From Gammaproteobacteria bacterium (lineage in GTDB: Bacteria; Pseudomonadota; Gammaproteobacteria; JAABTG01): a stretch of DNA of 64,000 bases. The notes beneath the pieces are model-generated. The model made no database searches and had not been told where the DNA came from. It was given only the letters and a program-made list of their open reading frames with translations. Each line of letters begins with the position of its first letter. Position 1 is the first letter of the stretch. Where the stretch lies: the NCBI GenBank assembly GCA_034522055.1, contig JAXHLS010000002.1:2046001-2110000 (forward strand), in the 5' to 3' direction. Positions 1 through 64,000 of this stretch are shown one piece after another. The translations under genes were made by a program, and so were the position numbers.

Positions 1-1
1 G

Positions 2-1147
2 GCCATCGAGGCGGGGGTCGGAAGAGACGCCTACTTGGCGGAATTGCAACGGGAACTGGAGCAGAAGACGTACGGCGCGGACGGCGTGCGTCGGGTCTGG
101 ATACCCAAGCCGGATGGCAGTGAGCGCCCATTGGGGATCCCCACAATCCGGGATCGGATCGTACAGATGGCGCTCAAGCTGGTGGTGGAGCCGATCTTCG
201 AGGCTGATTTCTGCGAGCACTCCTATGGATTTCGCCCGCAGCGCTCGGCCCATGATGCGGTGAAGGCCGTCACCGACGGTCTGTTTCAGGGAAAGACCCA
301 AATCATCGATGCGGATCTATCGAAGTATTTCGATACGATCCCGCACGCCAAGCTCATGGCCGTGGTTGCCGAGCGCCTTGCCGATGGGGGCGTCCTCGCC
401 CTCATTCAGCAATGGCTCAAGGCCCCGGTCATCGAAGAGGATGGGCGAGGCAAGCAACGCCCGAGTGGCGGTAAAGGGAATCGGAAAGGGACGCCGCAAG
501 GCGGGGTTGTTTCCCCGCTGCTGGCCAATCTTTATCTACATCTGCTGGACCGGATTTGGGAACGGCACGACTTGGAACGGCGGTTAGGGGCGCGCCTCGT
601 GCGTTACGCTGACGATGCCGTGATTCTGTGTCGTGGGGACACCGCGCCGGCCATGGCGGTGCTTGAGACGGTGCTGACACGCCTGGAGTTGACGCTCAAC
701 CGGGAGAAAACCCACGTGGTCGATGCCCGCCGACAGGCGTTCGACTTTCTTGGCTTCAGCATCAAATGGGCACGCAGCCGACGAACCGGCAACGGCTACC
801 CTCACGTTGAGCCGAGCCGCCGCGCCGAACGAAGGATCAAGGCGCGCATCAAGGAACTCACCGCGCGGCGCCGCACCCCGGTGCCGATGCCGCGTATGAT
901 CACGGAAGTCAACCAAGTGCTACGCGGCTGGTCGGGCTACTTCCACCACGGCAACTGCACCAAGGCTTTCGGACGCGTCCGGTGGTTCACTGAGGAACGC
1001 GTGCGTACCCAACTGCGGCGGCGTCACAAAGTGCGCACTCGCACGCGCGGTTACGAACGCTTTCCCTACGCCCACCTCCACGACGCCCTTGGATTACTCA
1101 AGCTATCCCACAAAGCAGGCTGGCGCTCAGCGCATGCCTTGGCGTGA
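2..1147 (+). CDS. ltrA: Group II intron reverse transcriptase/maturase, 5'-truncated by window
   Basis: This is a multifunctional intron-encoded protein that splices its intron RNA and reverse-transcribes it during mobility. The reading frame is open to the window edge (AIEAGVGRDAYL precedes the first in-window TTG at 35), so the true start is upstream. The reverse transcriptase domain shows YGFRP, DLSKYFDTI, GTPQGGVVSPLL and the catalytic YADD (605-616). A maturase (GIIM) domain follows, with the VNQVLRGWSGYF motif. No HNH endonuclease domain follows; the protein ends shortly after the maturase domain. Domain V of the intron begins 11 bases past the stop. The missing N-terminus is probably some tens of residues. 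Confidence 0.93.
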   Translation, partial: AIEAGVGRDAYLAELQRELEQKTYGADGVRRVWIPKPDGSERPLGIPTIRDRIVQMALKLVVEPIFEADFCEHSYGFRPQRSAHDAVKAVTDGLFQGKTQIIDADLSKYFDTIPHAKLMAVVAERLADGGVLALIQQWLKAPVIEEDGRGKQRPSGGKGNRKGTPQGGVVSPLLANLYLHLLDRIWERHDLERRLGARLVRYADDAVILCRGDTAPAMAVLETVLTRLELTLNREKTHVVDARRQAFDFLGFSIKWARSRRTGNGYPHVEPSRRAERRIKARIKELTARRRTPVPMPRMITEVNQVLRGWSGYFHHGNCTKAFGRVRWFTEERVRTQLRRRHKVRTRTRGYERFPYAHLHDALGLLKLSHKAGWRSAHALA

Positions 1148-1157
1148 AGCACATCGG

Positions 1158-1191
1158 AAAGCCGTGTACGGGAGAACCGTATGCACGGTTT
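1158..1191 (+). ncRNA. Group II intron domain V
   Basis: A 34-nt hairpin with the domain V layout: a lower stem AAGCCGTG/CACGGTTT, a 2-nt bulge on the 3' side, an upper stem TACGG/CCGTA and a small GAGAA loop. The AGC triad lies near its 5' end. Domain V is the catalytic core of group II introns and normally lies just downstream of the maturase gene, as here. Confidence 0.8.
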
Positions 1192-1338
1192 GATGAGGGA
1201 GGGCTGGCCTTGGTGGCTACGGCCCGGCTATTTAGGCACCGCCAAACGAAAGGGGCGGGAACCGCTAAGCCGGACCTACGGGCGTTAGGGCCTGCTCTCT
1301 ACTCTACCCCTTCCTGTCCCCTTCCTGTCCCGGTACGT

Positions 1339-1668
1339 CTAGTCCCGGGGCGGATTCTCTTGCCCGGGACGCGGTGCCAGGGAGGGCAGTTCCAGGTGCA
1401 GGGCGGCCTTGGCGAGGAGGTGGGCGCTCACCGGGGCGGTGATGAACAGGAACAGGGTCACCAGGACCTCGTGGAGGCTGGGCTCGCCCTGGAGGCGGCT
1501 GAAGTAGATCGTCGAGGCGATGAGGATGGAGCCGACGCCCAGGGTGGTGGCCTTGGTGGGGCCGTGGAGCCGGGTGTAGAAGTCCTTGAGGCGGGCGAGG
1601 CCGAGGGAGCCGATGAAGGTGAAGGCGCCGCCGGCGACGATGAGAAAGGCGAGGAAGAATTCCAGCAT
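1339..1668 (-). CDS. mrpG: Mrp Na+/H+ antiporter subunit G
   Basis: Small membrane subunit (109 aa) of the multisubunit cation/proton antiporter, last gene of the operon. Three hydrophobic segments are visible. The family signature LGLARLKDFYTRLHGPTKATTLG (given as positions 23-45) and the ITAPVSAHLLAKAAL segment match MrpG/PhaG. ATG at 1668 is chosen because the in-frame upstream codons contain no other start and the mrpF stop lies 5 nt away. It ends 20 bp from the group II intron. Confidence 0.95.
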   Translation of the reverse strand: MLEFFLAFLIVAGGAFTFIGSLGLARLKDFYTRLHGPTKATTLGVGSILIASTIYFSRLQGEPSLHEVLVTLFLFITAPVSAHLLAKAALHLELPSLAPRPGQENPPRD

Positions 1669-1673
1669 GTTGG

Positions 1674-1943
1674 CTACTCGATGATGTCCCCGCGCAGCAG
1701 GAACTTGCACAGGGCCACGGTGCCTACGAAGCCCATGAGGGCGATGAGCAGGGCGGCCTCGAAATAGATGTTGCTGCCCAGGTGGATGCCCAGCAGCACC
1801 AGCAGGGCGATGGTGTTCACGTACAGGGTATCGAGCGCGAGGATGCGGTCCGGCGCGCTGGGGCCCCGCAGCAGGCGCCACAGATTGAGGGCCACGGCCA
1901 GGCCCACCAGGGTGAAGGCGATGACGAGGGCGGTCTCGATCAT
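1674..1943 (-). CDS. mrpF: Mrp Na+/H+ antiporter subunit F
   Basis: An 89-aa subunit with three predicted membrane helices, matching MrpF/PhaF (LRGPSAPDRILALDTLYVN is the family core). It overlaps mrpE by 4 nt (ATGA), showing translational coupling. It acts in the inner membrane as part of the MrpABCDEFG complex that exchanges Na+ or K+ for protons. Confidence 0.95.
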   Translation of the reverse strand: MIETALVIAFTLVGLAVALNLWRLLRGPSAPDRILALDTLYVNTIALLVLLGIHLGSNIYFEAALLIALMGFVGTVALCKFLLRGDIIE

Positions 1944-2431
1944 GGCTCGAAGATCTCCTTGAGGGGGGCCTCATAGCGGGACTTGATATGGCGGGCCAGG
2001 GCCTCGGCGTCGTCGGTGTGCAGGGCATGGATCAGCAGGTGACGGCGGTCCGGGGACAGTTCCGCCGACACGGTCCCCGGCGTCAGGGTGATGGTGTTGG
2101 CGAGCAGGCTGGTGGCGAGGTCCGAGCGGACGTCCAGGGGCAGCTCCAGGAAGGTGGGGCGCAGGTTGCGCGGGCGGCCGAGGATGAGCCGGGCCACCAC
2201 CAGGTTGGCGACGAGGATGTCGTAGAGCACCACGGCGATGAAGCGCAGCAGGGCCAGGGGCCGGTAGATGGGGGTCTCCTGGGGCCAGAAGCGCAGGGTG
2301 AACAGGGGAATGGCCCAGCCCAGCAGCAGGCCCAGCACCAGGTGCCCGAGGCTGAACTGGTTCACCAGCAGGATCCAGATCAAGGCCAGCATGGGGGTCA
2401 GGAGGGGATGGGGGAGCAGGCGGCGGATCAT
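1940..2431 (-). CDS. mrpE: Mrp Na+/H+ antiporter subunit E
   Basis: A 163-aa membrane protein of the MrpE/PhaE family, with two N-terminal helices and a conserved soluble C-terminal half (ANTITLTPGTVSAEL, then a HALHTDD segment). The ATG at 2431 overlaps the mrpD stop (2428-2430), fixing the start. The family is required for assembly or stability of the antiporter complex. The same frame is open far upstream inside mrpD, but that extension is antisense-like noise and not part of the protein. Confidence 0.95.
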   Translation of the reverse strand: MIRRLLPHPLLTPMLALIWILLVNQFSLGHLVLGLLLGWAIPLFTLRFWPQETPIYRPLALLRFIAVVLYDILVANLVVARLILGRPRNLRPTFLELPLDVRSDLATSLLANTITLTPGTVSAELSPDRRHLLIHALHTDDAEALARHIKSRYEAPLKEIFEP

Positions 2432-3954
2432 GGTGCATCCCCCGGGGGCGGCCCCAACACGGCCTCGATGTAGGTCTCCGGTGCCAGTAGTTGTCGTGCC
2501 ATCAGATGGGTGTGCTCGTGGGTCGCCCCCGCCCATACCACCAGGGCCCCGCACAGCAGCAGCAGGGCAACGGCGGGGCTCAGTTCCCGGCCCAGCCCCC
2601 CCCTGGCAGGCCGGCCCTCGGGCACTGCGGCTATCTCCGCGCGGTAAAACAGCACGCTGCCGCTGCGCGCCAGGGCGATGACCGCCAGCAGGCTGGTGCC
2701 CAGCAGCACCGCCATCACCCACGGCAGGGCCGGGTGGCCGAGGGCCGCCTGCAGGATGAGGACCTTGCCCACGAAGCCCGACAGGGGTGGCAGGCCGGCG
2801 ATGAGCACGGCGGCCACCAGGAACAGGCTCCCCAGCAGCTTGGGATCGATCATGGTCCCCCCGGGCACCAGGCGATCCGCCAGGGCCCCGCGACGGGTGG
2901 CGATGCTGTCCGCCAGCAGGAACAGGGCCGCACCGGCGAAGGTGGAATGGGGCAGGTAATAGAGGCCGGCGGCGATGCCTTCCGCGGAGCCCAGCCCCAG
3001 GGCGGTGAGCAGGAACCCCACCGAGGCCACCACCAGGTACGCCACCTGGCGGCGCAAGGCGGTGCTGGCCACTACGCCCAACATGCCCACCACCGCGGTG
3101 GCCAGGGCCAGGGGCAGCAGCCAGGGGGCGAGCAGATGGGCGCTGGCCCCCCCCGCGGCCCCGAATATCAGGGTGTCCAGGCGCAGGATGCTGTAGGCCC
3201 CCACCTTGGTCATGATGGCGAACAGGGCGGCCACCGGGGCGCTGGTGTGGGCGTAGGCCCGGGGCAGCCACAGATACAGGGGCACCAGGGCGGCCTTGAG
3301 GGCGAAGACGCCGAACAACAGCAGGCCGGCGGCCTGCACGAGTCCCGCGTCGTCGGGCGCCACCCCGGCCATGCGCTCGGCCAGATGCGCCATGTTGAGG
3401 GTGCCGAGAACGCCGTACAGGGTACCCACGGCGAACAGGAACAGGGTGGAGCCCGCCAGGTTGATGACCACGAAATGCAGCCCGGCCCGGGTGCGCAGGG
3501 GACCGCCGCCGTGGAGCAGCAGGCCGTAGGAGGCCAGCAGCAGGATCTCGAAGAACACGAACAGGTTGAACAGGTCGCCGGTGAGGAAGGCGCCGTTGAG
3601 GCCGAACAGCTGGAGCTGGAACAGCACATGAAAGTGGCGCCCCGCCCCATCGTCGCCGCGACTGGCATAGAGCACGGCGGCCAGGGCCAGCAGGGTGGTG
3701 GTGGCCACCATCCAGGCCGCCAGGGCGTCCGCCACCAGGATGATGCCGAAGGGTGCCGGCCAGTCGCCGAGGGCGTAAGTCATGATGCCACCGTCCCGGG
3801 TGGCCGCCACCAGCATCAGGGCCAGGCCCACCTGGCCGGCCACCGCGGCGGTGCTTAGCGCCCGGCGCACGCCGAGGGGCAGGGGGCGCGCCAGCAACAG
3901 GCCGATGGCCGCCAGCAGGGGCAGCAGGACCGGGGCGATGACGAGGTGGCTCAT
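2428..3954 (-). CDS. mrpD: Mrp Na+/H+ antiporter subunit D
   Basis: A 508-aa polytopic subunit of the proton-conducting NADH-quinone oxidoreductase ND2/4/5-type family. It shows FVFFEILLLASYGLL, FALKAALVPLYLWLPRAYAHTSAPVAA and IMTKVGAYSILR segments, with the lysines and glutamate expected of a proton channel. It overlaps mrpC and mrpE by 4 nt each. Together with MrpA it forms the ion-translocating core. Confidence 0.96.
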   Translation of the reverse strand: MSHLVIAPVLLPLLAAIGLLLARPLPLGVRRALSTAAVAGQVGLALMLVAATRDGGIMTYALGDWPAPFGIILVADALAAWMVATTTLLALAAVLYASRGDDGAGRHFHVLFQLQLFGLNGAFLTGDLFNLFVFFEILLLASYGLLLHGGGPLRTRAGLHFVVINLAGSTLFLFAVGTLYGVLGTLNMAHLAERMAGVAPDDAGLVQAAGLLLFGVFALKAALVPLYLWLPRAYAHTSAPVAALFAIMTKVGAYSILRLDTLIFGAAGGASAHLLAPWLLPLALATAVVGMLGVVASTALRRQVAYLVVASVGFLLTALGLGSAEGIAAGLYYLPHSTFAGAALFLLADSIATRRGALADRLVPGGTMIDPKLLGSLFLVAAVLIAGLPPLSGFVGKVLILQAALGHPALPWVMAVLLGTSLLAVIALARSGSVLFYRAEIAAVPEGRPARGGLGRELSPAVALLLLCGALVVWAGATHEHTHLMARQLLAPETYIEAVLGPPPGDAP

Positions 3955-4280
3955 GGCTCGCCCCTCCCGTCCACGTGGTCCGTGCCCAGCTCGGCCCGCG
4001 CCTTGAGGGCGAGGACGATGACGAAGGCGGTCATGGCGAAGCTGATGACGATGGCGGTGAGCACCAGGGCCTGGGGCAACGGGTCTGCGTAACCCGCGGC
4101 GTCCGGGTGGATGACGGCCGGCCGGCCGATGGTGAGCCGCCCCATGGCGAACAGGAACAGGTTGACGCCGTAGGACAGCATGGTGAGCCCCAGGACCACG
4201 GGGAAGCTGCGCCGCCGCAGCACCAGGTAGACGCCACAGGCCGTGAGCACGCCGATGATGAAGGCCACCAGGAGTTCCAT
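3951..4280 (-). CDS. mrpC: Mrp Na+/H+ antiporter subunit C
   Basis: A 109-aa NuoK-like subunit with three membrane helices (GVYLVLRRRSFPVVLGL, then LSYGVNLFLFAMG, then TAIVISFAMTAFVIVLALK). It overlaps mrpA by one base and mrpD by 4 nt, so the operon is translated as one coupled unit. Confidence 0.95.
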   Translation of the reverse strand: MELLVAFIIGVLTACGVYLVLRRRSFPVVLGLTMLSYGVNLFLFAMGRLTIGRPAVIHPDAAGYADPLPQALVLTAIVISFAMTAFVIVLALKARAELGTDHVDGRGEP

Positions 4281-7084
4281 CAGCGGTAGTCCTCGTCGCC
4301 GGCGGACGCCTCGTGGCTGGCGCTGTGCATGAGCCCGAGATGGATGAGGATGAGCAGGGTGGCGCCCACCACCACCAGGTAGACCCCGAAATCGAAGGCC
4401 ATGGCCGAGGCCACTTCGAAGTCGCCCACCAGGGGCCAGTGCAGATGGGTGAAGGCCGAGGTCAGGAAGGGGTGTCCGAACAGCCAGCTGGCCAGCCCCG
4501 TGAGGGTGGCCACCAGCAGCCCCAGGGCCAGCACCGGGTGCATGTTGGCGGGCAGGCGGGACTGGGTCCAGGCCACGCCGTTGGCCAGGTATTGCATGAT
4601 GAGGGCCACGGCGGTGATGAGGCCGGCGATGAAGCCGCCCCCCGGCTGGTTGTGCCCGCGCAGGAAGATGAAGGCGGATACCAGCAGGGCGAGGGGCAGC
4701 AACAGCCGGGTGAGGGAGGCCATCACCGGCGGGTGCATGTCCGGGCTCCAGGGGCGGCCGTCGTCGTCGTGGGTCGGCCCCGCGAGGTGAAGCCCCTCGA
4801 GCATGGCGAAGATCCCGAGGGCGGCCAGGGCCAGCACGGTGATCTCCCCCAGGGTATCGTAGCCGCGGAAGTCCACCAGGATGACGTTTACTACGTTGCT
4901 GCCACCCCCCCCGGGCAGGCTGTTGGCGAGGAAGAAGTCGGCGATGCTGTCGTAGGGCCGGGTCAGCACCGCCCAGGCGAGGGCGGCCACGCCGCCGCCG
5001 GCCACCACGGACAGCACCACGTCGCGGGCGCGATGGCCGGGCCGTGAATCCGGCTGTTGTCGCCGCGGCAGGAAATACAACGCCAGTAGCAGCAGCACGA
5101 TGGTGACCACCTCCACGGACAGCTGGGTCAGGGCCAGGTCCGGGGCCGAGAACTTGACGAACACCAGGGATACCACCAGCCCCACCACGCCGATGAGGAT
5201 GAGGGAGACCAGGCGTTGGCGATGCATGATCACGGTGGCCACGGCCGCCGCCGCCAGGCCGCCGGCGGCCAGCAGACTGATGCCGTCCACGGGCAGCAGG
5301 TCGCGACTGCCCGTCAGGGGGCCGCCGCCGGCGACGAAGCCACTGATGCCGAGCACGGCGGCGAAGGCCACGAATATGGCCACCAGGCGCTGCAGTGAAC
5401 CGGTGTCGAGGGCCCGGGTGACCGCCCCCGCCAACTTCAGGATGCCGCCGATGGTGTGGTCGAACAGGACCTTGGCTTGCAAACGATGCTCGAAGCGGTC
5501 ATGGAGCTCGAACAGGGGTTGGCGTTTCATGTAAAGCAGCCCGCCTCCCACCAGGGCCACCACGCTCATGGCCAGGGCGATGTTGAATCCGTGCCAGATG
5601 GCGAGGTCGAAGTTGGGCACCGGCTGGTTGAGCATGCCGGCGGAGGCGATGGTCAACAGCGGTTCCACGGTCAAGGCAGGCAGGATCCCCACCAGCAGGC
5701 ACAGCGCCACCAGCATCTCCACCGGCACCTTCATCCAGCGCGGCGGCTCGTGGGGCAACTTGGGCAGGTCCACGGGCTCGCCGTTGAAGAACACGTCATG
5801 GATGAAGCGGAAGGAGTAGGCCACCGCGAACACCCCGGCCACCGTCACCGCCGCCGGCAGCAGCCAGCCCAGGCGCAGGTGGGTGGACGCGCTCACCGCC
5901 TCGGCGAAAAACATCTCCTTGGACAGAAACCCGTTGAGCAGGGGTACGCCGGCCATGGCCGCGGCCGCCACCATGGCCAGCATGCCGGTGTGGGGCATGT
6001 ATTTCCACAGGCCGTTGATCCGGCGCATGTCGCGGCTGCCGGTCTCGTGGTCGATGATGCCCGCGGCCATGAACAGGGACGCCTTGAAAATGGCGTGGTT
6101 GATGATATGGAACACCCCGGCCACCGCCGCCAGGGGGGTGCCGATGCCGAACAGCAGAGTGATGAGCCCCAGGTGGCTGATGGTGGAATAGGCCAGCAGG
6201 CCCTTCAGGTCATGCTTGAAGAGGGCGAAAACGGCGCCCACCAGGAAGGTGGCGAGCCCCGCGCTGCCCACCAGGGCCGACCACTCGGGGGTGCCGGAAA
6301 GGGCGGGAAAGAGGCGCGCCAGCAGGAACACCCCGGCCTTGACCATGGTGGCGGAATGCAGGTAGGCCGACACCGGGGTGGGGGCGGACATGGCATTGGG
6401 CAGCCAGAAATGAAACGGGAACTGGGCCGACTTGGTGAAGGCGCCCAGCAGGATCAGCACCAGGGTCGGCAGGTACAGGGGGTGGGCGCGGATGACGTCG
6501 CCGGATTGCAGGATCACCGACAGCTCGTAGCTGCCCACGATATGCCCCAGCAGCACGAAGCCGCCCAGCATGGCCAGCCCGCCGGCCCCGGTGATGGCCA
6601 GGGCCATGCGCGCGCCCTGGCGGGCATCGGCACGCTCCTGCCAGTAGCTGATGAGCAGGAACGAGGTGAGGCTGGTGAGTTCCCAGAACACCAGCAACTG
6701 GATGATGTTCTCCGACAGCACGATGCCGAGCATCGCGCCCATGAACAGCAGCAGGTAGGCATAGAACCGGCCCATGCAGTCCCCGGCCGCCAGGTAATAG
6801 CGGGCATAGAGGATCACCAGCAGGCCGATGCCCAGGATAAGCAGGGCGAACAGCAGCCCCAGGCCGTCGAGCCGGAAGGCGAGGGTGAGGCCGGCCCGGG
6901 GCATCCACGCCGACTCGTGGATCAGGGTCTCGCCCTCGAAGACCGCCGGCATGAGGGTGATGAGCTGGACCACCGCAGCCAGGGTCACCAGCCCTGCGGC
7001 CCATGCCGACTGGATGCGCCCGAAGCGCGCCACCCAGGCCGCGACGGGTGCGCCCACGAAGACGGTAAGGATCAAGAGGAGCAC
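4280..7084 (-). CDS. mrpA: Mrp Na+/H+ antiporter, fused subunits A and B
   Basis: Large subunit of 934 aa and first gene of the operon. Residues about 60-430 are the ND5-like proton channel ([46 protein letters not shown]). A C-terminal region of about 140 residues is an MrpB domain ([19 protein letters not shown]). No separate mrpB exists, so A and B are fused, as in proteobacterial PhaA'. The start is GTG at 7084, with an AGGAG about 12 nt upstream. Substrate (Na+ or K+) cannot be told from sequence. Confidence 0.95.
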
Positions 7085-7142
7085 GTTTGTAATGATCTCC
7101 TGCGGGGCTCGAGGGCCTCGGGGGTGCCGTTAGGGCATTAAA

Positions 7143-7265
7143 CTGAAAGTCGCGAAGCCCGCTCTCCCCCTCTCCCTCTGGGAGAGGGATGGGGTGAGGG
7201 AACGGGCATGGCGATACGCCCTCCTCTTTCATCATTTCGGGCGGCGCGTATCGCCATGAGAGTTA
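7143..7265 (+). repeat. Dispersed ~125-bp two-hairpin repeat, copy A
   Basis: This stretch is nearly identical to 54094-54218. It holds two hairpins. The first is CCCTCTCCC/GGGAGAGGG with a 3-nt loop. The second is a perfect 13-bp stem CATGGCGATACGC (7207-7219) pairing with 7246-7258 around a 26-nt loop. It sits in the space between selD and mrpA. It resembles the REP/MITE-like sequence common between genes in many Proteobacteria, which yields spurious LSQRERG-type reading frames. Confidence 0.85.
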
Positions 7266-7331
7266 TCTTGCCTTGCCGGCGGGAGTAAGACCAGCCGTCA
7301 TGGCGCGGGTGGGGCATGGTGTTTTCACGGA

Positions 7332-9638
7332 TCAGGCCGCTTCCCGGCGCCTGGCCGGCGCCGCATCCAGGGCGGTGTCCACGCGGATGGGCTCGGCGGC
7401 CTCCCCGGTGGCCTCGATATGGCCGATGACGGCGGCCTCGGGGTAGCCCAGGGTCCGCAGCTCGGCGACGCAATCATCCGCCTGGCCGCCGGGCACCCCC
7501 GCCAGCAGTCCACCCGCCGTCTGGGGGTCGAAGAGCAGGGGGAACAGGGGGTGGCGTGCCGCCGCCTCCAAGTCCCGGATGGCCCGCCGCAGGCGCAGGT
7601 TCTGGGGCTGCAGGGAGGACAGGATCCCCGCCGCCACCGTCTCGGCGGCGCCGTCCAGCACGGGCACGGCCGCCAGTTGCAGCCGGGCATCTACGCCGGA
7701 GGCGCGGGTCATCTCCACCAGGTGCCCCAGCAGACCGAAGCCGGTGACGTCGGTGCAGGCGCTGGTGCCGTGGCGTCGCAGGCAGTCGGCGGCGGCGTGG
7801 TTGGTGAGGAGCATGGTGTCGATGGCGCCGTGGATCCAGCGCCCCTTGGCCTGCTGGCGCATGTCGGCGGCGAACAGGGTGCCGGTGCCGATGGGCTTGG
7901 TGAGCACCAGGGCGTCTCCCGCTCGCAGCCCCCCCTTGCGCCACATCACGGCGGGGTCGGCGAGGCCGTTCACCGTGAGCCCGAAGGCCAGCTCCGCGCC
8001 CTCGCTGGAATGCCCCCCGGCGAGCACCGCGCCGCAGGAGCCCAGCACCTTCAGGGCCCCCTGCATTATGTCGTGGAGGGTCTGCTCGACGATGCGCTCC
8101 CGGCCGTAGGGCACGGTGGCGATGGCCAGGGCCGACTGGGGCTCGGCGCCCATGGCGAAGAGGTCCCCCAGGGCATGGTTGGCGGCGATCTGGCCGAACA
8201 GGTAGGGGTCGTCGATGAAGGCCCGGAAGTAGTCGACGCTCTGCACCATCACCTTGCCCGGCGGCACCTCCAGCACCGCCGCGTCGTCGGGGCTGTCGAG
8301 GCCCACGATGACGTCGCCGCGGCTGCCGGCGGCGAGGCGTTGCATGACCCGGGTGAGCACCGTGCTGCCCACCTTGGCCCCACAGCCGCCGCAGCGCATG
8401 GCGATGGTGGAGAGTTCGCGGATGGCATCCGCATCGGCGATGCCGTGGGCCAGGTCCGGCCCGCCGTCGTCCTCGTCCATGGCGGGCAGCTCGTTGAAGC
8501 GGGCCATGAAGCGGCGATCGATCCAGTCCTTGGCGCGCCACAGCCAGGCACCCTCCAGGGACCAGCGGCCGCGGGAGGCCACGGCATACTTGTCGCCCGT
8601 GCTGATGAGGCCGAGAAAATGGCGCTGGGGCCGGTAGCGGCGCAGGGGGCGGCCGGTGGCGGCGCGGCTCAGGTTGTCCGCCAGCACCGGCCCCTGGCGC
8701 ACCGCGAACACCCCTGACTTGGGCCGCGGGTCCGGCAGGGCGGCCACGTCGCCGACGGCGAACACGCCGGGATGGGACACCGACTGGAGGTGCGCGTCCA
8801 CGCGGATGAAGCCTTCGTCGTCCACCGCCAGCCCGGCCGCGCCGGGCCACGGGGCGGCGGCGGCGGTGGTGACCCACAGCACGTCGTCCGCCGCCACCGG
8901 CTGCCGGCCTGCCGCCCGTACCTGCCCGGGGACGACCTCCGTCACCTGGTGATCCGTGTACACCTCGATGCCCCGTTCCTTCAGCACCCGCTCGAAGCGG
9001 GAGCGCACCCCCGCGTTGTGGGAGGGCAGGATGTCGGGGCCCTGGGTCAGCAGGCTGAAATGCAGGCGCTCGGGCCGGTCGCCGCGCGCCGCCAGCAGGT
9101 GGCGCAGGCGGTACTGGGCGGCGAGGGCCAGTTCCACGCCGCCGGCGCCGCCGCCCACCAGCACGATACGGTAGTCGCCGTGGCTCGCCAGCACGCGGTC
9201 CACCATGGCCTGCCAGCGCGTGAGGAAACTGTCGATGGGTTTCACGGGGGTGGCATGTTCGGCAGCGCCGGGTACGTCGTGGACCCGCGGTCGCGAGCCG
9301 GTGTTGATGGACAGCAGGTCGTAGGGCACCGGCGGGCGGTTGCCCACCCGCACCGTGCGTTCTTCCAGGTCCAGGCCCTCCACCTCGCCGTGGAACAGGC
9401 GTGCCCCGGCGAACTGGGCCAGGGGCCGCAGATCGATGTGGCAGTCGTCATAGCCGTAGTGACCGGCCACGAAGCCCGGCAGCATGCCCGAATAGGGGGT
9501 GTGGACGTCCCGCGCCACCAGGGTGATGCGCAGGCCCGGCACCGGCCTCATGCCGAAGCGCCGCAGCACCGCGACGTGGGAATGGCCGCCGCCCACCAGC
9601 ACCAGGTCTTTTACGACGGGGGAGTTGTCTTGCTTCAT
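7332..9638 (-). CDS. selD: NAD(P)H dehydrogenase-like FAD domain fused to selenide, water dikinase SelD
   Basis: A 768-aa two-domain protein. Residues 1-370 are a pyridine-nucleotide disulfide oxidoreductase/NDH-2-like domain (LVGGGHSHVAVL near residue 14; a second dinucleotide motif VLVGGGAGGVELAL near 159; FAVGDVAAL near 293). Residues from about 405 are SelD, which makes selenophosphate from selenide and ATP; the catalytic pair is Cys419 and Lys422 in CGGCGAK, followed by DSPDDAAV and AGGHSSEGAE. The catalytic position is Cys, not selenocysteine. It lies 61 bp downstream of senA in the same direction, so it probably supplies selenophosphate for selenoneine and possibly other seleno-products. 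ATG 9638 places the GGGHSHV motif at the N-terminus as expected. Confidence 0.93.
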   Translation of the reverse strand: MKQDNSPVVKDLVLVGGGHSHVAVLRRFGMRPVPGLRITLVARDVHTPYSGMLPGFVAGHYGYDDCHIDLRPLAQFAGARLFHGEVEGLDLEERTVRVGNRPPVPYDLLSINTGSRPRVHDVPGAAEHATPVKPIDSFLTRWQAMVDRVLASHGDYRIVLVGGGAGGVELALAAQYRLRHLLAARGDRPERLHFSLLTQGPDILPSHNAGVRSRFERVLKERGIEVYTDHQVTEVVPGQVRAAGRQPVAADDVLWVTTAAAAPWPGAAGLAVDDEGFIRVDAHLQSVSHPGVFAVGDVAALPDPRPKSGVFAVRQGPVLADNLSRAATGRPLRRYRPQRHFLGLISTGDKYAVASRGRWSLEGAWLWRAKDWIDRRFMARFNELPAMDEDDGGPDLAHGIADADAIRELSTIAMRCGGCGAKVGSTVLTRVMQRLAAGSRGDVIVGLDSPDDAAVLEVPPGKVMVQSVDYFRAFIDDPYLFGQIAANHALGDLFAMGAEPQSALAIATVPYGRERIVEQTLHDIMQGALKVLGSCGAVLAGGHSSEGAELAFGLTVNGLADPAVMWRKGGLRAGDALVLTKPIGTGTLFAADMRQQAKGRWIHGAIDTMLLTNHAAADCLRRHGTSACTDVTGFGLLGHLVEMTRASGVDARLQLAAVPVLDGAAETVAAGILSSLQPQNLRLRRAIRDLEAAARHPLFPLLFDPQTAGGLLAGVPGGQADDCVAELRTLGYPEAAVIGHIEATGEAAEPIRVDTALDAAPARRREAA

Positions 9639-9699
9639 CGGGGTCGTCCGTTTGTCGTCTGATGCCGGTTGGGGGTACGCTGAATTCCGTGCCAGGGGT

Positions 9700-11007
9700 T
9701 CACAGGGCGCAGGTACGAAAGCCCGCGAACACGTCGTTGCGGTCGGGGCCATAGTAGTTGCGCCAGGTGTTGCGGATGAGCCGCGCCCGGCTGGCCCAGG
9801 CGCCGCCCCTGAGCAGCCGGGTGGTGCCGAACAGGGGCTGGGAATAGTCCTGGTACATGTCCGGCTCGAAGCCGGGGTAGGGCTCGAATACCGTGTCGGT
9901 CCACTCCCAGACGTTGCCCAGCATCTGGCGGCAACCAAAGGCGCTGTCCCCCGCCGCCAGGGCCCCCACGTCGATGGTGCCCAGGGCCCCGCCGTCGAGG
10001 TTGGCGCGGCCGGCGTCGGGGGGGGCATCGCCCCAGGGGTAGCGGCGCTTCAGGGAGGCCAGGGTGGTGCCGTCGGCGGACGGTTGGGCGGCGGCGGCCA
10101 CCTCCCATTCCAGCTCGGTGGGCAGGCGCCGCCCGGCCCAGCGGCAATAGGCCCGGGCCTCGTACCAGCTCACGTGGATCAGCGCGGCGTCCACGGCCAG
10201 GGGTCGCCATGTCTGGAAGTGCCGCTGCTCCCAGTCGGCGGCCCTGCGGCGCCAGTAGCGGGGTTGGTGCAGGCCACCGGCGCTGCGCCAGGTCCAGCCC
10301 TCGTCGTCCCAGTAGTCGGGCGTGTCGTAACCGCCGGCATCCACGAAGGCGGCATACTCGCCGTTGGACACGGCGGCGCGGGCGATACGAAAGGGCGCCA
10401 CCTTGCGGGGGTGGGCCCATTTCTCGTTGTCGAAGCAGAACCCGTCCTGCGGTCGAGCGCCCAGCAGGAACTCCCCGCCGGGTATGGCGGCATCGCCCGC
10501 CAGGGGGCCCGCCCGCCAGGCGGGATCGGGGGGCGTGGCGATGGCGGGGGGCGGGTATTCCAGGGTCTGGCGGGTATAGGTGAAGGCCTCGGTATGCATG
10601 TCCTCGTGGAATACCGCGTACTGAGCCAGGTAGTCGCGGTGCGGGTCCGGGCCCGACGCCAGGTGGTCCTCGACGCGCTCCAGCACGCCCGCCATGTAGG
10701 CCAGGGTGTCGGCCATGGCCGGCAGGGGCAGGTCCCAGCGGTCGTCGTGGGCGATGGTGATGGAGTCGTAGAGGGCATCCACGTCCGGGCGCCCCGGGGC
10801 TTCGCCGTAGTGCTGGCGCAACACCCAGTATTCGTAGAAGAAGGCGGCGTGGGCGACCTCCCAGCGCAGCGGGTTGACGGTGGGCAGGCGCGGGCCCATG
10901 AGCTGGTGTTCGTCCAGCCCGGCGATGAGGATCAGGGTGCGCCGGCGGGCGTCCCGCATCTGCTCGACGAGGGCTTGTGGGGCGGTGGGGACGGCGGTCT
11001 GGGTCAT
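9700..11007 (-). CDS. senA: EgtB-family sulfoxide/selenoneine synthase, probable SenA
   Basis: A 435-aa non-heme iron enzyme with an N-terminal DinB-like domain and a C-terminal formylglycine-generating-enzyme (FGE)-like fold. The iron ligands are visible: His53 in WEVAHAAFF, then His134 and His138 in HEDMHTE (the HX3HXE motif of EgtB). EgtB joins hercynine to a sulfur donor; SenA does the same with a selenosugar to give selenoneine. The family assignment is from sequence. The SenA choice over EgtB rests on the neighbours: selD 61 bp downstream and a SenB-type glycosyltransferase gene divergent 153 bp away. If the cluster were for ergothioneine, EgtC/EgtD-type neighbours would be expected; none are present. 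Confidence 0.85.
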   Translation of the reverse strand: MTQTAVPTAPQALVEQMRDARRRTLILIAGLDEHQLMGPRLPTVNPLRWEVAHAAFFYEYWVLRQHYGEAPGRPDVDALYDSITIAHDDRWDLPLPAMADTLAYMAGVLERVEDHLASGPDPHRDYLAQYAVFHEDMHTEAFTYTRQTLEYPPPAIATPPDPAWRAGPLAGDAAIPGGEFLLGARPQDGFCFDNEKWAHPRKVAPFRIARAAVSNGEYAAFVDAGGYDTPDYWDDEGWTWRSAGGLHQPRYWRRRAADWEQRHFQTWRPLAVDAALIHVSWYEARAYCRWAGRRLPTELEWEVAAAAQPSADGTTLASLKRRYPWGDAPPDAGRANLDGGALGTIDVGALAAGDSAFGCRQMLGNVWEWTDTVFEPYPGFEPDMYQDYSQPLFGTTRLLRGGAWASRARLIRNTWRNYYGPDRNDVFAGFRTCAL

Positions 11008-11160
11008 GGCTTATGGGTCATGGTTTTGGCGTGCTCAGGGGTTTGCGGGCCGGGAGTTGTACCGGCGGGTGGCAGCGGACACACTGGTGAATGATGGACA
11101 CGGCAAGCAGAACGGCAGACGCACACGGGATGGATGGCGGATGAGGGCCAAGAATACCGG
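11008..11160. promoter_or_regulatory. Divergent promoter region between senA and senB
   Basis: The 153 bp between two divergent starts must hold promoters for both sen transcripts. It contains an inverted repeat GCCGG...CCGGC around 11050-11067. I see no convincing -10/-35 pair or known operator, so no site is called. Confidence 0.5.
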
Positions 11161-12114
11161 ATGAACATTCGCCTTATAACCCCGGCACCACCAAGGTCTA
11201 GGGCCGGCAACCGCGCCACTGCCGCCCGCTGGGCGACCATCCTGCGGGGGTTGGGTCATCGTGTGAAGGTGTCCCTGGACTACGGCGGCGAGCCCGCCGA
11301 CATGATGGTGGCCCTCCATGCCTGGCGCAGCGCCGCGGCCATCGCGGCCTTCGCCGGCCGCTACCCGGAGCGGCCCCTGGTGGTCTCCCTCACGGGTACC
11401 GATGCCTACCGCTTCATCCACAGCCATCCCCGGGAGACCCTGCGCTCCATCGAGCTGGCCCACCGCCTGGTGGGGCTCCACGACCTCATCGCCGACACCG
11501 TGCCGCCGGAGCATCGCGCCAAGGTGCGGGTGATCCACCAGTCGGCGCGGCCCCTGGCGGCCCGGGACCCCGCGAGACGCCATTTCCGGGTGGTGGTGGC
11601 GGGGCACCTGCGGGAGGAGAAGGACCCCCTGCGCCCGGCCATGGCGGTGCGGTGCCTGCCGCGGGAGAGCCGCATACGGGTCGACCATTACGGCAAGGCC
11701 CATACTCCGGAGTGGGGCGAGGCGGCGCGTGCCGAGATGGCGGACAATCCCCGCTACCGCTGGCACGGGGAGATCCCCCACCACCGGTTGCGCCAGGTGT
11801 TCCGGCGCGCCCATCTGATGGTGCTGCCGTCGCGCATGGAAGGCGGGGCGAACGTGATCTCCGAGGCGGTAGTGGCGGGCCTGCCGGTGGTGGCATCCCG
11901 CATCGCCGGCTCGGTGGGGCTGCTGGGGGAGGATTACCTCGGCTACTATCCCGTGGAAGACGCCGATGCCCTGGGCGCGGTGTTGTTGCGGGCGGAGGCG
12001 GAGCCGGCCTTCTACCGGGACCTGGAGCGGCAGTGCGCCGCCCGCCGCGGGCTCTTCACTCCCGAGGCCGAGCGGGCGGGGTGGGTGAGGCTGCTGGCGG
12101 AGCTGGAGGCCTAG
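11161..12114 (+). CDS. senB: Glycosyltransferase-family selenosugar synthase, probable SenB
   Basis: A 317-aa GT4-fold protein of the family formerly known as a putative glycosyltransferase next to selD-type genes (TIGR04348, from memory). N-terminal MNIRLITPAPPRSRAGNRATA and the C-terminal nucleotide-sugar segment SRMEGGANVISEAVVAGLPVVAS are diagnostic. SenB is known to form a selenosugar (C-Se bond) from selenophosphate and a UDP-sugar. It is divergent from senA-selD and convergent with the LysR gene. ATG at 11161 directly precedes the conserved N-terminal motif; an in-frame upstream codon at 11134 would add nine unconserved residues. Confidence 0.85.
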   Translation: MNIRLITPAPPRSRAGNRATAARWATILRGLGHRVKVSLDYGGEPADMMVALHAWRSAAAIAAFAGRYPERPLVVSLTGTDAYRFIHSHPRETLRSIELAHRLVGLHDLIADTVPPEHRAKVRVIHQSARPLAARDPARRHFRVVVAGHLREEKDPLRPAMAVRCLPRESRIRVDHYGKAHTPEWGEAARAEMADNPRYRWHGEIPHHRLRQVFRRAHLMVLPSRMEGGANVISEAVVAGLPVVASRIAGSVGLLGEDYLGYYPVEDADALGAVLLRAEAEPAFYRDLERQCAARRGLFTPEAERAGWVRLLAELEA

Positions 12115-12159
12115 TCCGTCCTCCGAGGCCACCAATTCGTGGTGACCGGTGGCGAGGGA

Positions 12160-12999
12160 TCAGGTCTCGAAGCTGCGGGCCACCGCCAGCAGCAGGTCCT
12201 CGTCGGCGCGCCCCGAGCGGAAGACACAGAAGACCTGGCGTTCGATGACGGGTGCGTCGGCCACGCGGTGGAGGCGGCCGGCGCCCAGGGCCGGTTCGGC
12301 CATGGGCGCGGCCAGGAAGGCGCTGCCGCCGCGCTCCATGAGCAAATCCACGGCCAGCAGCCCGAAGCCCGCCCGGAGGCGGGGGGCGGGGCGGTCCCCC
12401 AGCAGCCGCGAGTGGCTGAGGGAGAAGGCGGTGCCCCAGTCCACGTAGACGTAGCCTTCGCCCAGGGCGTCGTCCAGGGTGGCGGCGGGAGCCGTGGATA
12501 CCAGGATCAGGGCGACGTCGCCGAGCTGGCGGATGGCGAGGTCCTGGATGGGCGGGGCATCGAACAGGAAGGCCATGTCCAGGGTGCCGGTGGCCACCTG
12601 TTCGGCCAGGGCGGCCTGGCTCTGGGTCTCCACCCGCAGGGCGATGCGCGGCTCGCCGGCCAGCAGCCGGGCCGTGTACCCGGCACCCACCATGGACCAC
12701 AGGTCCAGTTGGAATCCTATGGCCAGCACCTGCTCCACCTCGGGTTCCAGCAACAACTCCTGGCGCGCCCGGTTCCATTCGTTGACGATGGCCTCGGCGT
12801 GGCGTTTGAGGCGGCTGCCGGAGGCCGTGAGGCGGAGATCGTTGCGCTTGCGCACGAAGAGTTCGGTGCCGAGGGCCTCTTCCAGCAGCTTGATGCGGGC
12901 GCTCACCGCCGACTGGGTGACGTGAAGGCGCTCCGCCGCCTGGCCGAAATGGCGCGTGCGGGAGACCTCCAGGAAGGTCTTGAGCAGGGAGATGTCCAT
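12160..12999 (-). CDS. LysR-family transcriptional regulator
   Basis: A 279-aa regulator. Residues 1-60 form the winged helix-turn-helix (LLKTFLEVSRTRHFGQAAERL, then HVTQSAVSARIKLLEEALG). The rest is a divergent substrate-binding domain. The N-terminus resembles HdfR-type LysR proteins. It is convergent with senB (45 bp between stops), so control of the sen genes is possible but not shown. No ligand can be inferred. Confidence 0.92.
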   Translation of the reverse strand: MDISLLKTFLEVSRTRHFGQAAERLHVTQSAVSARIKLLEEALGTELFVRKRNDLRLTASGSRLKRHAEAIVNEWNRARQELLLEPEVEQVLAIGFQLDLWSMVGAGYTARLLAGEPRIALRVETQSQAALAEQVATGTLDMAFLFDAPPIQDLAIRQLGDVALILVSTAPAATLDDALGEGYVYVDWGTAFSLSHSRLLGDRPAPRLRAGFGLLAVDLLMERGGSAFLAAPMAEPALGAGRLHRVADAPVIERQVFCVFRSGRADEDLLLAVARSFET

Positions 13000-13177
13000 G
13001 GACCTTCAGGGCCCATGGTCGATGAGGGTTGCCATGACCCTATTCTCTGGCAAACCGTCCCGGGGTGGTATAGCCGCAGCCCATCCGGCGCCAGCGGCCG
13101 TGGACGGGCACGACGGGATGCATTACAGCCATGTTCCGGGGTGGCGGATACCCCCGCGGCGCGGTGGATTCAGGCCC

Positions 13178-13351
13178 TCAATCGAACTCCTCGAAGTCCG
13201 GATCCTCCAGGAGTTCCCGCAGGCGCTTGAGGTCCTGGCGGCGCTCGATGCGCCGCCGCACCTCCAGCCACCGCGCCCGTTCCTTCACCTCGGGAATGGG
13301 GCCGAATCCCGGCTCGCCGTCCCCCATCGCTTGTTCCGACTCTTCCGACAT
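13178..13351 (-). CDS. Small acidic/charged conserved-type protein
   Basis: A 57-aa soluble, highly charged protein ending in LEDPDFEEFD. The core ARWLEVRRRIERRQDLKRL is probably a single amphipathic helix. It resembles the short PA3496-like proteins of gammaproteobacteria, but I am not certain. The start is taken as ATG 13351; two in-frame GTG codons lie just upstream (to 13363), and an AGAGG sits about 11 nt before the ATG. It lies upstream of the LysR gene on the same strand. Function unknown. Confidence 0.6.
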   Translation of the reverse strand: MSEESEQAMGDGEPGFGPIPEVKERARWLEVRRRIERRQDLKRLRELLEDPDFEEFD

Positions 13352-13460
13352 CACCTGACCCACCTCTGAAGCCTTCTGAATGGGCTAGATTTAGCTCAGG
13401 CGGGCTTGGCGTTAAAACGAAAGATCCTTATCGCGACGAGCAAAGACGTTCATCGTCGCG

Positions 13461-13476
13461 CCCCCCGTCCGGGGGG
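13461..13476 (-). terminator. CCCCCC/GGGGGG hairpin after the membrane-protein relic
   Basis: A 6-bp G/C-only stem with loop GTCC lies directly behind the TGA of the remnant frame (13477-13479, minus). There is no T-tract, so it may be only the relic of a terminator. Confidence 0.3.
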
Positions 13477-13590
13477 TCAGGGTGCGGCCCACCACTGCTC
13501 CCAGGCCAGATGGCCGGCCAGGGCCACCACCACCATTAGGAATACGGGACGGATGAAGAGGGCGCCGGAGATGGAGTTCAAAGGGCGCGG
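13477..13590 (-). pseudogene. C-terminal relic of a TSUP/TauE-SafE-like membrane protein
   Basis: The minus strand encodes a short open tail, NSISGALFIRPVFLMVVVA followed by LAGHLAWEQWWAAP and a TGA stop. The pattern of a short basic/polar lead, then IRP and a final hydrophobic helix, resembles the last helix of TSUP (YfcA-type) permeases. The frame has a stop about 45 nt further upstream and no start, so only a relic remains. The assignment rests on about 30 residues and is tentative. Confidence 0.3.
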
Positions 13591-13616
13591 CGGGGGCAGG
13601 TTAGGGGGGATGCTAT

Positions 13617-13657
13617 TGGGGAATAGTGAATAGTGAATAGTGAATATAGTGAATGGG
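13617..13657 (+). repeat. GTGAATA heptamer array, site 1
   Basis: About five imperfect copies of a 7-bp unit (GAATAGT). It lies just beyond the stop of the DUF2782 gene. The same unit recurs at 27654, 52332, 56383 and, inverted, 56567. Confidence 0.85.
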
Positions 13658-13670
13658 AGAGGGCCGGGGG

Positions 13671-14024
13671 CTACCAGCGGAACAGGACCCAGCCGGGGAT
13701 GCGGAAGCCGGGGTCGAGTTCGTGGCGGCGGGTCTCCAGGTTGCCGTCGCCGTCGGCGTCCACCAGGTAATAGGTGGGACCGATATCGGGTTTCACCCGA
13801 ATCATGTAGAGCTGGCCGTTGACCCGGTATTCCTCGATGGTCTGGGTCTCGCGCCGGATGATGGTGACCTCGGGCTCCAGGGCCTCGCCGCTTTGCACCT
13901 TGGGCGGCGGCGGCGGGGCCTCGGGGAAGCGTTCGGGCGGCTGCTCCTCCTGGGCGGCGGCCGTAACGGTCGCCAGGGCAGTGGCGAGCAGGATGCAGGA
14001 CGAGGCGAGATGTTTGATGGGCAT
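13671..14024 (-). CDS. DUF2782 family exported protein
   Basis: A 117-aa protein with a signal peptide (KHLASSCILLATALATVTAAAQ), a proline-rich linker (EAPPPPPKVQ) and a compact domain containing TIEEYRVNGQLYMIRVKPDIGP. This matches the DUF2782 family, whose genes often neighbour polA in gammaproteobacteria. ATG 14024 is chosen because it starts the signal peptide; the longer in-frame extension is not protein-like. It follows the LOG-family gene by 61 bp and is probably co-transcribed. Periplasmic; function unknown. Confidence 0.9.
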   Translation of the reverse strand: MPIKHLASSCILLATALATVTAAAQEEQPPERFPEAPPPPPKVQSGEALEPEVTIIRRETQTIEEYRVNGQLYMIRVKPDIGPTYYLVDADGDGNLETRRHELDPGFRIPGWVLFRW

Positions 14025-14085
14025 GGGCTTTTTATGAATTTGTCGGGGCACTGCTGGAGACGCCGGGATGTGGGGCATGGGGGCC

Positions 14086-14823
14086 CTAGAGCTGCAGCAG
14101 GATCTCCTGCTCCTCCACGGAGGGTTCGAAACCCCGGGTCTCGTAATGATCGAAGATAGCATCCACCACTCGGGCCGGTTTGTCCACGATCTGAAACAGC
14201 TCCAGGTCCTCCGGGCTGATGGTAGCCTGGGTCACCAGGCTGTGGCGGAACCATTCCACCAGGCCACGCCAGAACGGCTCCCCCACGAGAATGATGGGGA
14301 TGCGCGGGGTCTTGCCCGTCTGCACCAGGGTGAGGATTTCCGCCAGCTCGTCCAGGGTGCCGAAGCCCCCCGGCAGCACCACGTAGGCCGAGGCATACTT
14401 CACGAACATCACCTTGCGGGAAAAGAAATGGCGGAAGCTCAGGGACACGTCCTGGTAGGGATTGGCCGTCTGCTCATGGGGCAGGCTGATGTTGAGCCCG
14501 ATGCTGGGGGACCGTCCGGCATGGGCCCCCTTGTTGGCCGCCTCCATGATCCCCGGCCCGCCGCCGCTCACCACGGCGAAGCCGGCGTCCGAGAGTTGGC
14601 GGGCGATGTCCTCTGCCAGCTCGTAGTAGCCATCGGCGTCGCCGGGACTGATGCGGGCGGAGCCGAATATACTCACGGAGGGCCGCAGTTCCGACAGCCG
14701 CTCGAAGCCTTCCACGAACTCGGCCATGATCTGGAATACCTTCCAGGAATCGCGCCCGGCCGGCCGCACGGAGTTGGGGGGGCCGGCGAAGGCGGAGGCG
14801 ATGTCTCTGGATTTATGGCTCAT
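14086..14823 (-). CDS. LOG family protein (TIGR00730), nucleotide 5'-monophosphate ribohydrolase-like
   Basis: A 245-aa Rossmann-fold protein with the LOG signature PGGFGTLDE and the upstream SGGGPGIMEAANKGA loop, where the conserved Arg/Glu catalytic pair normally acts. LOG proteins hydrolyse cytokinin riboside monophosphates or AMP-like nucleotides; PpnN-type nucleotide hydrolysis is also possible. Its start is 57 bp from the divergent polA start, so the two share a promoter region. Confidence 0.9.
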   Translation of the reverse strand: MSHKSRDIASAFAGPPNSVRPAGRDSWKVFQIMAEFVEGFERLSELRPSVSIFGSARISPGDADGYYELAEDIARQLSDAGFAVVSGGGPGIMEAANKGAHAGRSPSIGLNISLPHEQTANPYQDVSLSFRHFFSRKVMFVKYASAYVVLPGGFGTLDELAEILTLVQTGKTPRIPIILVGEPFWRGLVEWFRHSLVTQATISPEDLELFQIVDKPARVVDAIFDHYETRGFEPSVEEQEILLQL

Positions 14824-14880
14824 GTTCGGACCTCATAGCGGCACAGCGCAGACCAAGTTTATCCAAGGTAACATTGGGCC

Positions 14881-17583
14881 ATGACGGATTCCGCAAATAC
14901 CCTCTACCTGGTGGACGGTTCTTCCTACCTCTATCGGGCCTTCCACGCCATGCCGGCCCTCACCAACTCCAGCGGCGCCCCCACGGGGGCCGTGTACGGC
15001 GTGGCCAATATGTTGAAGCGCCTTTGCAACGATTACGACCCCGAGCACGTGGCGGTGGTGTTCGATGCCCCCGGCAAGACCTTCCGGGACGAACTGTTTG
15101 CCGAATACAAGGCCCACCGCCCCCCCATGCCGGATGAGCTCCGGAGCCAGGTGGAGCCCCTCCATGAACTGGTCCGGGCCCTGGGGCTGCCCCTGGTGAT
15201 GGAACCGGGAGTGGAGGCGGACGATGTCATCGGGACCCTGGCACACCAGGCCCGGGACGCCGGCATGGACGTGGTGGTCTCCACGGGCGACAAGGACCTC
15301 GCCCAGCTGGTGGATGGCCACATCCGGCTGGTGAACACTATGGACAACTCCGTCCTCGACCCGGCCGAGGTGGTGGCCAAGTTCGGGGTCGGACCCGAAC
15401 TCATCGTGGATTACCTGGCCCTGGTGGGGGACACCTCGGACAACATCCCGGGGATCCCCAGGGTGGGGCCCAAGACGGCCGCCAAGTGGCTCAACGAGTA
15501 CGGTAGCCTGGATGGCGTGATGGCCCATGCCGGCGACATCCAGGGCAAGGTGGGGGAGTCCCTGCGGGAGCACATGGACCGCCTCGACCTGGGCCGCCGG
15601 CTGGCCACCATCAAGTGCGACGTGGCCATGGAGCGCGGGCCGCGGGACCTTGGATGCCAGGCCCCCGACGTGGAGGCTCTGCGGGAACTCTACGCCCGCC
15701 TGGAGTTTAAGAGCTGGCTCGCGGAGGTGCTCCCGGCCGGCGGTGACACCCCGACCGCCCCTGAGTCCTTGGCCGGCGGCCCCGCCACCCGTTACGAGAC
15801 GGTGCTGGCCCCCGCAGCCTTCGACGCCTGGGTGGCGCGGCTGGCGGCGGCCGAGCTGTTCGCCTTCGATACTGAAACCACCAGCCTCGAGTACATGGCG
15901 GCGGAACTGGTGGGGGTGTCCTTCGCGGTGGAGCCCGGCACGGCCGCCTACGTGCCGGTGGCCCATGCCTATCCCGGGGCACCGGCGCAGCTCTCGCGGG
16001 ACGTTGTGCTGGCGGCCCTCAAGCCCCTGCTGGAGGACCCGGCGCGCGCCAAGGTGGGCCAGAATCTCAAATACGATATGAGCGTGCTGGCGCGCCACGG
16101 CGTGGCGCTCGCGGGCATACGCTTCGACACCATGCTCGAGTCCTACGTGCTGGACAGCACGGCGAGCCGCCACGACATGAACTCCCTGGCCCTGAAGTAC
16201 CTCGGCCATGGCACCATTCATTTCGAAGACGTGGCGGGCAAGGGGGCCAAACAGCTCACCTTCGACCAGGTCCCCCTGGAACAGGCCGGCCCCTACGCCG
16301 CCGAGGATGCAGACGTCACCCTGCGCCTGCACCAGACCCTGTGGCCCCGGCTCGCCGGACAGGAGGGGCCGCGCACGGTGTTCGACACCATCGAGATGCC
16401 CCTGGTGCCGGTGCTGTCGCGCATGGAGCGCCGTGGGGTCAGGGTGGACCGTGTGGTGCTCGCCAGCCACAGCAAGGAGCTGGCCCGGCGTATCCTGGAA
16501 CTCGAGGCCAAGGCCCACGAGCTGGCGGGCCGCCCCTTCAACCTGGGCTCGCCCAAGCAGCTCCAGCAGATCCTCTACGAGGAAATGGGCCTGCCGGTGG
16601 TGGCGAAGACCCCCAAGGGCCAGCCCTCCACCGCCGAGTCGGTGCTGCAGGAACTGGCCGCGGACTTCGATCTGCCCGCCACCATCCTGGAATACCGCGG
16701 CGTGGCCAAGCTGAAATCCACCTACACGGACACCCTGCCGCAGCGCATCGACCCCCACACCGGCCGGGTCCACACCAGCTATCATCAGGCCGTGGCCGCC
16801 ACCGGGCGCCTGTCGTCGTCCGAGCCCAACCTCCAGAACATCCCCATCCGCACCCATGAGGGGCGGCGCATCCGCCAGGCCTTCGTGGCGGAGCCCGGTT
16901 TTCGCATGGTGGCGGCGGACTACTCCCAGATCGAGCTGAGGATCATGGCCCACCTGTCGGGGGACGAAAACCTGCTGGCCGCCTTCGAACGGGGCGAGGA
17001 CATCCACAGCGCCACCGCCGCCGAGGTCTTCGGCGGCACCGTCACGGCCGAGCAGCGGCGCCGCGCCAAGGCCATCAACTTCGGCCTCATCTACGGCATG
17101 TCGGCCTTCGGGCTGGCCCGCCAGTTGGGTATCGAACGCCCCGAGGCCCAGGCCTACGTGGACCTCTATTTCACCCGTTATCCGGGGGTCAAGGCTTTCA
17201 TGGACGACACCCGCGTCCAGGCCCATGAGCGCGGCTACGTGGAGACGGTGTTCGGCCGCCGGCTGTACCTGCCGGAGATCAACAGCCGCAACGGCCAGCG
17301 CCGCCAGTACGCCGAACGCACCGCCATCAACGCCCCCATGCAGGGCACCGCGGCGGACATCATCAAGCTCGCCATGATCGGGCTGGACGAGTGGCTCACG
17401 GGCCGGGAGGACGACGTGCGCATGATCATGCAGGTCCACGACGAGCTGGTGTTCGAGATCCGCGAGGCCCTGGTGGATGCCATGGTGCCGGAGATCCGCA
17501 CTCGCATGGAGCAGGCCGCCCGCCTGCGGGTGCCCCTGATCGTGGAGGCCGGCGTGGGGGCCAACTGGGACGAGGCCCATTGA
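14881..17583 (+). CDS. polA: DNA polymerase I
   Basis: A 900-aa polymerase for Okazaki-fragment maturation and repair. The 5' nuclease domain comes first ([29 protein letters not shown]). The 3'-5' exonuclease is intact ([11 protein letters not shown] with the Asp/Glu pair, [18 protein letters not shown]). The polymerase domain carries [37 protein letters not shown] and the C motif QVHDELVFE. Length is normal for the family. It is transcribed alone, before hisA. Confidence 0.98.
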
Positions 17584-17735
17584 CGGGCGCCGGGGCGGGC
17601 CAAATTTAAAAATGGGCGCGCATAATCCATAATCTTTTTTGTTTGCGCGAATCCCTATAGTCTTTGCATGACCATCCCCGGGACCCCAGGGTACACCCGA
17701 ACCCACCCCATGAGCCGGATTCCAAGGAAACCCCG

Positions 17736-18485
17736 ATGTTGTTAATCCCTGCCATAGACCTCAAGGACGGCCAGTGTGTGCGGCTGCGCCAGGGCAAGAT
17801 GGACGATGTGACGGTATTCTCCGACGATCCCGTGGCCACCGCCCGGCGCTGGGTGGAGGCGGGCGCGCGGCGGCTTCACCTGGTGGACCTGAACGGTGCC
17901 TTCGAGGGCAAGCCCAGGAACGCCAAGGCGATCCACGCCATCGCCGAGGCCTTCCCGGAACTGCCCATCCAGGTGGGCGGCGGGATCCGCGACGAGGAGA
18001 CCATCCTCACCTATCTCGATGCCGGGGTCAGGTACGTCATTCTGGGCACCAAGGCGGTCACCAGCCCCCATTTCGTGCCCGAGGTGTGCGCCGAGTTCCC
18101 CGGCCACATCATCATCGGGCTGGACGCCAAGGACGGCAAGGTGGCGGTGGACGGCTGGTCCAAGCTGTCCCACCATGACGCGGCGGACATGGCCCGCCAG
18201 TTCGAGGAGGACGGCGTGGAAGCCATCGTCTACACCGATATCAGCCGTGACGGCATGATGAGCGGTGTCAACCTCGAGGCCACGGTGCGCCTCGCCCAGT
18301 CGGTCCATATCCCCATCATCGCCTCCGGCGGCATCACCAATCTGGAAGACGTGCGGCGCCTGTGCGAAGTGGCGGACGAAGGCATCAGCGGCGCCATCAC
18401 CGGGCGTGCCATCTATGAGGGCACCCTGGATTTCGCCGAGGGGCAGCGCCTGGCGGACGAGTTGGATGCCGGGCGTTCCTACTGA
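17736..18485 (+). CDS. hisA: HisA, ProFAR isomerase
   Basis: A 249-aa TIM barrel that isomerises N'-ProFAR to PRFAR in histidine synthesis. The N-terminal Asp motif [14 protein letters not shown] and the GGGIRDEE and [12 protein letters not shown] phosphate-binding loops are present. ATG 17736 gives the standard N-terminus; the in-frame extension back to 17664 is not conserved-looking. It is one base from hisF and clearly in operon with it. The 150-bp leader upstream is A/T-rich. Confidence 0.97.
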
Positions 18486-18486
18486 C

Positions 18487-19257
18487 ATGGGACTCGCCAA
18501 ACGCATCATCCCGTGCCTGGATGTGGATAACGGCCGTGTGGTCAAGGGGGTCAGGTTCCTGGACATCCGCGATGCGGGAGACCCCGTCGAGGTGGCCAAG
18601 CGTTACGACCTGGAAGGGGCCGACGAGATCACCTTCCTGGACATCACCGCCTCCTCGGACGACCGCGACACCATCGTCCACGTGGTGGAGGACGTGGCCG
18701 CCCAGGTGTTCATTCCCCTCACCGTGGGTGGGGGGATCCGCAAGGTGGAGGACATCCGCCGCATGCTCAATGCCGGCGCCGACAAGGTGGGCATCAACAC
18801 CGCCGCCGTCTTCAACCCGGAATTCGTAGGCGAGGCCAGCGCCCGTTTCGGCGCCCAGTGCATCGTCGTGGCCATCGATGCCAAGGGCGTCAACGCCGCG
18901 GACGAATCCCCGCGCTGGGAGATCTTCACCCACGGCGGGCGCAAGCCAACGGGCATCGATGCCGTGGAGTGGGCCGTCAGAATGGAGGAACTGGGGGCCG
19001 GCGAGATCCTGCTCACCAGTATGGACCGCGACGGCACCAGGGCGGGCTTCGATCTGGACCTGACCCGGGCGGTGTCCCGGGCCGTGCACATCCCGGTCAT
19101 CGCCTCCGGGGGCGTAGGCAACCTGGACCACCTGGTGGCCGGCGTCCTGGAGGGGGAGGCCGACGCGGTGCTGGCCGCCAGCATTTTCCATTTTGCCGAA
19201 TACACCATCGGCGAGGCCAAGGAACGCATGGCTGAGCGGGGCATCGAGGTGCGCTGA
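18487..19257 (+). CDS. hisF: HisF, imidazole glycerol phosphate synthase cyclase subunit
   Basis: A 256-aa TIM barrel with [19 protein letters not shown] at the start and the catalytic aspartates in CLDVD and SMDRDGT. It uses ammonia from HisH to turn PRFAR into IGP and AICAR. It directly follows hisA; hisH and other his genes are not in the window. Confidence 0.97.
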
Positions 19258-19301
19258 GGCGGTACCGGCGATTCAATGGCGCAGACCCAGGAACAACAAT
19301 A

Positions 19302-21218
19302 ATGGCCATCAAGCTAGAGCTGTTCGGCAACCAGATAGACGGCGCCCGGGATTACCAGGAAGACGCCTTCATGACCACCCGCCTCGGCGAGGGCGAGGAA
19401 TCCAATGCCACGGTGTTGGTGATCATGGCCGACGGCATGGGCGGCCACGCCGCCGGCAACGTGGCCAGCAACATGGTGACCACCACCTTCAACCGTACCT
19501 TCGCCGGCCTCTACCCCGCGGACGACGTGCCAGGGGCCCTGAAACAGGCCCTGCTGAAGGCCAACGATTCCATCCGCCAGTCGGTGCGCGAGACGCCGGG
19601 CCTGAAGGGCATGGGCTGCACCATGGTCAGTGTCTTCGTCCAGGGCACGAAGTTGTGGTGGGTGAGCGTCGGCGATTCCCATCTCTACCTGCTGCGGGAG
19701 CGCAGTCTCAACAAGCTGAACGCCGACCACAGCTACGGCGGCTACCTGCAGCGCATGCGCGAGCAGGGTATGGCCATCGAGCCCGACACCAACCTGTCGC
19801 CCAACATGCTCATGAGCGCCATGATCGGTGACGAGATCGCCGAGATCGACCTGTCCAGCGAGTCCTTGGATTTGCAGCCGGGTGACCGCCTGCTGATCTG
19901 CAGCGACGGCCTGGATACCCTTGGCCAGGGCTCCGTCATCCAGTACTCGTCCTGGGCCGAAAACCCGCGGGACTGCGTCAATGCCCTGCTGGAGGCGGTG
20001 GAATCGGCGGGCCAAGCCAAGCAGGACAACACCACGGTGGTTTGCGTGGATGTGGTGGAGGAGGCGGATGTCCCCGCCAAGAAGGCGGAAACGGTGGCCA
20101 AGGGACGACTGTTGCCCGAAGGTGTGCCTGAGCCGGCGAACGTTCCAGAACTCGAACCGGACCCCGAGCTGACCCTGGTGCCAGCGCCGGGCGGGCCGCC
20201 CCCACCCCGAGAAGTGGCTTCGGCACCGGAGGAGGAAGAGGACGAGAGTGGCCGCCGCCGGGGCCTCGTGGTAGGTATTGTCCTGGTGCTGCTGTTGGCG
20301 GTGGCCGGTGGGGCCGGATGGTACTTTTTCCAGGGCCAGGAGCAGCAGCCCGCACCGACGGTGGCGGAGGCACCAACCGTCGACGAGCCCATCACCGAGC
20401 CCGCACCACCGGAGATGGTTCCCGAGCCCGAGGTTGCCGTCGATGAAGAAGAACCTGAGCCGCCCCCCGCGGAAGAGGCCGGCCCGGTGCCGGGCGACGT
20501 GTTTCGGGATGCCCTCGAGGTCGGGGGGCAGGGACCCGAGATGGTCGTCATCCCCCGTGGCTCCTTTACCATGGGGGGGCGGCTGCCCCTCAAACCGGAG
20601 GAGCAGCCCCGTTACGAAGTTACGGTGCCGGCCTTCGCCGTGAGCCGTTATGAGGTGACCTTCGCCGAGTACGACCGTTTCGCCCGGGCGACGGGCCGGC
20701 GGTTGCCGCCGGACGATGGCCTCGATCGCGAGACTCGTCCAGTCACCGGCGTGAGTTGGGACGATGCCTACGCCTACACCAACTGGTTGTCCAAGCAGAC
20801 CGGCGAACGTTATCGCCTGCCGAGCGAGGCCGAGTGGGAATACATGGCCCGTGCCGGCAGCAGCCGGGAGTACTGGTGGGGCCGCGATATCGGTCGTGAG
20901 AACGCCCACTGCTTCGACTGTGAGAGTGGTCTCCACCCCCGCCAGCCGGCGAAGGTGGGTTTCTTCGAAGCCAGCCCGTTCGGCGTCTACGATACGGCAG
21001 GCAATGTCGCGGAATGGGTCCGTGACTGCTGGCATCCCGACTATCGCGGGGCCCCGACCGACGGCAGCGTATGGGAGGGTGGTGATTGTACTCAGCGGGT
21101 GGTGCGGGGCGGCTCCTACAGCAATGCGTCCTCCGCGCTGCGCTCTGCCGCGCGGGACAAGCTCCCTGGCAATAAGGGCTACGACAACGTGGGCATCCGT
21201 CTCGCCCGGGGGCTCTGA
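19302..21218 (+). CDS. PP2C-type protein phosphatase fused through a membrane helix to an FGE-sulfatase (SUMF1)-like domain
   Basis: A 638-aa fusion. Residues 1-250 are a PP2C phosphatase with the full metal set ([35 protein letters not shown]), so it is likely active. An acidic/proline-rich linker leads to one membrane helix at about 320-345, then another Pro/Glu-rich linker. Residues about 414-637 are an FGE/SUMF1-like domain ([47 protein letters not shown]). The cysteine pair that FGE uses after GGS is absent, so formylglycine formation is unlikely. The phosphatase would be cytoplasmic and the SUMF1-like domain periplasmic. The substrate is unknown; neighbours do not help. Confidence 0.92.
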
Positions 21219-21325
21219 CCGGGCCCGGAGCCTTCGGGACATCGCCTGGCCGGGCGGCAATGATTCGATGGCGCAGGGTTGCCCCCCGCGCTCTTTACCG
21301 CACCACTGCCCACCGGAGACACCCC

Positions 21326-21691
21326 ATGTCGGATATCCCTCACAGCGTTTCCGATTGCCTGTTCTGTCGCATCGCCGGCGGCAACCTGCAGGTGGACATC
21401 GTGCATCGCAGCGACGATCTCATCGCCTTCAACGACATCAATCCCAAGGCGCCAGTCCATATCCTCATCTGTCCCACCGAGCACATCGCCACCCTCAATG
21501 ATCTCGAGCCCCGCCATGCGGGGACGGTGGGACGCATGTTCCTGCTGGCCGCCGATATCGCCCGCGAGCAGGGCTTCGCCGACCAGGGCTATCGCACGGT
21601 GTTCAACTGCAACCGCCTCGCGGGCCAGTCGGTGTTCCATATCCATCTGCATCTGCTGGCCGGCCGTCTCATGGGGTGGCCGCCGGGCTGA
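21326..21691 (+). CDS. HIT family protein (HinT-like)
   Basis: A 121-aa histidine-triad hydrolase with CLFCRIAGG and the active site HIHLHLLAG. HinT-type enzymes hydrolyse AMP- or GMP-phosphoramidates and aminoacyl-adenylates. ATG 21326 begins the family's usual N-terminus. Convergent with the outer-membrane channel gene that follows. Confidence 0.95.
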   Translation: MSDIPHSVSDCLFCRIAGGNLQVDIVHRSDDLIAFNDINPKAPVHILICPTEHIATLNDLEPRHAGTVGRMFLLAADIAREQGFADQGYRTVFNCNRLAGQSVFHIHLHLLAGRLMGWPPG

Positions 21692-21806
21692 GGGGTGGGG
21701 CGCGGCTCGCGGCCATCGCCGCCGAGGCTGAGGTCGTTGCCAGGCAGATGCACATCTCCAGGCCCCAGCCCGAGGCTCACCGCGTGCTCGAGCCGTGACC
21801 CGGCGG

Positions 21807-22928
21807 TCAGTACAGGAAGTCGCCGAGGCGCACGGGCAGGGACAGGGAGATGGAGAAATCGTCGGCGTCGTCGGTGAGGCCGATGCCGGCCGAGAGGTTC
21901 AGCAGGGTGCCCGGTGCCAGCAGAGTCGAGCCGCCCACCACGAAGGTGCCGAGGGTCCGGTCGCTGCCGGCCACCTCGTTGCCGGCGACCTTCGCTTCGT
22001 CCTGGTAGGCGACGGAGAGCTGCAGGCGCAGGGAGGTCTCGGGGCTGAGCGCGACGAAGCCGCCGAAGCTCGCGGACGTGGTGGCGCCGGGACGGATGCG
22101 ATCATCCTTCAAGACATGCTCGTAGGACAGCCCGCCGACGAAGGCGACGGGGTCCTGGCGCTTGATGGCCGACAGCGAGCCCCTGAGTTCGTGGAAGCCA
22201 CCGCCGAGGGACACGCCATCGTCGCTGCGCTCTCCGCTGTCGCTGTCCCAGGTGAGCCGCCCCACTAGGTCCGGGCGCCACAGGCCCTCGCGGAGCAGGG
22301 TCTTGGCGAGGCCGAGGCGCAGGTCGCCGAGGCCGGCGCCCGAGCGCTCCGGTGCCGCCGTGGGGGCAAAGCCGACGCGGGTTGTCGACTCCACCGCCCG
22401 CCAGCGGTAGGGCAGGCCCAGTTCCAGCTGCGCGTCCCAGGGCAGGCCCAGGCGTAGCGCCACGTCGGCCGTCAGGCTGTCGGCGTTGCGCTGCGTCTCG
22501 CCCGCCACGAGGCCGCCGCCGGAGGCGAGCAGGTGCGGCGTAGTGTCCTCGCGGCGCGCGTAGGTGAAGCCGGGCTCGATCTCCAGCGCGGCCTCGGGGA
22601 GCAGCAGCGCACCCTCCCGCGTAAGCGAGCGCTCGAGAGCCCGCTCCGCCGCGCTCTCCTCGACCACCACGGTTCCCGGCGCGTCCGCAGGGCCTGCGGC
22701 GGGTCGTTCCGGCGCCGCGGGATCGCGGGGTGGCGGATCGGCGGCGGCGTGCCGAACGCCCACCCGTCTCTCCAGGGCCTCCATTCGCTCCAGCAGCTCG
22801 AGGATCACCTTGTCCCGCTCCCTGAGCTTATGCTCCAGCTCCTGGACGCGGGTGTCCTGGGCAGCGGCGGTGAACGGTAGCAGCACCAGCAGCAGGGTCA
22901 GGGTAGGCCGCGAGTGGGTCCCGGTCAT
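21807..22928 (-). CDS. Outer-membrane channel with N-terminal coiled coil, FapF-like
   Basis: A 373-aa exported protein. After a signal peptide (ending near TAAAQ, residue 24), residues 26-57 form a heptad coiled coil (VQELEHKLRERDKVILELL, then ERMEALERRV). A Pro/Ala linker and a beta-rich C-terminal domain ending in LPVRLGDFLY follow; alternating strands and a terminal aromatic residue suggest an outer-membrane barrel of the phenol MetA-pathway type. FapF, the channel for Pseudomonas Fap amyloid, has this coiled-coil plus barrel layout. It lies 32 bp downstream of a C39 peptidase gene (FapD is also C39). The layout is seen; the FapF homology is inferred. Confidence 0.75.
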   Translation of the reverse strand: MTGTHSRPTLTLLLVLLPFTAAAQDTRVQELEHKLRERDKVILELLERMEALERRVGVRHAAADPPPRDPAAPERPAAGPADAPGTVVVEESAAERALERSLTREGALLLPEAALEIEPGFTYARREDTTPHLLASGGGLVAGETQRNADSLTADVALRLGLPWDAQLELGLPYRWRAVESTTRVGFAPTAAPERSGAGLGDLRLGLAKTLLREGLWRPDLVGRLTWDSDSGERSDDGVSLGGGFHELRGSLSAIKRQDPVAFVGGLSYEHVLKDDRIRPGATTSASFGGFVALSPETSLRLQLSVAYQDEAKVAGNEVAGSDRTLGTFVVGGSTLLAPGTLLNLSAGIGLTDDADDFSISLSLPVRLGDFLY

Positions 22929-22960
22929 GTTCTTTCGCCCTCCCGGGGTTGCGCTTCGTG

Positions 22961-23656
22961 TCACCTTAGGACAACGAAGTCTCGCGGCCACGCCGCCAGC
23001 CGCCCCGGCGGCGCCGGCATTTCCGCCTCGGTCACCAGGAAGCCCACGCGGCCGACGTCCTGGTACTCGATCCAGCCGTCCAGGAACTTGTCCACCGCCA
23101 TGGTGACGTTGCCGAAGGCCGGATCGGCGAGCAGCACCGTGTCCGCGGTGGCTCCGCGGAAGACCACGAAGTGGGGAAAGCCCTGCAGGTTCACCGGCAC
23201 GATGATGGGCGCGCGCTCGCGCAGGTCAGGCAGGGTCAGCCGCCCGAGACCGACGCCATCGTAGCCCATGCCGTCAACGTAGCGCTTGAGATCCAGCAGG
23301 GAGAAGCCCTGGCGCAGGCGTACCAGGTCGGGGTTGGCGAGGTACTCCTCGCGGTCGATGAGGCCCAGCGCCACCGAGCGTTCGGTGACCGGGACATTGT
23401 GCTGGTGGCGCAGCACGGTGGCCAGTGCGGCGGCGGCGCAGCTCAGCTCCCACTGCTGCAGGACGACGTGGTGCTGGCGTATCTCCACGAGCGACCGGAC
23501 GGGCGCCGGGGCTGCATCCGTGCCACTGCCGTCGCCCATGGCGGGGCCCGCGAGGGCCGCCAGGGCCGCGGCGACGCACCACCGGCGACGCGCGGCAGGC
23601 GCAGGGCCGCCGCCGCGCCGGCCGTCTTGCGGCGGCTCGCGGCGCGGCGGCGGCAT
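22961..23656 (-). CDS. Periplasmic C39-family cysteine peptidase, FapD-like
   Basis: A 231-aa protein with an N-terminal basic stretch and hydrophobic signal (RRRWCVAAALAALAGPAMG). The C39 residues are complete: Gln67/68 and Cys73 in QQWELSC, His162 in GFPHFVVF and Asp178 in LADPAFG. There is no ABC transporter fusion, unlike bacteriocin processing exporters. ATG 23656 is preferred over the TTG at 23713, because the region between carries a 28-nt palindrome better explained as intergenic. It lies between the small exported protein and the FapF-like channel, so cleavage of that protein after its Gly-Gly is the natural hypothesis. Confidence 0.8.
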   Translation of the reverse strand: MPPPRREPPQDGRRGGGPAPAARRRWCVAAALAALAGPAMGDGSGTDAAPAPVRSLVEIRQHHVVLQQWELSCAAAALATVLRHQHNVPVTERSVALGLIDREEYLANPDLVRLRQGFSLLDLKRYVDGMGYDGVGLGRLTLPDLRERAPIIVPVNLQGFPHFVVFRGATADTVLLADPAFGNVTMAVDKFLDGWIEYQDVGRVGFLVTEAEMPAPPGRLAAWPRDFVVLR

Positions 23657-23670
23657 GGGTGGGTCCGGGT

Positions 23671-23698
23671 CCGGGTCCCGGCCGCGGCCGGGACCCGG
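23671..23698 (-). promoter_or_regulatory. Perfect 28-nt palindrome between substrate and peptidase genes
   Basis: Arms of 13 bp (CCGGGTCCCGGCC) meet at a GC centre. It sits 15 bp after the substrate stop and 15 bp before the peptidase ATG. It has no T-tract. In an operon this placement often stabilises the upstream mRNA or partly blocks downstream transcription, so that the substrate is made in excess. Confidence 0.6.
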
Positions 23699-23713
23699 GG
23701 AAGGGGTGCTCAA

Positions 23714-24055
23714 CTACTGGCCCGCCCAGATGGCGGTGTAGTCGGTGTCCCCCGGCTCGGAATGGGGTCCGGGGGGCGTGCCGGCACCGTCGCCGTTGGT
23801 GGCGTGAACGGGCACCGTGACGTCGGGCCCGATGATGGTGTAGTGGCCCTCGCCGATCATCGCCCCTTTGGGGCTGTTGAGCACGCCGTCGGTGGTGATC
23901 ACCGGGCATACGAAGCCGTCCGTCGTCTCCACGCCGCCGGCCGCCACACCGTCCATCTGGGCGTTGCTCAGCGCTACTGGGGCGGCGTAGGCGCCGGTGG
24001 CCAGCAGGCCCGCCGCCACCGCGGCGGCACTCGTCTTCATCATCGTCTTGAGCAT
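23714..24055 (-). CDS. Small exported protein with signal peptide and double-glycine motif
   Basis: A 113-aa protein. Residues 1-24 are a Sec signal (MMKTSAAAVAAGLLATGAYA). Immediately after comes LSNAQMDGVAAGG, ending at Gly40-Gly41, which resembles the double-glycine leader cut by C39 peptidases. The predicted mature part, about 72 aa, has a single Cys50, a central SPKGAMIGEGHYTIIGPD segment and a Gly/Pro/Asp-rich tail ending in IWAGQ. A strong Shine-Dalgarno AAGGAGGT lies 7 nt before ATG 24055, suggesting high expression. It is first in an operon with the C39 peptidase and channel genes. I do not recognise the mature domain. Confidence 0.8.
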   Translation of the reverse strand: MLKTMMKTSAAAVAAGLLATGAYAAPVALSNAQMDGVAAGGVETTDGFVCPVITTDGVLNSPKGAMIGEGHYTIIGPDVTVPVHATNGDGAGTPPGPHSEPGDTDYTAIWAGQ

Positions 24056-24153
24056 TTCGGATACCTCCTTCGTTGATGGTCATGTCAAGCCATGGGCCCC
24101 GGCCCGTCCCGGCGGCGCGGACTGAAACGTCGCACGCCGACAGGGCCGAGGTG

Positions 24154-24159
24154 CGTATA
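24154..24159 (-). promoter_or_regulatory. Candidate -10 element (TATACG) of the exported-protein operon
   Basis: On the minus strand TATACG lies 15 nt past the last GTGAT repeat, so an activator on the repeats would overlap the -35 region. Predicted transcription start is near 24147, giving a leader of about 90 nt. Confidence 0.45.
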
Positions 24160-24174
24160 GCTGGCCACACAAAC

Positions 24175-24212
24175 ATCACGTGCCGATCACGAAACCATCA
24201 CAGAAGTATCAC
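24175..24212 (-). promoter_or_regulatory. Four GTGAT direct repeats at exact 11-bp period (OmpR-family operator)
   Basis: On the plus strand ATCAC begins at 24175, 24186, 24197 and 24208. Read in the direction of the exported-protein operon this is GTGAT-N6 four times. Tandem half-sites one helical turn apart are typical of OmpR/PhoB-type regulators, and such a regulator gene lies divergently beside it. Confidence 0.75.
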
Positions 24213-24266
24213 GCCGCCCACCGGGCGCGGGAACGCCGTGCTCCCGCCACCTGCGCCTTTCCTGCC

Positions 24267-24282
24267 GTGACGATTCTGTGAT
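24267..24282 (+). promoter_or_regulatory. Two GTGAY repeats at 11-bp spacing before the regulator gene
   Basis: GTGAC at 24267 and GTGAT at 24278 face the regulator gene, whose ATG is at 24326. The half-site and spacing match the four-repeat array pointing the other way, which suggests autoregulation. Confidence 0.6.
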
Positions 24283-24325
24283 AATTCCATGCCTGAATGG
24301 GTCCCATTGGACCGGGGCAGGGTCT

Positions 24326-25033
<708 letters not shown>

Positions 25034-25036
25034 ACC

Positions 25037-26515
25037 ATGCCGGCCGTCCTGCACTCCCTGTCCGCCCGCCTCGCCCTGTTGCTGGCGGCAATGTTCGTGT
25101 TGGTGGGGATATTCTTCGTACTCGTCATGGCCTCCATGACGGACGGCTACCAGCAGGAGGTGGCCCAGAAGCTCAATCGGGACCTGGCCGAGCAGATGGT
25201 GGCGGAGCGCCTGCTGCTGCGCGACGGGCGAGTGGACCGGGAGGGGCTGGAGCACATCTTCCACATGCTCATGGTCATCAACCCCGCCATCGAGGTCTAC
25301 CTGCTGGACTCGGCCGGACACATCCTCGCCTTCTCCGCTCCGCCCGGAGAAGTGAAGCGCGAGGCGGTGGACCTCGCGCCGGTGCATGCGTTTCTGGGGG
25401 GCACGCGAAGCCTGCCCATCCGCGGTGACGACCCGCGCAGCCGCAGCGGGCGCAAGGTGTTTTCGGCCGCCCCGGTGGAGCAGGGGAGTGAGCTTCAAGG
25501 CTACCTGTACGTCGTCCTCGGTGGCCAGTCCTACGAGAACATTGTCGACATGCTGAGGGGCAGCTATGTGCTCAAGCTCGCCGCAGCGGTGGTGGTCGCG
25601 GGCCTGGTCTTCGCGCTGCTCCTGGCCATGCTGCTGTTCACCGTCCTCACCCGGCGCCTGCGCCTCCTTGCCCGTGCCATAGATGCCTTCCGCAAGACGG
25701 GGCTGGTTCCGGCCCTCGCCCCCGCAGCGCGGCATGGCGACGAGATCGACCAGCTGCGTGCGAGCTTCGAGGACATGGCGGCGCGCATCACCGGGCAGAT
25801 GGAGCGCCTCCAGGAGAACGACCGCCTGCGCCGCGCCATGGTGGCCAACGTGTCCCACGATCTGCGTACGCCGCTCGCCTCGCTGCAGAGCCACTTGGAG
25901 ACCCTGCGCATCAAGGAGTCCGAACTGGGGGGGGAGGAGAAGCGGCGCTACCTGGAGATCGCCCTACAGAACATCACCCGCCTCAACACCCTGGTGTACG
26001 AGTTGTTCGAACTGGCCAAGCTGGACGCCAATGAGGTCACGCCCGAATGCGAGCCCTTCGCGCTGCCCGAGCTGGTCCAGGATGTGGTCCAGAAGTTCGA
26101 GCTGCGCGCCGAGCAGGAGGGCATCGATCTGGTCCAGGACATTGCGAGCACCACCATCCCGTTCGTGGTGGCCGACATCGGGCTCATCGAGCGAGTGCTG
26201 GACAACCTCCTGGACAATGCCCTGCACCACACCCCGGCCGGCGGCCAGGTCACGGTGTCCCTCACCCCGGCCCGCGACCACGTGACCGTGCAGGTACGCG
26301 ATACGGGACAGGGTATCGCGGAACACGACCTGCCCTACGTCTTCGAGCGCTTCTATAAGGGCTCGCGCAACCCCCGCAGCCAGGGCGGTGCGGGGCTTGG
26401 GCTCGCCATCGTGCAGCGCATCCTCGCGCTGCACGGCAGCGTCATCCAGGCCACCAGCCAGAGCGACGCCGGCACGGCCTTCACCTTCGACCTGCCGTCC
26501 CGACGCCCGGTCTGA
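25037..26515 (+). CDS. Membrane sensor histidine kinase
   Basis: A 492-aa kinase: membrane helices at about 10-33 and 177-205 enclose a periplasmic sensor of about 140 residues; then a HAMP domain, HisKA with His274 in VANVSHDLRTPLAS, and HATPase with NLLDNALHHTPAGG, DTGQGI and GAGLGLAIV. The sensor domain is not one I recognise, though it lies next to envelope-export genes and may monitor the periplasm. Its stop is convergent with the Rieske gene. Confidence 0.96.
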   Translation: MPAVLHSLSARLALLLAAMFVLVGIFFVLVMASMTDGYQQEVAQKLNRDLAEQMVAERLLLRDGRVDREGLEHIFHMLMVINPAIEVYLLDSAGHILAFSAPPGEVKREAVDLAPVHAFLGGTRSLPIRGDDPRSRSGRKVFSAAPVEQGSELQGYLYVVLGGQSYENIVDMLRGSYVLKLAAAVVVAGLVFALLLAMLLFTVLTRRLRLLARAIDAFRKTGLVPALAPAARHGDEIDQLRASFEDMAARITGQMERLQENDRLRRAMVANVSHDLRTPLASLQSHLETLRIKESELGGEEKRRYLEIALQNITRLNTLVYELFELAKLDANEVTPECEPFALPELVQDVVQKFELRAEQEGIDLVQDIASTTIPFVVADIGLIERVLDNLLDNALHHTPAGGQVTVSLTPARDHVTVQVRDTGQGIAEHDLPYVFERFYKGSRNPRSQGGAGLGLAIVQRILALHGSVIQATSQSDAGTAFTFDLPSRRPV

Positions 26516-26582
26516 GGTCGGAGGCCAGGAACGCGGCTTCCTCCAGCCTTTTCTACGGCCCCAGGCGCCACTCCGCCCCGGC

Positions 26583-27221
26583 CTACCAGTAGGCCTCGAG
26601 CATGCCGTCTACGATCCTGTGCTCGAATTCCGTCAGGGGGCGGTCGCCCACCGCCACGCACTGGCCGGTGGTGACGTCGAAGGCCCAGTGATGCTTGGGG
26701 CAGGTCAGTTGCGTGCCCTCCAGGGCGAGGTGGGGGATGTTGGTGACCTGGTGGGGGCAGCGGCTGTCGTAGACCTTGAGGACATCGCCGTCACCCCGGG
26801 CATCACGATAGACGAACAGGCTGCGGCCATCGCAGTCGTGGTAGCTCACCTCGCCGCCGGGGATGGCGTCCAGGGGCGCGACACCGTGCCAAGCGGGTTC
26901 GGCGAACAGGTTCTCGGGCCGGAACTCGGGCAGGTCCATGTCCAGCAGGATGTCGATGGCCCACACGATCTTCGCCAGACCCAGGGTGGGGAAGGCCATG
27001 AGCAGGGCATCCAGGACCTCGTTGGGGCTGGCGCCGTTGCGCAGGGCGCGGGTGGTGTACTGGCGAAAGCCACCGTCGGTCTGGGAATCCACCTTGGTGA
27101 TCACCGAGATGAGGTCGCGGGTGCGGGTATCCAGGTTCTTGCCCGCCTCCTTGAGGAACTTGAAGTAGTGGGTGATGGCCTCGGGCCGGGCGGCAATCAG
27201 GTAATTCAGGGCGTCGCTCAC
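26583..27221 (-). CDS. Carboxymuconolactone decarboxylase/AhpD-like domain fused to a Rieske [2Fe-2S] domain
   Basis: A 212-aa fusion. The N-terminal half (KFLKEAGKNLDTRTRDLISVITKV; RQYTTRALRNGASPNEVLDAL) is the helical AhpD/CMD fold, but the CxxC redox pair of AhpD is absent. The C-terminal half is a Rieske domain with both ligand pairs: CPHQ near residue 160 and CPKHHW about 20 residues on. GTG 27221 is chosen over the ATG at 27281 because GGAG lies about 11 nt before it. The catalytic role is unknown; the Rieske domain suggests electron transfer or redox sensing. Divergent from the cupin gene. Confidence 0.85.
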   Translation of the reverse strand: MSDALNYLIAARPEAITHYFKFLKEAGKNLDTRTRDLISVITKVDSQTDGGFRQYTTRALRNGASPNEVLDALLMAFPTLGLAKIVWAIDILLDMDLPEFRPENLFAEPAWHGVAPLDAIPGGEVSYHDCDGRSLFVYRDARGDGDVLKVYDSRCPHQVTNIPHLALEGTQLTCPKHHWAFDVTTGQCVAVGDRPLTEFEHRIVDGMLEAYW

Positions 27222-27323
27222 GGGGAACTGTCTCCGATGGTGTGGTGCGGGGCGGCGACCGTTTGACAGCGTCGCCGGCATTGGTTGATGGTAATGTCAA
27301 AAGGGCTATGGTGTGTCGCGGGC

Positions 27324-27671
27324 ATGAAACCAGCCAATATCTTCGCCGGGATACCCGGGGATCTCCCAGAGGAGATATTCCACGGGATTATAACCGGTGA
27401 TCACCTGCGCATAGAGCGCATCGTGTCCCGGGGGCACCGTTCGCCGGCGGTGGGCTGGTACGAGCAGGTGTGGGCAGAATGGGTGCTGGTACTCAAAGGA
27501 GCGGCGCGCCTGGAGTTCGAGGATGACGGCGAGGTGGCCCTGGGGCCCGGGGATCACGTCTGCATCGACCGCGGCCGGCGCCACCGTGTGGCGTGGACCG
27601 ATCCGGGACAGGATACGGTGTGGCTGGCGGTGCATTTTGGGGAAGCGGCACTGGGTGAAAATAGTGAATAG
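27324..27671 (+). CDS. Cupin-domain protein
   Basis: A 115-aa single cupin barrel with VLVLKGAARLEFEDDGEVALGPGDHVCI (positions 58-85) and RRHRVAWTD, where His residues could bind metal. The function is not predictable. The last codons GAA AAT AGT GAA TAG, giving ENSE and the stop, lie inside the GTGAATA array, so the repeat appears to have supplied the present C-terminus. It is divergent from the Rieske gene; TTTGACA and TGTCAAA form an inverted pair at 27262-27301 between them. Confidence 0.85.
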   Translation: MKPANIFAGIPGDLPEEIFHGIITGDHLRIERIVSRGHRSPAVGWYEQVWAEWVLVLKGAARLEFEDDGEVALGPGDHVCIDRGRRHRVAWTDPGQDTVWLAVHFGEAALGENSE

Positions 27672-27713
27672 TGAATAGTGAATAGTGAATAGTGAATAGG
27701 GAATGGTGAATGG
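27654..27713 (+). repeat. GTGAATA heptamer array, site 2
   Basis: About seven to eight copies of GTGAATA, the last ones degenerate. The array starts within the final codons of the cupin gene and ends 10 bp before the GlcG/HbpS-like gene. Confidence 0.9.
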
Positions 27714-27722
27714 GAGGGGGGC

Positions 27723-28223
27723 ATGAACAGGTGGCTGGGGGGAGGGTTGCTGGTGGTCTGGGCGTCGTTGGTCCAGGGGGCGGACGTGGTGTCGGACAAG
27801 AGCGTCGGCATGGAGCTGGCGCGGGATATCGCCGATGGGGCGGTGATGGCCTGCCGTGAGGAGGGTTATCATGTGAGTGCGGTGGTGGTGGATCGGCATG
27901 GTCTGATGCGTGCCGCCCTGCGGGACGACAGGGCCTCCCGTTTCACCCTGGAGGTGGCCGAGCGCAAGGCCAACCTTACGGTGATGGCGTGGGCCGACAG
28001 CGGCCGCTTTCGCGAGGCCCGGCCGGACATTCGTCAGGAGCTGAATCACATCGACGGCATCATCGTGATGGAGGGAGGCGCGCGCATCGTGGCGGCGGGT
28101 TACAACATCGGCGCCGTGGGCGTGAGCGGGGCACCGGGCGGCGATAAGGACCTGGCCTGTGCCCGGCGCGCCCTGGAGGGGCTCAGGGATCGCATCGAAT
28201 TCGCCGTCGGGGATGGGCTCTGA
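27723..28223 (+). CDS. Exported GlcG/HbpS family (DUF336) heme-binding-like protein
   Basis: A 166-aa protein with a signal peptide (WLGGGLLVVWASLVQGA) and a GlcG/HbpS fold (VVVDRHGLMRAALRDDRAS; AAGYNIGAVGVSGAPGGDKDLACA). HbpS binds heme; most GlcG proteins have no proven activity. Periplasmic by the signal. Followed by a small conserved gene. Confidence 0.9.
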   Translation: MNRWLGGGLLVVWASLVQGADVVSDKSVGMELARDIADGAVMACREEGYHVSAVVVDRHGLMRAALRDDRASRFTLEVAERKANLTVMAWADSGRFREARPDIRQELNHIDGIIVMEGGARIVAAGYNIGAVGVSGAPGGDKDLACARRALEGLRDRIEFAVGDGL

Positions 28224-28300
28224 CGGGGGGCAGGAGGCCCTTGGCCGTCCCGATGGGTGGGCCGCACAGCCCAACCCCAGACACTCATAGGAGCCAAACT

Positions 28301-28567
28301 GTGGATATGGAACAGGCATTGCTGGACCCGGCGAGCGTATTTGCCTCCCCCGAGGCCGTCGTGGCGGACGACACCCTGAGCCGGGACCAGAAGGTCCAGG
28401 TGCTGCGGCGTTGGGAGTACGACGCCCGGGAACTGGAGGTGGCAGAGGAGGAAAACATGGGGGGTGGTCCGCCCGACATCCTCGGCGAGGTGCTCGATGC
28501 CCTCAGCCGGTTGGGTGTCGGATTCAGTGGCGGGCGCCAGTCCCCCACCAAGCAGGGCGGCACCTGA
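28301..28567 (+). CDS. Conserved small cytoplasmic protein of unknown function
   Basis: An 88-aa acidic protein. The central DTLSRDQKVQVLRRWEYDARE and following EEENMGGGPPDILGEVLDAL are a pattern I recognise from uncharacterised proteobacterial proteins. AGGAG lies 7 nt before GTG 28301, which is favoured over the ATG at 28307. No function assigned. Confidence 0.8.
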   Translation: MDMEQALLDPASVFASPEAVVADDTLSRDQKVQVLRRWEYDARELEVAEEENMGGGPPDILGEVLDALSRLGVGFSGGRQSPTKQGGT

Positions 28568-28950
28568 TTCGCGCCGGCTTCAGATCAGGGTGAGTTCCCG
28601 GCCGATGGTCGTGGTGATGGCCGCCGCGCCGGCTGTTCCGGTGGCCGGCCGGCGAGGCCGGCATCGCCGGTCATCGCGGCGAGTTGCCACCCGAGGCCAT
28701 GGCCCCGCGGGGCAGTCGATGGGTGCTGCAGCCGTCGGAAACGGACCTCGTCCTGGCGTGTGCGGACCCCCGGTCCGGGGCCTGCGGTATCGCGGCGCCG
28801 GTGGTGCTTCATCGCCGGCAAGGCACGGTCTCCGCGGGTTCGGGCACACCGGGTCCGGAAATCGACTCAGGCCCGGCGTGTGACCCCTGAGCCCGCGACC
28901 GCCTATAATCCGCCCTTGCCACGGCCACCCACGGTTCCCAGGTAAACCCC
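28568..28950. other. 383-bp interval without a convincing gene
   Basis: Open frames here on both strands are short, arginine/proline-rich and lack recognisable motifs, as expected of GC-rich noise. It may be decayed coding DNA. The only signal I see is the TATAAT before the next gene. Confidence 0.5.
28904..28909 (+). promoter_or_regulatory. Candidate -10 box TATAAT for the small membrane protein gene
   Basis: A consensus TATAAT in GC-rich surroundings, 41 nt before the ATG at 28951. The -35 is weak (TGACCC at a 17-nt spacing). Confidence 0.5.
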
Positions 28951-29211
28951 ATGAGCGAGCGCTCCAATGCCCTGCGTACGGTCGTGCGGCTGGTGGTGGC
29001 CTCCCTGGTCATCGGCCTGGTGCTGTCGGTGGCCGGGGTGACGCCTCTCGATGTCCTGGATAACATCGCGGAAGTGGCCATCGGCCTGTGGGACATGACG
29101 ACGGGGGCGATCGGCTGGGCCGGCTCCTATATCGTCCTGGGGGCCCTGGTGGTGGTGCCGCTATGGCTCGTGCTTCTGGCCTGGCGGCGCCTGGGGCGCA
29201 GAGACGGCTGA
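28951..29211 (+). CDS. Small inner-membrane protein with two helices
   Basis: An 86-aa protein with helices at about 10-29 and 56-77, starting MSERSNALRTVVRLVVASL and ending in a basic RRLGRRDG tail. It resembles a short DUF family widespread in Proteobacteria (possibly DUF6460). Function unknown. A consensus -10 precedes it. Confidence 0.75.
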   Translation: MSERSNALRTVVRLVVASLVIGLVLSVAGVTPLDVLDNIAEVAIGLWDMTTGAIGWAGSYIVLGALVVVPLWLVLLAWRRLGRRDG

Positions 29212-29335
29212 CGGCGACGCGGGTTCCAGAGCCTCCGGAATCGGGAACGCTGCATCCAGGCTCCGGGCCCGCGCGCCCCGGTTATGCGGCACGATGTGGG
29301 TCGGGCTTCGGCCGGACATGCAATTCCGGCTTGGC

Positions 29336-30061
29336 CTAGCGGGCCATGGTCAGGCCGAGAATGGCCCAAGCCTGCATGCCGCCACGGTACCACTTGAGCT
29401 TTTCCGGCGGATAGCCGTAACCGAGCAGAGTATGGATATTGGCGGGGGACTGGCCGCACCACATGCCGTTGCAGAACAGCACCAGGGTCCTGGCATCGCC
29501 GTAATCGATGACCTCGTTCATCGTACCCTGCACCACTGCCTCGTCCACATCGAAGGCATCCACACCGTCCGCGAGGGTGGCGCCGAATTCGTCCGTGAGG
29601 ATGCGTATGATCTCTTCAGTGGTGGCCCCGTGGCGGGCCGCCAAGCGGGTCCAGGGGATGTTGACGGCGCCCGGGATGGTGCCGCGTCGCACCCAGTCGG
29701 GGGTACGGGAGTCGATCACCAGGACGGAGCCATCACCCGTGGCCTGGCGCTTCAGGAAATCGAGGATCTCCAGTTCGGCGATGGTTTCCACGCCGGGGGC
29801 GAGGCTCATGGGCTGGACGCAGAAGGGCGGGCAGGGGCGCGAGGTCAGGGCGAAGGCCCGGGGCACGGTGGCCTTGGTGTCCTGGTTCCGTTGGATGATG
29901 ACTTCCCGGCCGTCGTGTTCGACGGTGATACTCATCAGCTCGGGGGTGATGCCCACGGGCCGGTCCCGGGGGGGCTGGGCGTGGGCGGCGGCGCTCAGGG
30001 CGAGGCCGGCGGCCAGAAATAGATGCCAGATGGCGGGGGTGGTTCTTGCTGGGGTTCTCAC
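29336..30061 (-). CDS. Periplasmic rhodanese-domain protein
   Basis: A 241-aa protein with a signal peptide (HLFLAAGLALSAAAHA) and a single rhodanese domain with DSRTPDWVRRGTIPGAVNIPW and the active-site loop FCNGMWCGQS, whose second cysteine is the likely sulfur carrier. The start is GTG 30061 with AGGAG 6 nt upstream. Substrate unknown; it may handle sulfane sulfur in the periplasm. Confidence 0.88.
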   Translation of the reverse strand: MRTPARTTPAIWHLFLAAGLALSAAAHAQPPRDRPVGITPELMSITVEHDGREVIIQRNQDTKATVPRAFALTSRPCPPFCVQPMSLAPGVETIAELEILDFLKRQATGDGSVLVIDSRTPDWVRRGTIPGAVNIPWTRLAARHGATTEEIIRILTDEFGATLADGVDAFDVDEAVVQGTMNEVIDYGDARTLVLFCNGMWCGQSPANIHTLLGYGYPPEKLKWYRGGMQAWAILGLTMAR

Positions 30062-30200
30062 TGGGGTCTCCTGGCGGTGCGCGGTTGAGCGGCTGTCTCG
30101 GGGCCATGTATGGTGCCAAGAATAACGTGGGTGCCGAGTCGGATTCAGCCGTGCTGACAGGGGTTATGAGGGGCCGGGGTATCAGGGCAAGGATCTGGGT

Positions 30201-30602
30201 ATGCCCGGCCTCAATGCGGATGACGGCATGAACCTGTGGTCCCTGCTCGGGCTGTTGTTCGTGGGCATCGGCGCGGTGGGCGCGGTGCTGCCCCTGTTGC
30301 CCACCACGCCCTTCATCCTGCTCGCCGCCTGGTGCTTCGCCAGGTCGTCGCCCCGACTCCATGGCTGGCTGATGACGAGCGAGCTGTTCGGCCCGCTGTT
30401 GAGGGACTGGGAGGAGAAGCGCTGCATGACCGCGGGGGTCAGGCGCCTGTCCCTGTCTATGATGGTGCTGGTGGGTGGGACATCCATCCTGTTCTTCGTG
30501 CCCACCGGTTGGGGGCAGCTGGCAGGGTTGGTCCTCATCGGCGTCGGTTGCGCCACGGTGTTGTCCATCAAGGTCTGCGAACACGAAGACCGGCTGGATT
30601 GA
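30201..30602 (+). CDS. DUF454 (YbaN-like) inner-membrane protein
   Basis: A 133-aa protein with the family pattern VGAVLPLLPTTPFILLAAWCFARSSPR followed by two more helices. MPGLNADDGMNLW gives two candidate ATGs, 30201 and 30228; the family usually begins near the second. It precedes the carbonic anhydrase gene by 22 bp. Function unknown. Confidence 0.85.
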   Translation: MPGLNADDGMNLWSLLGLLFVGIGAVGAVLPLLPTTPFILLAAWCFARSSPRLHGWLMTSELFGPLLRDWEEKRCMTAGVRRLSLSMMVLVGGTSILFFVPTGWGQLAGLVLIGVGCATVLSIKVCEHEDRLD

Positions 30603-30624
30603 GCCGGGTACTTTCAAGAGGTGA

Positions 30625-31248
30625 ATGATGATAAGTGGTAAGGAAGCCCTGGCCCGACTGCGGGCGGGCAACGAGCGTTTCGTGGCCCATGTGCGCAGCC
30701 TGGAGTCCCAGATCTCCTTCCTGCGCCGCGGTGAACTGGCGGCGGCCCAGCATCCCTATGCCATCGTGCTGGGTTGCTCGGATTCCCGGGTGCCGGCGGA
30801 GCTGGTGTTCGACGTCGGGCTGGGGGACCTGTTCGTCATCCGCGTGGCGGGCAATATCGTGGCCCCGTCCCAGGTGGGCAGCGTGGAGTTCGCGGCGGAG
30901 CGCTACGGCAGCCGGCTGGTGGTGGTGCTGGGTCATTCCCACTGCGGTGCCATCATGGCCACCCTGGAGGAGCTGCAGAATCCCCAGGGGGATCACTCGC
31001 GCAATCTCAGGTCCATCGTCGACCGGGTGCGGCCGTCGGTGGAGACCCTGCTGGAGCTGGGTGTCCCGGGCGACGAAGAAAGGCTGGTGCAGGAGTGCGT
31101 GAGGGCCAACGTGCGGGCCTCCGCCAACCATTTGCGCAACGGCTCCGTGGTGCTGGAACGGCTCATCGCCGAGGGCGGGCTGCTGGTGGTGGGGGCCGAA
31201 TATTCCCTGGAGACGGGGCGGGTGGACTTCTTCGACGGGGTGCCTTGA
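30625..31248 (+). CDS. Beta-class carbonic anhydrase
   Basis: A 207-aa enzyme interconverting CO2 and bicarbonate. Zinc ligands and the catalytic dyad are visible: LGCSDSRVPAE (Cys, Asp-Arg) and LGHSHCGAI (His, Cys). An AGAGGTG precedes ATG 30625. It is convergent with valS, 28 bp between stops. Confidence 0.95.
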   Translation: MMISGKEALARLRAGNERFVAHVRSLESQISFLRRGELAAAQHPYAIVLGCSDSRVPAELVFDVGLGDLFVIRVAGNIVAPSQVGSVEFAAERYGSRLVVVLGHSHCGAIMATLEELQNPQGDHSRNLRSIVDRVRPSVETLLELGVPGDEERLVQECVRANVRASANHLRNGSVVLERLIAEGGLLVVGAEYSLETGRVDFFDGVP

Positions 31249-31276
31249 GGGCGCCGCCGCGCCTTCGCCGCGGAGT

Positions 31277-34162
31277 CTAGAGCGCCCGGATCTTCGCCGC
31301 CTGGCCCTCGAGGTTGGCGAGGGCGGCCTGCATGTCGCCGACCCGGGTGCGTTCCTTGTCCACGACGGCGGCGGGCGCCCGGTCCACGAAGCTGGGGTTG
31401 GCCAGCTTGGCGGCGCTCTTCTCCAGGTCCTTGCCCAGGCGGCCCATCTCCTTCTCGAGCCGCGTCAGTTCGGCGTCCTTGTCGATGAGATCGGCCAGGG
31501 GGATGAGCACCCTCATGGTTCCCACCAGGGCGGTGGCGGACTCGGGGCCCTCGTCGCCGTCCTCGAGGACGTCTACGGACGCGGTGCGGGCGAGGAAATC
31601 CAGATAGGGACGGTGGCGGCGGGCGCGGGCGCGGTCCTCGTCCACGGCGTTGGCCAGCAGCACCGGCACGGGCCGCCCGGGGGGGATGTTCATCTCGCCC
31701 TTGATGTTGCGCACGGCGCGGATGAAGTCCATCACCCAGGTCATCTCGTCCTCGGCGGCCGGGTCCACCCACTCCGCGCGGTGCCGCGGATAGGGCTGCA
31801 GCATGATGCTGTGGGTGACCTCGGGCGACGCCGGGACGCGACCCGCCAGGGGTGCCACGCGCTGCCAGATCTCCTCGGTGATGAAGGGCATGATGGGGTG
31901 GATGAGGCGCAGCAGCGATTCCAGCACCGCCACCAGGTTGTGGCGGGTGGCCCCCTTGGCCGCGGCGGATCCCTCTGGGTCGTTCAGCACCGGCTTGCAC
32001 AGCTCCAGGTACCAGTCGCAGTACTCGTTCCAGGTGAACTCGTAGAGGGCCTGGGCGGCGTGGTCGAAGCGATAGGCCTCGATGGCGTCGGTCACGGCCT
32101 GTTTGGTGCGTTGCAGGCGCGACAGGATCCAGCGGTCGGCGAGGGACAGGTCACCTGCGGCGGGGGTGCCGAATCGTGAGCCTCGCGCCCCATCCGCGCC
32201 TGCCTCGCCCTGGCGGAGGGGATGCGCCGCGCCTTCGGTGTTGAGAAGCACGAAGCGCGAGGCGTTCCACAGCTTGTTGCAGAAGTTGCGGTAGCCTTCG
32301 ATGCGGCCGCTGTCCAGCTTGATGTCGCGGCCGGTGGAGGCCAGGGCCGCGAAGGTGAAGCGCAGGGCATCGGTGCCGTAGCCCGGGATCCCCGCGGGGA
32401 AGTCCTTGCGGGTCTGGGCCTCGATCTTGGCGGCGTCCCGCGGCTGCATGAGGCCCCGAGTGCGCTTGGCCACCAGGGCCTCGAGTTCGATACCGTCGAT
32501 GAGATCGATGGGGTCCAGCACATTGCCCTTGGACTTGGACATCTTGTGGCCGTGGGCGTCCCGCACCAGGCCGTGGACGTAGACATCGCGGAAGGGCACG
32601 TCGTTCATGAACTTCAGCCCCATCATGATCATGCGGGCCACCCAGAAGAAGATGATGTCGAAGCCGGTCACCAGCACGCTGGTGGGATAGAAGGTGCCGA
32701 GGCGCTCCGTGCCCTCGGGCCAGCCCAGGGTCGAGAAGGGCCACAGGGCGGAGCTGAACCAGGTGTCCAGGACGTCGGGGTCCTGCTCCAGGGGATAATC
32801 CGTGGGAAGGTCATGGCGCACCCGCACCTCCTCCTCGGAGCGCCCCACGTAGATGTTGCCCTCGGCGTCGTACCAGGCGGGGATGCGGTGGCCCCACCAG
32901 ATCTGGCGGCTGATGCACCAGTCCTGGATGTTGCGCATCCATTCGAAGTAGGTGTTCTTCCAGTTGTCGGGCACGAAGCGGATGGCCCCGCTCTCCACCG
33001 CGGCGATGGCGGGTCCGGCCAGGGGCCCCACCCTGACGTACCATTGATCCGTAAGCAATGGCTCGATGACGGCACCGGAGCGGTCGCCGCGGGGCACCAT
33101 GAGCCGGTGGTCCACCACCTGTTCCAGCAGGCCCTGGGCCTCCAGATCGGCGACGATGGCCTGGCGCGCGGCGTAGCGGTCGAGGCCGCCGTAGGCCGGG
33201 GGTATGAGCCCGCCCTCGTCGGGCTCGTTGGCCCGCACGGCGGCGTCGGGGGTGAAGATGTTGATGAGGCCGCCATGGGGCTGGGCGCTGATGGCCGTCT
33301 CGTCGCGGTGGCGTTGCCACACGGCGTAGTCGTTGAAGTCGTGCGCGGGGGTGATCTTGACGCAGCCGGTGCCGAACTCGGGATCGGCGTGCTCGTCGGC
33401 GATGATGGGGATGCGCCGGCCCGTGAGGGGCAGCTCCACCTGCTCGCCGATGAGGTGGCGGTAGCGCGGGTCCTCGGGATTCACCGCCACGGCGCAGTCG
33501 CCGAGCAGGGTCTCGGGGCGGGTGGTGGACACCACCAGGTGGCCCTGGCCGTTGGACAGGGGGTAGCGCATGTGCCACATGTGGCCGTCTTCCTCCGCGG
33601 ACAGCACCTCCAGGTCGGAAACCGCCGTATGAAGCTTGGGGTCCCAGTTCACGAGGCGCTTGCCGCGGTAGATGAGGCCCTCCTCGTAGAGCCGCACGAA
33701 CACCTCGCGCACGGCGTTGGACAGGCCCTCATCCATGGTGAAGCGTTCGTGCTCCCAGTCCAGGGACGAGCCGAGGCGGCGCAACTGGCGGGTGATGTTG
33801 CCGCCGGACTCCTGCTTCCATTCCCAGATGCGCTCGATGAAGGCCTCGCGGCCGAGGTCGTGGCGGGTCCTGCCCTCGGCCTCCAGGCGCCGTTCCACCA
33901 CCATCTGGGTGGCGATGCCGGCGTGGTCGGTGCCGGGCTGCCACAGGGTGCGGTCGCCCTTCATGCGGTGATAGCGCACCAGGGTGTCCATGATGGTGTT
34001 GTTGAAGCCGTGGCCCATGTGCAGGCTGCCCGTGACATTGGGCGGCGGGATCATGATGCAGAAGCTGCCGCTGCCCTCTCGGGCGGGAGCGAACCAGCCG
34101 CGCTCTTCCCAGGTCTGGTACCAGCGGCGTTCGATGGCGTGGGGATCGTAGGTCTTTTGCAT
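31277..34162 (-). CDS. valS: Valyl-tRNA synthetase
   Basis: A 961-aa class I synthetase. It has the HIGH-type motif [15 protein letters not shown] near the N-terminus, the CP1 editing domain, [16 protein letters not shown], the KMSKS motif [11 protein letters not shown] and a C-terminal coiled-coil arm. Length is close to E. coli ValS. It follows the small hypothetical and holC genes on the same strand, as often seen for valS-holC-pepA. Confidence 0.98.
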
Positions 34163-34176
34163 GAGTCCTCGGTGCC

Positions 34177-34671
34177 TCAGTCGGCGGCCTGGTCGTCGTC
34201 ATCGGTCTCGAAACGCCGGTGCTCCAACTCGTCGAGGATCTCGGGCAGGACGATGTCCAGGTGGTTCTTCATCTTCACCATGAGATTCCGCTTGGCCGCG
34301 GCCAGGGCATCGTCCACGCAGCTCTCGATGATGATTTCCAGCTCGTTCACCAGCCGCACCACCAGGTCGTCGTGATGGGGGGCCGGCTCCAGGGACTCGT
34401 CGTAGCTGTCATGCACCTCGAAGGCGCCGTCGGGCCCGGTGTCCATGGCCAGAGGCGTCGGCGGATCGCCCGGGATCACCACGTCCTTGAGGATCGGCAG
34501 GGCCTCGTCATGGTCCGCGGCGGCAGCCGCGTGCGGGTGGTCATCCGGCACCACGTGGCGATGGCGCAGGATGTGCTCGAGGGTACTCAGTGCCTCGTCC
34601 AACTCCTCCTCGGAGAGGTTGACGAGTCGCCGGTCGATGTCTGATTCCTGCTGCTTGGGTGGTTCATTCAT
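34177..34671 (-). CDS. Acidic protein of unknown function between holC and valS
   Basis: A 164-aa soluble protein with many Asp/Glu/His residues, beginning [19 protein letters not shown]. Two helical segments are clear: [21 protein letters not shown] and [21 protein letters not shown]. The tail is acidic. ATG 34671 precedes the charged N-terminus; the frame upstream is noise over the holC region. Other gammaproteobacteria often have an unrelated-looking small gene here. Function unknown. Confidence 0.8.
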
Positions 34672-34733
34672 AGTGATGACGCATGGCCGGGGAGTCCCCT
34701 GGCCGCTGATTGTAGCCGGGCAAAGGGTGCGGA

Positions 34734-35189
34734 CTAAAGCTCGTGGAAGTGCAGATCCACGTCCTGCCGGCGATAATGGCGATAGCGTTCCCGTCCGGCG
34801 GCCCGTCCCTCGGGATCGGCGGCGACGATCTCGGCCACCCGCGGGCAGCGGCCGGGGAGGGGAGGTAGGTCGAGGCCGGTGTTGACCAGCACCTCGGGGG
34901 CATGGGCGGGGCCTGCGGGCCCACTGCCGATGAGCACGGGCGCGGCGGGCTCCGTGGCCGCCGCCCGGTAGGGCTCGTGGGGCAGGAAGCTGTCCTGCCG
35001 ATAGCTCCACATCAGGCGGTCCAGGCGGGCCACGGCACCGTCATCGGGGGCATGCACATAGACGCTGTGGCCGCTGCGCCAGGCCTTTTCCACCAGCCGG
35101 CAGACGAAGCGGCCCACGGCCTGCTCCCCCTCCTCGGGCAGGACATAGAAATCCACCCGGGTGCGGGGTTCGTCGGGCACCCGGGGCAT
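34734..35189 (-). CDS. holC: DNA polymerase III chi subunit
   Basis: A 151-aa protein with RVDFYVLPEEGEQAVGRFVCRLVEKAW at the N-terminus and LDRLMWSYRQDSFLPHEP, the standard chi pattern. Chi links the clamp loader to SSB. It sits 6 bp after pepA and before valS, the usual neighbourhood. Confidence 0.93.
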   Translation of the reverse strand: MPRVPDEPRTRVDFYVLPEEGEQAVGRFVCRLVEKAWRSGHSVYVHAPDDGAVARLDRLMWSYRQDSFLPHEPYRAAATEPAAPVLIGSGPAGPAHAPEVLVNTGLDLPPLPGRCPRVAEIVAADPEGRAAGRERYRHYRRQDVDLHFHEL

Positions 35190-35195
35190 CCCGCC

Positions 35196-36689
35196 TCAGG
35201 CGTCCTGGTGGTGGAGCAGAAACTCCACCAGCAGGGCCACCGGGCGCCCGGTGGCGCCCTTGGCTTTGCCCGTCTTCCAGGCCGTACCGGCGATATCCAG
35301 GTGGGCCCAGTGGTATTTCTCCGTGAAGTTGGACAGGAAGCCGGCGGCGGTGATGGTGCCGGCCTCGCGGCCGCCGATGTTGGCCATGTCGGCGAAATTG
35401 CTCTTGAGGGCCTCCTTGTACTCCTCCCACAGCGGCAGCTGCCAGGCCGGATCGTTGGCCCGGGTCCCGGCCTCCAGCAGACGGTCCACCAGGGGTTGGT
35501 TGTTGCCCAGCAGCCCCGAAGCCTGGGCGCCCAGGGCGATGATGCAGGCCCCCGTGAGGGTGGCGATGTCCACCACCACGGCGGGCTTGTAGCGCTCCGC
35601 ATAGGTGAGGGCGTCGCACAGGATGAGCCGTCCCTCGGCGTCGGTGTTCAAGACCTCGATGGTCTGACCCGACATGGAGGTCACCACGTCACCGGGCTTG
35701 GTGGCGGTGCCACTGGGGAGGTTCTCGGTGGCGGGCACCAGGCCCACCACGTTGACCGGCGCATCGAGGGTGACCAGGGCCTTCATGACCCCGAACACGC
35801 TGGCGGCGCCGCACATGTCGTATTTCATCTCGTCCATGGCCTGGGCCGGCTTGATGGAGATGCCGCCGGTGTCGAAGGTGACGCCCTTGCCCACCAGCAC
35901 GGCGGGTTTCCTGCGCTGCGGCCCGCCGCGGTAGTCCATGACGATGAAGCGCGCGGGCTCCTGGGAGCCGTGGGCCACCGACAGCAGGGCACCCATGCCG
36001 AGCGCCTCCATCTCCTTTTCTGTCAGTACCTCCACCGTCAATGCCTGGTGTTTGCGGGCCAGCTTGCGGGCCTCATTGGCGAGGTGGCTGGGGGTGCAGA
36101 TGTTGGCGGGGAGGTCGCCGAGATGGCGGGCCAGCTCGACGCCATCCGCCACCGCCGCGCCTTCCGCCAGCGCCGCGGTGCCGGCGGTAGTGTCATCGCC
36201 GGCAGCGGCGGCCACGACGACCTTTTTCAACTCGTTCTTTCTGGCGGGTTTCTTGCTCTTGGTCTCGTCGAAACAGTAACCGGCCGCGCCCGCCTGCACC
36301 GCCGTCTCGCGCGCCTTCCAGGCAAAGTCACAGCCCGTCACGGCCACTTCGGCGAGGGTGGATACCACGTCGCCGGCGGCGGTCTTCGCCGCCGCAGCGA
36401 AGGCCGCCTCCAGCGCCTTCGCATATTCCCGCGGTGCCAGCCCCTTGGCGTTGCCGCAACCCACCAGGATCACCCGCGTCGCCTGGATACCGGGCGGCTG
36501 GTGCACCACCAGGGTCTCGCCCACCTTGCCTTCCATGTCGCCGCTCTTGAGGAGCCGCGTGATGGCGCCGTCCGCCGCCGCATCCACCGCGCCGGCTGCC
36601 GCGCTCAGGCCTTTGTTTTCGAACACCCCTACCAGCAGGCAGGCGCAGCGTTGTTTTTCCGGGGCAACGGTCTTGATGCTGAATTCCAT
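35196..36689 (-). CDS. pepA: Leucyl aminopeptidase PepA (M17)
   Basis: A 497-aa cytosolic metallo-aminopeptidase. Two-metal-site motifs are present: VGKGVTFDTGGISIKP, the DMCGAASV helix, and NTDAEGRLILCDAL. ATG 36689 opens MEFSIKTV; the in-frame extension upstream is not protein-like. It may also act as a DNA-binding factor, as in E. coli. Divergent from lptF with 251 bp between starts. Confidence 0.97.
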   Translation of the reverse strand: MEFSIKTVAPEKQRCACLLVGVFENKGLSAAAGAVDAAADGAITRLLKSGDMEGKVGETLVVHQPPGIQATRVILVGCGNAKGLAPREYAKALEAAFAAAAKTAAGDVVSTLAEVAVTGCDFAWKARETAVQAGAAGYCFDETKSKKPARKNELKKVVVAAAAGDDTTAGTAALAEGAAVADGVELARHLGDLPANICTPSHLANEARKLARKHQALTVEVLTEKEMEALGMGALLSVAHGSQEPARFIVMDYRGGPQRRKPAVLVGKGVTFDTGGISIKPAQAMDEMKYDMCGAASVFGVMKALVTLDAPVNVVGLVPATENLPSGTATKPGDVVTSMSGQTIEVLNTDAEGRLILCDALTYAERYKPAVVVDIATLTGACIIALGAQASGLLGNNQPLVDRLLEAGTRANDPAWQLPLWEEYKEALKSNFADMANIGGREAGTITAAGFLSNFTEKYHWAHLDIAGTAWKTGKAKGATGRPVALLVEFLLHHQDA

Positions 36690-36940
36690 ACCTCTTACCA
36701 CCTCGTGGTTGGTGTGGCGACCGACGCGTCCGTCTGGCAGGGCGCGCGGTGAATGGGCCTGAGTGTATGCGTTCGGCGTAGGTGGAGGCAAAATGGCGGG
36801 CGCGCTGCGCGCCCGGGCCCTCGGCGCGGCCGGAGAAGGCGGGGGGATGGGTTAAGATGGCGGCCTTGCGCGGCGGCGGGCGCCCATGGAGGCCCGCGCC
36901 AGCCCATGATGTCCCATCCGAATCGGTACGGTCCGACCCT

Positions 36941-38047
36941 TTGATCCTCGAACGTTACCTCTTCCGTGAAGTGCTCCAGGCCTTCGTCGCCGTGTTCGGC
37001 GTGCTGGTGCTCATCTTCGTGAGCAATCGTTTCGTCAAGTATCTCGCGGATGCCGCCACCGGCGAACTCGCCAATCACCTGCTCCTGGAGTTGCTGGCGG
37101 CGAAGCTGGCGGCGAATCTGATACTCATCATGCCCCTGGCCTATTTCGTGTCGGTGCTCATGACCTTCGGGCGTCTCTACAGCGACAGCGAGATCACGGC
37201 CCTGGTGGCCGGCGGAGTGTCGCCGGCGCGACTGCTGTGGTCCATGGCGGGCCTGTCCGTCGCGGTGGCCCTGGCCGGTTCGGTGATGTCCACCTACATC
37301 GCCCCCGAGGCCCAGGCCCTGGGGGCGCGCATCGAGGAGCAGTCGAAGGAGGATGCGGAGATCAGCGGCGTCGTGGGGGGGCGGTTCCGGGAATTCAGCA
37401 GCGGCCGGCGGGTGTTCTTCGCGGAGCGCATCAGCCGGGATCGCAGCGAACTGGAGAACGTGTTCGTGCACCGCGCCGACGGCAGCCGTCCCGTCCTGGT
37501 GGCTGCCGAGAGCGGCTATCAGTTCGTGGACCCGGAGACCCGGGACCGTTTCATGGTGCTGGTGAACGGGCATCGCTATGAGGGTCGGGCGGGTGAGGCC
37601 GATATTGCCATTACGCGTTTTCGCGAGTATGGCGTGCGCATGGAGGACAATCCCGCCACCCCGGGGAAGCGTCGCATCAACGAGTGGTCGACCCTGGAAC
37701 TGCTGGCGGCGGACGGGGCGGAGCCCCGGGCCGAACTCCAGTGGCGGCTGTCCCTGCCCCTGTCCATCGTCCTGTTGGGTCCGCTGGGGGTGCTGGTGGC
37801 CCGCACCTCGCCACGCCAGGGGCGCTTCTCGCGTCTCTTCTACGGCATCCTCATCTACTTCGTGTACAACAACATGATGGGCGTGGGGCGGGAACTGGTG
37901 CGGCGCGGGGACGTGGATACAGTGGTGGGCATGTGGCCGGTTCACCTGCTGATCTTGAGCATCATCCTGGTCATGTACCGGTGGCAGGTCTCCGGTCGGC
38001 GGCCGCTGTGGCAGCGGCTCAGGGAGCACCGGGGGAGGCGGGGATGA
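36941..38047 (+). CDS. lptF: LPS export permease LptF
   Basis: A 368-aa inner-membrane subunit of the LptB2FG transporter that extracts LPS. It begins LILERYLFREVLQAF, with membrane helices at both ends and a beta-jellyroll periplasmic part. No ATG is near this N-terminus, so TTG 36941 is the likely start. It overlaps lptG by ATGA. Confidence 0.96.
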   Translation: MILERYLFREVLQAFVAVFGVLVLIFVSNRFVKYLADAATGELANHLLLELLAAKLAANLILIMPLAYFVSVLMTFGRLYSDSEITALVAGGVSPARLLWSMAGLSVAVALAGSVMSTYIAPEAQALGARIEEQSKEDAEISGVVGGRFREFSSGRRVFFAERISRDRSELENVFVHRADGSRPVLVAAESGYQFVDPETRDRFMVLVNGHRYEGRAGEADIAITRFREYGVRMEDNPATPGKRRINEWSTLELLAADGAEPRAELQWRLSLPLSIVLLGPLGVLVARTSPRQGRFSRLFYGILIYFVYNNMMGVGRELVRRGDVDTVVGMWPVHLLILSIILVMYRWQVSGRRPLWQRLREHRGRRG

Positions 38048-39105
38048 GGCTCATCGATCGCTATATCGGCCTTACCGTCATCACCAGCACCCTGCTGGTG
38101 CTGGCGGTGCTCATGGCCATGTTCACCTTTTTCAGCCTGGTGGACGAACTGGGGGACGTGGGTCAGGGCAATTACACGGCCGTGGATGCGGTGACCTACG
38201 TATTGCAGAGCCTGCCGCGGCGCACCTTCGAGGTCTTTCCCCTGGCGGCCCTCATCGGTAGCCTGCTGGGCCTGGGTGGCCTGGCCGGCGGGTCGGAACT
38301 CACCGTCATCCGGGCATCCGGGGTGTCCATCAACCGCATCGCGGTAGCGGTGATGAAGGGCGGCGCCGTGCTCATGGTGATGGCCCTGGTGCTGGGGGAG
38401 GCGGTGGCACCGCCCCTGGATGCCCGGGCCGAACAGGAACGCGCCCGCAAGATGGACGCCCGCGCCCTCTACAGCGCCGACGGCATCTGGAGTCGCGACG
38501 GCCACAGCGTCATCAACATCCGCAATCCCGTCACCGACCGCCAGGTGCGCAATGTCCACATCTACGAGTTCGATGAGGATCGCAAGCTGCGCACCATGAC
38601 CCACGCGCGGGAGGCGGTGTTCAACGATGGCGTGTGGCTGTTGCGGGATATCGAGCAGACCCGTATCGGCGACCAGCGGGTCCGGACCGCCCGCCTGGCA
38701 CGCGCCCAGTGGCAGTCCGACCTGGTGCCGGCCCTCATCGGTGTGGCGCGGGTGGAGCCGGAGCGCCTTTCCATGGTGGGCCTGGTGCGCTATATCCGCC
38801 ATCTCGAGGCCAACGGCCAGGACAGCTCGCCGTATCAGCTCGGCCTGTGGAGCAAGTTCATGACGCCCCTGTCCACGGGGGTGATGATCTTCCTCGCCAT
38901 CCCCTTCGTCTTCGGCCCCCTGCGTTCGGCAAGCATGGGCTCGCGCATCCTGGTGGGCACCCTGGTGGGCATCGGTTTCTTCATCTTCAATCAACTGTCG
39001 ATGAAACTCGGGCTGGTGTATGGCTTCACGCCTGCACTGGCGGCGACGCTGCCCACCCTGGTGGTGGCGGGACTGGGGGCGTGGATGATGCGCCGCACGG
39101 TATAG
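38044..39105 (+). CDS. lptG: LPS export permease LptG
   Basis: A 353-aa partner of LptF with MRLIDRYIGLTVITSTLLV at the start, LPRRTFEVFPLAALIGSLLGLG and ASMGSRILVGTLVGIGFF near the C-terminus. Length normal. Stop at 39105 is followed by a REP-rich spacer. Confidence 0.97.
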   Translation: MRLIDRYIGLTVITSTLLVLAVLMAMFTFFSLVDELGDVGQGNYTAVDAVTYVLQSLPRRTFEVFPLAALIGSLLGLGGLAGGSELTVIRASGVSINRIAVAVMKGGAVLMVMALVLGEAVAPPLDARAEQERARKMDARALYSADGIWSRDGHSVINIRNPVTDRQVRNVHIYEFDEDRKLRTMTHAREAVFNDGVWLLRDIEQTRIGDQRVRTARLARAQWQSDLVPALIGVARVEPERLSMVGLVRYIRHLEANGQDSSPYQLGLWSKFMTPLSTGVMIFLAIPFVFGPLRSASMGSRILVGTLVGIGFFIFNQLSMKLGLVYGFTPALAATLPTLVVAGLGAWMMRRTV

Positions 39106-39180
39106 GCCAGGCCGGGGAATTGCGCCTACCGCGATCGCAGCCGCGGCCTACGGTCCCCCGCCCGGCCGAGGATGGCACCC

Positions 39181-39310
39181 CATATCAGGAGCGCCCTTGG
39201 GCGCGCAACGGCCACGGTGTCCCATGCTGGGCTCCGTGTTCGCGCGCAAGCGCGCTCCTAGTGCGTCCGTGGAGGTCCCCCCATAGGAGCGCCCGCGGGT
39301 GCGAATGGAT
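39181..39310. repeat. Cluster of three REP-like palindromes
   Basis: Three copies of a GGAGCGC...GCGCG-type palindrome: about 39184-39210 (plus), 39239-39260 (reversed; TTCGCGCGCAAGCGCGCTCC) and 39284-39308 (plus). They resemble the (G)TAGGAGCG...CGCGAA REPs known from Pseudomonas. They lie between lptG and the GGDEF-EAL gene, converging 3' ends, a usual REP location. Confidence 0.75.
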
Positions 39311-39313
39311 CCC

Positions 39314-42010
39314 TCAGGAAGCCGCGGCCCGCGGGGCCACCCCCCGTAACAACTGAGCCACCTGCGCCGCCTCCAGGGGCAGGCTGAAACGGTAGCCCTG
39401 GAGCTGGTCACACCGCTGCTGGCGCAGGAAGGCCTCCTGCTCGGCGGTCTCCACGCCTTCCGCGGTCACCTCGATGTGGAGCTGATGGGCGAGGCCGATG
39501 ATGGCACTCACGATCTCCATGTCCGACGGGTCTCCGGGGATATCCGCCACGAAGCTGCGGTCCACTTTGAGCCGGGTCACCGCCAGTTTGCGCAGGTAGG
39601 CCAGGGAGGAATAGCCGGTACCGAAATCGTCCACCGCGATGGCGACGCCGAGGTCATGGAGTTGCTCCAGGTTGGCGCGGCTCTGGAGGTCGTCCACCAT
39701 CAGGGCCGTCTCCGTGATCTCCATCTCCAGCTGATGGGGCAGGAGTTCGTAGCGGGTCAGGCTGGCGCTCACGAGGTCGGCCAGGGCTGGTTGCTGGAGC
39801 TGGCGGGGGGAGACGTTGATGGCCACGCGCTGCCTCCCCAGGCCAGTCCGTCGCCACGCCTGAAGTTGCCGGCAGGCGGTGTCGATGGCCCATTCACCGA
39901 TGCGGTTGATGAGCCCGGTGTCCTCGGCCAGAGGGATGAAACGGGCCGGCGGGACCTCCCCGAGGTCGTCGTCATGCCAGCGGGCCAGGGCCTCGAAGCC
40001 CACGACCTCTCCCGTCTCCAGGGCATACACGGGCTGATAGGCGAGGCGCAGGTGCTCGCCTGCCAGGGCCTGGCGCAGACGCGTCTCGAGGGTCAGGCGC
40101 TCGGCGACGGCGTCCGTGAGTTCGGCGGCGTAGAAGGCCACCCGGGCTCCGCCGGTCTCCTTGGCCTGGTACATGGCGGCATCGGCGTTCTTCACCAGTT
40201 GCACGGCGCTGCGGCCATCCCGCGGGAAGATGCTGATGCCGATGCTGGCATCCACGTAGAGTTCGTGGTCTTCCTGGACCATGAACGGTTGGCCGAGGGC
40301 CGCCAGCAGGCCCTGCCCCAGGGTGGCCGGCGTGGCGTCCTCCCGGATGGGGTCCATGAGGATCACGAACTCGTCGCCGCCGAGGCGGGCCAGCACGTCA
40401 TTCTGGCGCAGGTTGTGGCGCAGGCGGCCGGCCACCGCCTGCAGCAGATCGTCGCCCACGGCGTGGCCCAGGCTGTCGTTGATGTTCTTGAAGCGGTCGA
40501 GATCCACGAACAGTACCGCCAGGGCGCCGTCGCGTTCTCCGGCTTGGGCCACCGCGCGCTCCAGGACCTCGTAGAACAGCTTGCGGTTGGGCAGCCCGGT
40601 GAGGGCGTCATGGTTGGCCAGGTGGCTCAAGCGGCTCTGGGACTGGCGCACCTCTTCGAGCAGCCGCTCCTTGGCCAGACTCGATGCCTCGGCGACCTTG
40701 CGGGCGCGGCGTAACTGGGCGGCGTTCTGTTCGAAACCCCGGATATCGCCGTGGATGTGTTCCAGCATGCGGTTGAAGGCTGCGGCCAGGGTCCCGATCT
40801 CGTCCCGGCGCCGGATATCCAGGCGAAAGCCGTAATCGCCGCGGCTCACCCGTTCCGCCCCTGCCGCGAGCTCCTTCAGGGGATTCAGGCCATGGCGGAT
40901 CAACGCCGCGCCCGCCGCCAGCATCACCAGCAGGATCCCGCCGGCGATGGCGGTGATCTCCAGCGCGATGGCATCGGCGTGGCGCGCCAGCGCCGCCTTG
41001 TCCAGGGCCGCCACGACGTACCAGTCGAGGGATGGGGCGTGGCGGAGCCAGGCCACCATCTCCTGGCCGGGTACCTTGCTGCCGTTAGCATCGTATTCGA
41101 GGGTGTCGTGGCCGCCAGCCAGGGTATCCATGATATCGCTGGCCAGGCTGCGGCCGGTGGATGGGTTGATGAGCACATCGAGGGAGGCTCCTTCCCGGGC
41201 CGGGTCGGGATGCACCAGCAGCCGGCGATCGCCATCGAAGATGAACACGAAGCCGTCGCCGCCGAGTTCGGCCTGTCTCAGACGGGCTCGCAAGCGCTCC
41301 GCCAGCTTCGCCTTGGCTGTGGTCACCGCCGCGCTCACGTCGTCCAGGTAAATGCCGCCGCCGATGACCCAGCCCCAGGGGGCGAAGTCGCGCGCAAAAG
41401 ACAGTTTGTCGGAGGCCTCCCCGAGGTCCGCCCGGGGGAAACGGTAACGGTGGGTGGCCTCGTCGGCCGTCTCCAGTTGCTTCAGGATGGGACGGATCAC
41501 CAGGCGGCCGTCGGGATCCCGCAGGTCGAGGATGTTGCGCCCCTCGATGGCCGGATCGGGATGGGAGAGGGTAAGGCCTGTCCTTTCGATCACCCAGACG
41601 TAGTTCCCGTCGCCGAAACGCAGGGCCCCAATCTGCTCCAGCGCCTGGGCCCGGGCGGCCTCGTCGGTCAGTCCCCCGGTCTGGACCGCGGCGTGTTGGG
41701 TGGCCGCCATGGTGTGGGCCATGGTGATGATGTCCTCGAGGTGCCGGAGGTGTTGTCTCCGGGAGGCCTCCGCGAACTCCTCCACCCAATCCGCATCGCC
41801 TTCGATCTCCAGGTAGATCTGCTCCGCCAGGCTCCTGGAATACCGCTCCTCCAGGGCGAAGGTGTTGTGGTGAACGTGGCCCACGATGAGGATGTAGAAG
41901 GCAGCCGAGGCCAGCACCACCGCCACCACCAGCGCACCATAGGCCTTGACGGCAAGGCTGCCGAACAAGGGAGCGATGTCGTCCCTTCCTGGATTACCGT
42001 TCCATCCCAT
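39314..42010 (-). CDS. Membrane diguanylate cyclase/phosphodiesterase with Cache and HAMP domains
   Basis: An 898-aa sensor. A helix at about 22-44 precedes a double Cache-like periplasmic domain (FGDGNYVWVIERTG; APWGWVIGGGIYLDD; AWLRHAPSLDWYVVAALDK). A second helix at about 350-375 leads to HAMP, then GGDEF with intact LGGDEFVIL, and EAL with FEALARW, INVSPRQL and DDFGTGYSSL. Both catalytic signatures are complete, so it may make and degrade c-di-GMP, or one domain may dominate. Cache domains of this type bind small organic ligands; which one is unknown. A G-rich tract lies upstream of its start. Confidence 0.96.
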   Translation of the reverse strand: MGWNGNPGRDDIAPLFGSLAVKAYGALVVAVVLASAAFYILIVGHVHHNTFALEERYSRSLAEQIYLEIEGDADWVEEFAEASRRQHLRHLEDIITMAHTMAATQHAAVQTGGLTDEAARAQALEQIGALRFGDGNYVWVIERTGLTLSHPDPAIEGRNILDLRDPDGRLVIRPILKQLETADEATHRYRFPRADLGEASDKLSFARDFAPWGWVIGGGIYLDDVSAAVTTAKAKLAERLRARLRQAELGGDGFVFIFDGDRRLLVHPDPAREGASLDVLINPSTGRSLASDIMDTLAGGHDTLEYDANGSKVPGQEMVAWLRHAPSLDWYVVAALDKAALARHADAIALEITAIAGGILLVMLAAGAALIRHGLNPLKELAAGAERVSRGDYGFRLDIRRRDEIGTLAAAFNRMLEHIHGDIRGFEQNAAQLRRARKVAEASSLAKERLLEEVRQSQSRLSHLANHDALTGLPNRKLFYEVLERAVAQAGERDGALAVLFVDLDRFKNINDSLGHAVGDDLLQAVAGRLRHNLRQNDVLARLGGDEFVILMDPIREDATPATLGQGLLAALGQPFMVQEDHELYVDASIGISIFPRDGRSAVQLVKNADAAMYQAKETGGARVAFYAAELTDAVAERLTLETRLRQALAGEHLRLAYQPVYALETGEVVGFEALARWHDDDLGEVPPARFIPLAEDTGLINRIGEWAIDTACRQLQAWRRTGLGRQRVAINVSPRQLQQPALADLVSASLTRYELLPHQLEMEITETALMVDDLQSRANLEQLHDLGVAIAVDDFGTGYSSLAYLRKLAVTRLKVDRSFVADIPGDPSDMEIVSAIIGLAHQLHIEVTAEGVETAEQEAFLRQQRCDQLQGYRFSLPLEAAQVAQLLRGVAPRAAAS

Positions 42011-42093
42011 GACCCATCCCGTGGACCCCCAGGGCCCATAACACAGATTAGATCCCCTATAGCGGACGGTGAGGGGCCGGGTTTAATGCCGGC

Positions 42094-42114
42094 GGGGCGG
42101 GGCGGGGCGGGGGG
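42094..42114 (+). other. Potential G-quadruplex: four G-tracts with single-base loops
   Basis: GGGG-C-GGGG-C-GGGG-C-GGGGGG on the plus strand, between the RDD gene end and the upstream side of the GGDEF-EAL gene (84 bp from its ATG). One-base loops make this a strong quadruplex former in principle. Confidence 0.6.
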
Positions 42115-42115
42115 C

Positions 42116-42574
42116 TTAGGAACGGCGGCGGGGCGGTTTGGCCAAGCGGATCACTCGGGTGCCGGCGGCGCGGTCATGCCAGGTGCGGCCCTCGCGGTCC
42201 ACCAGGGCCCACAGGAAGCCGAGGCCCAGACAGGCGGCGGATACCAGGGCCACGGCGAAGCGCATCATGGTGTCGGGCAGGGTCAGGGTGGCGCCGTCGG
42301 CCCGTTCCACCCGGATCCACCAGGTCTTCATGCCCAGGGTCTGGCCGCCGCGGCGCCAGGAGAAGGCGAAGTAGCCATAGCACACCAGGAAGATATAGGT
42401 GCGGAACAGCAGGTCTCCCGTGGGCACGGCCTCCCCGCCGGTGATGAAGAGCACCGGCACGGTGGCGAGGAACAGTACGGCGGTGAGCAGCAGACCGTCG
42501 TAGAACAGGGCGGCGAGGCGCCGGAACAGGCCGGCCGGCCCCAAGGTGGCGGAGGGTTGGGGAGCGGCTTCCAA
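42116..42574 (-). CDS. RDD-family inner-membrane protein
   Basis: A 152-aa protein with the RDD pattern (FRRLAALFYDGLLLTAVLF at the N-terminus) and three to four helices, ending LVDREGRTWHDRAAGTRVIRL. The start is TTG 42574, two bases after the dcd stop; no ATG is available near the N-terminus. Translation is probably coupled to dcd. Function unknown; some RDD proteins are Na+/H+ exchangers. Confidence 0.85.
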   Translation of the reverse strand: MEAAPQPSATLGPAGLFRRLAALFYDGLLLTAVLFLATVPVLFITGGEAVPTGDLLFRTYIFLVCYGYFAFSWRRGGQTLGMKTWWIRVERADGATLTLPDTMMRFAVALVSAACLGLGFLWALVDREGRTWHDRAAGTRVIRLAKPPRRRS

Positions 42575-42576
42575 GG

Positions 42577-43143
42577 TCAGGCCCGGGGCAGGGTGACCCC
42601 GGTCTGGCCCTGGTACTTGCCGGCGCGGTCGCCGTAGGAGGTCTCGCACACATCGTCCGACTCGAAGAACAGCACCTGGGCCACGCCTTCGTTGGCGTAC
42701 ACTTTGGCCGGCAGAGGGGTGGTGTTGGAGAACTCCAGGGTCACATGGCCCTCCCACTCCGGTTCCAGGGGGGTGACGTTGACGATGATGCCGCAGCGTG
42801 CATAGGTGGATTTGCCCAGGCACACCACCAGCACATTGCGGGGGACGCGGAAGTATTCCACCGTGCGGGCCAGGGCGAAGGAATTGGGGGGGATGATGCA
42901 GACGTCCGACTTGATGTCCACGAAGCTCGAATCGTCGAAGTTCTTGGGGTCGACGATGGCGGAGTTGATGTTGGTGAAGATCTTGAATTCGTCGGCGCAG
43001 CGGATGTCGTAGCCGTAGCTCGAGGTGCCGTAGGAGATCACCGGGCCATCCGCATCCGCCCGCACCTGGCGGGGCTCGAAGGGCTCGATCAATCCATGGC
43101 TCGCGGCCATGCAGCGGATCCACTTGTCCGATTTGATGCTCAT
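42577..43143 (-). CDS. dcd: dCTP deaminase
   Basis: A 188-aa enzyme that deaminates dCTP to dUTP for thymidylate synthesis. Motifs [29 protein letters not shown] and [22 protein letters not shown] carry the active-site Arg and Glu. In related gammaproteobacteria it sits next to apbC and metG; here about 9.7 kb separate them. Confidence 0.97.
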
Positions 43144-43250
43144 GGTTGCCCTGCCGCCCCGTGGGTCAAACCACGCAGTCTAGCCATCCCGGGGGCCCAA
43201 GACCAGAAGCCACATCCGCGCGCGACACGCCCCGGTATCCATCCCCTTAC

Positions 43251-43280
43251 CGTCATGCCGGGCTCGACCCGGCATCCAGG
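43251..43280 (+). repeat. REP-like palindrome (CGTCATGCCGGG-type)
   Basis: A stem TGCCGGG/CCCGGCA with loop CTCGA, flanked by CGTCA and TCCAGG. The motif of this family (GTCATGCC...GGCATCCAG) is common between genes in many Proteobacteria. Confidence 0.75.
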
Positions 43281-43514
43281 GAAAGTGGCACCGCAGTCCG
43301 CCTCGCGCCCGAGTCCCGCCGTGCCGTCTGTTGGGAATTACTCGCCGCACTCACTATTCGGCCCGCCCCGCAGGTGCTCGGTCCGCCACGCGCCCAGGCT
43401 CCACCTTTTACTAATCGCCAACCCGCCGCGGACCATTTGTACCGCCATCGTAAGGACGCTATTTTCGACCGTTTATATGGGTCCGTCGATACATAGTTGA
43501 AGCCGGAAGATTCA

Positions 43515-43540
43515 CCACAGAGAACACAGAGAACACAGAG
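43515..43540 (+). repeat. 9-bp tandem repeat CACAGAGAA
   Basis: Nearly three copies of CACAGAGAA. The motif ACCACAGAG-AACACAGAG is widespread as an interspersed sequence in many bacterial genomes. Confidence 0.7.
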
Positions 43541-43750
43541 ATTGATGGAGAAACGCTTATCGTCCAGACATCGTGGAAGGTCGTTGGGTCATAGAAGCAC
43601 GGCACAACCGCCATCCATGGAGGGTCATTTGACTAAATGGGGCGGATTTTGCGCCTGAATTTCTTTACCAGCAGTTGCGCCCTGCCTATGCGCTGAAGCC
43701 GATGCCAAAAAGCGGCGCGGTTTAGGGTAAACGGTAAGCGTATGAATCGC

Positions 43751-44005
43751 TCAATAGTTGTAGCGCAATTGAGGGATGAACACGGAGTCATTATCAGTAC
43801 GGTAAATGATGCGATGCTCGCGATTGATCCGGCGTGACCAGTAGCCGGCAAGCGCATGCTTCAAAGGTTCGGGTTTCCCAATTCCTTCGAATGGGGACCG
43901 CTGTATCTCAGAAATAAGCTGGTTGATTCGTTCCAGGGTTCTCTTATCGATCTTCTGCCAGTGAAGGTAATCGTCCCATGTGTTCTCCGAAAAGATCAGC
44001 TTCAT
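43751..44005 (-). CDS. Txe/YoeB-family toxin
   Basis: An 84-aa toxin of the YoeB/Txe mRNA interferase family, beginning MKLIFSENTWDDYLHWQ and ending IPQLRYNY, with the catalytic region GKPEPLKHALAGYWSRRINREHRIIYR (residues 43-69). YoeB cleaves mRNA at the ribosomal A site. It overlaps the antitoxin stop (ATGA), the standard order with antitoxin first. Confidence 0.9.
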   Translation of the reverse strand: MKLIFSENTWDDYLHWQKIDKRTLERINQLISEIQRSPFEGIGKPEPLKHALAGYWSRRINREHRIIYRTDNDSVFIPQLRYNY

Positions 44006-44253
44006 TCGGTCAACGCGTGTTCGGTGCCGCCGCCGGCATCAAGCTCGATCACCGAGTCCAGGAGGCGCCGAGCATTCTTCGGGTTGCGAAGCAGGTAGGA
44101 GGTTTCCTCAAGCGCCTGGTAATCCTCGAGAGAAAGCATCACGACGGATCGATCGTTTTTCTTGGTAATGATCACCGGTTTGTGGTTTTCACATACGGAA
44201 TCAATAGGTTGGGCTAGGGTGGCGCGAGCTTTGGTGTAGGTGATTGCGTCCAT
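44002..44253 (-). CDS. YefM/Phd-family antitoxin
   Basis: An 83-aa antitoxin. The N-terminal DNA-binding half has DAITYTKARATLAQPIDSVCE and VIITKKNDRSVVMLSLEDYQALEET; the C-terminal tail would bind the toxin. ATG 44253 is the usual family start; the upstream frame is not protein-like. Upstream DNA should hold its own operator. Confidence 0.92.
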   Translation of the reverse strand: MDAITYTKARATLAQPIDSVCENHKPVIITKKNDRSVVMLSLEDYQALEETSYLLRNPKNARRLLDSVIELDAGGGTEHALTE

Positions 44254-44333
44254 AAGGGGTGCCCCCCATCGAGGTGTACATAAAACTGTACATTCCGCGC
44301 AATATCCGCAAATGCGCTGCTGCTCGGCTCCAT

Positions 44334-45149
44334 CTAACGTCGCTGAACCTGCCGCAGGGACAGAAGACCCAGTATGCTGCTGAGCAGCAGCCATAACGCG
44401 GATGGTAAGGGTACCACCACCGGGCCATCGAACGCCCCGGAGTCGCTACCCGACAGCGTGACGCCATCCGGCACGACGATCGTGATCGACGGGCCGTCCT
44501 CGCCGAGTATGCCGCGAAAGTCTCCAAACGTTGTGCTTCCGACGGCAATTTCGAATATCTCGACAGCCAGCGCGGTGTCCAAATTGAGCGAGACGTTGCC
44601 GTTTACCGTCACAGTGGCGCTGAGGGTATCGACGTGATCGCCATCAGTCCCCCAACTATCGAAAGCGGAATCGAAAGTGCTACCGCCGTCGCCGACCCCC
44701 AGTGTGGCTGTGGCCTGCACTCTGCCGTCGCCATTCTCGATAATGCCCGCGATGCCGAGAATGATAGTGATGTCGTAAGCACCCGCAAGGGCCGAATCGA
44801 ATGACAAGGTGTCCATGATGGTCGCCTCGGTTCGTAACAGCGGCCCGTCGATGCCCGTTTTGTCGATTGAGGAATCCAGGCGGGCGTACGCACCGAGTGT
44901 CCCCGCAGCGATGTCCGCGAACCCCTCGTATTCGAACGCATACCCGGACGCCGTACCGAAATCCATCACATTGACCGAAGTCTGTGCGACCGGTGACCCC
45001 GTCACGCTGTCCGAATCGGTTTCGGCGATACCGTCGCCGTTGAAATCACCCACCGCCGACGCTTCCAGGGATGCTGCGATTGCCGGACCGGCCAGAGCCG
45101 AGAGCACCAGCCCGGCTACCGTGTGACGCTTAAATACGATGTCTTTCAT
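44334..45149 (-). CDS. VPLPA-CTERM (PEP-CTERM-like) exported protein
   Basis: A 271-aa secreted protein with a signal peptide ([16 protein letters not shown]), an Asp/Gly-rich Ca2+-binding-like segment DFNGDGIAETDSDS, a Ser/Thr/Gly-rich beta-type body and a C-terminal sorting signal: VPLPSALWLLLSSI, a hydrophobic helix and an Arg-rich end (RQVQRR). Such tails are recognised by exosortases, none of which lies in this window. It has no partner gene here. The role is unknown; such proteins often belong to exopolysaccharide or surface systems. Confidence 0.85.
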   Translation of the reverse strand: MKDIVFKRHTVAGLVLSALAGPAIAASLEASAVGDFNGDGIAETDSDSVTGSPVAQTSVNVMDFGTASGYAFEYEGFADIAAGTLGAYARLDSSIDKTGIDGPLLRTEATIMDTLSFDSALAGAYDITIILGIAGIIENGDGRVQATATLGVGDGGSTFDSAFDSWGTDGDHVDTLSATVTVNGNVSLNLDTALAVEIFEIAVGSTTFGDFRGILGEDGPSITIVVPDGVTLSGSDSGAFDGPVVVPLPSALWLLLSSILGLLSLRQVQRR

Positions 45150-45587
45150 GATAAAACTCTCCCATGGCGGCGGATTGCGGCGTCTGAACGCCGCTTGGAA
45201 TCTATTTTTAACGTGAATGTAGCAACGGATAGGACGAACTGCCAGCGAGTTCCTCACGCGGCCCGCGGACAGCGCCGCGAGGCGTGGCGCCTGCGGAACG
45301 CAGCAACGTACCGCTTTGGCATCTGCTACCGCCGGACTTGCTGCAAGAGTAGGTCAAGGGTAGGTCAAAACAGGTACCCGATGACTGCGGTGCCGAGGCC
45401 CCGTTCCGGCTGTCCACCAGATATCGACCTCAAACGATGCGATGGTCGTCGCGACAGCGCCCGCTGGGGATCCTGGTCGTGGAAGACCGCCTGCTTCAGG
45501 CGGAATAGAAGCGGGCGCGCGCAATCGGGCAGGCAGTGACGGACGGGGCGCACGAAGTCCTCACGCTGGAGGGTGATGCCAATAGGC
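45150..45587. other. Interval with no supported gene
   Basis: About 440 bp between the VPLPA-CTERM gene and the BrnT promoter. Short frames on either strand show no motifs. It must carry the promoter of the VPLPA-CTERM gene; I cannot place one with confidence. Confidence 0.5.
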
Positions 45588-45604
45588 ACACGTGTTACTA
45601 TACT
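45588..45604 (+). promoter_or_regulatory. Palindrome ACACGTGT and -10 TATACT before brnT
   Basis: A perfect 8-bp palindrome at 45588-45595 lies just before TATACT (45599-45604). It could be the antitoxin operator. Transcription from this -10 would begin at about the ATG, 45612. Confidence 0.4.
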
Positions 45605-45611
45605 TCACCTA

Positions 45612-45884
45612 ATGAAGCGGATTAACTGGGATGCGGCAAAGAACCAACGCCTGATGAGCGACCGCGGCGTCTCCTTTGAGGACGTCGTGTTCGCCCTTCA
45701 GTCAGGTGGGTTGCTTGATGATGGACCTCATCCCAATAGGGAAAAGTATCCGGACCAGCGATTGTTTGTGGTGCGGATTGATGACTATGCCTGGCTGGTG
45801 CCATACGTCGAGGATGACAGTGAATTCTTTCTCAAGACGATTATTCCCAGCCGCAAGGCCACCAGGAAATTTCTGAGGAGGTAG
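45612..45884 (+). CDS. brnT: BrnT-family toxin (DUF497)
   Basis: A 90-aa RelE-fold RNase toxin with MKRINWDAAKNQRLMSDRGVSFEDV, RLFVVRIDDYAWLVPYVEDD and FFLKTIIPSRKA. ATG 45612 is the family start. Toxin precedes antitoxin with one base between, as in BrnTA. Confidence 0.88.
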   Translation: MKRINWDAAKNQRLMSDRGVSFEDVVFALQSGGLLDDGPHPNREKYPDQRLFVVRIDDYAWLVPYVEDDSEFFLKTIIPSRKATRKFLRR

Positions 45885-45885
45885 C

Positions 45886-46188
45886 ATGGCCAAGGTCAAA
45901 TTGGATCCTGAAGAACAAGAGTTGCTGGAGGCATACGAGTCTGGCGAATTCGAATCCGACCTGGGTACGGAGCGCCGAGAGGATCTTGCCAGGGTGGCGG
46001 AAGAATCGTTCAAGAAAGACAAGCGCATTAATATCCGAATCTCGAGCAGGGATCTGGAGGCACTTCAGCGTAGGGCGCTGGAGGAGGGACTTCCCTATCA
46101 GTCCCTGGTGTCTAGTGTCCTGCACAAATATGTCTCCGGCGGCCTGAAAGACATCTCTGCCAACAAGTCAGGCCAACGGATGCGCTGA
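45886..46188 (+). CDS. CopG/BrnA-type antitoxin
   Basis: A 100-aa protein. Acidic N-terminus with DPEEQELLEAYESGEFES, then a ribbon-helix-helix segment INIRISSRDLEALQRRALE and LPYQSLVSSVLHKYVSGGL. This family is paired with DUF497 toxins. It is followed by a large terminator. Confidence 0.88.
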   Translation: MAKVKLDPEEQELLEAYESGEFESDLGTERREDLARVAEESFKKDKRINIRISSRDLEALQRRALEEGLPYQSLVSSVLHKYVSGGLKDISANKSGQRMR

Positions 46189-46221
46189 CGCGCGCGGCTG
46201 GTTTCGCGATGAAGGGGGCGT

Positions 46222-46280
46222 AAAGGGGATCGTGACAAACGCGAAGTATTCGCGCATGCGTTTGTCACCGGCCCCTTTTT
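46222..46280 (+). terminator. Strong bidirectional hairpin terminator
   Basis: AAAGGGG plus GTGACAAACGC pairs with GCGTTTGTCAC plus CCCCTTTTT. The stem is long, with an 18-nt central loop that itself can pair, and ends in a T-tract. It serves the toxin-antitoxin operon and, read the other way, the first CitE-like gene. Confidence 0.8.
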
Positions 46281-46362
46281 GCGTCCCTTTTAGGGTCGCG
46301 AATCGCGGGTCCCCTCGGTACTGCGCACCGCTGAGCGGCGCGGCCCATTCTGCCGCACCCCG

Positions 46363-47367
46363 TCAGGGTGTCTGGTCGGAGAAGAACTCCCGCTCGGCCT
46401 CCACCGACACCTTCACGCCGGATGCCCGGGCGCGGCGCAGCAGGTCCCAGTAGTAGCGATAGGTGGCGCGGTCGTGGAGTTCGCCGCCGTGCTGGATGGG
46501 CCCCCAGCCCGCCTCTCGGGCGGCAAGCAGGATGGCGGCGGCGTCCTGCACCTCGGCGTAGTCGGGGGCCATGGCCTCGACGATGGGCCGGATCTGGTTG
46601 GGGTGGATGCTCCACATGCGCAGGAAGCCGAACTCCCGGCGGGCACGCCGGGCGTCGTCGCGGGTGGTCTCGGCGTTCTTCAGGTCCAGGGTGACGTTGT
46701 GGGCGGGCACCACGCCGTTGGCCAGCGCCGCCGCTACCACCTCGCCCTTGGCCCGGCGCAGCAGGGCATGGTCGAACTGGCCGGGGCTGCGCATGGCATC
46801 GGCGCCGATAGCCCCGTGGTGGCCGGAGACGAAGTCCATGAGCCCGAAGTCCAGCACCTGGAGCCACTCCATGGCGGCGATGGTCCACACTTGCCGCAGG
46901 GCGCCGTGGGTCTCGATCAGCACGTGGATGGGGATCTCGCGGTTGACGCCGGCGCGCACGGTGCGCTCCTTGATGGCGTCGATCATCTCCTGGAGCTCGG
47001 CCGGGGCGGTGGTCTTGGGGATGGTGACATGGGCGGCGTGATCACCCACGCCGTCGATGAGGATGTCGACATCCTGTCGCCAGGCGGGGTGGGTGTAATC
47101 GTGGATCCGCACCCCCGCCATGTGGTGGCGGTTGGCAGGGGCGTTGAGGACGCGCACGATCATCTCGGCGTGCTCCCGTTCGCGGCCAGCGGGGGCGCCG
47201 TCCTCACAGTCGCAGGTGATGTCGAACACCGGCCCGATGGTGTCCTGGAGTTCGAGGGCCTTGCCGATGAGCTTCTCGCTGCCGGCGAAATGCTCGCACA
47301 CCGGGATGGCGGGGAAGGGACGCTCGCCGCCGAACAGGGCGGTCTCGGGATGGGCGGTGTCGGTCAT
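46363..47367 (-). CDS. HpcH/HpaI aldolase/citrate lyase family protein (CitE-like 1)
   Basis: A 334-aa CoA-ester lyase of the CitE/malyl-CoA lyase family. The metal-binding residues are present: ITCDCEDGA, VLIETHG and FGLMDFVSGHHGAIG. These enzymes cleave or form malyl-, methylmalyl- or citramalyl-CoA. ATG 47367 begins MTDTAHPETALF. It is divergent from the second CitE gene, and a near-perfect GTCGAC palindrome lies 25 bp upstream. The substrate is not fixed by sequence. Confidence 0.85.
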   Translation of the reverse strand: MTDTAHPETALFGGERPFPAIPVCEHFAGSEKLIGKALELQDTIGPVFDITCDCEDGAPAGREREHAEMIVRVLNAPANRHHMAGVRIHDYTHPAWRQDVDILIDGVGDHAAHVTIPKTTAPAELQEMIDAIKERTVRAGVNREIPIHVLIETHGALRQVWTIAAMEWLQVLDFGLMDFVSGHHGAIGADAMRSPGQFDHALLRRAKGEVVAAALANGVVPAHNVTLDLKNAETTRDDARRARREFGFLRMWSIHPNQIRPIVEAMAPDYAEVQDAAAILLAAREAGWGPIQHGGELHDRATYRYYWDLLRRARASGVKVSVEAEREFFSDQTP

Positions 47368-47392
47368 GGCGGTCTCCGCTGCTGTGGACACG

Positions 47393-47404
47393 ATTGTCGA
47401 CAGT
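47393..47404. promoter_or_regulatory. Operator-like palindrome ATTGTCGACAGT
   Basis: Twelve bases matching the perfect ATTGTCGACAAT at 47568 except for one position. It lies 26 bp before the CitE-like 1 ATG. The GT-CG-AC core fits GntR-family operators (GT-N-AC); the regulator is not in this window. Confidence 0.55.
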
Positions 47405-47567
47405 GTGGGCCGCCTGGGGCGTGGAATCAAAGGGTGCGGGCGGCCCGGGGCTACGGGCGGCATCTTAGAGAATAAGAAAAGCCTTATAGAATCATGGGCC
47501 ATATGGCGTCCCGCGGGCGCCGTTGGGGTGCTGCCCTTTGTTGCGGCGCACCAATATGCCGTCTAGT

Positions 47568-47579
47568 ATTGTCGACAAT
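47568..47579. promoter_or_regulatory. Operator-like palindrome ATTGTCGACAAT at CitE-like 2 start
   Basis: A perfect 12-bp palindrome ending two bases before ATG 47581. It overlaps a candidate promoter: TTGCGG, 17 bp, TAGTAT. A repressor here would block initiation. It matches the site at 47393. Confidence 0.6.
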
Positions 47580-47580
47580 C

Positions 47581-48753
47581 ATGGCCCAACAAAGACGCCA
47601 GAAACACCAGGGGAGGGCACCTTCCGCGGCTGCCGCGGAAGGTGCGGCCCCGGCCACCGACCTCGTCGGCGAAGCGGTGCTGGGTGATACCTGGCCCGGC
47701 ATCCAGCTCTACTATCCGCCCGTCAAGTATGCCCCCGCCCTCGGTATCTACGAGGACCTGGTCAAGGCCGCCGCGCGCTTTCGCCGCCACGCCTGGGAGA
47801 CCGGCGCCCACACCCTGCTGTTCGACCTCGAGGACGGCTGCCGCCAGAAGGCCCTGTCCCGGCAACTGCTGATCCAGGAACTGCCCCATTTCCCTCGTGA
47901 TGACGTGGAGGTGGCGGTGCGCATCAACCCCTTCCGCACCGAGGAGTACGAGAAGGACCTCGAGATGATCAAGGCCCTGGCGGGCCACATCGACGTGGTG
48001 ATGCTGGCCAAGGCCGGCGAATCCTACGGCGCGGCGGAGATCCGCGACCTGCGAGCCTGGCTGGCGGGGGTCAACCCGGCCATCACCATCCAGCCCATCA
48101 TCGAGCACCCCAAGTCTCTCAAGCTGGCCAGCGAACTCATGGACTTCCAGGCCGTGCGCCACGTGGTGTTCGGCATCCACGACTTCTCCAAGGCCATGGC
48201 CATCCACATCTCGCCGGAAAACTGGATCGCCGAACTCAGGACCTATTTCCACATGCTGCTGTTCGAGGCCCGCATCCAGGGCAAGGGGGTCATCGGCGGT
48301 GTGGAGGTGCTCATCAACGAGCAGCCCATGCCCGAGGAGTTCGTGGAGACCGACGACGTGCGCCGCTGGCTGGACCTCCACGGCGATCGGGAGTCCCACG
48401 TGGTCTACGAGCACGCCTGCGCCGAGGCCGCCATGGGCCTCACGGGCAAGCAGGTGATCCACCCCCACCATATCCACCTCTGCCGCGTCGCCTTCACCCC
48501 GTCGCCGGCGGAGATCGCCCGCAACATCCGTATCCTGCAGGCGGCCATCGACGCCGACGCCCTGCTGGGCGGGGCCATCCGCTTCGAGGGCGAGATGCTG
48601 GACCCGCCCATGTTCGGCAAGGCCCTGCAGCACCTCCTGAGGGCGCGGGCCCTGCGCGCCCTATCGGCGGCGGACACCCGTTTCGCCCTGGAGGTATTGA
48701 AGATGCTGCCCCTGCGCGTCATCCGGGAGAACTGGCCCTATGGACAAGTCTGA
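47581..48753 (+). CDS. HpcH/HpaI aldolase/citrate lyase family protein (CitE-like 2)
   Basis: A 390-aa CoA-ester lyase, first of four overlapping genes. The metal ligands are in LFDLEDGCRQK, QPIIEHPKS and FGIHDFSKAMAIH. ATG 47581 lies right behind the operator with no clear Shine-Dalgarno, so a nearly leaderless start or the in-frame GTG 47677 are both possible; the first 32 codons include a 12-bp hairpin (47618-47644) and encode an Ala-rich stretch. It overlaps the CoA ligase gene by 14 nt. In context with mesaconyl-CoA hydratase, a (beta-)methylmalyl-CoA lyase role is plausible. Confidence 0.85.
   Translation: MAQQRRQKHQGRAPSAAAAEGAAPATDLVGEAVLGDTWPGIQLYYPPVKYAPALGIYEDLVKAAARFRRHAWETGAHTLLFDLEDGCRQKALSRQLLIQELPHFPRDDVEVAVRINPFRTEEYEKDLEMIKALAGHIDVVMLAKAGESYGAAEIRDLRAWLAGVNPAITIQPIIEHPKSLKLASELMDFQAVRHVVFGIHDFSKAMAIHISPENWIAELRTYFHMLLFEARIQGKGVIGGVEVLINEQPMPEEFVETDDVRRWLDLHGDRESHVVYEHACAEAAMGLTGKQVIHPHHIHLCRVAFTPSPAEIARNIRILQAAIDADALLGGAIRFEGEMLDPPMFGKALQHLLRARALRALSAADTRFALEVLKMLPLRVIRENWPYGQV
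47618..47644 (+). other. 12-bp hairpin in the 5' part of CitE-like 2
   Basis: CACCTTCCGCGG pairs perfectly with its reverse complement around CTG. There is no T-tract. If translation begins at GTG 47677 this is a leader hairpin and a candidate attenuator. Confidence 0.45.
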
Positions 48754-50353
48754 GCCCGGAGGCCCAGTGCCGCCGCGCTTCAACATCGGCGTGGCCTGCA
48801 CCGACGCCCACCTCGGCACCCCTACCGCCGGGGTCACGGCCATGGTGGTGGAGGACGATGCCCGCGGCACCGACGAGGTGAGCTACGCCGGGCTGGCCGC
48901 CGCCACCTCCGCCTTCGCCGGCCTGTTGCAGGGGCTGGGCATGGCCCCCGGGGAGCGGGTATTGGTGCGCCTGCCCAACGCCATCGCCTATCCCACCGCC
49001 TTCCTGGGGGCCATGAAGGCGGGCTGCATCGCCGTGCCCACCTCCACCCTGCTGGTGGCCGAGGAGGTGCGCTACCTGGCCGAGGACTCCGGGGCCCGGG
49101 TGCTGGTGACCCATCGCGACATGTGGCCGGATCTGGCCCCGGAGCTGGCCGGAGTGCCGGGATTGGAGCATGTGGTGCTGGTGGGCGGAGTCCCGGATGG
49201 CGCCGACGGCGCCGGCAAGCGCCTCCATGGTCTGGAGCAGGCCCTCGATCACGGCCCCGGCACCCCGGTGGACACCGCCGCCGACGATCCCGCCTACCTG
49301 GTGTACACCTCGGGTACCACCGGCCGTCCCAAGGGCGTGCTCCATGCCCACCGCGCCCTGCTGGGACGGTTGCCGGCGGCCACCCACTGGTTCGATTTCC
49401 GGCCTGGCGACCGGGTCATGCACTCGGGCAAGTTCAACTGGACCTATGTTCTCGGCACCGGCCTCATGGACCCCCTGTACCACGGCAAGACGGTGATCGT
49501 GCACGAGGGCGGGAACGATCCCGGCCTGTGGCCCCGGCTCATCGCCAAACACGGCTGCACCATCTTCGTGGGGGTGCCCACCATCTATCGCCAGATCATC
49601 CAGAAGACGGACTTGGGTGCCGCCGACGTGCCCACCCTGCGCCACTGCATGTGCGCCGGCGAGCACCTGTCGGATGAGATGCTCACCGCCTGGCGCGAGC
49701 GTTTCGGCCAGGACATCTACGAGGCCATCGGCATGTCCGAGATCTCCTATTACATATCCCACAACCGCCGCCATCCCATCCGCCCCGGCTCGGCAGGCTT
49801 CCCCCAGCCCGGCCACCGCGTGGCGCTGTTGGACTCCGACCTCGAGCCCGTGGCGGACGGCGCGGAGGGCATGATCGCCATCGCCGATGACGACCCCGGC
49901 CTGTTCCTCGAATACTGGGGCCTGCCCGGGGAGACCCGGGCGGTGCGCCGCGGCGGCTGGTTCCTCACCGGGGATTACGCGCGCCGGGACGCCGACGGTT
50001 ACATCTGGTTTCTGGGGCGCCGGGACGACATCATCAACACCTTCGGTTACCGCGTGTCCCCCCACGAGGTGGAGCGGGTGATGAAGACCCACCCGGCGGT
50101 GGCCGACTGCGTGGCCATCGGCGAGGAGGTGGGGCCGGGCAAGACCCTGGTGGCGGCCTGCGTGGTGCCGCGCCCCGGCAGCGCTGTCGACGAGGAGGGG
50201 CTGCTGGAGTGGGGGGCCGCCCACCTCGCCGCCTACAAGGCCCCGAAGCGCATCCACCTGGTGGCCGACTATCCCCGCACCAAGAACGGCAAGGTGGTGC
50301 GCAGCGCCCTCAAGGCCCGCATCGAGGCCGGCGCCGGGGAGGCCCGGCCATGA
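48740..50353 (+). CDS. AMP-forming acyl-CoA synthetase, benzoate-CoA ligase-like
   Basis: A 537-aa adenylate-forming enzyme. P-loop YTSGTTGRPKGVLHAH, GKFNWTYVLGTGLMDPLY, EAIGMSEISYYIS, the aspartate hinge GDYARRDADG and the catalytic lysine region RTKNGKVVRSAL are all present. The fold resembles benzoate-CoA ligases, but the neighbours point to a small dicarboxylic or branched acid such as mesaconate. It overlaps CitE-like 2 and CitE-like 3, so it is translated as part of the cluster. Confidence 0.88.
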   Translation: MDKSEPGGPVPPRFNIGVACTDAHLGTPTAGVTAMVVEDDARGTDEVSYAGLAAATSAFAGLLQGLGMAPGERVLVRLPNAIAYPTAFLGAMKAGCIAVPTSTLLVAEEVRYLAEDSGARVLVTHRDMWPDLAPELAGVPGLEHVVLVGGVPDGADGAGKRLHGLEQALDHGPGTPVDTAADDPAYLVYTSGTTGRPKGVLHAHRALLGRLPAATHWFDFRPGDRVMHSGKFNWTYVLGTGLMDPLYHGKTVIVHEGGNDPGLWPRLIAKHGCTIFVGVPTIYRQIIQKTDLGAADVPTLRHCMCAGEHLSDEMLTAWRERFGQDIYEAIGMSEISYYISHNRRHPIRPGSAGFPQPGHRVALLDSDLEPVADGAEGMIAIADDDPGLFLEYWGLPGETRAVRRGGWFLTGDYARRDADGYIWFLGRRDDIINTFGYRVSPHEVERVMKTHPAVADCVAIGEEVGPGKTLVAACVVPRPGSAVDEEGLLEWGAAHLAAYKAPKRIHLVADYPRTKNGKVVRSALKARIEAGAGEARP

Positions 50354-51240
50354 CCACCTCGTACCGCCCCCGGCGCACCATGCTCTATGTCTCCGGCGAT
50401 ATCCCGCGCCACCTCGCCAAGGCCCCCGCCCTGCCGGCGGACGCCGTCATCTACGAACTCCACGAGGCGGTGGCACCCCAGTTCAAGGCCCGCGCCCGGG
50501 AACGGGTGCGGGAGGCCCTGGCCCACCCCAATCCCCTGGGCCAGGAGCGCATCCTGCGGGTGAACGCCCCGGGCCGCGGCTACCTGGACGCGGACCTGGA
50601 ACTGGCCGCCAGCCAGCCCTTCGATGCCGTGCTGCTGGCGGGCCTGGACGGCGCGGCGGCGGTGGCGGACGCCATCGCCCGCCTCGACGGCTACGGTGGC
50701 GGCGCCCTGCCGGTGATGCTCATGATCGACTCGCCCCTGGCGGTGCTGAACGCCCGGGAGATGGCGGCCGCCAGCCCGCGGGTGGCCTGCCTGGTGGTGA
50801 GCAACGCCAACCTCATGGTGAGCATGCGCATGCCCCCCACCGCCGACCGCAGCGGCCTGTTCACCAGCCTCGCCCTGGTGGTGCTGGCCGCCCGCGCCTA
50901 CGGCATCGGGGTGGTGGACGGCGCCCATCTCGACATCGACGACGCCCATGGCTGCGAATACGCCTGCCGCCAGAGCCGGGACTTCGGCTTCGACGGCAAG
51001 GCGGTGATCCACCCCGCCCAGCTCACCTACACCAACGACGCCTTCAGCCCCCGGCCGCGGGAGATCGAGCAGCGCCGCGCCATCCTCGCCGCCATGGAGG
51101 AAGCCTATGGCGAGGGCCGTTCCTACGCCGTCCTCGACGGCCGCCTGCTGCAACCCTCGGAGCTGGAGGCCGCGCGCCGCTGCCTGGCCATCCACGAGGC
51201 CATCGAGGCGCGGCGCAGGGCCTTCGAAGGGAGCACCTGA
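50350..51240 (+). CDS. CitE-like protein with altered metal site (CitE-like 3)
   Basis: A 296-aa member of the citrate lyase beta family that departs at the active site. The usual DLEDAV is ELHEAV (residues 36-41), the usual catalytic Glu is Asp in MLMIDSPLA (residue 127), and the usual metal Asp in the later loop is Asn in SNANLMVSM (residue 154). The FDGKAVIHPAQ motif is kept. It may use a different metal geometry, a different substrate or have lost activity. It overlaps the ligase gene (ATGA) and lies 2 bp before mch. Confidence 0.85.
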   Translation: MTTSYRPRRTMLYVSGDIPRHLAKAPALPADAVIYELHEAVAPQFKARARERVREALAHPNPLGQERILRVNAPGRGYLDADLELAASQPFDAVLLAGLDGAAAVADAIARLDGYGGGALPVMLMIDSPLAVLNAREMAAASPRVACLVVSNANLMVSMRMPPTADRSGLFTSLALVVLAARAYGIGVVDGAHLDIDDAHGCEYACRQSRDFGFDGKAVIHPAQLTYTNDAFSPRPREIEQRRAILAAMEEAYGEGRSYAVLDGRLLQPSELEAARRCLAIHEAIEARRRAFEGST

Positions 51241-51242
51241 CC

Positions 51243-52325
51243 ATGCCCGACACCCCGTCCAAGACCGACAGCGGCCGCCATTTCGAGGACTTCCGCCTCG
51301 GGGAGACTCTGGTCCACGGCACGCCGCGCACCCTCACCGAGGGCGACATGGCCCTCTACATCGCCCTCACGGGCAGTCGCTTTCCGTTGCAGAGCGCCGC
51401 CACCGTGGCCCACGCCATGGGCCTGGGGGGGCGTCCGGTGGACGAGTTGCTGGCCTTCCACGTGGGCTTCGGCAAGACCGTCAACGACATCTCCCTGAAC
51501 GCCGTGGCCAACCTCGGCTATGCCAACGTGCTGTTCCCGGCGGTGGTCTACGCCGGCGACACCCTGCGCTCCGAGAGCACCGTCATCGGCCTGCGCCAGA
51601 ACAGCAACGGCCGCAGCGGCATCGTTTACGTACGTTCCGTCACCTTCAACCAGCACGGCCGGCCGGTGATGAGCTGGGTGCGCTGGGTGATGGTGAACAA
51701 GCGCGATGCCGCCGCCCCGGCGCCGGACACCGTGGTCCCGGAACTGCCCGACCACGTGCCGGTGGCCCAGCTCACGGTGCCTGCCCACCTCAGTGCCCGC
51801 GGCTACGATACCGGGCTGACGGGCTCGCCCCACCTGTGGGAGGATTATGGGGCGGGAGAGCGCATCCACCACGTCAACGGCATGACCGTGGACGAGTCCG
51901 ACCATACCCTGGCCACCCGCCTCTACCAGAACAACGCCCGGTTGCACTTCGAGGCCCACATGATGAAGGGCTCGCGCTTCGGGCGCCGCCTCATGTACGG
52001 CGGCCACGTCATCTCCGTGTGCCGGGCGCTGACCTTCAACGGCCTGGCCAATGCCGTGCGCATCGCCGCCATCAACGGCGGCACCCACTGCCACCCCGCC
52101 TTCGCCGGCGACACCTTCTATGCCTACACTGACGTGCTGGCCTCCTGGCCCCTGCCGGGGCGTACCGACCTGGGGGCCCTGCGCCTGCGTACCGTGGGCG
52201 TCCGGGACATCGACACCCGGGAGCTGGAAGACCTAATGGAGGAGCGGGACGGCCGGCGGGTGTATCGTGACGGGGTGGTGCTGGATCTGGACTATACGGT
52301 TCTGGTACCGCGGCGGGGCGTTTAA
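51243..52325 (+). CDS. mch: Mesaconyl-CoA hydratase (two MaoC domains)
   Basis: A 360-aa double hotdog enzyme. The N-terminal segment FRLGETLVHGTPRTLTEGD and the following HVGFGKTVNDISLNAVANLGYA match the 2-methylfumaryl-CoA hydratases of the 3-hydroxypropionate, ethylmalonyl-CoA and methylaspartate pathways as I remember them. The reaction is mesaconyl-CoA plus water to beta-methylmalyl-CoA. It is last of the four-gene unit. Paired with a methylmalyl-CoA lyase it would link mesaconate to glyoxylate and propionyl-CoA. Confidence 0.88.
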   Translation: MPDTPSKTDSGRHFEDFRLGETLVHGTPRTLTEGDMALYIALTGSRFPLQSAATVAHAMGLGGRPVDELLAFHVGFGKTVNDISLNAVANLGYANVLFPAVVYAGDTLRSESTVIGLRQNSNGRSGIVYVRSVTFNQHGRPVMSWVRWVMVNKRDAAAPAPDTVVPELPDHVPVAQLTVPAHLSARGYDTGLTGSPHLWEDYGAGERIHHVNGMTVDESDHTLATRLYQNNARLHFEAHMMKGSRFGRRLMYGGHVISVCRALTFNGLANAVRIAAINGGTHCHPAFAGDTFYAYTDVLASWPLPGRTDLGALRLRTVGVRDIDTRELEDLMEERDGRRVYRDGVVLDLDYTVLVPRRGV

Positions 52326-52331
52326 TTAACT

Positions 52332-52370
52332 GGTGAATAGTGAATAGTGAATAGTGAATGGTTAATGGGG
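52332..52370 (+). repeat. GTGAATA heptamer array, site 3
   Basis: Three full copies plus a degenerate one (GTTAATG), from 6 bp after the mch stop up to the lipoprotein gene. Confidence 0.88.
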
Positions 52371-52380
52371 GTGGGGTGGA

Positions 52381-52845
52381 GTGCTGGGGCGGGTCTTGGT
52401 GTTGGCGGGGGTCCTGGTGGTGGCGGGCTGTGGCGACGAGCGGGACACGGTGGCGCGGGTGGTGCACCGGGTGGCGGACGCGGCGGAGCTCAAGAACATC
52501 GACGGCGTGATGGCCTTCGTGGCGCCGGATTACCGGGACCCCATGGGGCGGGATCGGGCGCGCATCCGCGAGCTGATGGCGGCCGAGCTGCGCCGCGAGG
52601 AGCGCATCTCCATCGTCTTTCGCCGTCTCGAGGTGGGGGAGATCCGTGACGACCGCGTCACCGCCACCCTCAAGGGCGTGCTGGCGGAGGGGGACGTGAA
52701 GGGCGCCAGTATCTCCGAGGTGCTGCCCCGCAGCATGGGGGCGTGGCGCTTCACCCTGGAACTGCGCCGGGACGATGGTCGCTGGCTTATCACCCGGGGG
52801 GAGGAGCAATCCATCCCCCCGGCCACCTTCCTGCTGGGGGGCTAG
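52381..52845 (+). CDS. Lipoprotein with NTF2-like domain
   Basis: A 154-aa protein with a lipobox in VLVVAGC (Cys17). The body resembles an NTF2/SnoaL-like fold: AELKNIDGVMAFVAPDYRD; a beta-rich tail with WRFTLELRRDDGRWLI. GTG 52381 is the only suitable start, with GGGTGGA just before it. Role unknown. Confidence 0.8.
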   Translation: MLGRVLVLAGVLVVAGCGDERDTVARVVHRVADAAELKNIDGVMAFVAPDYRDPMGRDRARIRELMAAELRREERISIVFRRLEVGEIRDDRVTATLKGVLAEGDVKGASISEVLPRSMGAWRFTLELRRDDGRWLITRGEEQSIPPATFLLGG

Positions 52846-52905
52846 GAAGCGGCCGAGGGGCGGGGATGTTGACGGCGGCCGCGGCTGCCGTGGCAGGGGT
52901 TGCCT

Positions 52906-53997
<1,092 letters not shown>

Positions 53998-54093
53998 GGG
54001 GTTGACTCCTGGAAACTCTAAGCGGGTTGTGAAGGCCGCGAATTCTACAGCATATGGGTCGAAAGTTTTCCCGGCGCGGAATTGGGGTTTAAC

Positions 54094-54218
54094 GTGAAAG
54101 TCGCGAAGCGCGAGCTCCCCCTCTCCCTCTGGGAGAGGGATGGGGTGAGGGAACGGAACATGGCGATACGCGCTCCTCTTTCATCATCTTGGGCGGCGCG
54201 TATCGCCATGAGAGTTAA
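54094..54218 (+). repeat. Dispersed ~125-bp two-hairpin repeat, copy B
   Basis: Near-identical to 7143-7265, with the same CCCTCTCCC hairpin and the 13-bp stem CATGGCGATACGC (54159-54171 with 54198-54210). It occupies the divergent apbC-metG spacer (335 bp), which otherwise shows nothing notable. Confidence 0.85.
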
Positions 54219-54332
54219 CTGCTCGTATTCGGAGCCGCAGAGGGACGCCGACAAGCCCCCGTGCCGCGCCTGTCAAGTGGCGGCTGCCCCTGCGAGATGA
54301 TAGCTTTGACCTTTTTATCCCCTTCCGGAATC

Positions 54333-56360
54333 ATGACTACAGTCGACCGTCAGATCCTCGTCACCAGCGCCCTGCCCTACGCCAACGGGCCCATCCATAT
54401 CGGCCACCTGGTGGAGTACATCCAGACCGATATCTGGGCCCGCTTCCAGCGCCTGCGGGGCCACCGCTGCATCTACGTCTGCGCGGACGATGCCCACGGC
54501 ACGCCCATCATGCTGCGGGCCGAACGGGAGGGGATCACCCCCGAGGCGCTGATCGAGCGCATGGCCGAGGAGCACGCGCGGGATTTCGCCGGCTTCGGTA
54601 TCCACTTCGATAATTACTACAGCACCCACTCCCCGGAGAACGAGACCCTGGCGGGGATCATCTATGAGCGCCTCGAGGCGGGGGGGCACATCGCCACTCG
54701 CACCATACGCCAGGCCTTCGACGAGAAGAAGGGTATGTTCCTGCCGGACCGCTTCGTGCGCGGGGGTTGCCCCCGTTGCGGTGCACCGGACCAGTACGGC
54801 GACAGCTGCGAGGTCTGTGGAGCCACCTACAGCCCCACTGAGCTGGTGAATCCCGTCTCTGCCCTCTCCGGCGACCCGCCGGTGGAGCGGGAGACCGAGC
54901 ACTTTTTCGTCAAGCTCGGCGATTTCGAACCCATGCTGCGGGAATGGACCCGCGCCGGCCATCTCCAGGACGAGATCGCCCACAAGCTGGACGAATGGTT
55001 CACCGCCGGCCTCCAGGACTGGGATATCTCCCGGGACGCCCCCTATTTCGGCTTTCCCATCCCCGGGCAGAAGGACAAATACTTCTATGTGTGGCTGGAC
55101 GCCCCTATCGGCTACATGGCGAGTTTCATGAACCTGTGTGCGCGGCGGGACGACCTGGACTTCGAGGCCTACTGGGGCCCCGACAGCGCGGCGGAGCTCT
55201 ACCACTTCATCGGCAAGGACATCGCCTATTTCCACACCCTGTTCTGGCCGGCTCAGCTCACGGCCGGCGGCTTCCGGCTGCCCACGGCGGTCTTCTGCCA
55301 TGGTTTTTTGACGGTGGACGGCCACAAGATGTCCAAGTCCCGGGGCACCTTCATCAGCGCCCGCAATTATCTGGATCACCTTGACCCCGAATACCTGCGT
55401 TACTACTTCGCCGCCAAGCTGGGGGCGGGCATCGACGACATCGACCTCAGCCTCGCGGACTTCGTGCAGCGGGTGAACGCCGATCTGGTGGGCAAGTTGG
55501 TGAACATAGCCTCACGATGTGCGGGTTTCATCCATCGCCTGGGGGGGGGCAAACTGGCCACGGAACTGCCGGAGCCTGAGCTCTACGCCCGTTTCCTGGC
55601 CCGCGGCGAGGAGGTGGTGGCCCCGGCCTTCGAGGGCCGGGAGTACGGTCGCGCCATCCGCGAGGTGATGGCCCTGGCCGACGCGGCCAACCAATACATC
55701 GACGAAAGGAAGCCGTGGGTGATGGCCAAGGAGGCCGGGCGCGAGGCGGAGGTGCAGGCGGTATGCACCCAGGGGTTGAACCTGTTCCGGGTGCTCATGA
55801 CCTACCTGAAGCCGGTGTTGCCCGCCACCGCCGCGCGGGCCGAGGCCTTCCTGGATGCCGGTCCCCTGGATTGGCGGGCCATCGGCGACCCCTTGGCGGG
55901 CCGGGGCATCAGACCCTTCGAGCCCCTGCTCACACGCATCGACATGGATAAGGTGGAACAGATGGTGGAAGACGCCAAAGAACCGGAAGCCACGCAGGCC
56001 CCTCGCGGCCCCCTGGCGAAGGACCCCCTGGGCGCTGAGATCGCCTTCGAGGATTTCGCCAAGGTGGACCTCAGGGTGGCGCGAATCGAGGCGGCGAGCC
56101 TGGTGGAGGGCGCCGACAAGCTGCTCCGGCTCACCCTCGACCTCGGCGGCGAGACCCGCAACGTGTTCGCCGGGATCCGCGGCGCCTATGCTCCGGAGGA
56201 CCTGGAGGGCCGTCTCACGGTGATGGTGGCCAACCTGGCCCCCCGCAAGATGCGCTTCGGCGTGTCCGAGGGCATGGTGCTGGCCGCCGGCCCCGGCGGC
56301 GCCGACCTGTGGATCCTGTCCCCGGACGAGGGGGCAGAGCCGGGGATGAGGATCAAGTGA
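54333..56360 (+). CDS. metG: Methionyl-tRNA synthetase
   Basis: A 675-aa class I synthetase: HIGH motif in [15 protein letters not shown], a zinc knuckle with GGCPRCGA and [14 protein letters not shown] in [11 protein letters not shown], and a C-terminal tRNA-binding (EMAP-like) domain with [18 protein letters not shown] 54333 is used; upstream in-frame codons are not conserved. Normal length for the dimeric bacterial form. Confidence 0.98.
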
Positions 56361-56382
56361 TAGCAGGGAATAGGGGGAACGC

Positions 56383-56600
56383 CTGGTGAATGGGTGTAAA
56401 GCCAGTGAACGGTGAATGGCTAGTGAATAGTCAACGGCTAGTGAATAGTGAATAGTGAATGGTGAATTCGCTAAGCTGGTTTGGTTGCCAGTGGCATGGT
56501 GAGGAGGTCAATCGGGATGCGATTCAAAGGCAAAACCCCCGCCCCTGAAGGGTGGCAGGAGACTCGCTTCACCATTCACTATTCACTATTCACCATTCAC
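56383..56600. repeat. GTGAATA arrays in inverted orientation flanking ~100 bp (sites 4 and 5)
   Basis: Direct-strand GTGAATA/GTGAATG copies at 56383-56467 and reverse-strand copies at 56567-56600. The innermost ~26 bases of the two arms can pair (GTGAATAGTGAATAGTGAAT core). The structure covers most of the 251 bp between metG and rnfA. The 100-bp middle (56468-56566) holds no gene. Confidence 0.8.
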
Positions 56601-56611
56601 TGACTCCCCCC

Positions 56612-57193
56612 ATGTCCGAAATCCTCCTCATCCTCGTCAGCACCATCCTGGTGAACAACTTCGTGCTGGTGAAGTTCCTGGGGCTGTGTCCCTTCATGGG
56701 GGTGTCGCGCAAGCTGGAGACGGCCATGGGCATGGGGTTGGCCACCACCTTCGTCCTCACCCTGTCCTCGGTATGCAGCTATCTGGTCAACACCTACGTG
56801 CTGTCGCCCCTGGGTATCGAGTACCTGCGCACCATCGCCTTCATCCTGGTGATCGCGGTGGTGGTGCAGTTCACGGAGATGGTGGTGCACAAGACCAGCC
56901 CGCTGCTGTACCGTATGCTGGGGATCTTCCTGCCGCTGATCACCACCAACTGCGCGGTACTCGGGGTGGCCCTGCTCAACGTCCAGCAGCACCATGGTTT
57001 CGTGGAATCGGCCATCTATGGCTTCGGTGCCGCCATGGGCTTCTCCATGGTGCTCATATTGTTCGCCGCCATGCGCGAGCGCATCGCCGCCGCGGACGTG
57101 CCGGTGCCCTTCCAGGGGGCCTCCATCTCCATGATCACGGCGGGCATGATGTCCCTGGCCTTCATGGGCTTCGCCGGCCTGGTGAAGGGCTGA
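56612..57193 (+). CDS. rnfA: Rnf/Rsx electron transport complex subunit A
   Basis: A 193-aa inner-membrane protein with six helices. The core [21 protein letters not shown] and [15 protein letters not shown] hold the conserved cysteines that carry a membrane 2Fe-2S cluster with RnfE. ATG 56612 is right after the inverted heptamer array; the in-frame extension reads only repeat. First gene of rnfABCDGE. Confidence 0.96.
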
Positions 57194-57196
57194 GGG

Positions 57197-57751
57197 ATGC
57201 TCTACGCCGTCCTCGCCATCGGTGGTCTGGCCGCCATCTTCGGCTCCCTGCTGGGTTTCGCCGCCGTGCGCTTCCGGGTCGAGGGAGACCCGGTGGTCGA
57301 CAAGATAGACGCCCTGTTGCCCCAGACCCAGTGCGGGCAGTGCGGCTTCGCCGGCTGCCGCCCCTATGCCGAGGCCATGGCCGCCGGCGAGGCGGATATC
57401 AACCGCTGCCCGCCGGGGGGGGAGGGCACCATCGGGGCCCTGGCGGACCTGCTGGGCAAGGACCCGGTGCCCCTGGACGAGGAGGTGGGGGAGGCGAAGA
57501 CGGCACGCACCGTGGCGGTCATCGACGAACCCTGGTGCATCGGCTGCACCCTGTGCATCCAAGCCTGCCCAGTGGACGCCATCGTGGGCGCGGCCAAGCA
57601 GATGCATACGGTCATCGCCGACGAGTGCACGGGCTGCGAACTGTGCCTGCCGCCCTGCCCGGTGGACTGTATCCACATGAAGCCGGTGGAGACGGAGATC
57701 GGCGAATGGGTCTGGCCCTTTCCCGGGGAGCCGCTGGAAAGACACGGATGA
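57197..57751 (+). CDS. rnfB: Rnf complex ferredoxin-like subunit B
   Basis: A 184-aa membrane-anchored iron-sulfur protein. N-terminal helix; a cysteine cluster [14 protein letters not shown]; then two 4Fe-4S ferredoxin motifs, [15 protein letters not shown] and [14 protein letters not shown]. It receives electrons from or delivers them to ferredoxin. Overlaps rnfC by ATGA. Confidence 0.96.
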
Positions 57752-59304
57752 GCACCCGAACCGGCGACTTTCCCGGCGGCCTGCACCTCGACGGCCACAA
57801 GACGCCGTCCAGCGGGCGGGCGGTGGAGACCATGCCGGTACCACCCCTGCTGGTGTTCCCCCTCCATCAGCACATCGGCGAGCCGGCGCTGCCGGTGGTG
57901 GAGGTGGGCGAGTCGGTTCTAGCCGGTCAACTCATCGCCCACGCGGAGGACTACGTCAGCGCCCCGGTCCACGCCTCCACCTCGGGCCGGGTGGTGGCCA
58001 TCGAGAAGCGTCCGGTGCCCCATCCCTCGGGACTGCCCGCCGAGTGCATCGTGGTGGAGGCGGACGGTGAGGACCGCCAGGCGCCCTGCGAGGCCCCCGG
58101 TGATTTTGAGACCATGGATCTCAGTGCCCTGCGCAACCGCATCCGCGAGGCGGGCATCGTCGGCATGGGGGGGGCGGGCTTTCCCACCTTCATCAAGCTC
58201 AATCCGGGCCCCGGGGGCGATATCGATACCGTGGTGTTGAATGGCGTGGAGTGCGAGCCCTATATCACCTGCGACGACCGTCTCATGCAGGAGCGGGCGG
58301 CCGACATCGTCAGCGGCGCCCTGATCATCCGTCACGCCGTGGGCGCGGGGCGCTGCGTCATCGGCGTGGAGGACAATAAGCCCAAGGCGGCGGCGGCCTT
58401 GCGTGCCGCGGCCCGGGACGGGGTGACGGTGCAGACGGTGGTCACCCGCTATCCCGCTGGCGGGGAGAAGCAGCTCATCAAGATCCTCACGGGGCGCGAG
58501 GTGCCGAGCGACGGCCTGCCCCTGAACGCCGGCGTGGTGGTGCAGAACGTGGCCACCGCCGCGGCCATATTCCACGCCGTCAGTGAGGGACGGCCCCTGA
58601 TCTCCAGGGTGGTGACGGTGACCGGTCCCGGCGTGGCCGAGCCCCGCAACCTCGAGGTGCGGCTGGGGACGCCCGTCGCCGATGTGCTGGCCCATTGCGG
58701 TGCCGATACGGCGGCGGTGAGGGCCGTAGTGGTGGGTGGGGCCATGATGGGCTTTGCCATCCATGACCTGGCGTCGCCGGTGGTCAAGACCACCAACTGC
58801 CTGCTGGTGGACGCGGTGGCCGACGACGCGGACCAGCCCCAGATGCCGTGCATTCGTTGCGGTGCCTGCGTGGAGGTGTGCCCGCAACTGCTGTTGCCCC
58901 AGCAACTCTACTGGTATGCCAGCGTCCGGGACTTCGACAAGGTGCAGGACTACAGCCTGTTCGATTGCATCGAATGCGGCTGCTGCAACTTCGTGTGCCC
59001 CAGCCATATCCCCCTGGCTTCGTATTTCCGCTTCGCCAAGAACGAGATCTGGGCCCAGGAACGGGAGCGCCAGCGTGCCGACCGGGCCCGCGAGCGCCAT
59101 GAGTTCAACCAGGCCCGCAAGGAGCAGGAGGAACGGGAACGCCAGGAGCGCCATCGCCGCAAGAAGGCGAGGCTGAAGGACCCGCCGGACGAGGCGGCCC
59201 CGGCGGACAGCAAGAAAGCCGCCGTGCAGGAGGCCCTGAAACGTGCCCAGGCCCGCAAGGAGGGCCTGGAGGCCGGGACCGAGGGCACGGAGGACCGGGG
59301 ATGA
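57748..59304 (+). CDS. rnfC: Rnf complex NADH-binding subunit C
   Basis: A 518-aa peripheral subunit. [14 protein letters not shown] marks the NADH/FMN region; two ferredoxin motifs [13 protein letters not shown] and [14 protein letters not shown] follow. The C-terminal tail of about 80 residues is a long charged helix ([20 protein letters not shown] and repeats of this kind), a usual RnfC variation. ATG 57748 is fixed by overlap with rnfB; the same frame is open upstream but is antisense noise. Confidence 0.96.
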
Positions 59305-59311
59305 GGCCACC

Positions 59312-60391
59312 ATGGCATTGAACCGGCCCATCGCGCCCCTGGTGCACGGCGATCACTCGGTACGGGGCGTCATGGTGAAGGTGCTCTACGCCCTGGTGCC
59401 GGCGTTGCTGGTCTACGTCGGTTTCTTCGGCTTCGGCATCCTCATCCACATGGTCTTGGCGGTGGTGGTGGCGGTGGCCGCCGAGGCCGTCATGCTGCGG
59501 TTGCGGGGGCGCCCGGTGCGCCCCTTCGTCACCGATGGCAGTGCCCCGGTCACCGCCATGCTGCTGTGCTTCGCCCTGCCGCCCCTGGCGCCCTGGTGGG
59601 TCACGGTGGTGGGCGTGCTGTTCGCCATCGTGGTGGCCAAGCACCTCTACGGCGGCCTCGGCAACAACCCATTCAACCCCGCCATGGCGGGCTATGTGCT
59701 GCTGCTGGTCTCCTTCCCCCTGCCCATGACCACCTGGCCGGTGGCGTTCACCGTGAGCGGCGAATACCCCGGGCCTCTGGTGAGTGCCGCCATCATCTTC
59801 CTGGGGCCCGACGGCGTGGCCTCGTGGGATGCCATCACCGGCGCCACCCCCCTCGACCTCATGAAGACCCAGCTCGGCCTCAACCAGGTGGTGCCGGAGA
59901 TCGCCGCCCACCCGGTGTTCGGGGATTTCGGCGGGAAGGGCTGGGAGTGGCTGGCCAACGCCTTCTTCCTGGGCGGCCTGTGGCTGCTGTACAAGAAGGT
60001 CATCACCTGGCATATCCCCGTGGCCATGCTGGGGAGCCTGTTCATCATGTCCCTGGGTTTCGCCGCCCTCGACCCCGGCAGCCACCCCAGCCCCCTGTTC
60101 CATCTCTTCAGCGGCGGCGCCATGATCGGTGCCTTCTTCATTGCCACGGACCCGGTGAGTGCCGCGACGTCGCCGCGCGGCCGGCTCATCTACGGGGCCG
60201 GTATCGGTATCCTGACCTTCGTCATCCGTACCTGGGGCGGTTATCCCGATGGCGTCGCCTTCGCCGTGCTGCTGATGAACATGATGGTGCCCACCATCGA
60301 TTACTACACCAAGCCGCGGGTCTTCGGCCATGGCCCCCAACATGGCCCCGAACATGGCCGTGATCATGGCCGTGATCATGGCCGGGGCTGA
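59312..60391 (+). CDS. rnfD: Rnf complex membrane subunit D
   Basis: A 359-aa polytopic subunit. The FMN-attachment region is FIATDPVSAATSPRGRLIYG, where a threonine binds FMN covalently. A C-terminal tail with a HGPQHGPEHGRDHGRDHGRG pattern is encoded by a 12-bp tandem repeat and is not normal family sequence. It overlaps the start of rnfG by 62 nt. Confidence 0.95.
   Translation: MALNRPIAPLVHGDHSVRGVMVKVLYALVPALLVYVGFFGFGILIHMVLAVVVAVAAEAVMLRLRGRPVRPFVTDGSAPVTAMLLCFALPPLAPWWVTVVGVLFAIVVAKHLYGGLGNNPFNPAMAGYVLLLVSFPLPMTTWPVAFTVSGEYPGPLVSAAIIFLGPDGVASWDAITGATPLDLMKTQLGLNQVVPEIAAHPVFGDFGGKGWEWLANAFFLGGLWLLYKKVITWHIPVAMLGSLFIMSLGFAALDPGSHPSPLFHLFSGGAMIGAFFIATDPVSAATSPRGRLIYGAGIGILTFVIRTWGGYPDGVAFAVLLMNMMVPTIDYYTKPRVFGHGPQHGPEHGRDHGRDHGRG
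60329..60388 (+). repeat. Five 12-bp tandem units at the rnfD-rnfG overlap
   Basis: Units begin CATGGCC and run 60329-60340, 60341-60352, 60353-60364, 60365-60376 and 60377-60388. In rnfD they encode the His/Gly tail; in rnfG each unit gives an in-frame ATG. Confidence 0.9.
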
Positions 60392-61043
60392 CGGGGTACT
60401 GCTGCGCGCCATCGCCCGGGGCGCTCTCATCCTCGGGGTCTTCGCCGTGGTGGGCACGGTGCTGGTGGCCGGCAGTTACCAGCTGACCCGGGAGCGCATC
60501 CAGGCCAACGAACGGGAGGCCCTGCTGAAGCGTCTCCATCAGGTGATCCCCGAGGTGAGTTACGATAATGATCTGTTCGGCGATGTCATCGAGGTGCATG
60601 CCCCGGAACTGCTGGGCACGGTGCGGCCGGTGACCATCTACCGCGCTCGCAAGGACGGGCGCGTCACCGCCGCCGTGTTGACGCCGGTGGCGCCCGACGG
60701 CTACAACGGGCGCATCGAGCTGTTGGTGGGGGTGCGCCCCGACGGGCGCGTGTCGGGGGTGCGGGTGTTGTCCCATGCCGAGACCCCCGGTCTCGGGGAC
60801 GGCATCGAGGTGGAGCGCTCCGACTGGATGCGCGGTTTCCGGGGGCGCTCCCTGGGGGACCCACCCGCCACCCGCTGGCAGGTGAAGCGGGACGGCGGGG
60901 TGTTCGATCAGTTCACCGGCGCCACCATCACGCCACGGGCGGTGGTGGGGGCGGTGCGGCGGACCCTGGAATACGTGGCGAAAAACGAGCAGTGGCTGTT
61001 TGCCTCTGCCGAGGAGCCGCCGACAGAGGCGAAGAAGCAATGA
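60330..61043 (+). CDS. rnfG: Rnf complex subunit G
   Basis: A 237-aa protein with one N-terminal membrane helix and a periplasmic FMN domain; FTGATITPRAVVGAV has the threonine that binds FMN covalently. Its N-terminus reads MAPNMAPNMAVIMAVIMAG, five ATGs in a row at 12-bp steps. Which is used is unclear; the last (60378) gives the most usual length before the helix. Overlaps rnfE by ATGA. Confidence 0.93.
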   Translation: MAPNMAPNMAVIMAVIMAGADGVLLRAIARGALILGVFAVVGTVLVAGSYQLTRERIQANEREALLKRLHQVIPEVSYDNDLFGDVIEVHAPELLGTVRPVTIYRARKDGRVTAAVLTPVAPDGYNGRIELLVGVRPDGRVSGVRVLSHAETPGLGDGIEVERSDWMRGFRGRSLGDPPATRWQVKRDGGVFDQFTGATITPRAVVGAVRRTLEYVAKNEQWLFASAEEPPTEAKKQ

Positions 61044-61744
61044 CAGATATGGAATACGGCGACCTCTGGCGCGAGGGCCTGTGGCGCAACAACCCGGCCC
61101 TGGTGCAACTGCTGGGCCTGTGCCCCCTGCTGGCGGTGACGGGCACGGCCATCAACGGCCTCGGCCTCGGTATGGCCACCACCCTGGTGTTGCTGGTCTC
61201 CAACGTCACCGTGTCCCTGGTGCGCCATCTGGTGCGACCGGAGATCCGCATCCCGGTGTTCGTGCTGGTGATCGCCTCGGCGGTGACGGCGGTGGAACTG
61301 GGCATGAAGGCCTGGTTCCATGATCTGCACGCCATCCTCGGCATATTCATCCCCCTCATCGTCACCAACTGCGCCATCATCGGCCGCGCCGAGTCCTTCG
61401 CCTCGCGCCATGGGCCCGTGCCCGCCCTGGTGGACGGGCTGGCCATGGGAATGGGCTTCACGGCGGTGCTGGTGACCCTGGGGATGATGCGCGAGGCCCT
61501 GGGCCATGGCACCCTGTTCCAGCAGGCCCACCTGATGTTCGGCAGCGGCGCCGAGTGGCTCACGGTGACCCTGGTGGAGGACTACAACGGCGTGCTGGTG
61601 GCCATCCTGCCCCCCGGCGCCTTCCTCGGCATGGGGCTCATCATCGCCGTGAAGAACGTGGTGGATGCGCGCACCCGGGGCCGCCGCAAGGCCGCCCGGG
61701 TGGTGCCCGCCGCCGCCCTCGATGGCCAGGGGGCCGCCCCTTGA
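61040..61744 (+). CDS. rnfE: Rnf complex membrane subunit E
   Basis: A 234-aa six-helix protein paralogous to RnfA. LWRNNPALVQLLGLCPLLAVTG and IVTNCAIIGRAE carry the conserved cysteines that share a cluster with RnfA. Last rnf gene; nth follows by 28 bp, as in many gammaproteobacteria. Confidence 0.96.
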   Translation: MTDMEYGDLWREGLWRNNPALVQLLGLCPLLAVTGTAINGLGLGMATTLVLLVSNVTVSLVRHLVRPEIRIPVFVLVIASAVTAVELGMKAWFHDLHAILGIFIPLIVTNCAIIGRAESFASRHGPVPALVDGLAMGMGFTAVLVTLGMMREALGHGTLFQQAHLMFGSGAEWLTVTLVEDYNGVLVAILPPGAFLGMGLIIAVKNVVDARTRGRRKAARVVPAAALDGQGAAP

Positions 61745-61772
61745 GAAGGGGCGTCGCCGCCCGCGTGGGACG

Positions 61773-62408
61773 ATGAACAAGGCCCGGCGCACCGCCTTCT
61801 TCGAGCGCCTGCGGGAGGCCAATCCACGGCCCACCACGGAGTTGGAATACCGTTCTCCCTTCGAGCTGCTGGTGGCGGTGGTGCTGTCCGCCCAGGCCAC
61901 GGACAAGGGGGTCAACAAGGCCACGGCGCGGTTGTTCCCGGTGGCCGCCACGCCGCGGGAGATGCTGGCCCTCGGCGAGGAGGGCCTGAAGTCCTACATC
62001 AAGACCATCGGCCTGTTCAACGCCAAGGCCCGGAACATCATCGCCGCCTGCCGCAGGCTGGAGGAGGAGCACGGCGGTGAGGTGCCGCGCGACCGCGCCG
62101 CACTGCAGGCCCTGCCGGGAGTGGGGCGCAAGACGGCCAACGTGATCCTCAACACCGCCTTCGGCGAGCCCACCATCGCCGTGGACACTCACATCTTCCG
62201 GGTCGCCAACCGCACCGGTCTGGCCCCGGGCAAGACCCCCCTGGCGGTGGAGCAGGCCCTGGAGAAGGCGGTGCCCGGCCCGTTCAAACAGGATGCCCAC
62301 CACTGGCTGATTCTCCATGGCCGCTATACCTGTACCGCGCGCCGGCCGAAGTGCGGGGCATGTGTGGTCCATGATCTGTGCGAGTATCGCGGTAAGGAGG
62401 CGGCATGA
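61773..62408 (+). CDS. nth: Endonuclease III
   Basis: A 211-aa base-excision DNA glycosylase. Helix-hairpin-helix LQALPGVGRKTANVIL with catalytic Lys, the catalytic Asp in VDTHIFRV, and the 4Fe-4S loop CTARRPKCGACVVHDLC. It overlaps the DUF1841 gene by ATGA. Confidence 0.97.
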   Translation: MNKARRTAFFERLREANPRPTTELEYRSPFELLVAVVLSAQATDKGVNKATARLFPVAATPREMLALGEEGLKSYIKTIGLFNAKARNIIAACRRLEEEHGGEVPRDRAALQALPGVGRKTANVILNTAFGEPTIAVDTHIFRVANRTGLAPGKTPLAVEQALEKAVPGPFKQDAHHWLILHGRYTCTARRPKCGACVVHDLCEYRGKEAA

Positions 62409-62842
62409 CGGATGACCCGGATCTCCAGGGCCAGCGCCGGGACCTGCGGGAGGTCTATATACGCGCCTGGCGCAAGCATCTGGAGCGGCGCCCCCTCGAG
62501 CCCCTGGAGGCCCTGCTGGTGGATGTCATCGGACGCCATCCGGAATACCACGGCCTGCTGAGCGCGGAGGGTGTGGCCGACCGGGACTTCCACGAAGAGA
62601 CGGGTGGCACCAACCCCTTCGTCCACCTGGGCCTCCATGTGGCCCTGCGGGAGCAGGTGGCGGCCGACCGGCCGCCGGGGATCCGTGTCCTCTACGAGGG
62701 CCTGGCGGCCCGCTTCAGTGATCCCCATGCCCTCGAGCACGCCGTCATGGAGTGCCTGGTCACCGTGCTGTGGGAGGCCCAGTCCCGGGGCGGGGCGCCC
62801 GACGAGGCGCAGTTGCTGGAGTGCATGAGAGGGTTGGCGTGA
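62405..62842 (+). CDS. DUF1841 family protein
   Basis: A 145-aa cytoplasmic protein. The family core ETGGTNPFVHLGLHVALREQ is present, with LEHAVMECLVTVLWEAQ near the end. It is tied to nth and to the next gene by overlaps (ATGA and GTGA). Function unknown. Confidence 0.9.
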   Translation: MTDDPDLQGQRRDLREVYIRAWRKHLERRPLEPLEALLVDVIGRHPEYHGLLSAEGVADRDFHEETGGTNPFVHLGLHVALREQVAADRPPGIRVLYEGLAARFSDPHALEHAVMECLVTVLWEAQSRGGAPDEAQLLECMRGLA

Positions 62843-64000
62843 AGGCCGCCGGCGACGAGGGGCGGGAGGCCAGCCTCAAGGCCCTGGCCGAGGAACTCAA
62901 GGACCCCCTGGGCCTGCTGGCCGACGTCAGCCAGGCCTTCGCCACCTCCCTCGATCTCGACGAGACCCTGGAAAATACCGTCGCTCAGATCTCCCATTAC
63001 ATGCACGCCGAGGCGGCTTCCCTGTTCCTGCTGGAGAACGATGACACGGAACTGGTGTGCAAGGCCTCGGCGGGGCCGGTGGACGTGGTGGGGCTGCGCC
63101 TCGGGGCCGACCAGGGCATCGTCGGCAAGTCCGTCACCAGCGGCCAGGTGCAGTTCATCCGCGACGTGCGATCCGACCCCGCGTTCGCCGGCTTCGTCGA
63201 TGCCCGGACGGGCTTCGAGACGCGCTCGGTGCTGTGCGCCCCCCTGATCCTGCGGGGCCATTGCCTGGGGGCCATGGAGGTGCTCAACAAGGGCGAGGGG
63301 GATGGCCTGTTCGACGCCAGTGACCGGCATCTGTTGCAGGTGCTGGCCTCCTCCGCGGCCCTGGTGATCCGCAATGCCCGCATGGCGGTGGAACTGGTGG
63401 AGCAGGAGCGCATTCGCAAGGAGCTGGAACTGGCCCGCGAGATCCAGGCCACCCTGCTGCCGGGACAGGGTAATCCCGCGGATCCCATCACCGGCGTCAA
63501 CATCCCCGCCCGCGAGGTGTCCGGGGATTTCTACGACTACTACCGGCTGGCGGACGGACGCATGGCCTTCAGCCTCGGCGACGTATCCGGCAAGGGCATG
63601 AACGCCGCCCTCCTGATGGCCAAGACCTCCAGCCTGCTCCACTGCCTGGGCAAGGGCATCACGCGCCCCTCGGAACTGCTGGCCCAGGTCAACCGCGAGG
63701 TGTGCGAGTCCGTCACCCGCGGCATGTTCGTGACCCTGGTGGCGGGTATCTACGATGCCGCCCATGACGAGGTCTGTCTGGCCAATGCCGGCCACCAGCC
63801 CCCGATGCTTCTGGATGCCGCGGGCGGCATGACGGAGCTGCCCGCCACCGCCCCGCCCCTGGGGATACTGGCGGACGTGGAGTTCCCGGAACAGCGCGTG
63901 CGCCTCGAGGGCCGGCGCCTGTACCTGTTCACCGACGGGGTGACCGAGGCGCCGGGCCCCGGGGGCGGCGATCTGGGAGTGGAGGGATTGCGCCGGGAAT
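62839..64000 (+). CDS. GAF domain-SpoIIE-type PP2C phosphatase, truncated by window end
   Basis: The start is GTG 62839, overlapping the DUF1841 stop (GTGA). Residues about 35-185 are a GAF domain (HYMHAEAASLFLLENDDTE; GFETRSVLCAPLILRG). A linker ERIRKELELAREIQATLLP leads to an RsbU/SpoIIE-like phosphatase (REVSGDFYDYYRLADGR, LGDVSGKGMNAALLMA, LYLFTDGVTEA), cut at residue 387. Such proteins usually dephosphorylate an anti-sigma antagonist in stress or biofilm control. No STAS or anti-sigma gene is in the window. No stop before the edge. Confidence 0.93.
   Translation, partial: MKAAGDEGREASLKALAEELKDPLGLLADVSQAFATSLDLDETLENTVAQISHYMHAEAASLFLLENDDTELVCKASAGPVDVVGLRLGADQGIVGKSVTSGQVQFIRDVRSDPAFAGFVDARTGFETRSVLCAPLILRGHCLGAMEVLNKGEGDGLFDASDRHLLQVLASSAALVIRNARMAVELVEQERIRKELELAREIQATLLPGQGNPADPITGVNIPAREVSGDFYDYYRLADGRMAFSLGDVSGKGMNAALLMAKTSSLLHCLGKGITRPSELLAQVNREVCESVTRGMFVTLVAGIYDAAHDEVCLANAGHQPPMLLDAAGGMTELPATAPPLGILADVEFPEQRVRLEGRRLYLFTDGVTEAPGPGGGDLGVEGLRRE

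Follow-up and report, generated by a model that had tools for sequence, protein, structure and literature searches.

A complete sen gene set with a fused SelD, and an unlinked egtD, in a gammaproteobacterial genome

What does an EgtB-like iron enzyme do next to a selenophosphate synthetase (SelD) and a SenB-like glycosyltransferase, and from where would it receive its substrate? The sen cluster of V. paradoxus DSM 30034 is said to have been described by Kayrouz et al. in 2022. There, SenC produces selenophosphate, SenB a selenosugar, and SenA joins the selenosugar to hercynine; the resulting selenoxide sheds its sugar and is reduced to selenoneine (PMC9814287; PMC10702425, in excerpt). The locus considered here lies in a window of 64,000 nucleotides, the whole stretch of DNA that was analysed. 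On the evidence of genes, families and residues, it is very probably a selenoneine (sen) biosynthesis locus that draws its hercynine from an EgtD encoded on another contig.

Three intact genes and their layout

The window contains a complete sen set, senA, senC and senB, all intact and located between positions 7332 and 12114 (Table 1). The sequence-only reading had described an EgtB-family enzyme, a SelD and a SenB-family glycosyltransferase as adjacent, with senA and selD (both on the minus strand) divergent from senB (plus strand) and the SelD part in a fusion, and these points all hold. Its assignment to the known sen gene set also stands, as SenA, SenB and SelD each pass curated cut-offs. 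The set is confirmed as real, but of an already known type. Profile searches returned E-values of 1e-150 for SenA and 1e-131 for SenB, the fused halves of SenC gave 1e-148 and 1e-90, and the Pfam domains agree with the NCBIfam family calls for the cluster proteins.

Table 1. Features of the sen locus, in positions of the window.
Feature	Position	Strand	Description	Basis
senC	7332..9638	-	768 aa, FAD/NADH-oxidoreductase (Ndh-like) + SelD fusion	TIGR03169, TIGR00476, active-site residues
senA	9700..11007	-	435 aa, selenoneine synthase, DinB + FGE-sulfatase domains	NCBIfam, Pfam, motif table, tree
senA-senB intergenic stretch	11008..11160		153 bp, presumably both promoters	position
senB	11161..12114	+	317 aa, selenosugar synthase (GT-B Se-glycosyltransferase)	TIGR04348, residues vs V. 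paradoxus SenB
LysR-family regulator	12160..12999	-	adjoins senB	PF00126/PF03466

The fusion and senB were originally listed in longer versions because the open reading frame listing takes the first possible start codon. In the fusion, listed as 7332-10028 on the minus strand, the opening 130 codons run over senA in a different frame and the oxidoreductase family match starts at residue 141, so that the ATG at 9638 is the likely start; 61 bases then separate senA from the fusion gene downstream. The listed senB frame begins at 11134, and because its family match begins at residue 12, translation likely starts at the ATG at 11161.

This gene arrangement is common to relatives. In a sister genome the block is collinear, with 89% DNA identity (7262-12121 against locus L003). 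A scan of 9600-12200 found no promoter or terminator, and no sigma-70-like site by consensus. The neighbouring LysR-family gene is unlikely to regulate the cluster: L003 lacks the stretch 12122-13463 at the corresponding place, and no LysR match above 100 bits is listed in 80 SenB loci, a set that leans to the window's kin because it consists of the best 80 among 470 confirmed relatives. A putative selenate ABC importer (PhnD/C/E-like) is a neighbour gene in other sen loci, and the predicted genes of the window include no match to it.

SenB scores 436.7 on TIGR04348 (selenosugar synthase SenB, cut-off 300) and shares 142 identical residues of 322 with V. paradoxus SenB. Six residues reported as important in the V. 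paradoxus enzyme, N20, T23, R155, K158, E231 and E239 (PMC10891094, in excerpt), are all conserved in the window protein, with N26, T29, K163, E236 and E244 of the 326-aa reading frame as the counterparts of N20, T23, K158, E231 and E239. The two proteins differ at L209 and T214, positions at which alanine mutants of V. paradoxus SenB were more active (PMC10891094, in excerpt).

SenA, SenB and a selenophosphate synthetase are likewise encoded together in V. paradoxus DSM 30034 (PMC9814287; PMC10702425 and PMC10891094, both in excerpt), and besides the shared catalytic residues of SenB, hercynine is expected from EgtD in both organisms. Listed as differing are the divergent senB of the window and its SenC in the form of an Ndh-SelD fusion, both features being read from the window's side.

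Assignment of the EgtB-like protein

The EgtB-like protein scores 501.9 bits on the NCBIfam SenA model NF041186 (cut-off 420), reaches 90.9 with TIGR04373, a signature model with a cut-off of 71, and fails the EgtB model TIGR03440 (335.6, cut-off 360). In a motif table of 66 locus proteins longer than 380 aa plus the window protein, its histidines H53, H134 and H138 align with those of EgtB. In EgtB these histidines bind iron, and the ligands, which the sequence-only reading had called intact, are all present. The pocket letters, DYSQ...RNYY, include the SenA/EgtB-type YS...RN, and V. paradoxus SenA shares DYS and RN. The latter protein aligns with the window SenA in two stretches, leaving query residues 310-363 unaligned.

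A very improbable alternative is ovoselenol as the product of the cluster. The EgtB-like protein would then be ovoselenol synthase, OvsA (Kayrouz et al., 2024, as cited in PMC13188914, in excerpt), placing selenium on histidine and fed by SenB and SenC. OvsA (PDB 8u41, 8ux5) belongs to the same enzyme family as the window SenA, its selenium donor is probably of the same kind, and it is the best solved-structure match at 337 bits, compared with 268 for an EgtB and 221 for V. paradoxus SenA. As this match speaks against a simple SenA reading, trees of 68 rows (quick) and 42 rows (careful) were built from proteins hand-picked from the SenB loci and from loci found in genome searches. In the careful tree, 34 SenA/OvsA rows stand apart from eight EgtB rows (branch support 99/99) and the window SenA lies within an 11-row gammaproteobacterial SenA group (100/99). 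OvsA does fall inside the wider SenA group, and a 28-row group holds the window SenA, V. paradoxus SenA and OvsA together with support of only 85/74; V. paradoxus SenA and OvsA each end a long branch, and their branching order is not settled. In the quick tree, a group of 38 rows includes V. paradoxus SenA but leaves out OvsA (support 87). A check of the clade had been proposed at the outset, and it places the protein in the SenA group of both trees, away from EgtB.

Several lines of evidence favour SenA over OvsA. The three OvsA rows of the careful tree form their own branch (100/100), separate from the window's 11-row group. In place of the window's pocket letters, FMST...RQAY is found in 8u41, in L062 and in the plus-strand protein of L175, and it is from these three proteins that we read it as a mark of OvsA. 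For the OvsA-type proteins of L062 and L175 the SenA model gives 414.7 and 410.8, just below the cut-off, and TIGR04373 gives 51-52, whereas the window protein exceeds both cut-offs; a second, SenA-type protein of L175 scores 479.3 on the SenA model and passes. The genome also encodes EgtD, which ovoselenol synthesis should not need. Since the tree order relative to OvsA is unsettled, the assignment to SenA rests on profile, pocket letters, neighbours and EgtD together.

It is most improbable that the protein is an ordinary EgtB in an ergothioneine-making organism, with senB and selD as neighbours of some other role. Ergothioneine synthase and the window SenA have the fold, the iron ligands and a hercynine-type pocket Asn in common, TIGR03440 matches at 335.6 bits, and EgtD is present in the genome. 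However, the window protein lies below the EgtB cut-off and above that of SenA, the reverse of the one EgtB tested (L129, with 601 on the EgtB model and 372.2 on the SenA model), and the 99/99 branch separates it from the EgtB rows. The neighbourhoods differ as well: SenB or SelD occurs in the short flanks of all 13 SenA-type loci (L116-L128), in contrast to none of the 16 EgtB-type loci (L129-L144). Approached from SenB, SenA-like proteins are found in 67 of the 80 best loci; the other 13 have none, some of them being cut by contig ends.

Source of hercynine

The sequence-only reading had found EgtD missing from the window and suggested a search of the rest of the genome, where an intact copy does exist. 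It is a single open reading frame of 334 aa (G000:C1:22652-23560) on contig C1, unlinked to the sen cluster. The protein passes TIGR03438 with 331.8 bits (cut-off 290.9) and matches a solved histidine N-alpha-methyltransferase structure at 262 bits. A second egtD copy, on contig C2, is interrupted by stop codons and shifts of frame. Over about 13 kb the C1 and C2 regions align collinearly in two pieces, one at 95% and one at 89% identity, each with about 100 gap openings. The C2 copy may be a damaged paralogue, or the assembly may be poor here.

SenA and EgtD also occur together in other genomes. Among five genomes of the order, SenA is over its cut-off in G000, G001 and G004 and EgtD in the same three, while neither is over cut-off in G002 and G003. 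In a sample of 229 genomes of the class, all 14 genomes with SenA over cut-off also have EgtD over cut-off, which is found in 76 genomes overall (hypergeometric 8e-8, uncorrected for kinship). This co-occurrence is not specific proof, because in many genomes EgtD supplies EgtB as well. Seven of the 14 SenA genomes have a second match in the EgtB range (260-382 bits), G221 has an OvsA-type match, and the remaining six, the window's included, lack a second match in a list that extends down to about 93 bits. The window's genome yielded no further egtB or senA.

The SenC fusion and the use of selenium

SenC passes the models for both of its halves, with 495.2 on TIGR03169 (Nterm_to_SelD, cut-off 310) and 302.4 on TIGR00476 (selD, cut-off 125); on TIGR04369 (fusion_not_SelD) it remains at 477.2, below the cut-off of 700. 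The SelD half carries the active-site letters CGGCGAK, in which C416, C419 and K422 are invariant across 50 fusions, the window's own among them. The second Cys and the Lys of this motif correspond to C17 and K20, the catalytic residues of E. coli SelD.

Ndh-SelD fusions as such have been known for years. A 2008 paper predicted that the oxidoreductase generates the substrate of SelD (PMC2432076, in excerpt), and a study of the same year described a CxxC in SelD when it is fused to Ndh, with these fusions accounting for about 40% of the Cys-SelDs in ocean data (PMC2398784, in excerpt). They were later called the commonest SelD fusion and reported from genomes that carry selenocysteine machinery (PMC4561486, in excerpt). 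The window fusion has the same domain order and CxxC (C416GGC419) as these COG1252-SelD proteins (PMC2398784 and PMC2432076, in excerpt) but differs in standing beside senA and senB, in a genome where no Sec, SeU or YqeB trait was recognised. Literature searches, with the primary selenoneine paper outside their scope, returned no report of an Ndh-SelD fusion within a sen cluster, and we do not claim that none exists. Among the 80 SenB loci, the best of the 470 relatives, a fused SelD is near senB in 49. Eight have the oxidoreductase part only (six of them ending at a contig end), seven have SelD only (three ending at a contig end), and 16 have neither.

A single SelD of the genome exceeds its cut-off. 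In this assembly, rated 98.16% complete, SelA and YqeB have no match at all, SelU none beyond one of 24 residues and 21 bits, and SelB none over its cut-off of 242, the two 183-bit matches resembling EF-Tu. Selenoneine therefore appears to be the only SelD-dependent product that can be named among the traits searched (SelA, SelU, SelB, YqeB), and SelD has the look of an orphan enzyme, with SenB as its single named client. That the fused SelD serves another trait (selenocysteine, selenouridine or a selenium molybdenum cofactor), lying beside senA and senB by chance or serving both, is scarcely probable, for although such fusions do accompany selenocysteine machinery elsewhere, none of the four marker proteins is over cut-off here.

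The preferred reading, a selenoneine pathway, takes its reactions from the published V. paradoxus enzymes, and we infer its operation in this organism from gene content, family membership and catalytic residues. The fused NADH-oxidoreductase half would probably reduce a selenium compound and so supply selenide, which the SelD half would convert with ATP to selenophosphate. SenB would then combine selenophosphate with a UDP-sugar, with removal of phosphate, to give a selenosugar. EgtD would provide hercynine, to which the iron enzyme SenA would couple the selenosugar, and the selenoxide formed would lose its sugar before being reduced to selenoneine.

A further reading, held tentatively and leaning slightly toward doubt, is that this is a selenoneine-only organism. 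Its whole SelD-dependent use of selenium would be directed to one small molecule, the Ndh-SelD fusion, a long-standing puzzle, would be a SenC of two steps, generating selenide and trapping it for this pathway, and hercynine would be made for selenium alone, because EgtD is present without EgtB. If true and general, this would make many aquatic Ndh-SelD fusions selenoneine enzymes rather than selenoprotein ones. The genome combines EgtD and a selenium route in the absence of a recognisable EgtB, and it is a clean case in that its sole SelD, an Ndh-SelD fusion, stands beside senA and senB with no selA, selU, selB or yqeB over cut-off. For this reason the role of the fused oxidoreductase is directly testable here, free of a selenoprotein background.

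An ABC importer beside sen genes

Among the 80 SenB loci compared, the best 80 of 470, a complete three-part PhnD/C/E-like ABC importer is encoded in 13 (L005, L006, L019, L024, L028, L032, L047, L056-L058, L066, L067 and L072) and at least one of its parts in 16. In some of these loci the importer genes directly adjoin senA-senB, and the binding protein of L058 scores 390 on TIGR04553, a putative selenate ABC transporter model (cut-off 250). The importer is likely to be a selenium uptake partner of sen clusters. Comparison of the window's predicted genes found no importer beside its own sen cluster. The segment of the window containing a LysR gene is absent from the collinear sister locus, L003.

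In five of these loci (L056, L057, L058, L066 and L067), senB and selD adjoin the importer and senA was not found within the stretches examined; all except L057 also carry a PatB-like C-S lyase. Their senA may be encoded elsewhere, or a different selenium product may be formed.

Coordinates of the features discussed
Feature	Location	Position	Strand
Segment with LysR gene	window	12122-13463	
PP2C-FGE-sulfatase-like fusion	window	19302-21218	+
L175	G221:C4	66000-84000	
OvsA-type gene	L175	10966-12303	+
Stand-alone selD	L175	12381-13436	+
SenA-type gene	L175	13480-14796	-
egtD	L175	inside 5203-6387	-
egtD region, L176	G000:C1	14000-32000	
egtD region, L177	G000:C2	3027000-3045000	

Hercynine supply and a possible mixed locus

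The egtD region of the window's own genome (G000) is present twice, one copy lying on a 33-kb contig (C1) and the other, on C2, being disrupted by numerous small gaps. The damaged copy could be a paralogue in decay or assembly left unpolished.

In L175, from a class-sample genome, egtD lies close to a single stand-alone SelD flanked by one OvsA-type (ovoselenol synthase) and one SenA-type protein, and no senB was found among the ORFs listed. L175 may constitute a combined locus for ovoselenol and selenoneine.

The SenA pocket residue

The window SenA shares its pocket Asn (WRN) with Variovorax paradoxus SenA and EgtB. Threonine replaces it (WRT) in 13 of 66 SenA locus proteins (L005, L006, L008, L011, L012, L015, L018, L019, L021, L024, L025, L048 and L064). 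Elsewhere in the window, a PP2C-type phosphatase domain is fused to an FGE-sulfatase-like (PvdO-like) domain distantly related to the SenA catalytic domain.

What the first reader, a model, noticed from the sequence alone, without database searches (positions are those of the whole stretch)
24154..24282. Two opposed GTGAY operators with exact 11-bp period at the divergent promoter
Four GTGAT half-sites (24175-24212) read toward the exported-protein operon, and GTGAC-GTGAT (24267-24282) read toward the regulator gene, every step being 11 bp. This is the geometry of OmpR/PhoB family sites. The four-repeat array stops 15 nt from a TATACG -10, as expected for direct activation. So one regulator probably activates the secretion operon and controls itself.
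Basis: partly seen in the sequence, partly recalled or inferred. Interest (0 to 1): 0.75.

Follow-up and report, generated by a model that had tools for sequence, protein, structure and literature searches.

The report
Conserved operators of a two-component regulator
Six short repeats spaced exactly 11 bases apart mark where a sensor-controlled gene switch very probably binds to turn on its own gene and a neighbouring protein-secretion operon; the same repeats accompany related switches in dozens of other bacteria, so the prediction rests on comparison, not on one sequence alone.

Summary
GTGAY-N6-GTGAY occurs only at these places in the window. GTGAYNNTTYYGTGA occurs without mismatch in the whole 5.1 Mb genome only here.

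Loci fetched by similarity of the regulator protein alone carry the same operator: 62 of 83 relatives sharing its recognition helix (GYEHTVN[S/T]HINRLR) have GTGA-N7-GTGA nearby, against 4 of 56 other OmpR-family regulators. The period is 11 bp only (47 sites; none at 10, one at 12). Regulator promoters have two half-sites; target promoters usually have three or four. Both read toward their gene, as in the window. At regulator promoters a TANNNT -10 usually starts 11 nt after the last GTGA, as in PhoB-type activation.

Elsewhere targets are mostly spondin_N exported proteins, methionine sulfoxide reductases, DUF1223 or thioredoxin-like proteins, Met-rich peptides, or DUF2282/MbnB-type genes. 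Here, and in one other genome, the divergent operon instead encodes a small exported protein with FapD-like and FapF-like secretion proteins. That other genome keeps only a degenerate regulator-side site. Binding, signal and direction of regulation are untested.

The parts
24175..24212 (-). Four GTGAT half-sites at 11-bp steps (GTGATACTTCT GTGATGGTTTC GTGATCGGCAC GTGAT), predicted target operator reading toward the exported-protein operon; a weaker fifth unit (GTGG, 24168-24165) may follow
   Evidence: same 3-4-unit arrays at targets of regulator homologs
24267..24288 (+). Two half-sites GTGACGATTCT GTGATAATTCC, predicted autoregulatory operator
   Evidence: same two-unit site upstream of homologous regulator genes; scores 23 bits on a matrix trained without the window, best of 100 shuffles 14
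24293..24298 (+). CTGAAT, weak -10 candidate of the regulator promoter at the family position (11 nt after last GTGA)
   Evidence: inference
24159..24164 (-). CCAGCT, -10 candidate of the exported-protein operon at the family position
   Evidence: inference, weak match to TATAAT
24154..24159 (-).
   Evidence: off the family position
24326..25033 (+). OmpR/PhoB-family response regulator (ATG at 24326), recognition helix GYEHTVNTHINRLRAKIE
   Evidence: Response_reg 7.5e-27 and Trans_reg_C 1.8e-30; no NCBIfam equivalog reaches its cut-off among those shown
25037..26515 (+). Sensor histidine kinase with conserved periplasmic motif GDDPR...KVFS...GYLY
   Evidence: motif conserved in clade
23714..24055 (-). 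Small exported protein (113 aa), signal peptide followed by LSNAQMDGVAAGG; strong Shine-Dalgarno AAGGAGGT
   Evidence: no Pfam family
22961..23713 (-). FapD/FilB-like C39 peptidase
   Evidence: Peptidase_C39 1.6e-10; NCBIfam C39_FapD 1.1e-26, below its cut-off
21807..22991 (-). FapF/FilC-like outer-membrane channel
   Evidence: NCBIfam FapF 7.8e-13, below its cut-off

Best explanation
The repeats are the binding sites of the response regulator encoded at 24326-25033. The sensor kinase (25037-26515) phosphorylates the regulator on a periplasmic cue. Regulator dimers then bind head-to-tail to GTGAYNNTTYY units: one dimer at the two-unit site in front of its own gene (positive autoregulation) and two dimers at the four-unit site in front of the divergent operon for the small exported protein, FapD-like peptidase and FapF-like channel. 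By analogy with PhoB the bound regulator takes the place of a -35 element and recruits sigma-70 polymerase. Shown here: the sites, their period, orientation and unit number, their association with a clade of regulators sharing one recognition helix, and the -10 position at homologous regulator promoters. Inferred: binding, activation, the cue, and the exact -10 elements in the window.
For: Sites exact and locus-specific. Homologs fetched by protein similarity carry the same operator: 62/83 with the recognition-helix signature against 4/56 without, Fisher p 3e-16; sites confined largely to one clade, SH-aLRT 97, that holds the window regulator. Background in unrelated regulator loci 0.026 per kb. 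Period 11 only: 47 exact sites against 0 at 10 and 1 at 12, and no CRP-type palindrome. Regulator promoters 2 units (35/37), targets mostly 3-4 when 3-of-4 matches are allowed (37/46), Mann-Whitney p 1e-9. Of the sites within 180 bp upstream of the regulator, 39 of 47 read toward it. TANNNT exactly 11 nt after the last GTGA in 23/37 regulator promoters, shuffles mean 0.9, maximum 5. PhoB boxes are direct repeats that substitute the -35 region (PMC4971064).
Against: The only other locus with the complete gene set (L031) lacks exact sites; its regulator-side site is degenerate (score 11.9, p about 0.03) and its exported-protein side scores nothing with this matrix. 21 of 83 clade members have no exact site in the scanned range. 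The window has no good -10 at the family position on either side. The clade and shuffle statistics do not correct fully for relatedness. No binding or expression data.
Confidence: 0.85

Rival explanations
1. The regulator binds both sites but the four-unit array represses, or both activates and represses (for example phosphorylation-dependent switching), rather than simply activating the secretion operon.
For: The -10 candidate at the family position on the exported-protein side is poor (CCAGCT) and TATACG is about half a helical turn off.
Against: In the clade 14/24 target arrays of 3-4 units have NANNNT at the position 11 nt downstream, and arrays sit upstream of, not over, the -10.
Confidence: 0.12
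2. The GTGA elements are CRP/FNR-type sites, since TGTGA is also the CRP half-site.
For: Shared TGTGA core (established knowledge).
Against: Units are head-to-tail at 11 bp; no TGTGAN6TCACA, exact or with one mismatch, within 200 bp upstream of any clade regulator or in the window region. Sites track one response-regulator clade.
Confidence: 0.02
3. The repeats are chance or a tandem duplication without regulatory role.
For: Loose pattern has 31 genome hits against 15 in the control; L031 does not keep it.
Against: Recurrence at the same places across many families; spacers differ between units, so it is not a recent duplication.
Confidence: 0.02

Closest known systems
PhoB and the pho box (OmpR/PhoB response regulators)
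   Same: Winged-helix DNA-binding domain (1gxp matches at 1.4e-16); head-to-tail repeats at 11 bp; -10 close downstream, no -35 needed (PMC4971064).
   Different: Half-site TGTGA/CGTGA instead of TGTCA (latter from own knowledge); recognition helix EHTVN[ST]HIN instead of xRTVDVHIR; sensor and neighbours differ; no NCBIfam equivalog cut-off reached.
Fap functional-amyloid operon of Pseudomonas (also Fil of Acinetobacter)
   Same: FapD-like C39 peptidase and FapF-like channel encoded together with an exported protein.
   Different: Scores far below the equivalog cut-offs (93.5 of 330; 48 of 700). No FapA/B/C/E recognised. A dedicated two-component system is attached, whereas the Pseudomonas fap operon encodes no regulator and its regulation is described as open (PMC6173800).
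OrhK/OrhR of uropathogenic E. coli
   Same: Two-component system that directly activates an adjacent methionine sulfoxide reductase operon; proposed TGTGA half-sites (PMC8550376).
   Different: Reported site is an inverted repeat TCACA-N15-TGTGA, not tandem 11-bp units; relation to this clade not tested.

Membership tests
OmpR/PhoB-family response regulator | Receiver domain plus Trans_reg_C winged helix | tested here: met
   PF00072 7.5e-27, PF00486 1.8e-30
OmpR/PhoB-family response regulator | Tandem direct-repeat operator with about 10-11 bp period | tested here: met
   (by sequence; binding not tested)
OmpR/PhoB-family response regulator | Phosphorylation-dependent DNA binding | not testable with these tools
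   needs protein
PhoB itself | NCBIfam PhoB equivalog cut-off | tested here: not met
   212.6 bits of 296.2
Operator-defined regulator clade described here | Recognition helix GYEHTVN[ST]HINRLR | tested here: met
   window GYEHTVNTHINRLR
Operator-defined regulator clade described here | Sensor motif GDDPR..K.FS..GYLY in partner kinase | tested here: met
   GDD/NDP-type motif in 68/77 clade kinases, 1/55 others; window has GDDPR, KVFS, GYLY
Fap functional-amyloid system | FapD and FapF equivalog cut-offs | tested here: not met
   distant homologs only
Fap functional-amyloid system | FapB/FapC repeat fibre subunits | tested here: not met
   No such family hit for the 113-aa exported protein; genes beyond the three-gene operon were not scanned
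CRP/FNR site | Palindromic TGTGAN6TCACA | tested here: not met

The most novel reading that the evidence does not exclude
The sensor kinase, regulator and operator form a conserved cassette whose output gene is exchanged between lineages: spondin_N proteins, methionine-repair enzymes, Met-rich peptides, DUF2282/MbnB-type genes, and here a Fap-like secretion operon. If the cue is envelope oxidation or metal stress, this would make secretion of a Fap-like exported protein a stress output with a dedicated switch.
Probability: 0.35. Interest if true: 0.7.

Novelty: new member of a known kind. Interest (0 to 1): 0.52.

Why it matters
A single-locus guess becomes a testable regulatory code for a widespread clade of response regulators for which I found no description in the papers searched: helix signature, operator, unit number and -10 spacing all go together. 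It gives a candidate dedicated regulator for a Fap-like secretion operon, where regulation of Fap systems is called open in the 2018 review (PMC6173800). It also allows targets of orphan relatives to be predicted from DNA alone, among them spondin_N exported proteins of unknown function in bacteria.

Tried and rejected
CRP/FNR palindrome: rejected. Other periods (10, 12): rejected. TATACG as the expected -10: not supported. FapD-like C39 clusters from the class search (L112-L140, L158-L162): no regulator beside them and only one isolated GTGA pair, in L130, so the operator belongs to the regulator and not to the secretion genes. Same-family genomes (4 others) lack the peptidase gene altogether. 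A spondin_N gene in the window's own genome was not found, but the search's controls did not ring either, so this is not evidence of absence. One-mismatch operators elsewhere in the genome are at about the control rate, 17 in all against 8, three of the 17 being the exact ones here. A phylum-wide search for the exported protein gave only one weak further hit without the neighbours. Literature searches for the regulator, its motif or a spondin link found nothing. The careful tree did not finish; the quick tree is used.

Full report
1. Observation. On the - strand GTGAT begins at 24212, 24201, 24190 and 24179; on the + strand GTGAC begins at 24267 and GTGAT at 24278. GTGAY-N6-GTGAY occurs four times in the window, all here, against 0.42 expected. 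In the whole genome this loose pattern is only about twice its control (31 against 15), but the fuller form GTGAYNNTTYYGTGA has three exact hits, all at this locus.

2. Surroundings. To the right lie an OmpR/PhoB-family response regulator (ATG at 24326) and a histidine kinase. To the left, divergent, lie a 113-aa exported protein, a C39 peptidase and an outer-membrane channel. The last two are distant relatives of FapD/FilB and FapF/FilC, well below the curated cut-offs. I therefore call them Fap-like, not Fap.

3. Independent test. Regulator homologs were collected by protein similarity, without reference to the DNA motif. The first twenty already showed GTGAT-N6-GTGAN in front of the regulator gene and again in front of a neighbouring exported-protein gene, against a background of 0.026 per kb at unrelated regulators. 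With 60 further loci the pattern held. Regulators with the recognition-helix signature GYEHTVN[ST]HINRLR have a site nearby in 62 of 83 cases; others in 4 of 56 (Fisher 3e-16). A few rows are near-identical genomes. On the quick tree the 83 form one group with SH-aLRT 97, and the window regulator lies inside it. The counts are clustered by descent, so the p-value is a guide only.

4. Syntax. Within 200 bp upstream of the regulators, direct GTGA pairs occur at 11 bp (47 exact), not at 10 (0) or 12 (1), and the CRP-type palindrome is absent. Regulator promoters have two units (35 of 37). Targets have three or four exact units in 22 of 46 and three or more in 37 of 46 if one mismatch per unit is allowed. 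The window shows exactly this: two units for the regulator, four for the operon, each reading toward its gene. At 23 of 37 regulator promoters TANNNT begins 11 nt after the last GTGA; shuffles give 0.9 on average and 5 at most. Several exceptions have a similar hexamer one base further. This is like PhoB, whose box substitutes the -35 region (PMC4971064). At the window the hexamers in this position are CTGAAT (regulator) and CCAGCT (operon); both are weak.

5. The one complete relative. L031 (Betaproteobacteria SG8_41, a metagenome-assembled genome) has the same exported protein (63% identical), C39 peptidase, channel, regulator and kinase in the same arrangement. Its regulator-side site is degenerate, CGCGATTCTTTCGTAATAACC (score 11.9, p about 0.03). 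Its other side has an 11-bp-periodic stretch of different letters, GTTGCGATTCTGTTGCGGGAGA, in the opposite reading direction, whose meaning I cannot decide. Its helix also differs from the consensus (HITRLR for HINRLR). This is the main weakness of the case for the secretion operon as a conserved target.

6. Targets elsewhere. Genes behind the arrays are mostly spondin_N-type exported proteins (Spond_N 2.4e-8 for a representative). Others are MsrB (SelR), an MsrA-MsrB fusion, DUF1223, an AhpC/TSA-type thioredoxin-like protein, Met-rich small exported proteins, DUF2282 and MbnB/TglH/ChrH-type enzymes. The kinase sensor keeps GDDPR, KxFS and GYLY in the clade (motif in 68 of 77, 1 of 55 outside), the window included. 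The likeliest reading is one cue with exchanged outputs. The mix suggests oxidative or metal stress in the envelope; this is inference. OrhK/OrhR of uropathogenic E. coli, which activates a methionine sulfoxide reductase operon under H2O2 (PMC8550376), works alike, but I did not test whether it belongs here.

7. Mechanism. Most likely the phosphorylated regulator binds its own two-unit site and the four-unit operon site and activates both. Binding and activation are not shown. The extra units at the target may make it respond at a different regulator level from the regulator gene; that is a guess.

8. Verdict. It is a new member of a known kind, with a well-defined operator code not found in the papers searched.

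Noticed in passing
window 23714-24055 (-); L158, L159, L160: Exported proteins beside FapD-like C39 peptidases carry L[ST]xxxMDxVxAG directly after the signal peptide, resembling a double-glycine leader but in a Sec-exported protein; found in the window, L158/L112, L159/L113 and L160, and not once in 610 kb of unrelated loci. A possible periplasmic cleavage site for the peptidase.
   Followed up: partly
L034, L036, L037, L194, L210, L219, L223, L225, L238, L245 and others: Spondin_N exported proteins, often two in a row, are the commonest neighbours and predicted targets of this regulator clade.
   Followed up: partly
L193, L224, L033: DUF2282 and MbnB/TglH/ChrH-type (RiPP-modifying) genes stand behind operator arrays of the same regulator clade.
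   Followed up: no
L052: A clade member with the same helix and sensor motif sits between a 23S rRNA methyltransferase-like gene and an arginine-transport-like operon in Klebsiella pneumoniae ATCC 13883, without a recognisable operator.
   Followed up: no
L031:1711-1765: 11-bp-periodic GTTGC repeats of unknown meaning upstream of the exported-protein gene, reading opposite to the window's array.
   Followed up: partly
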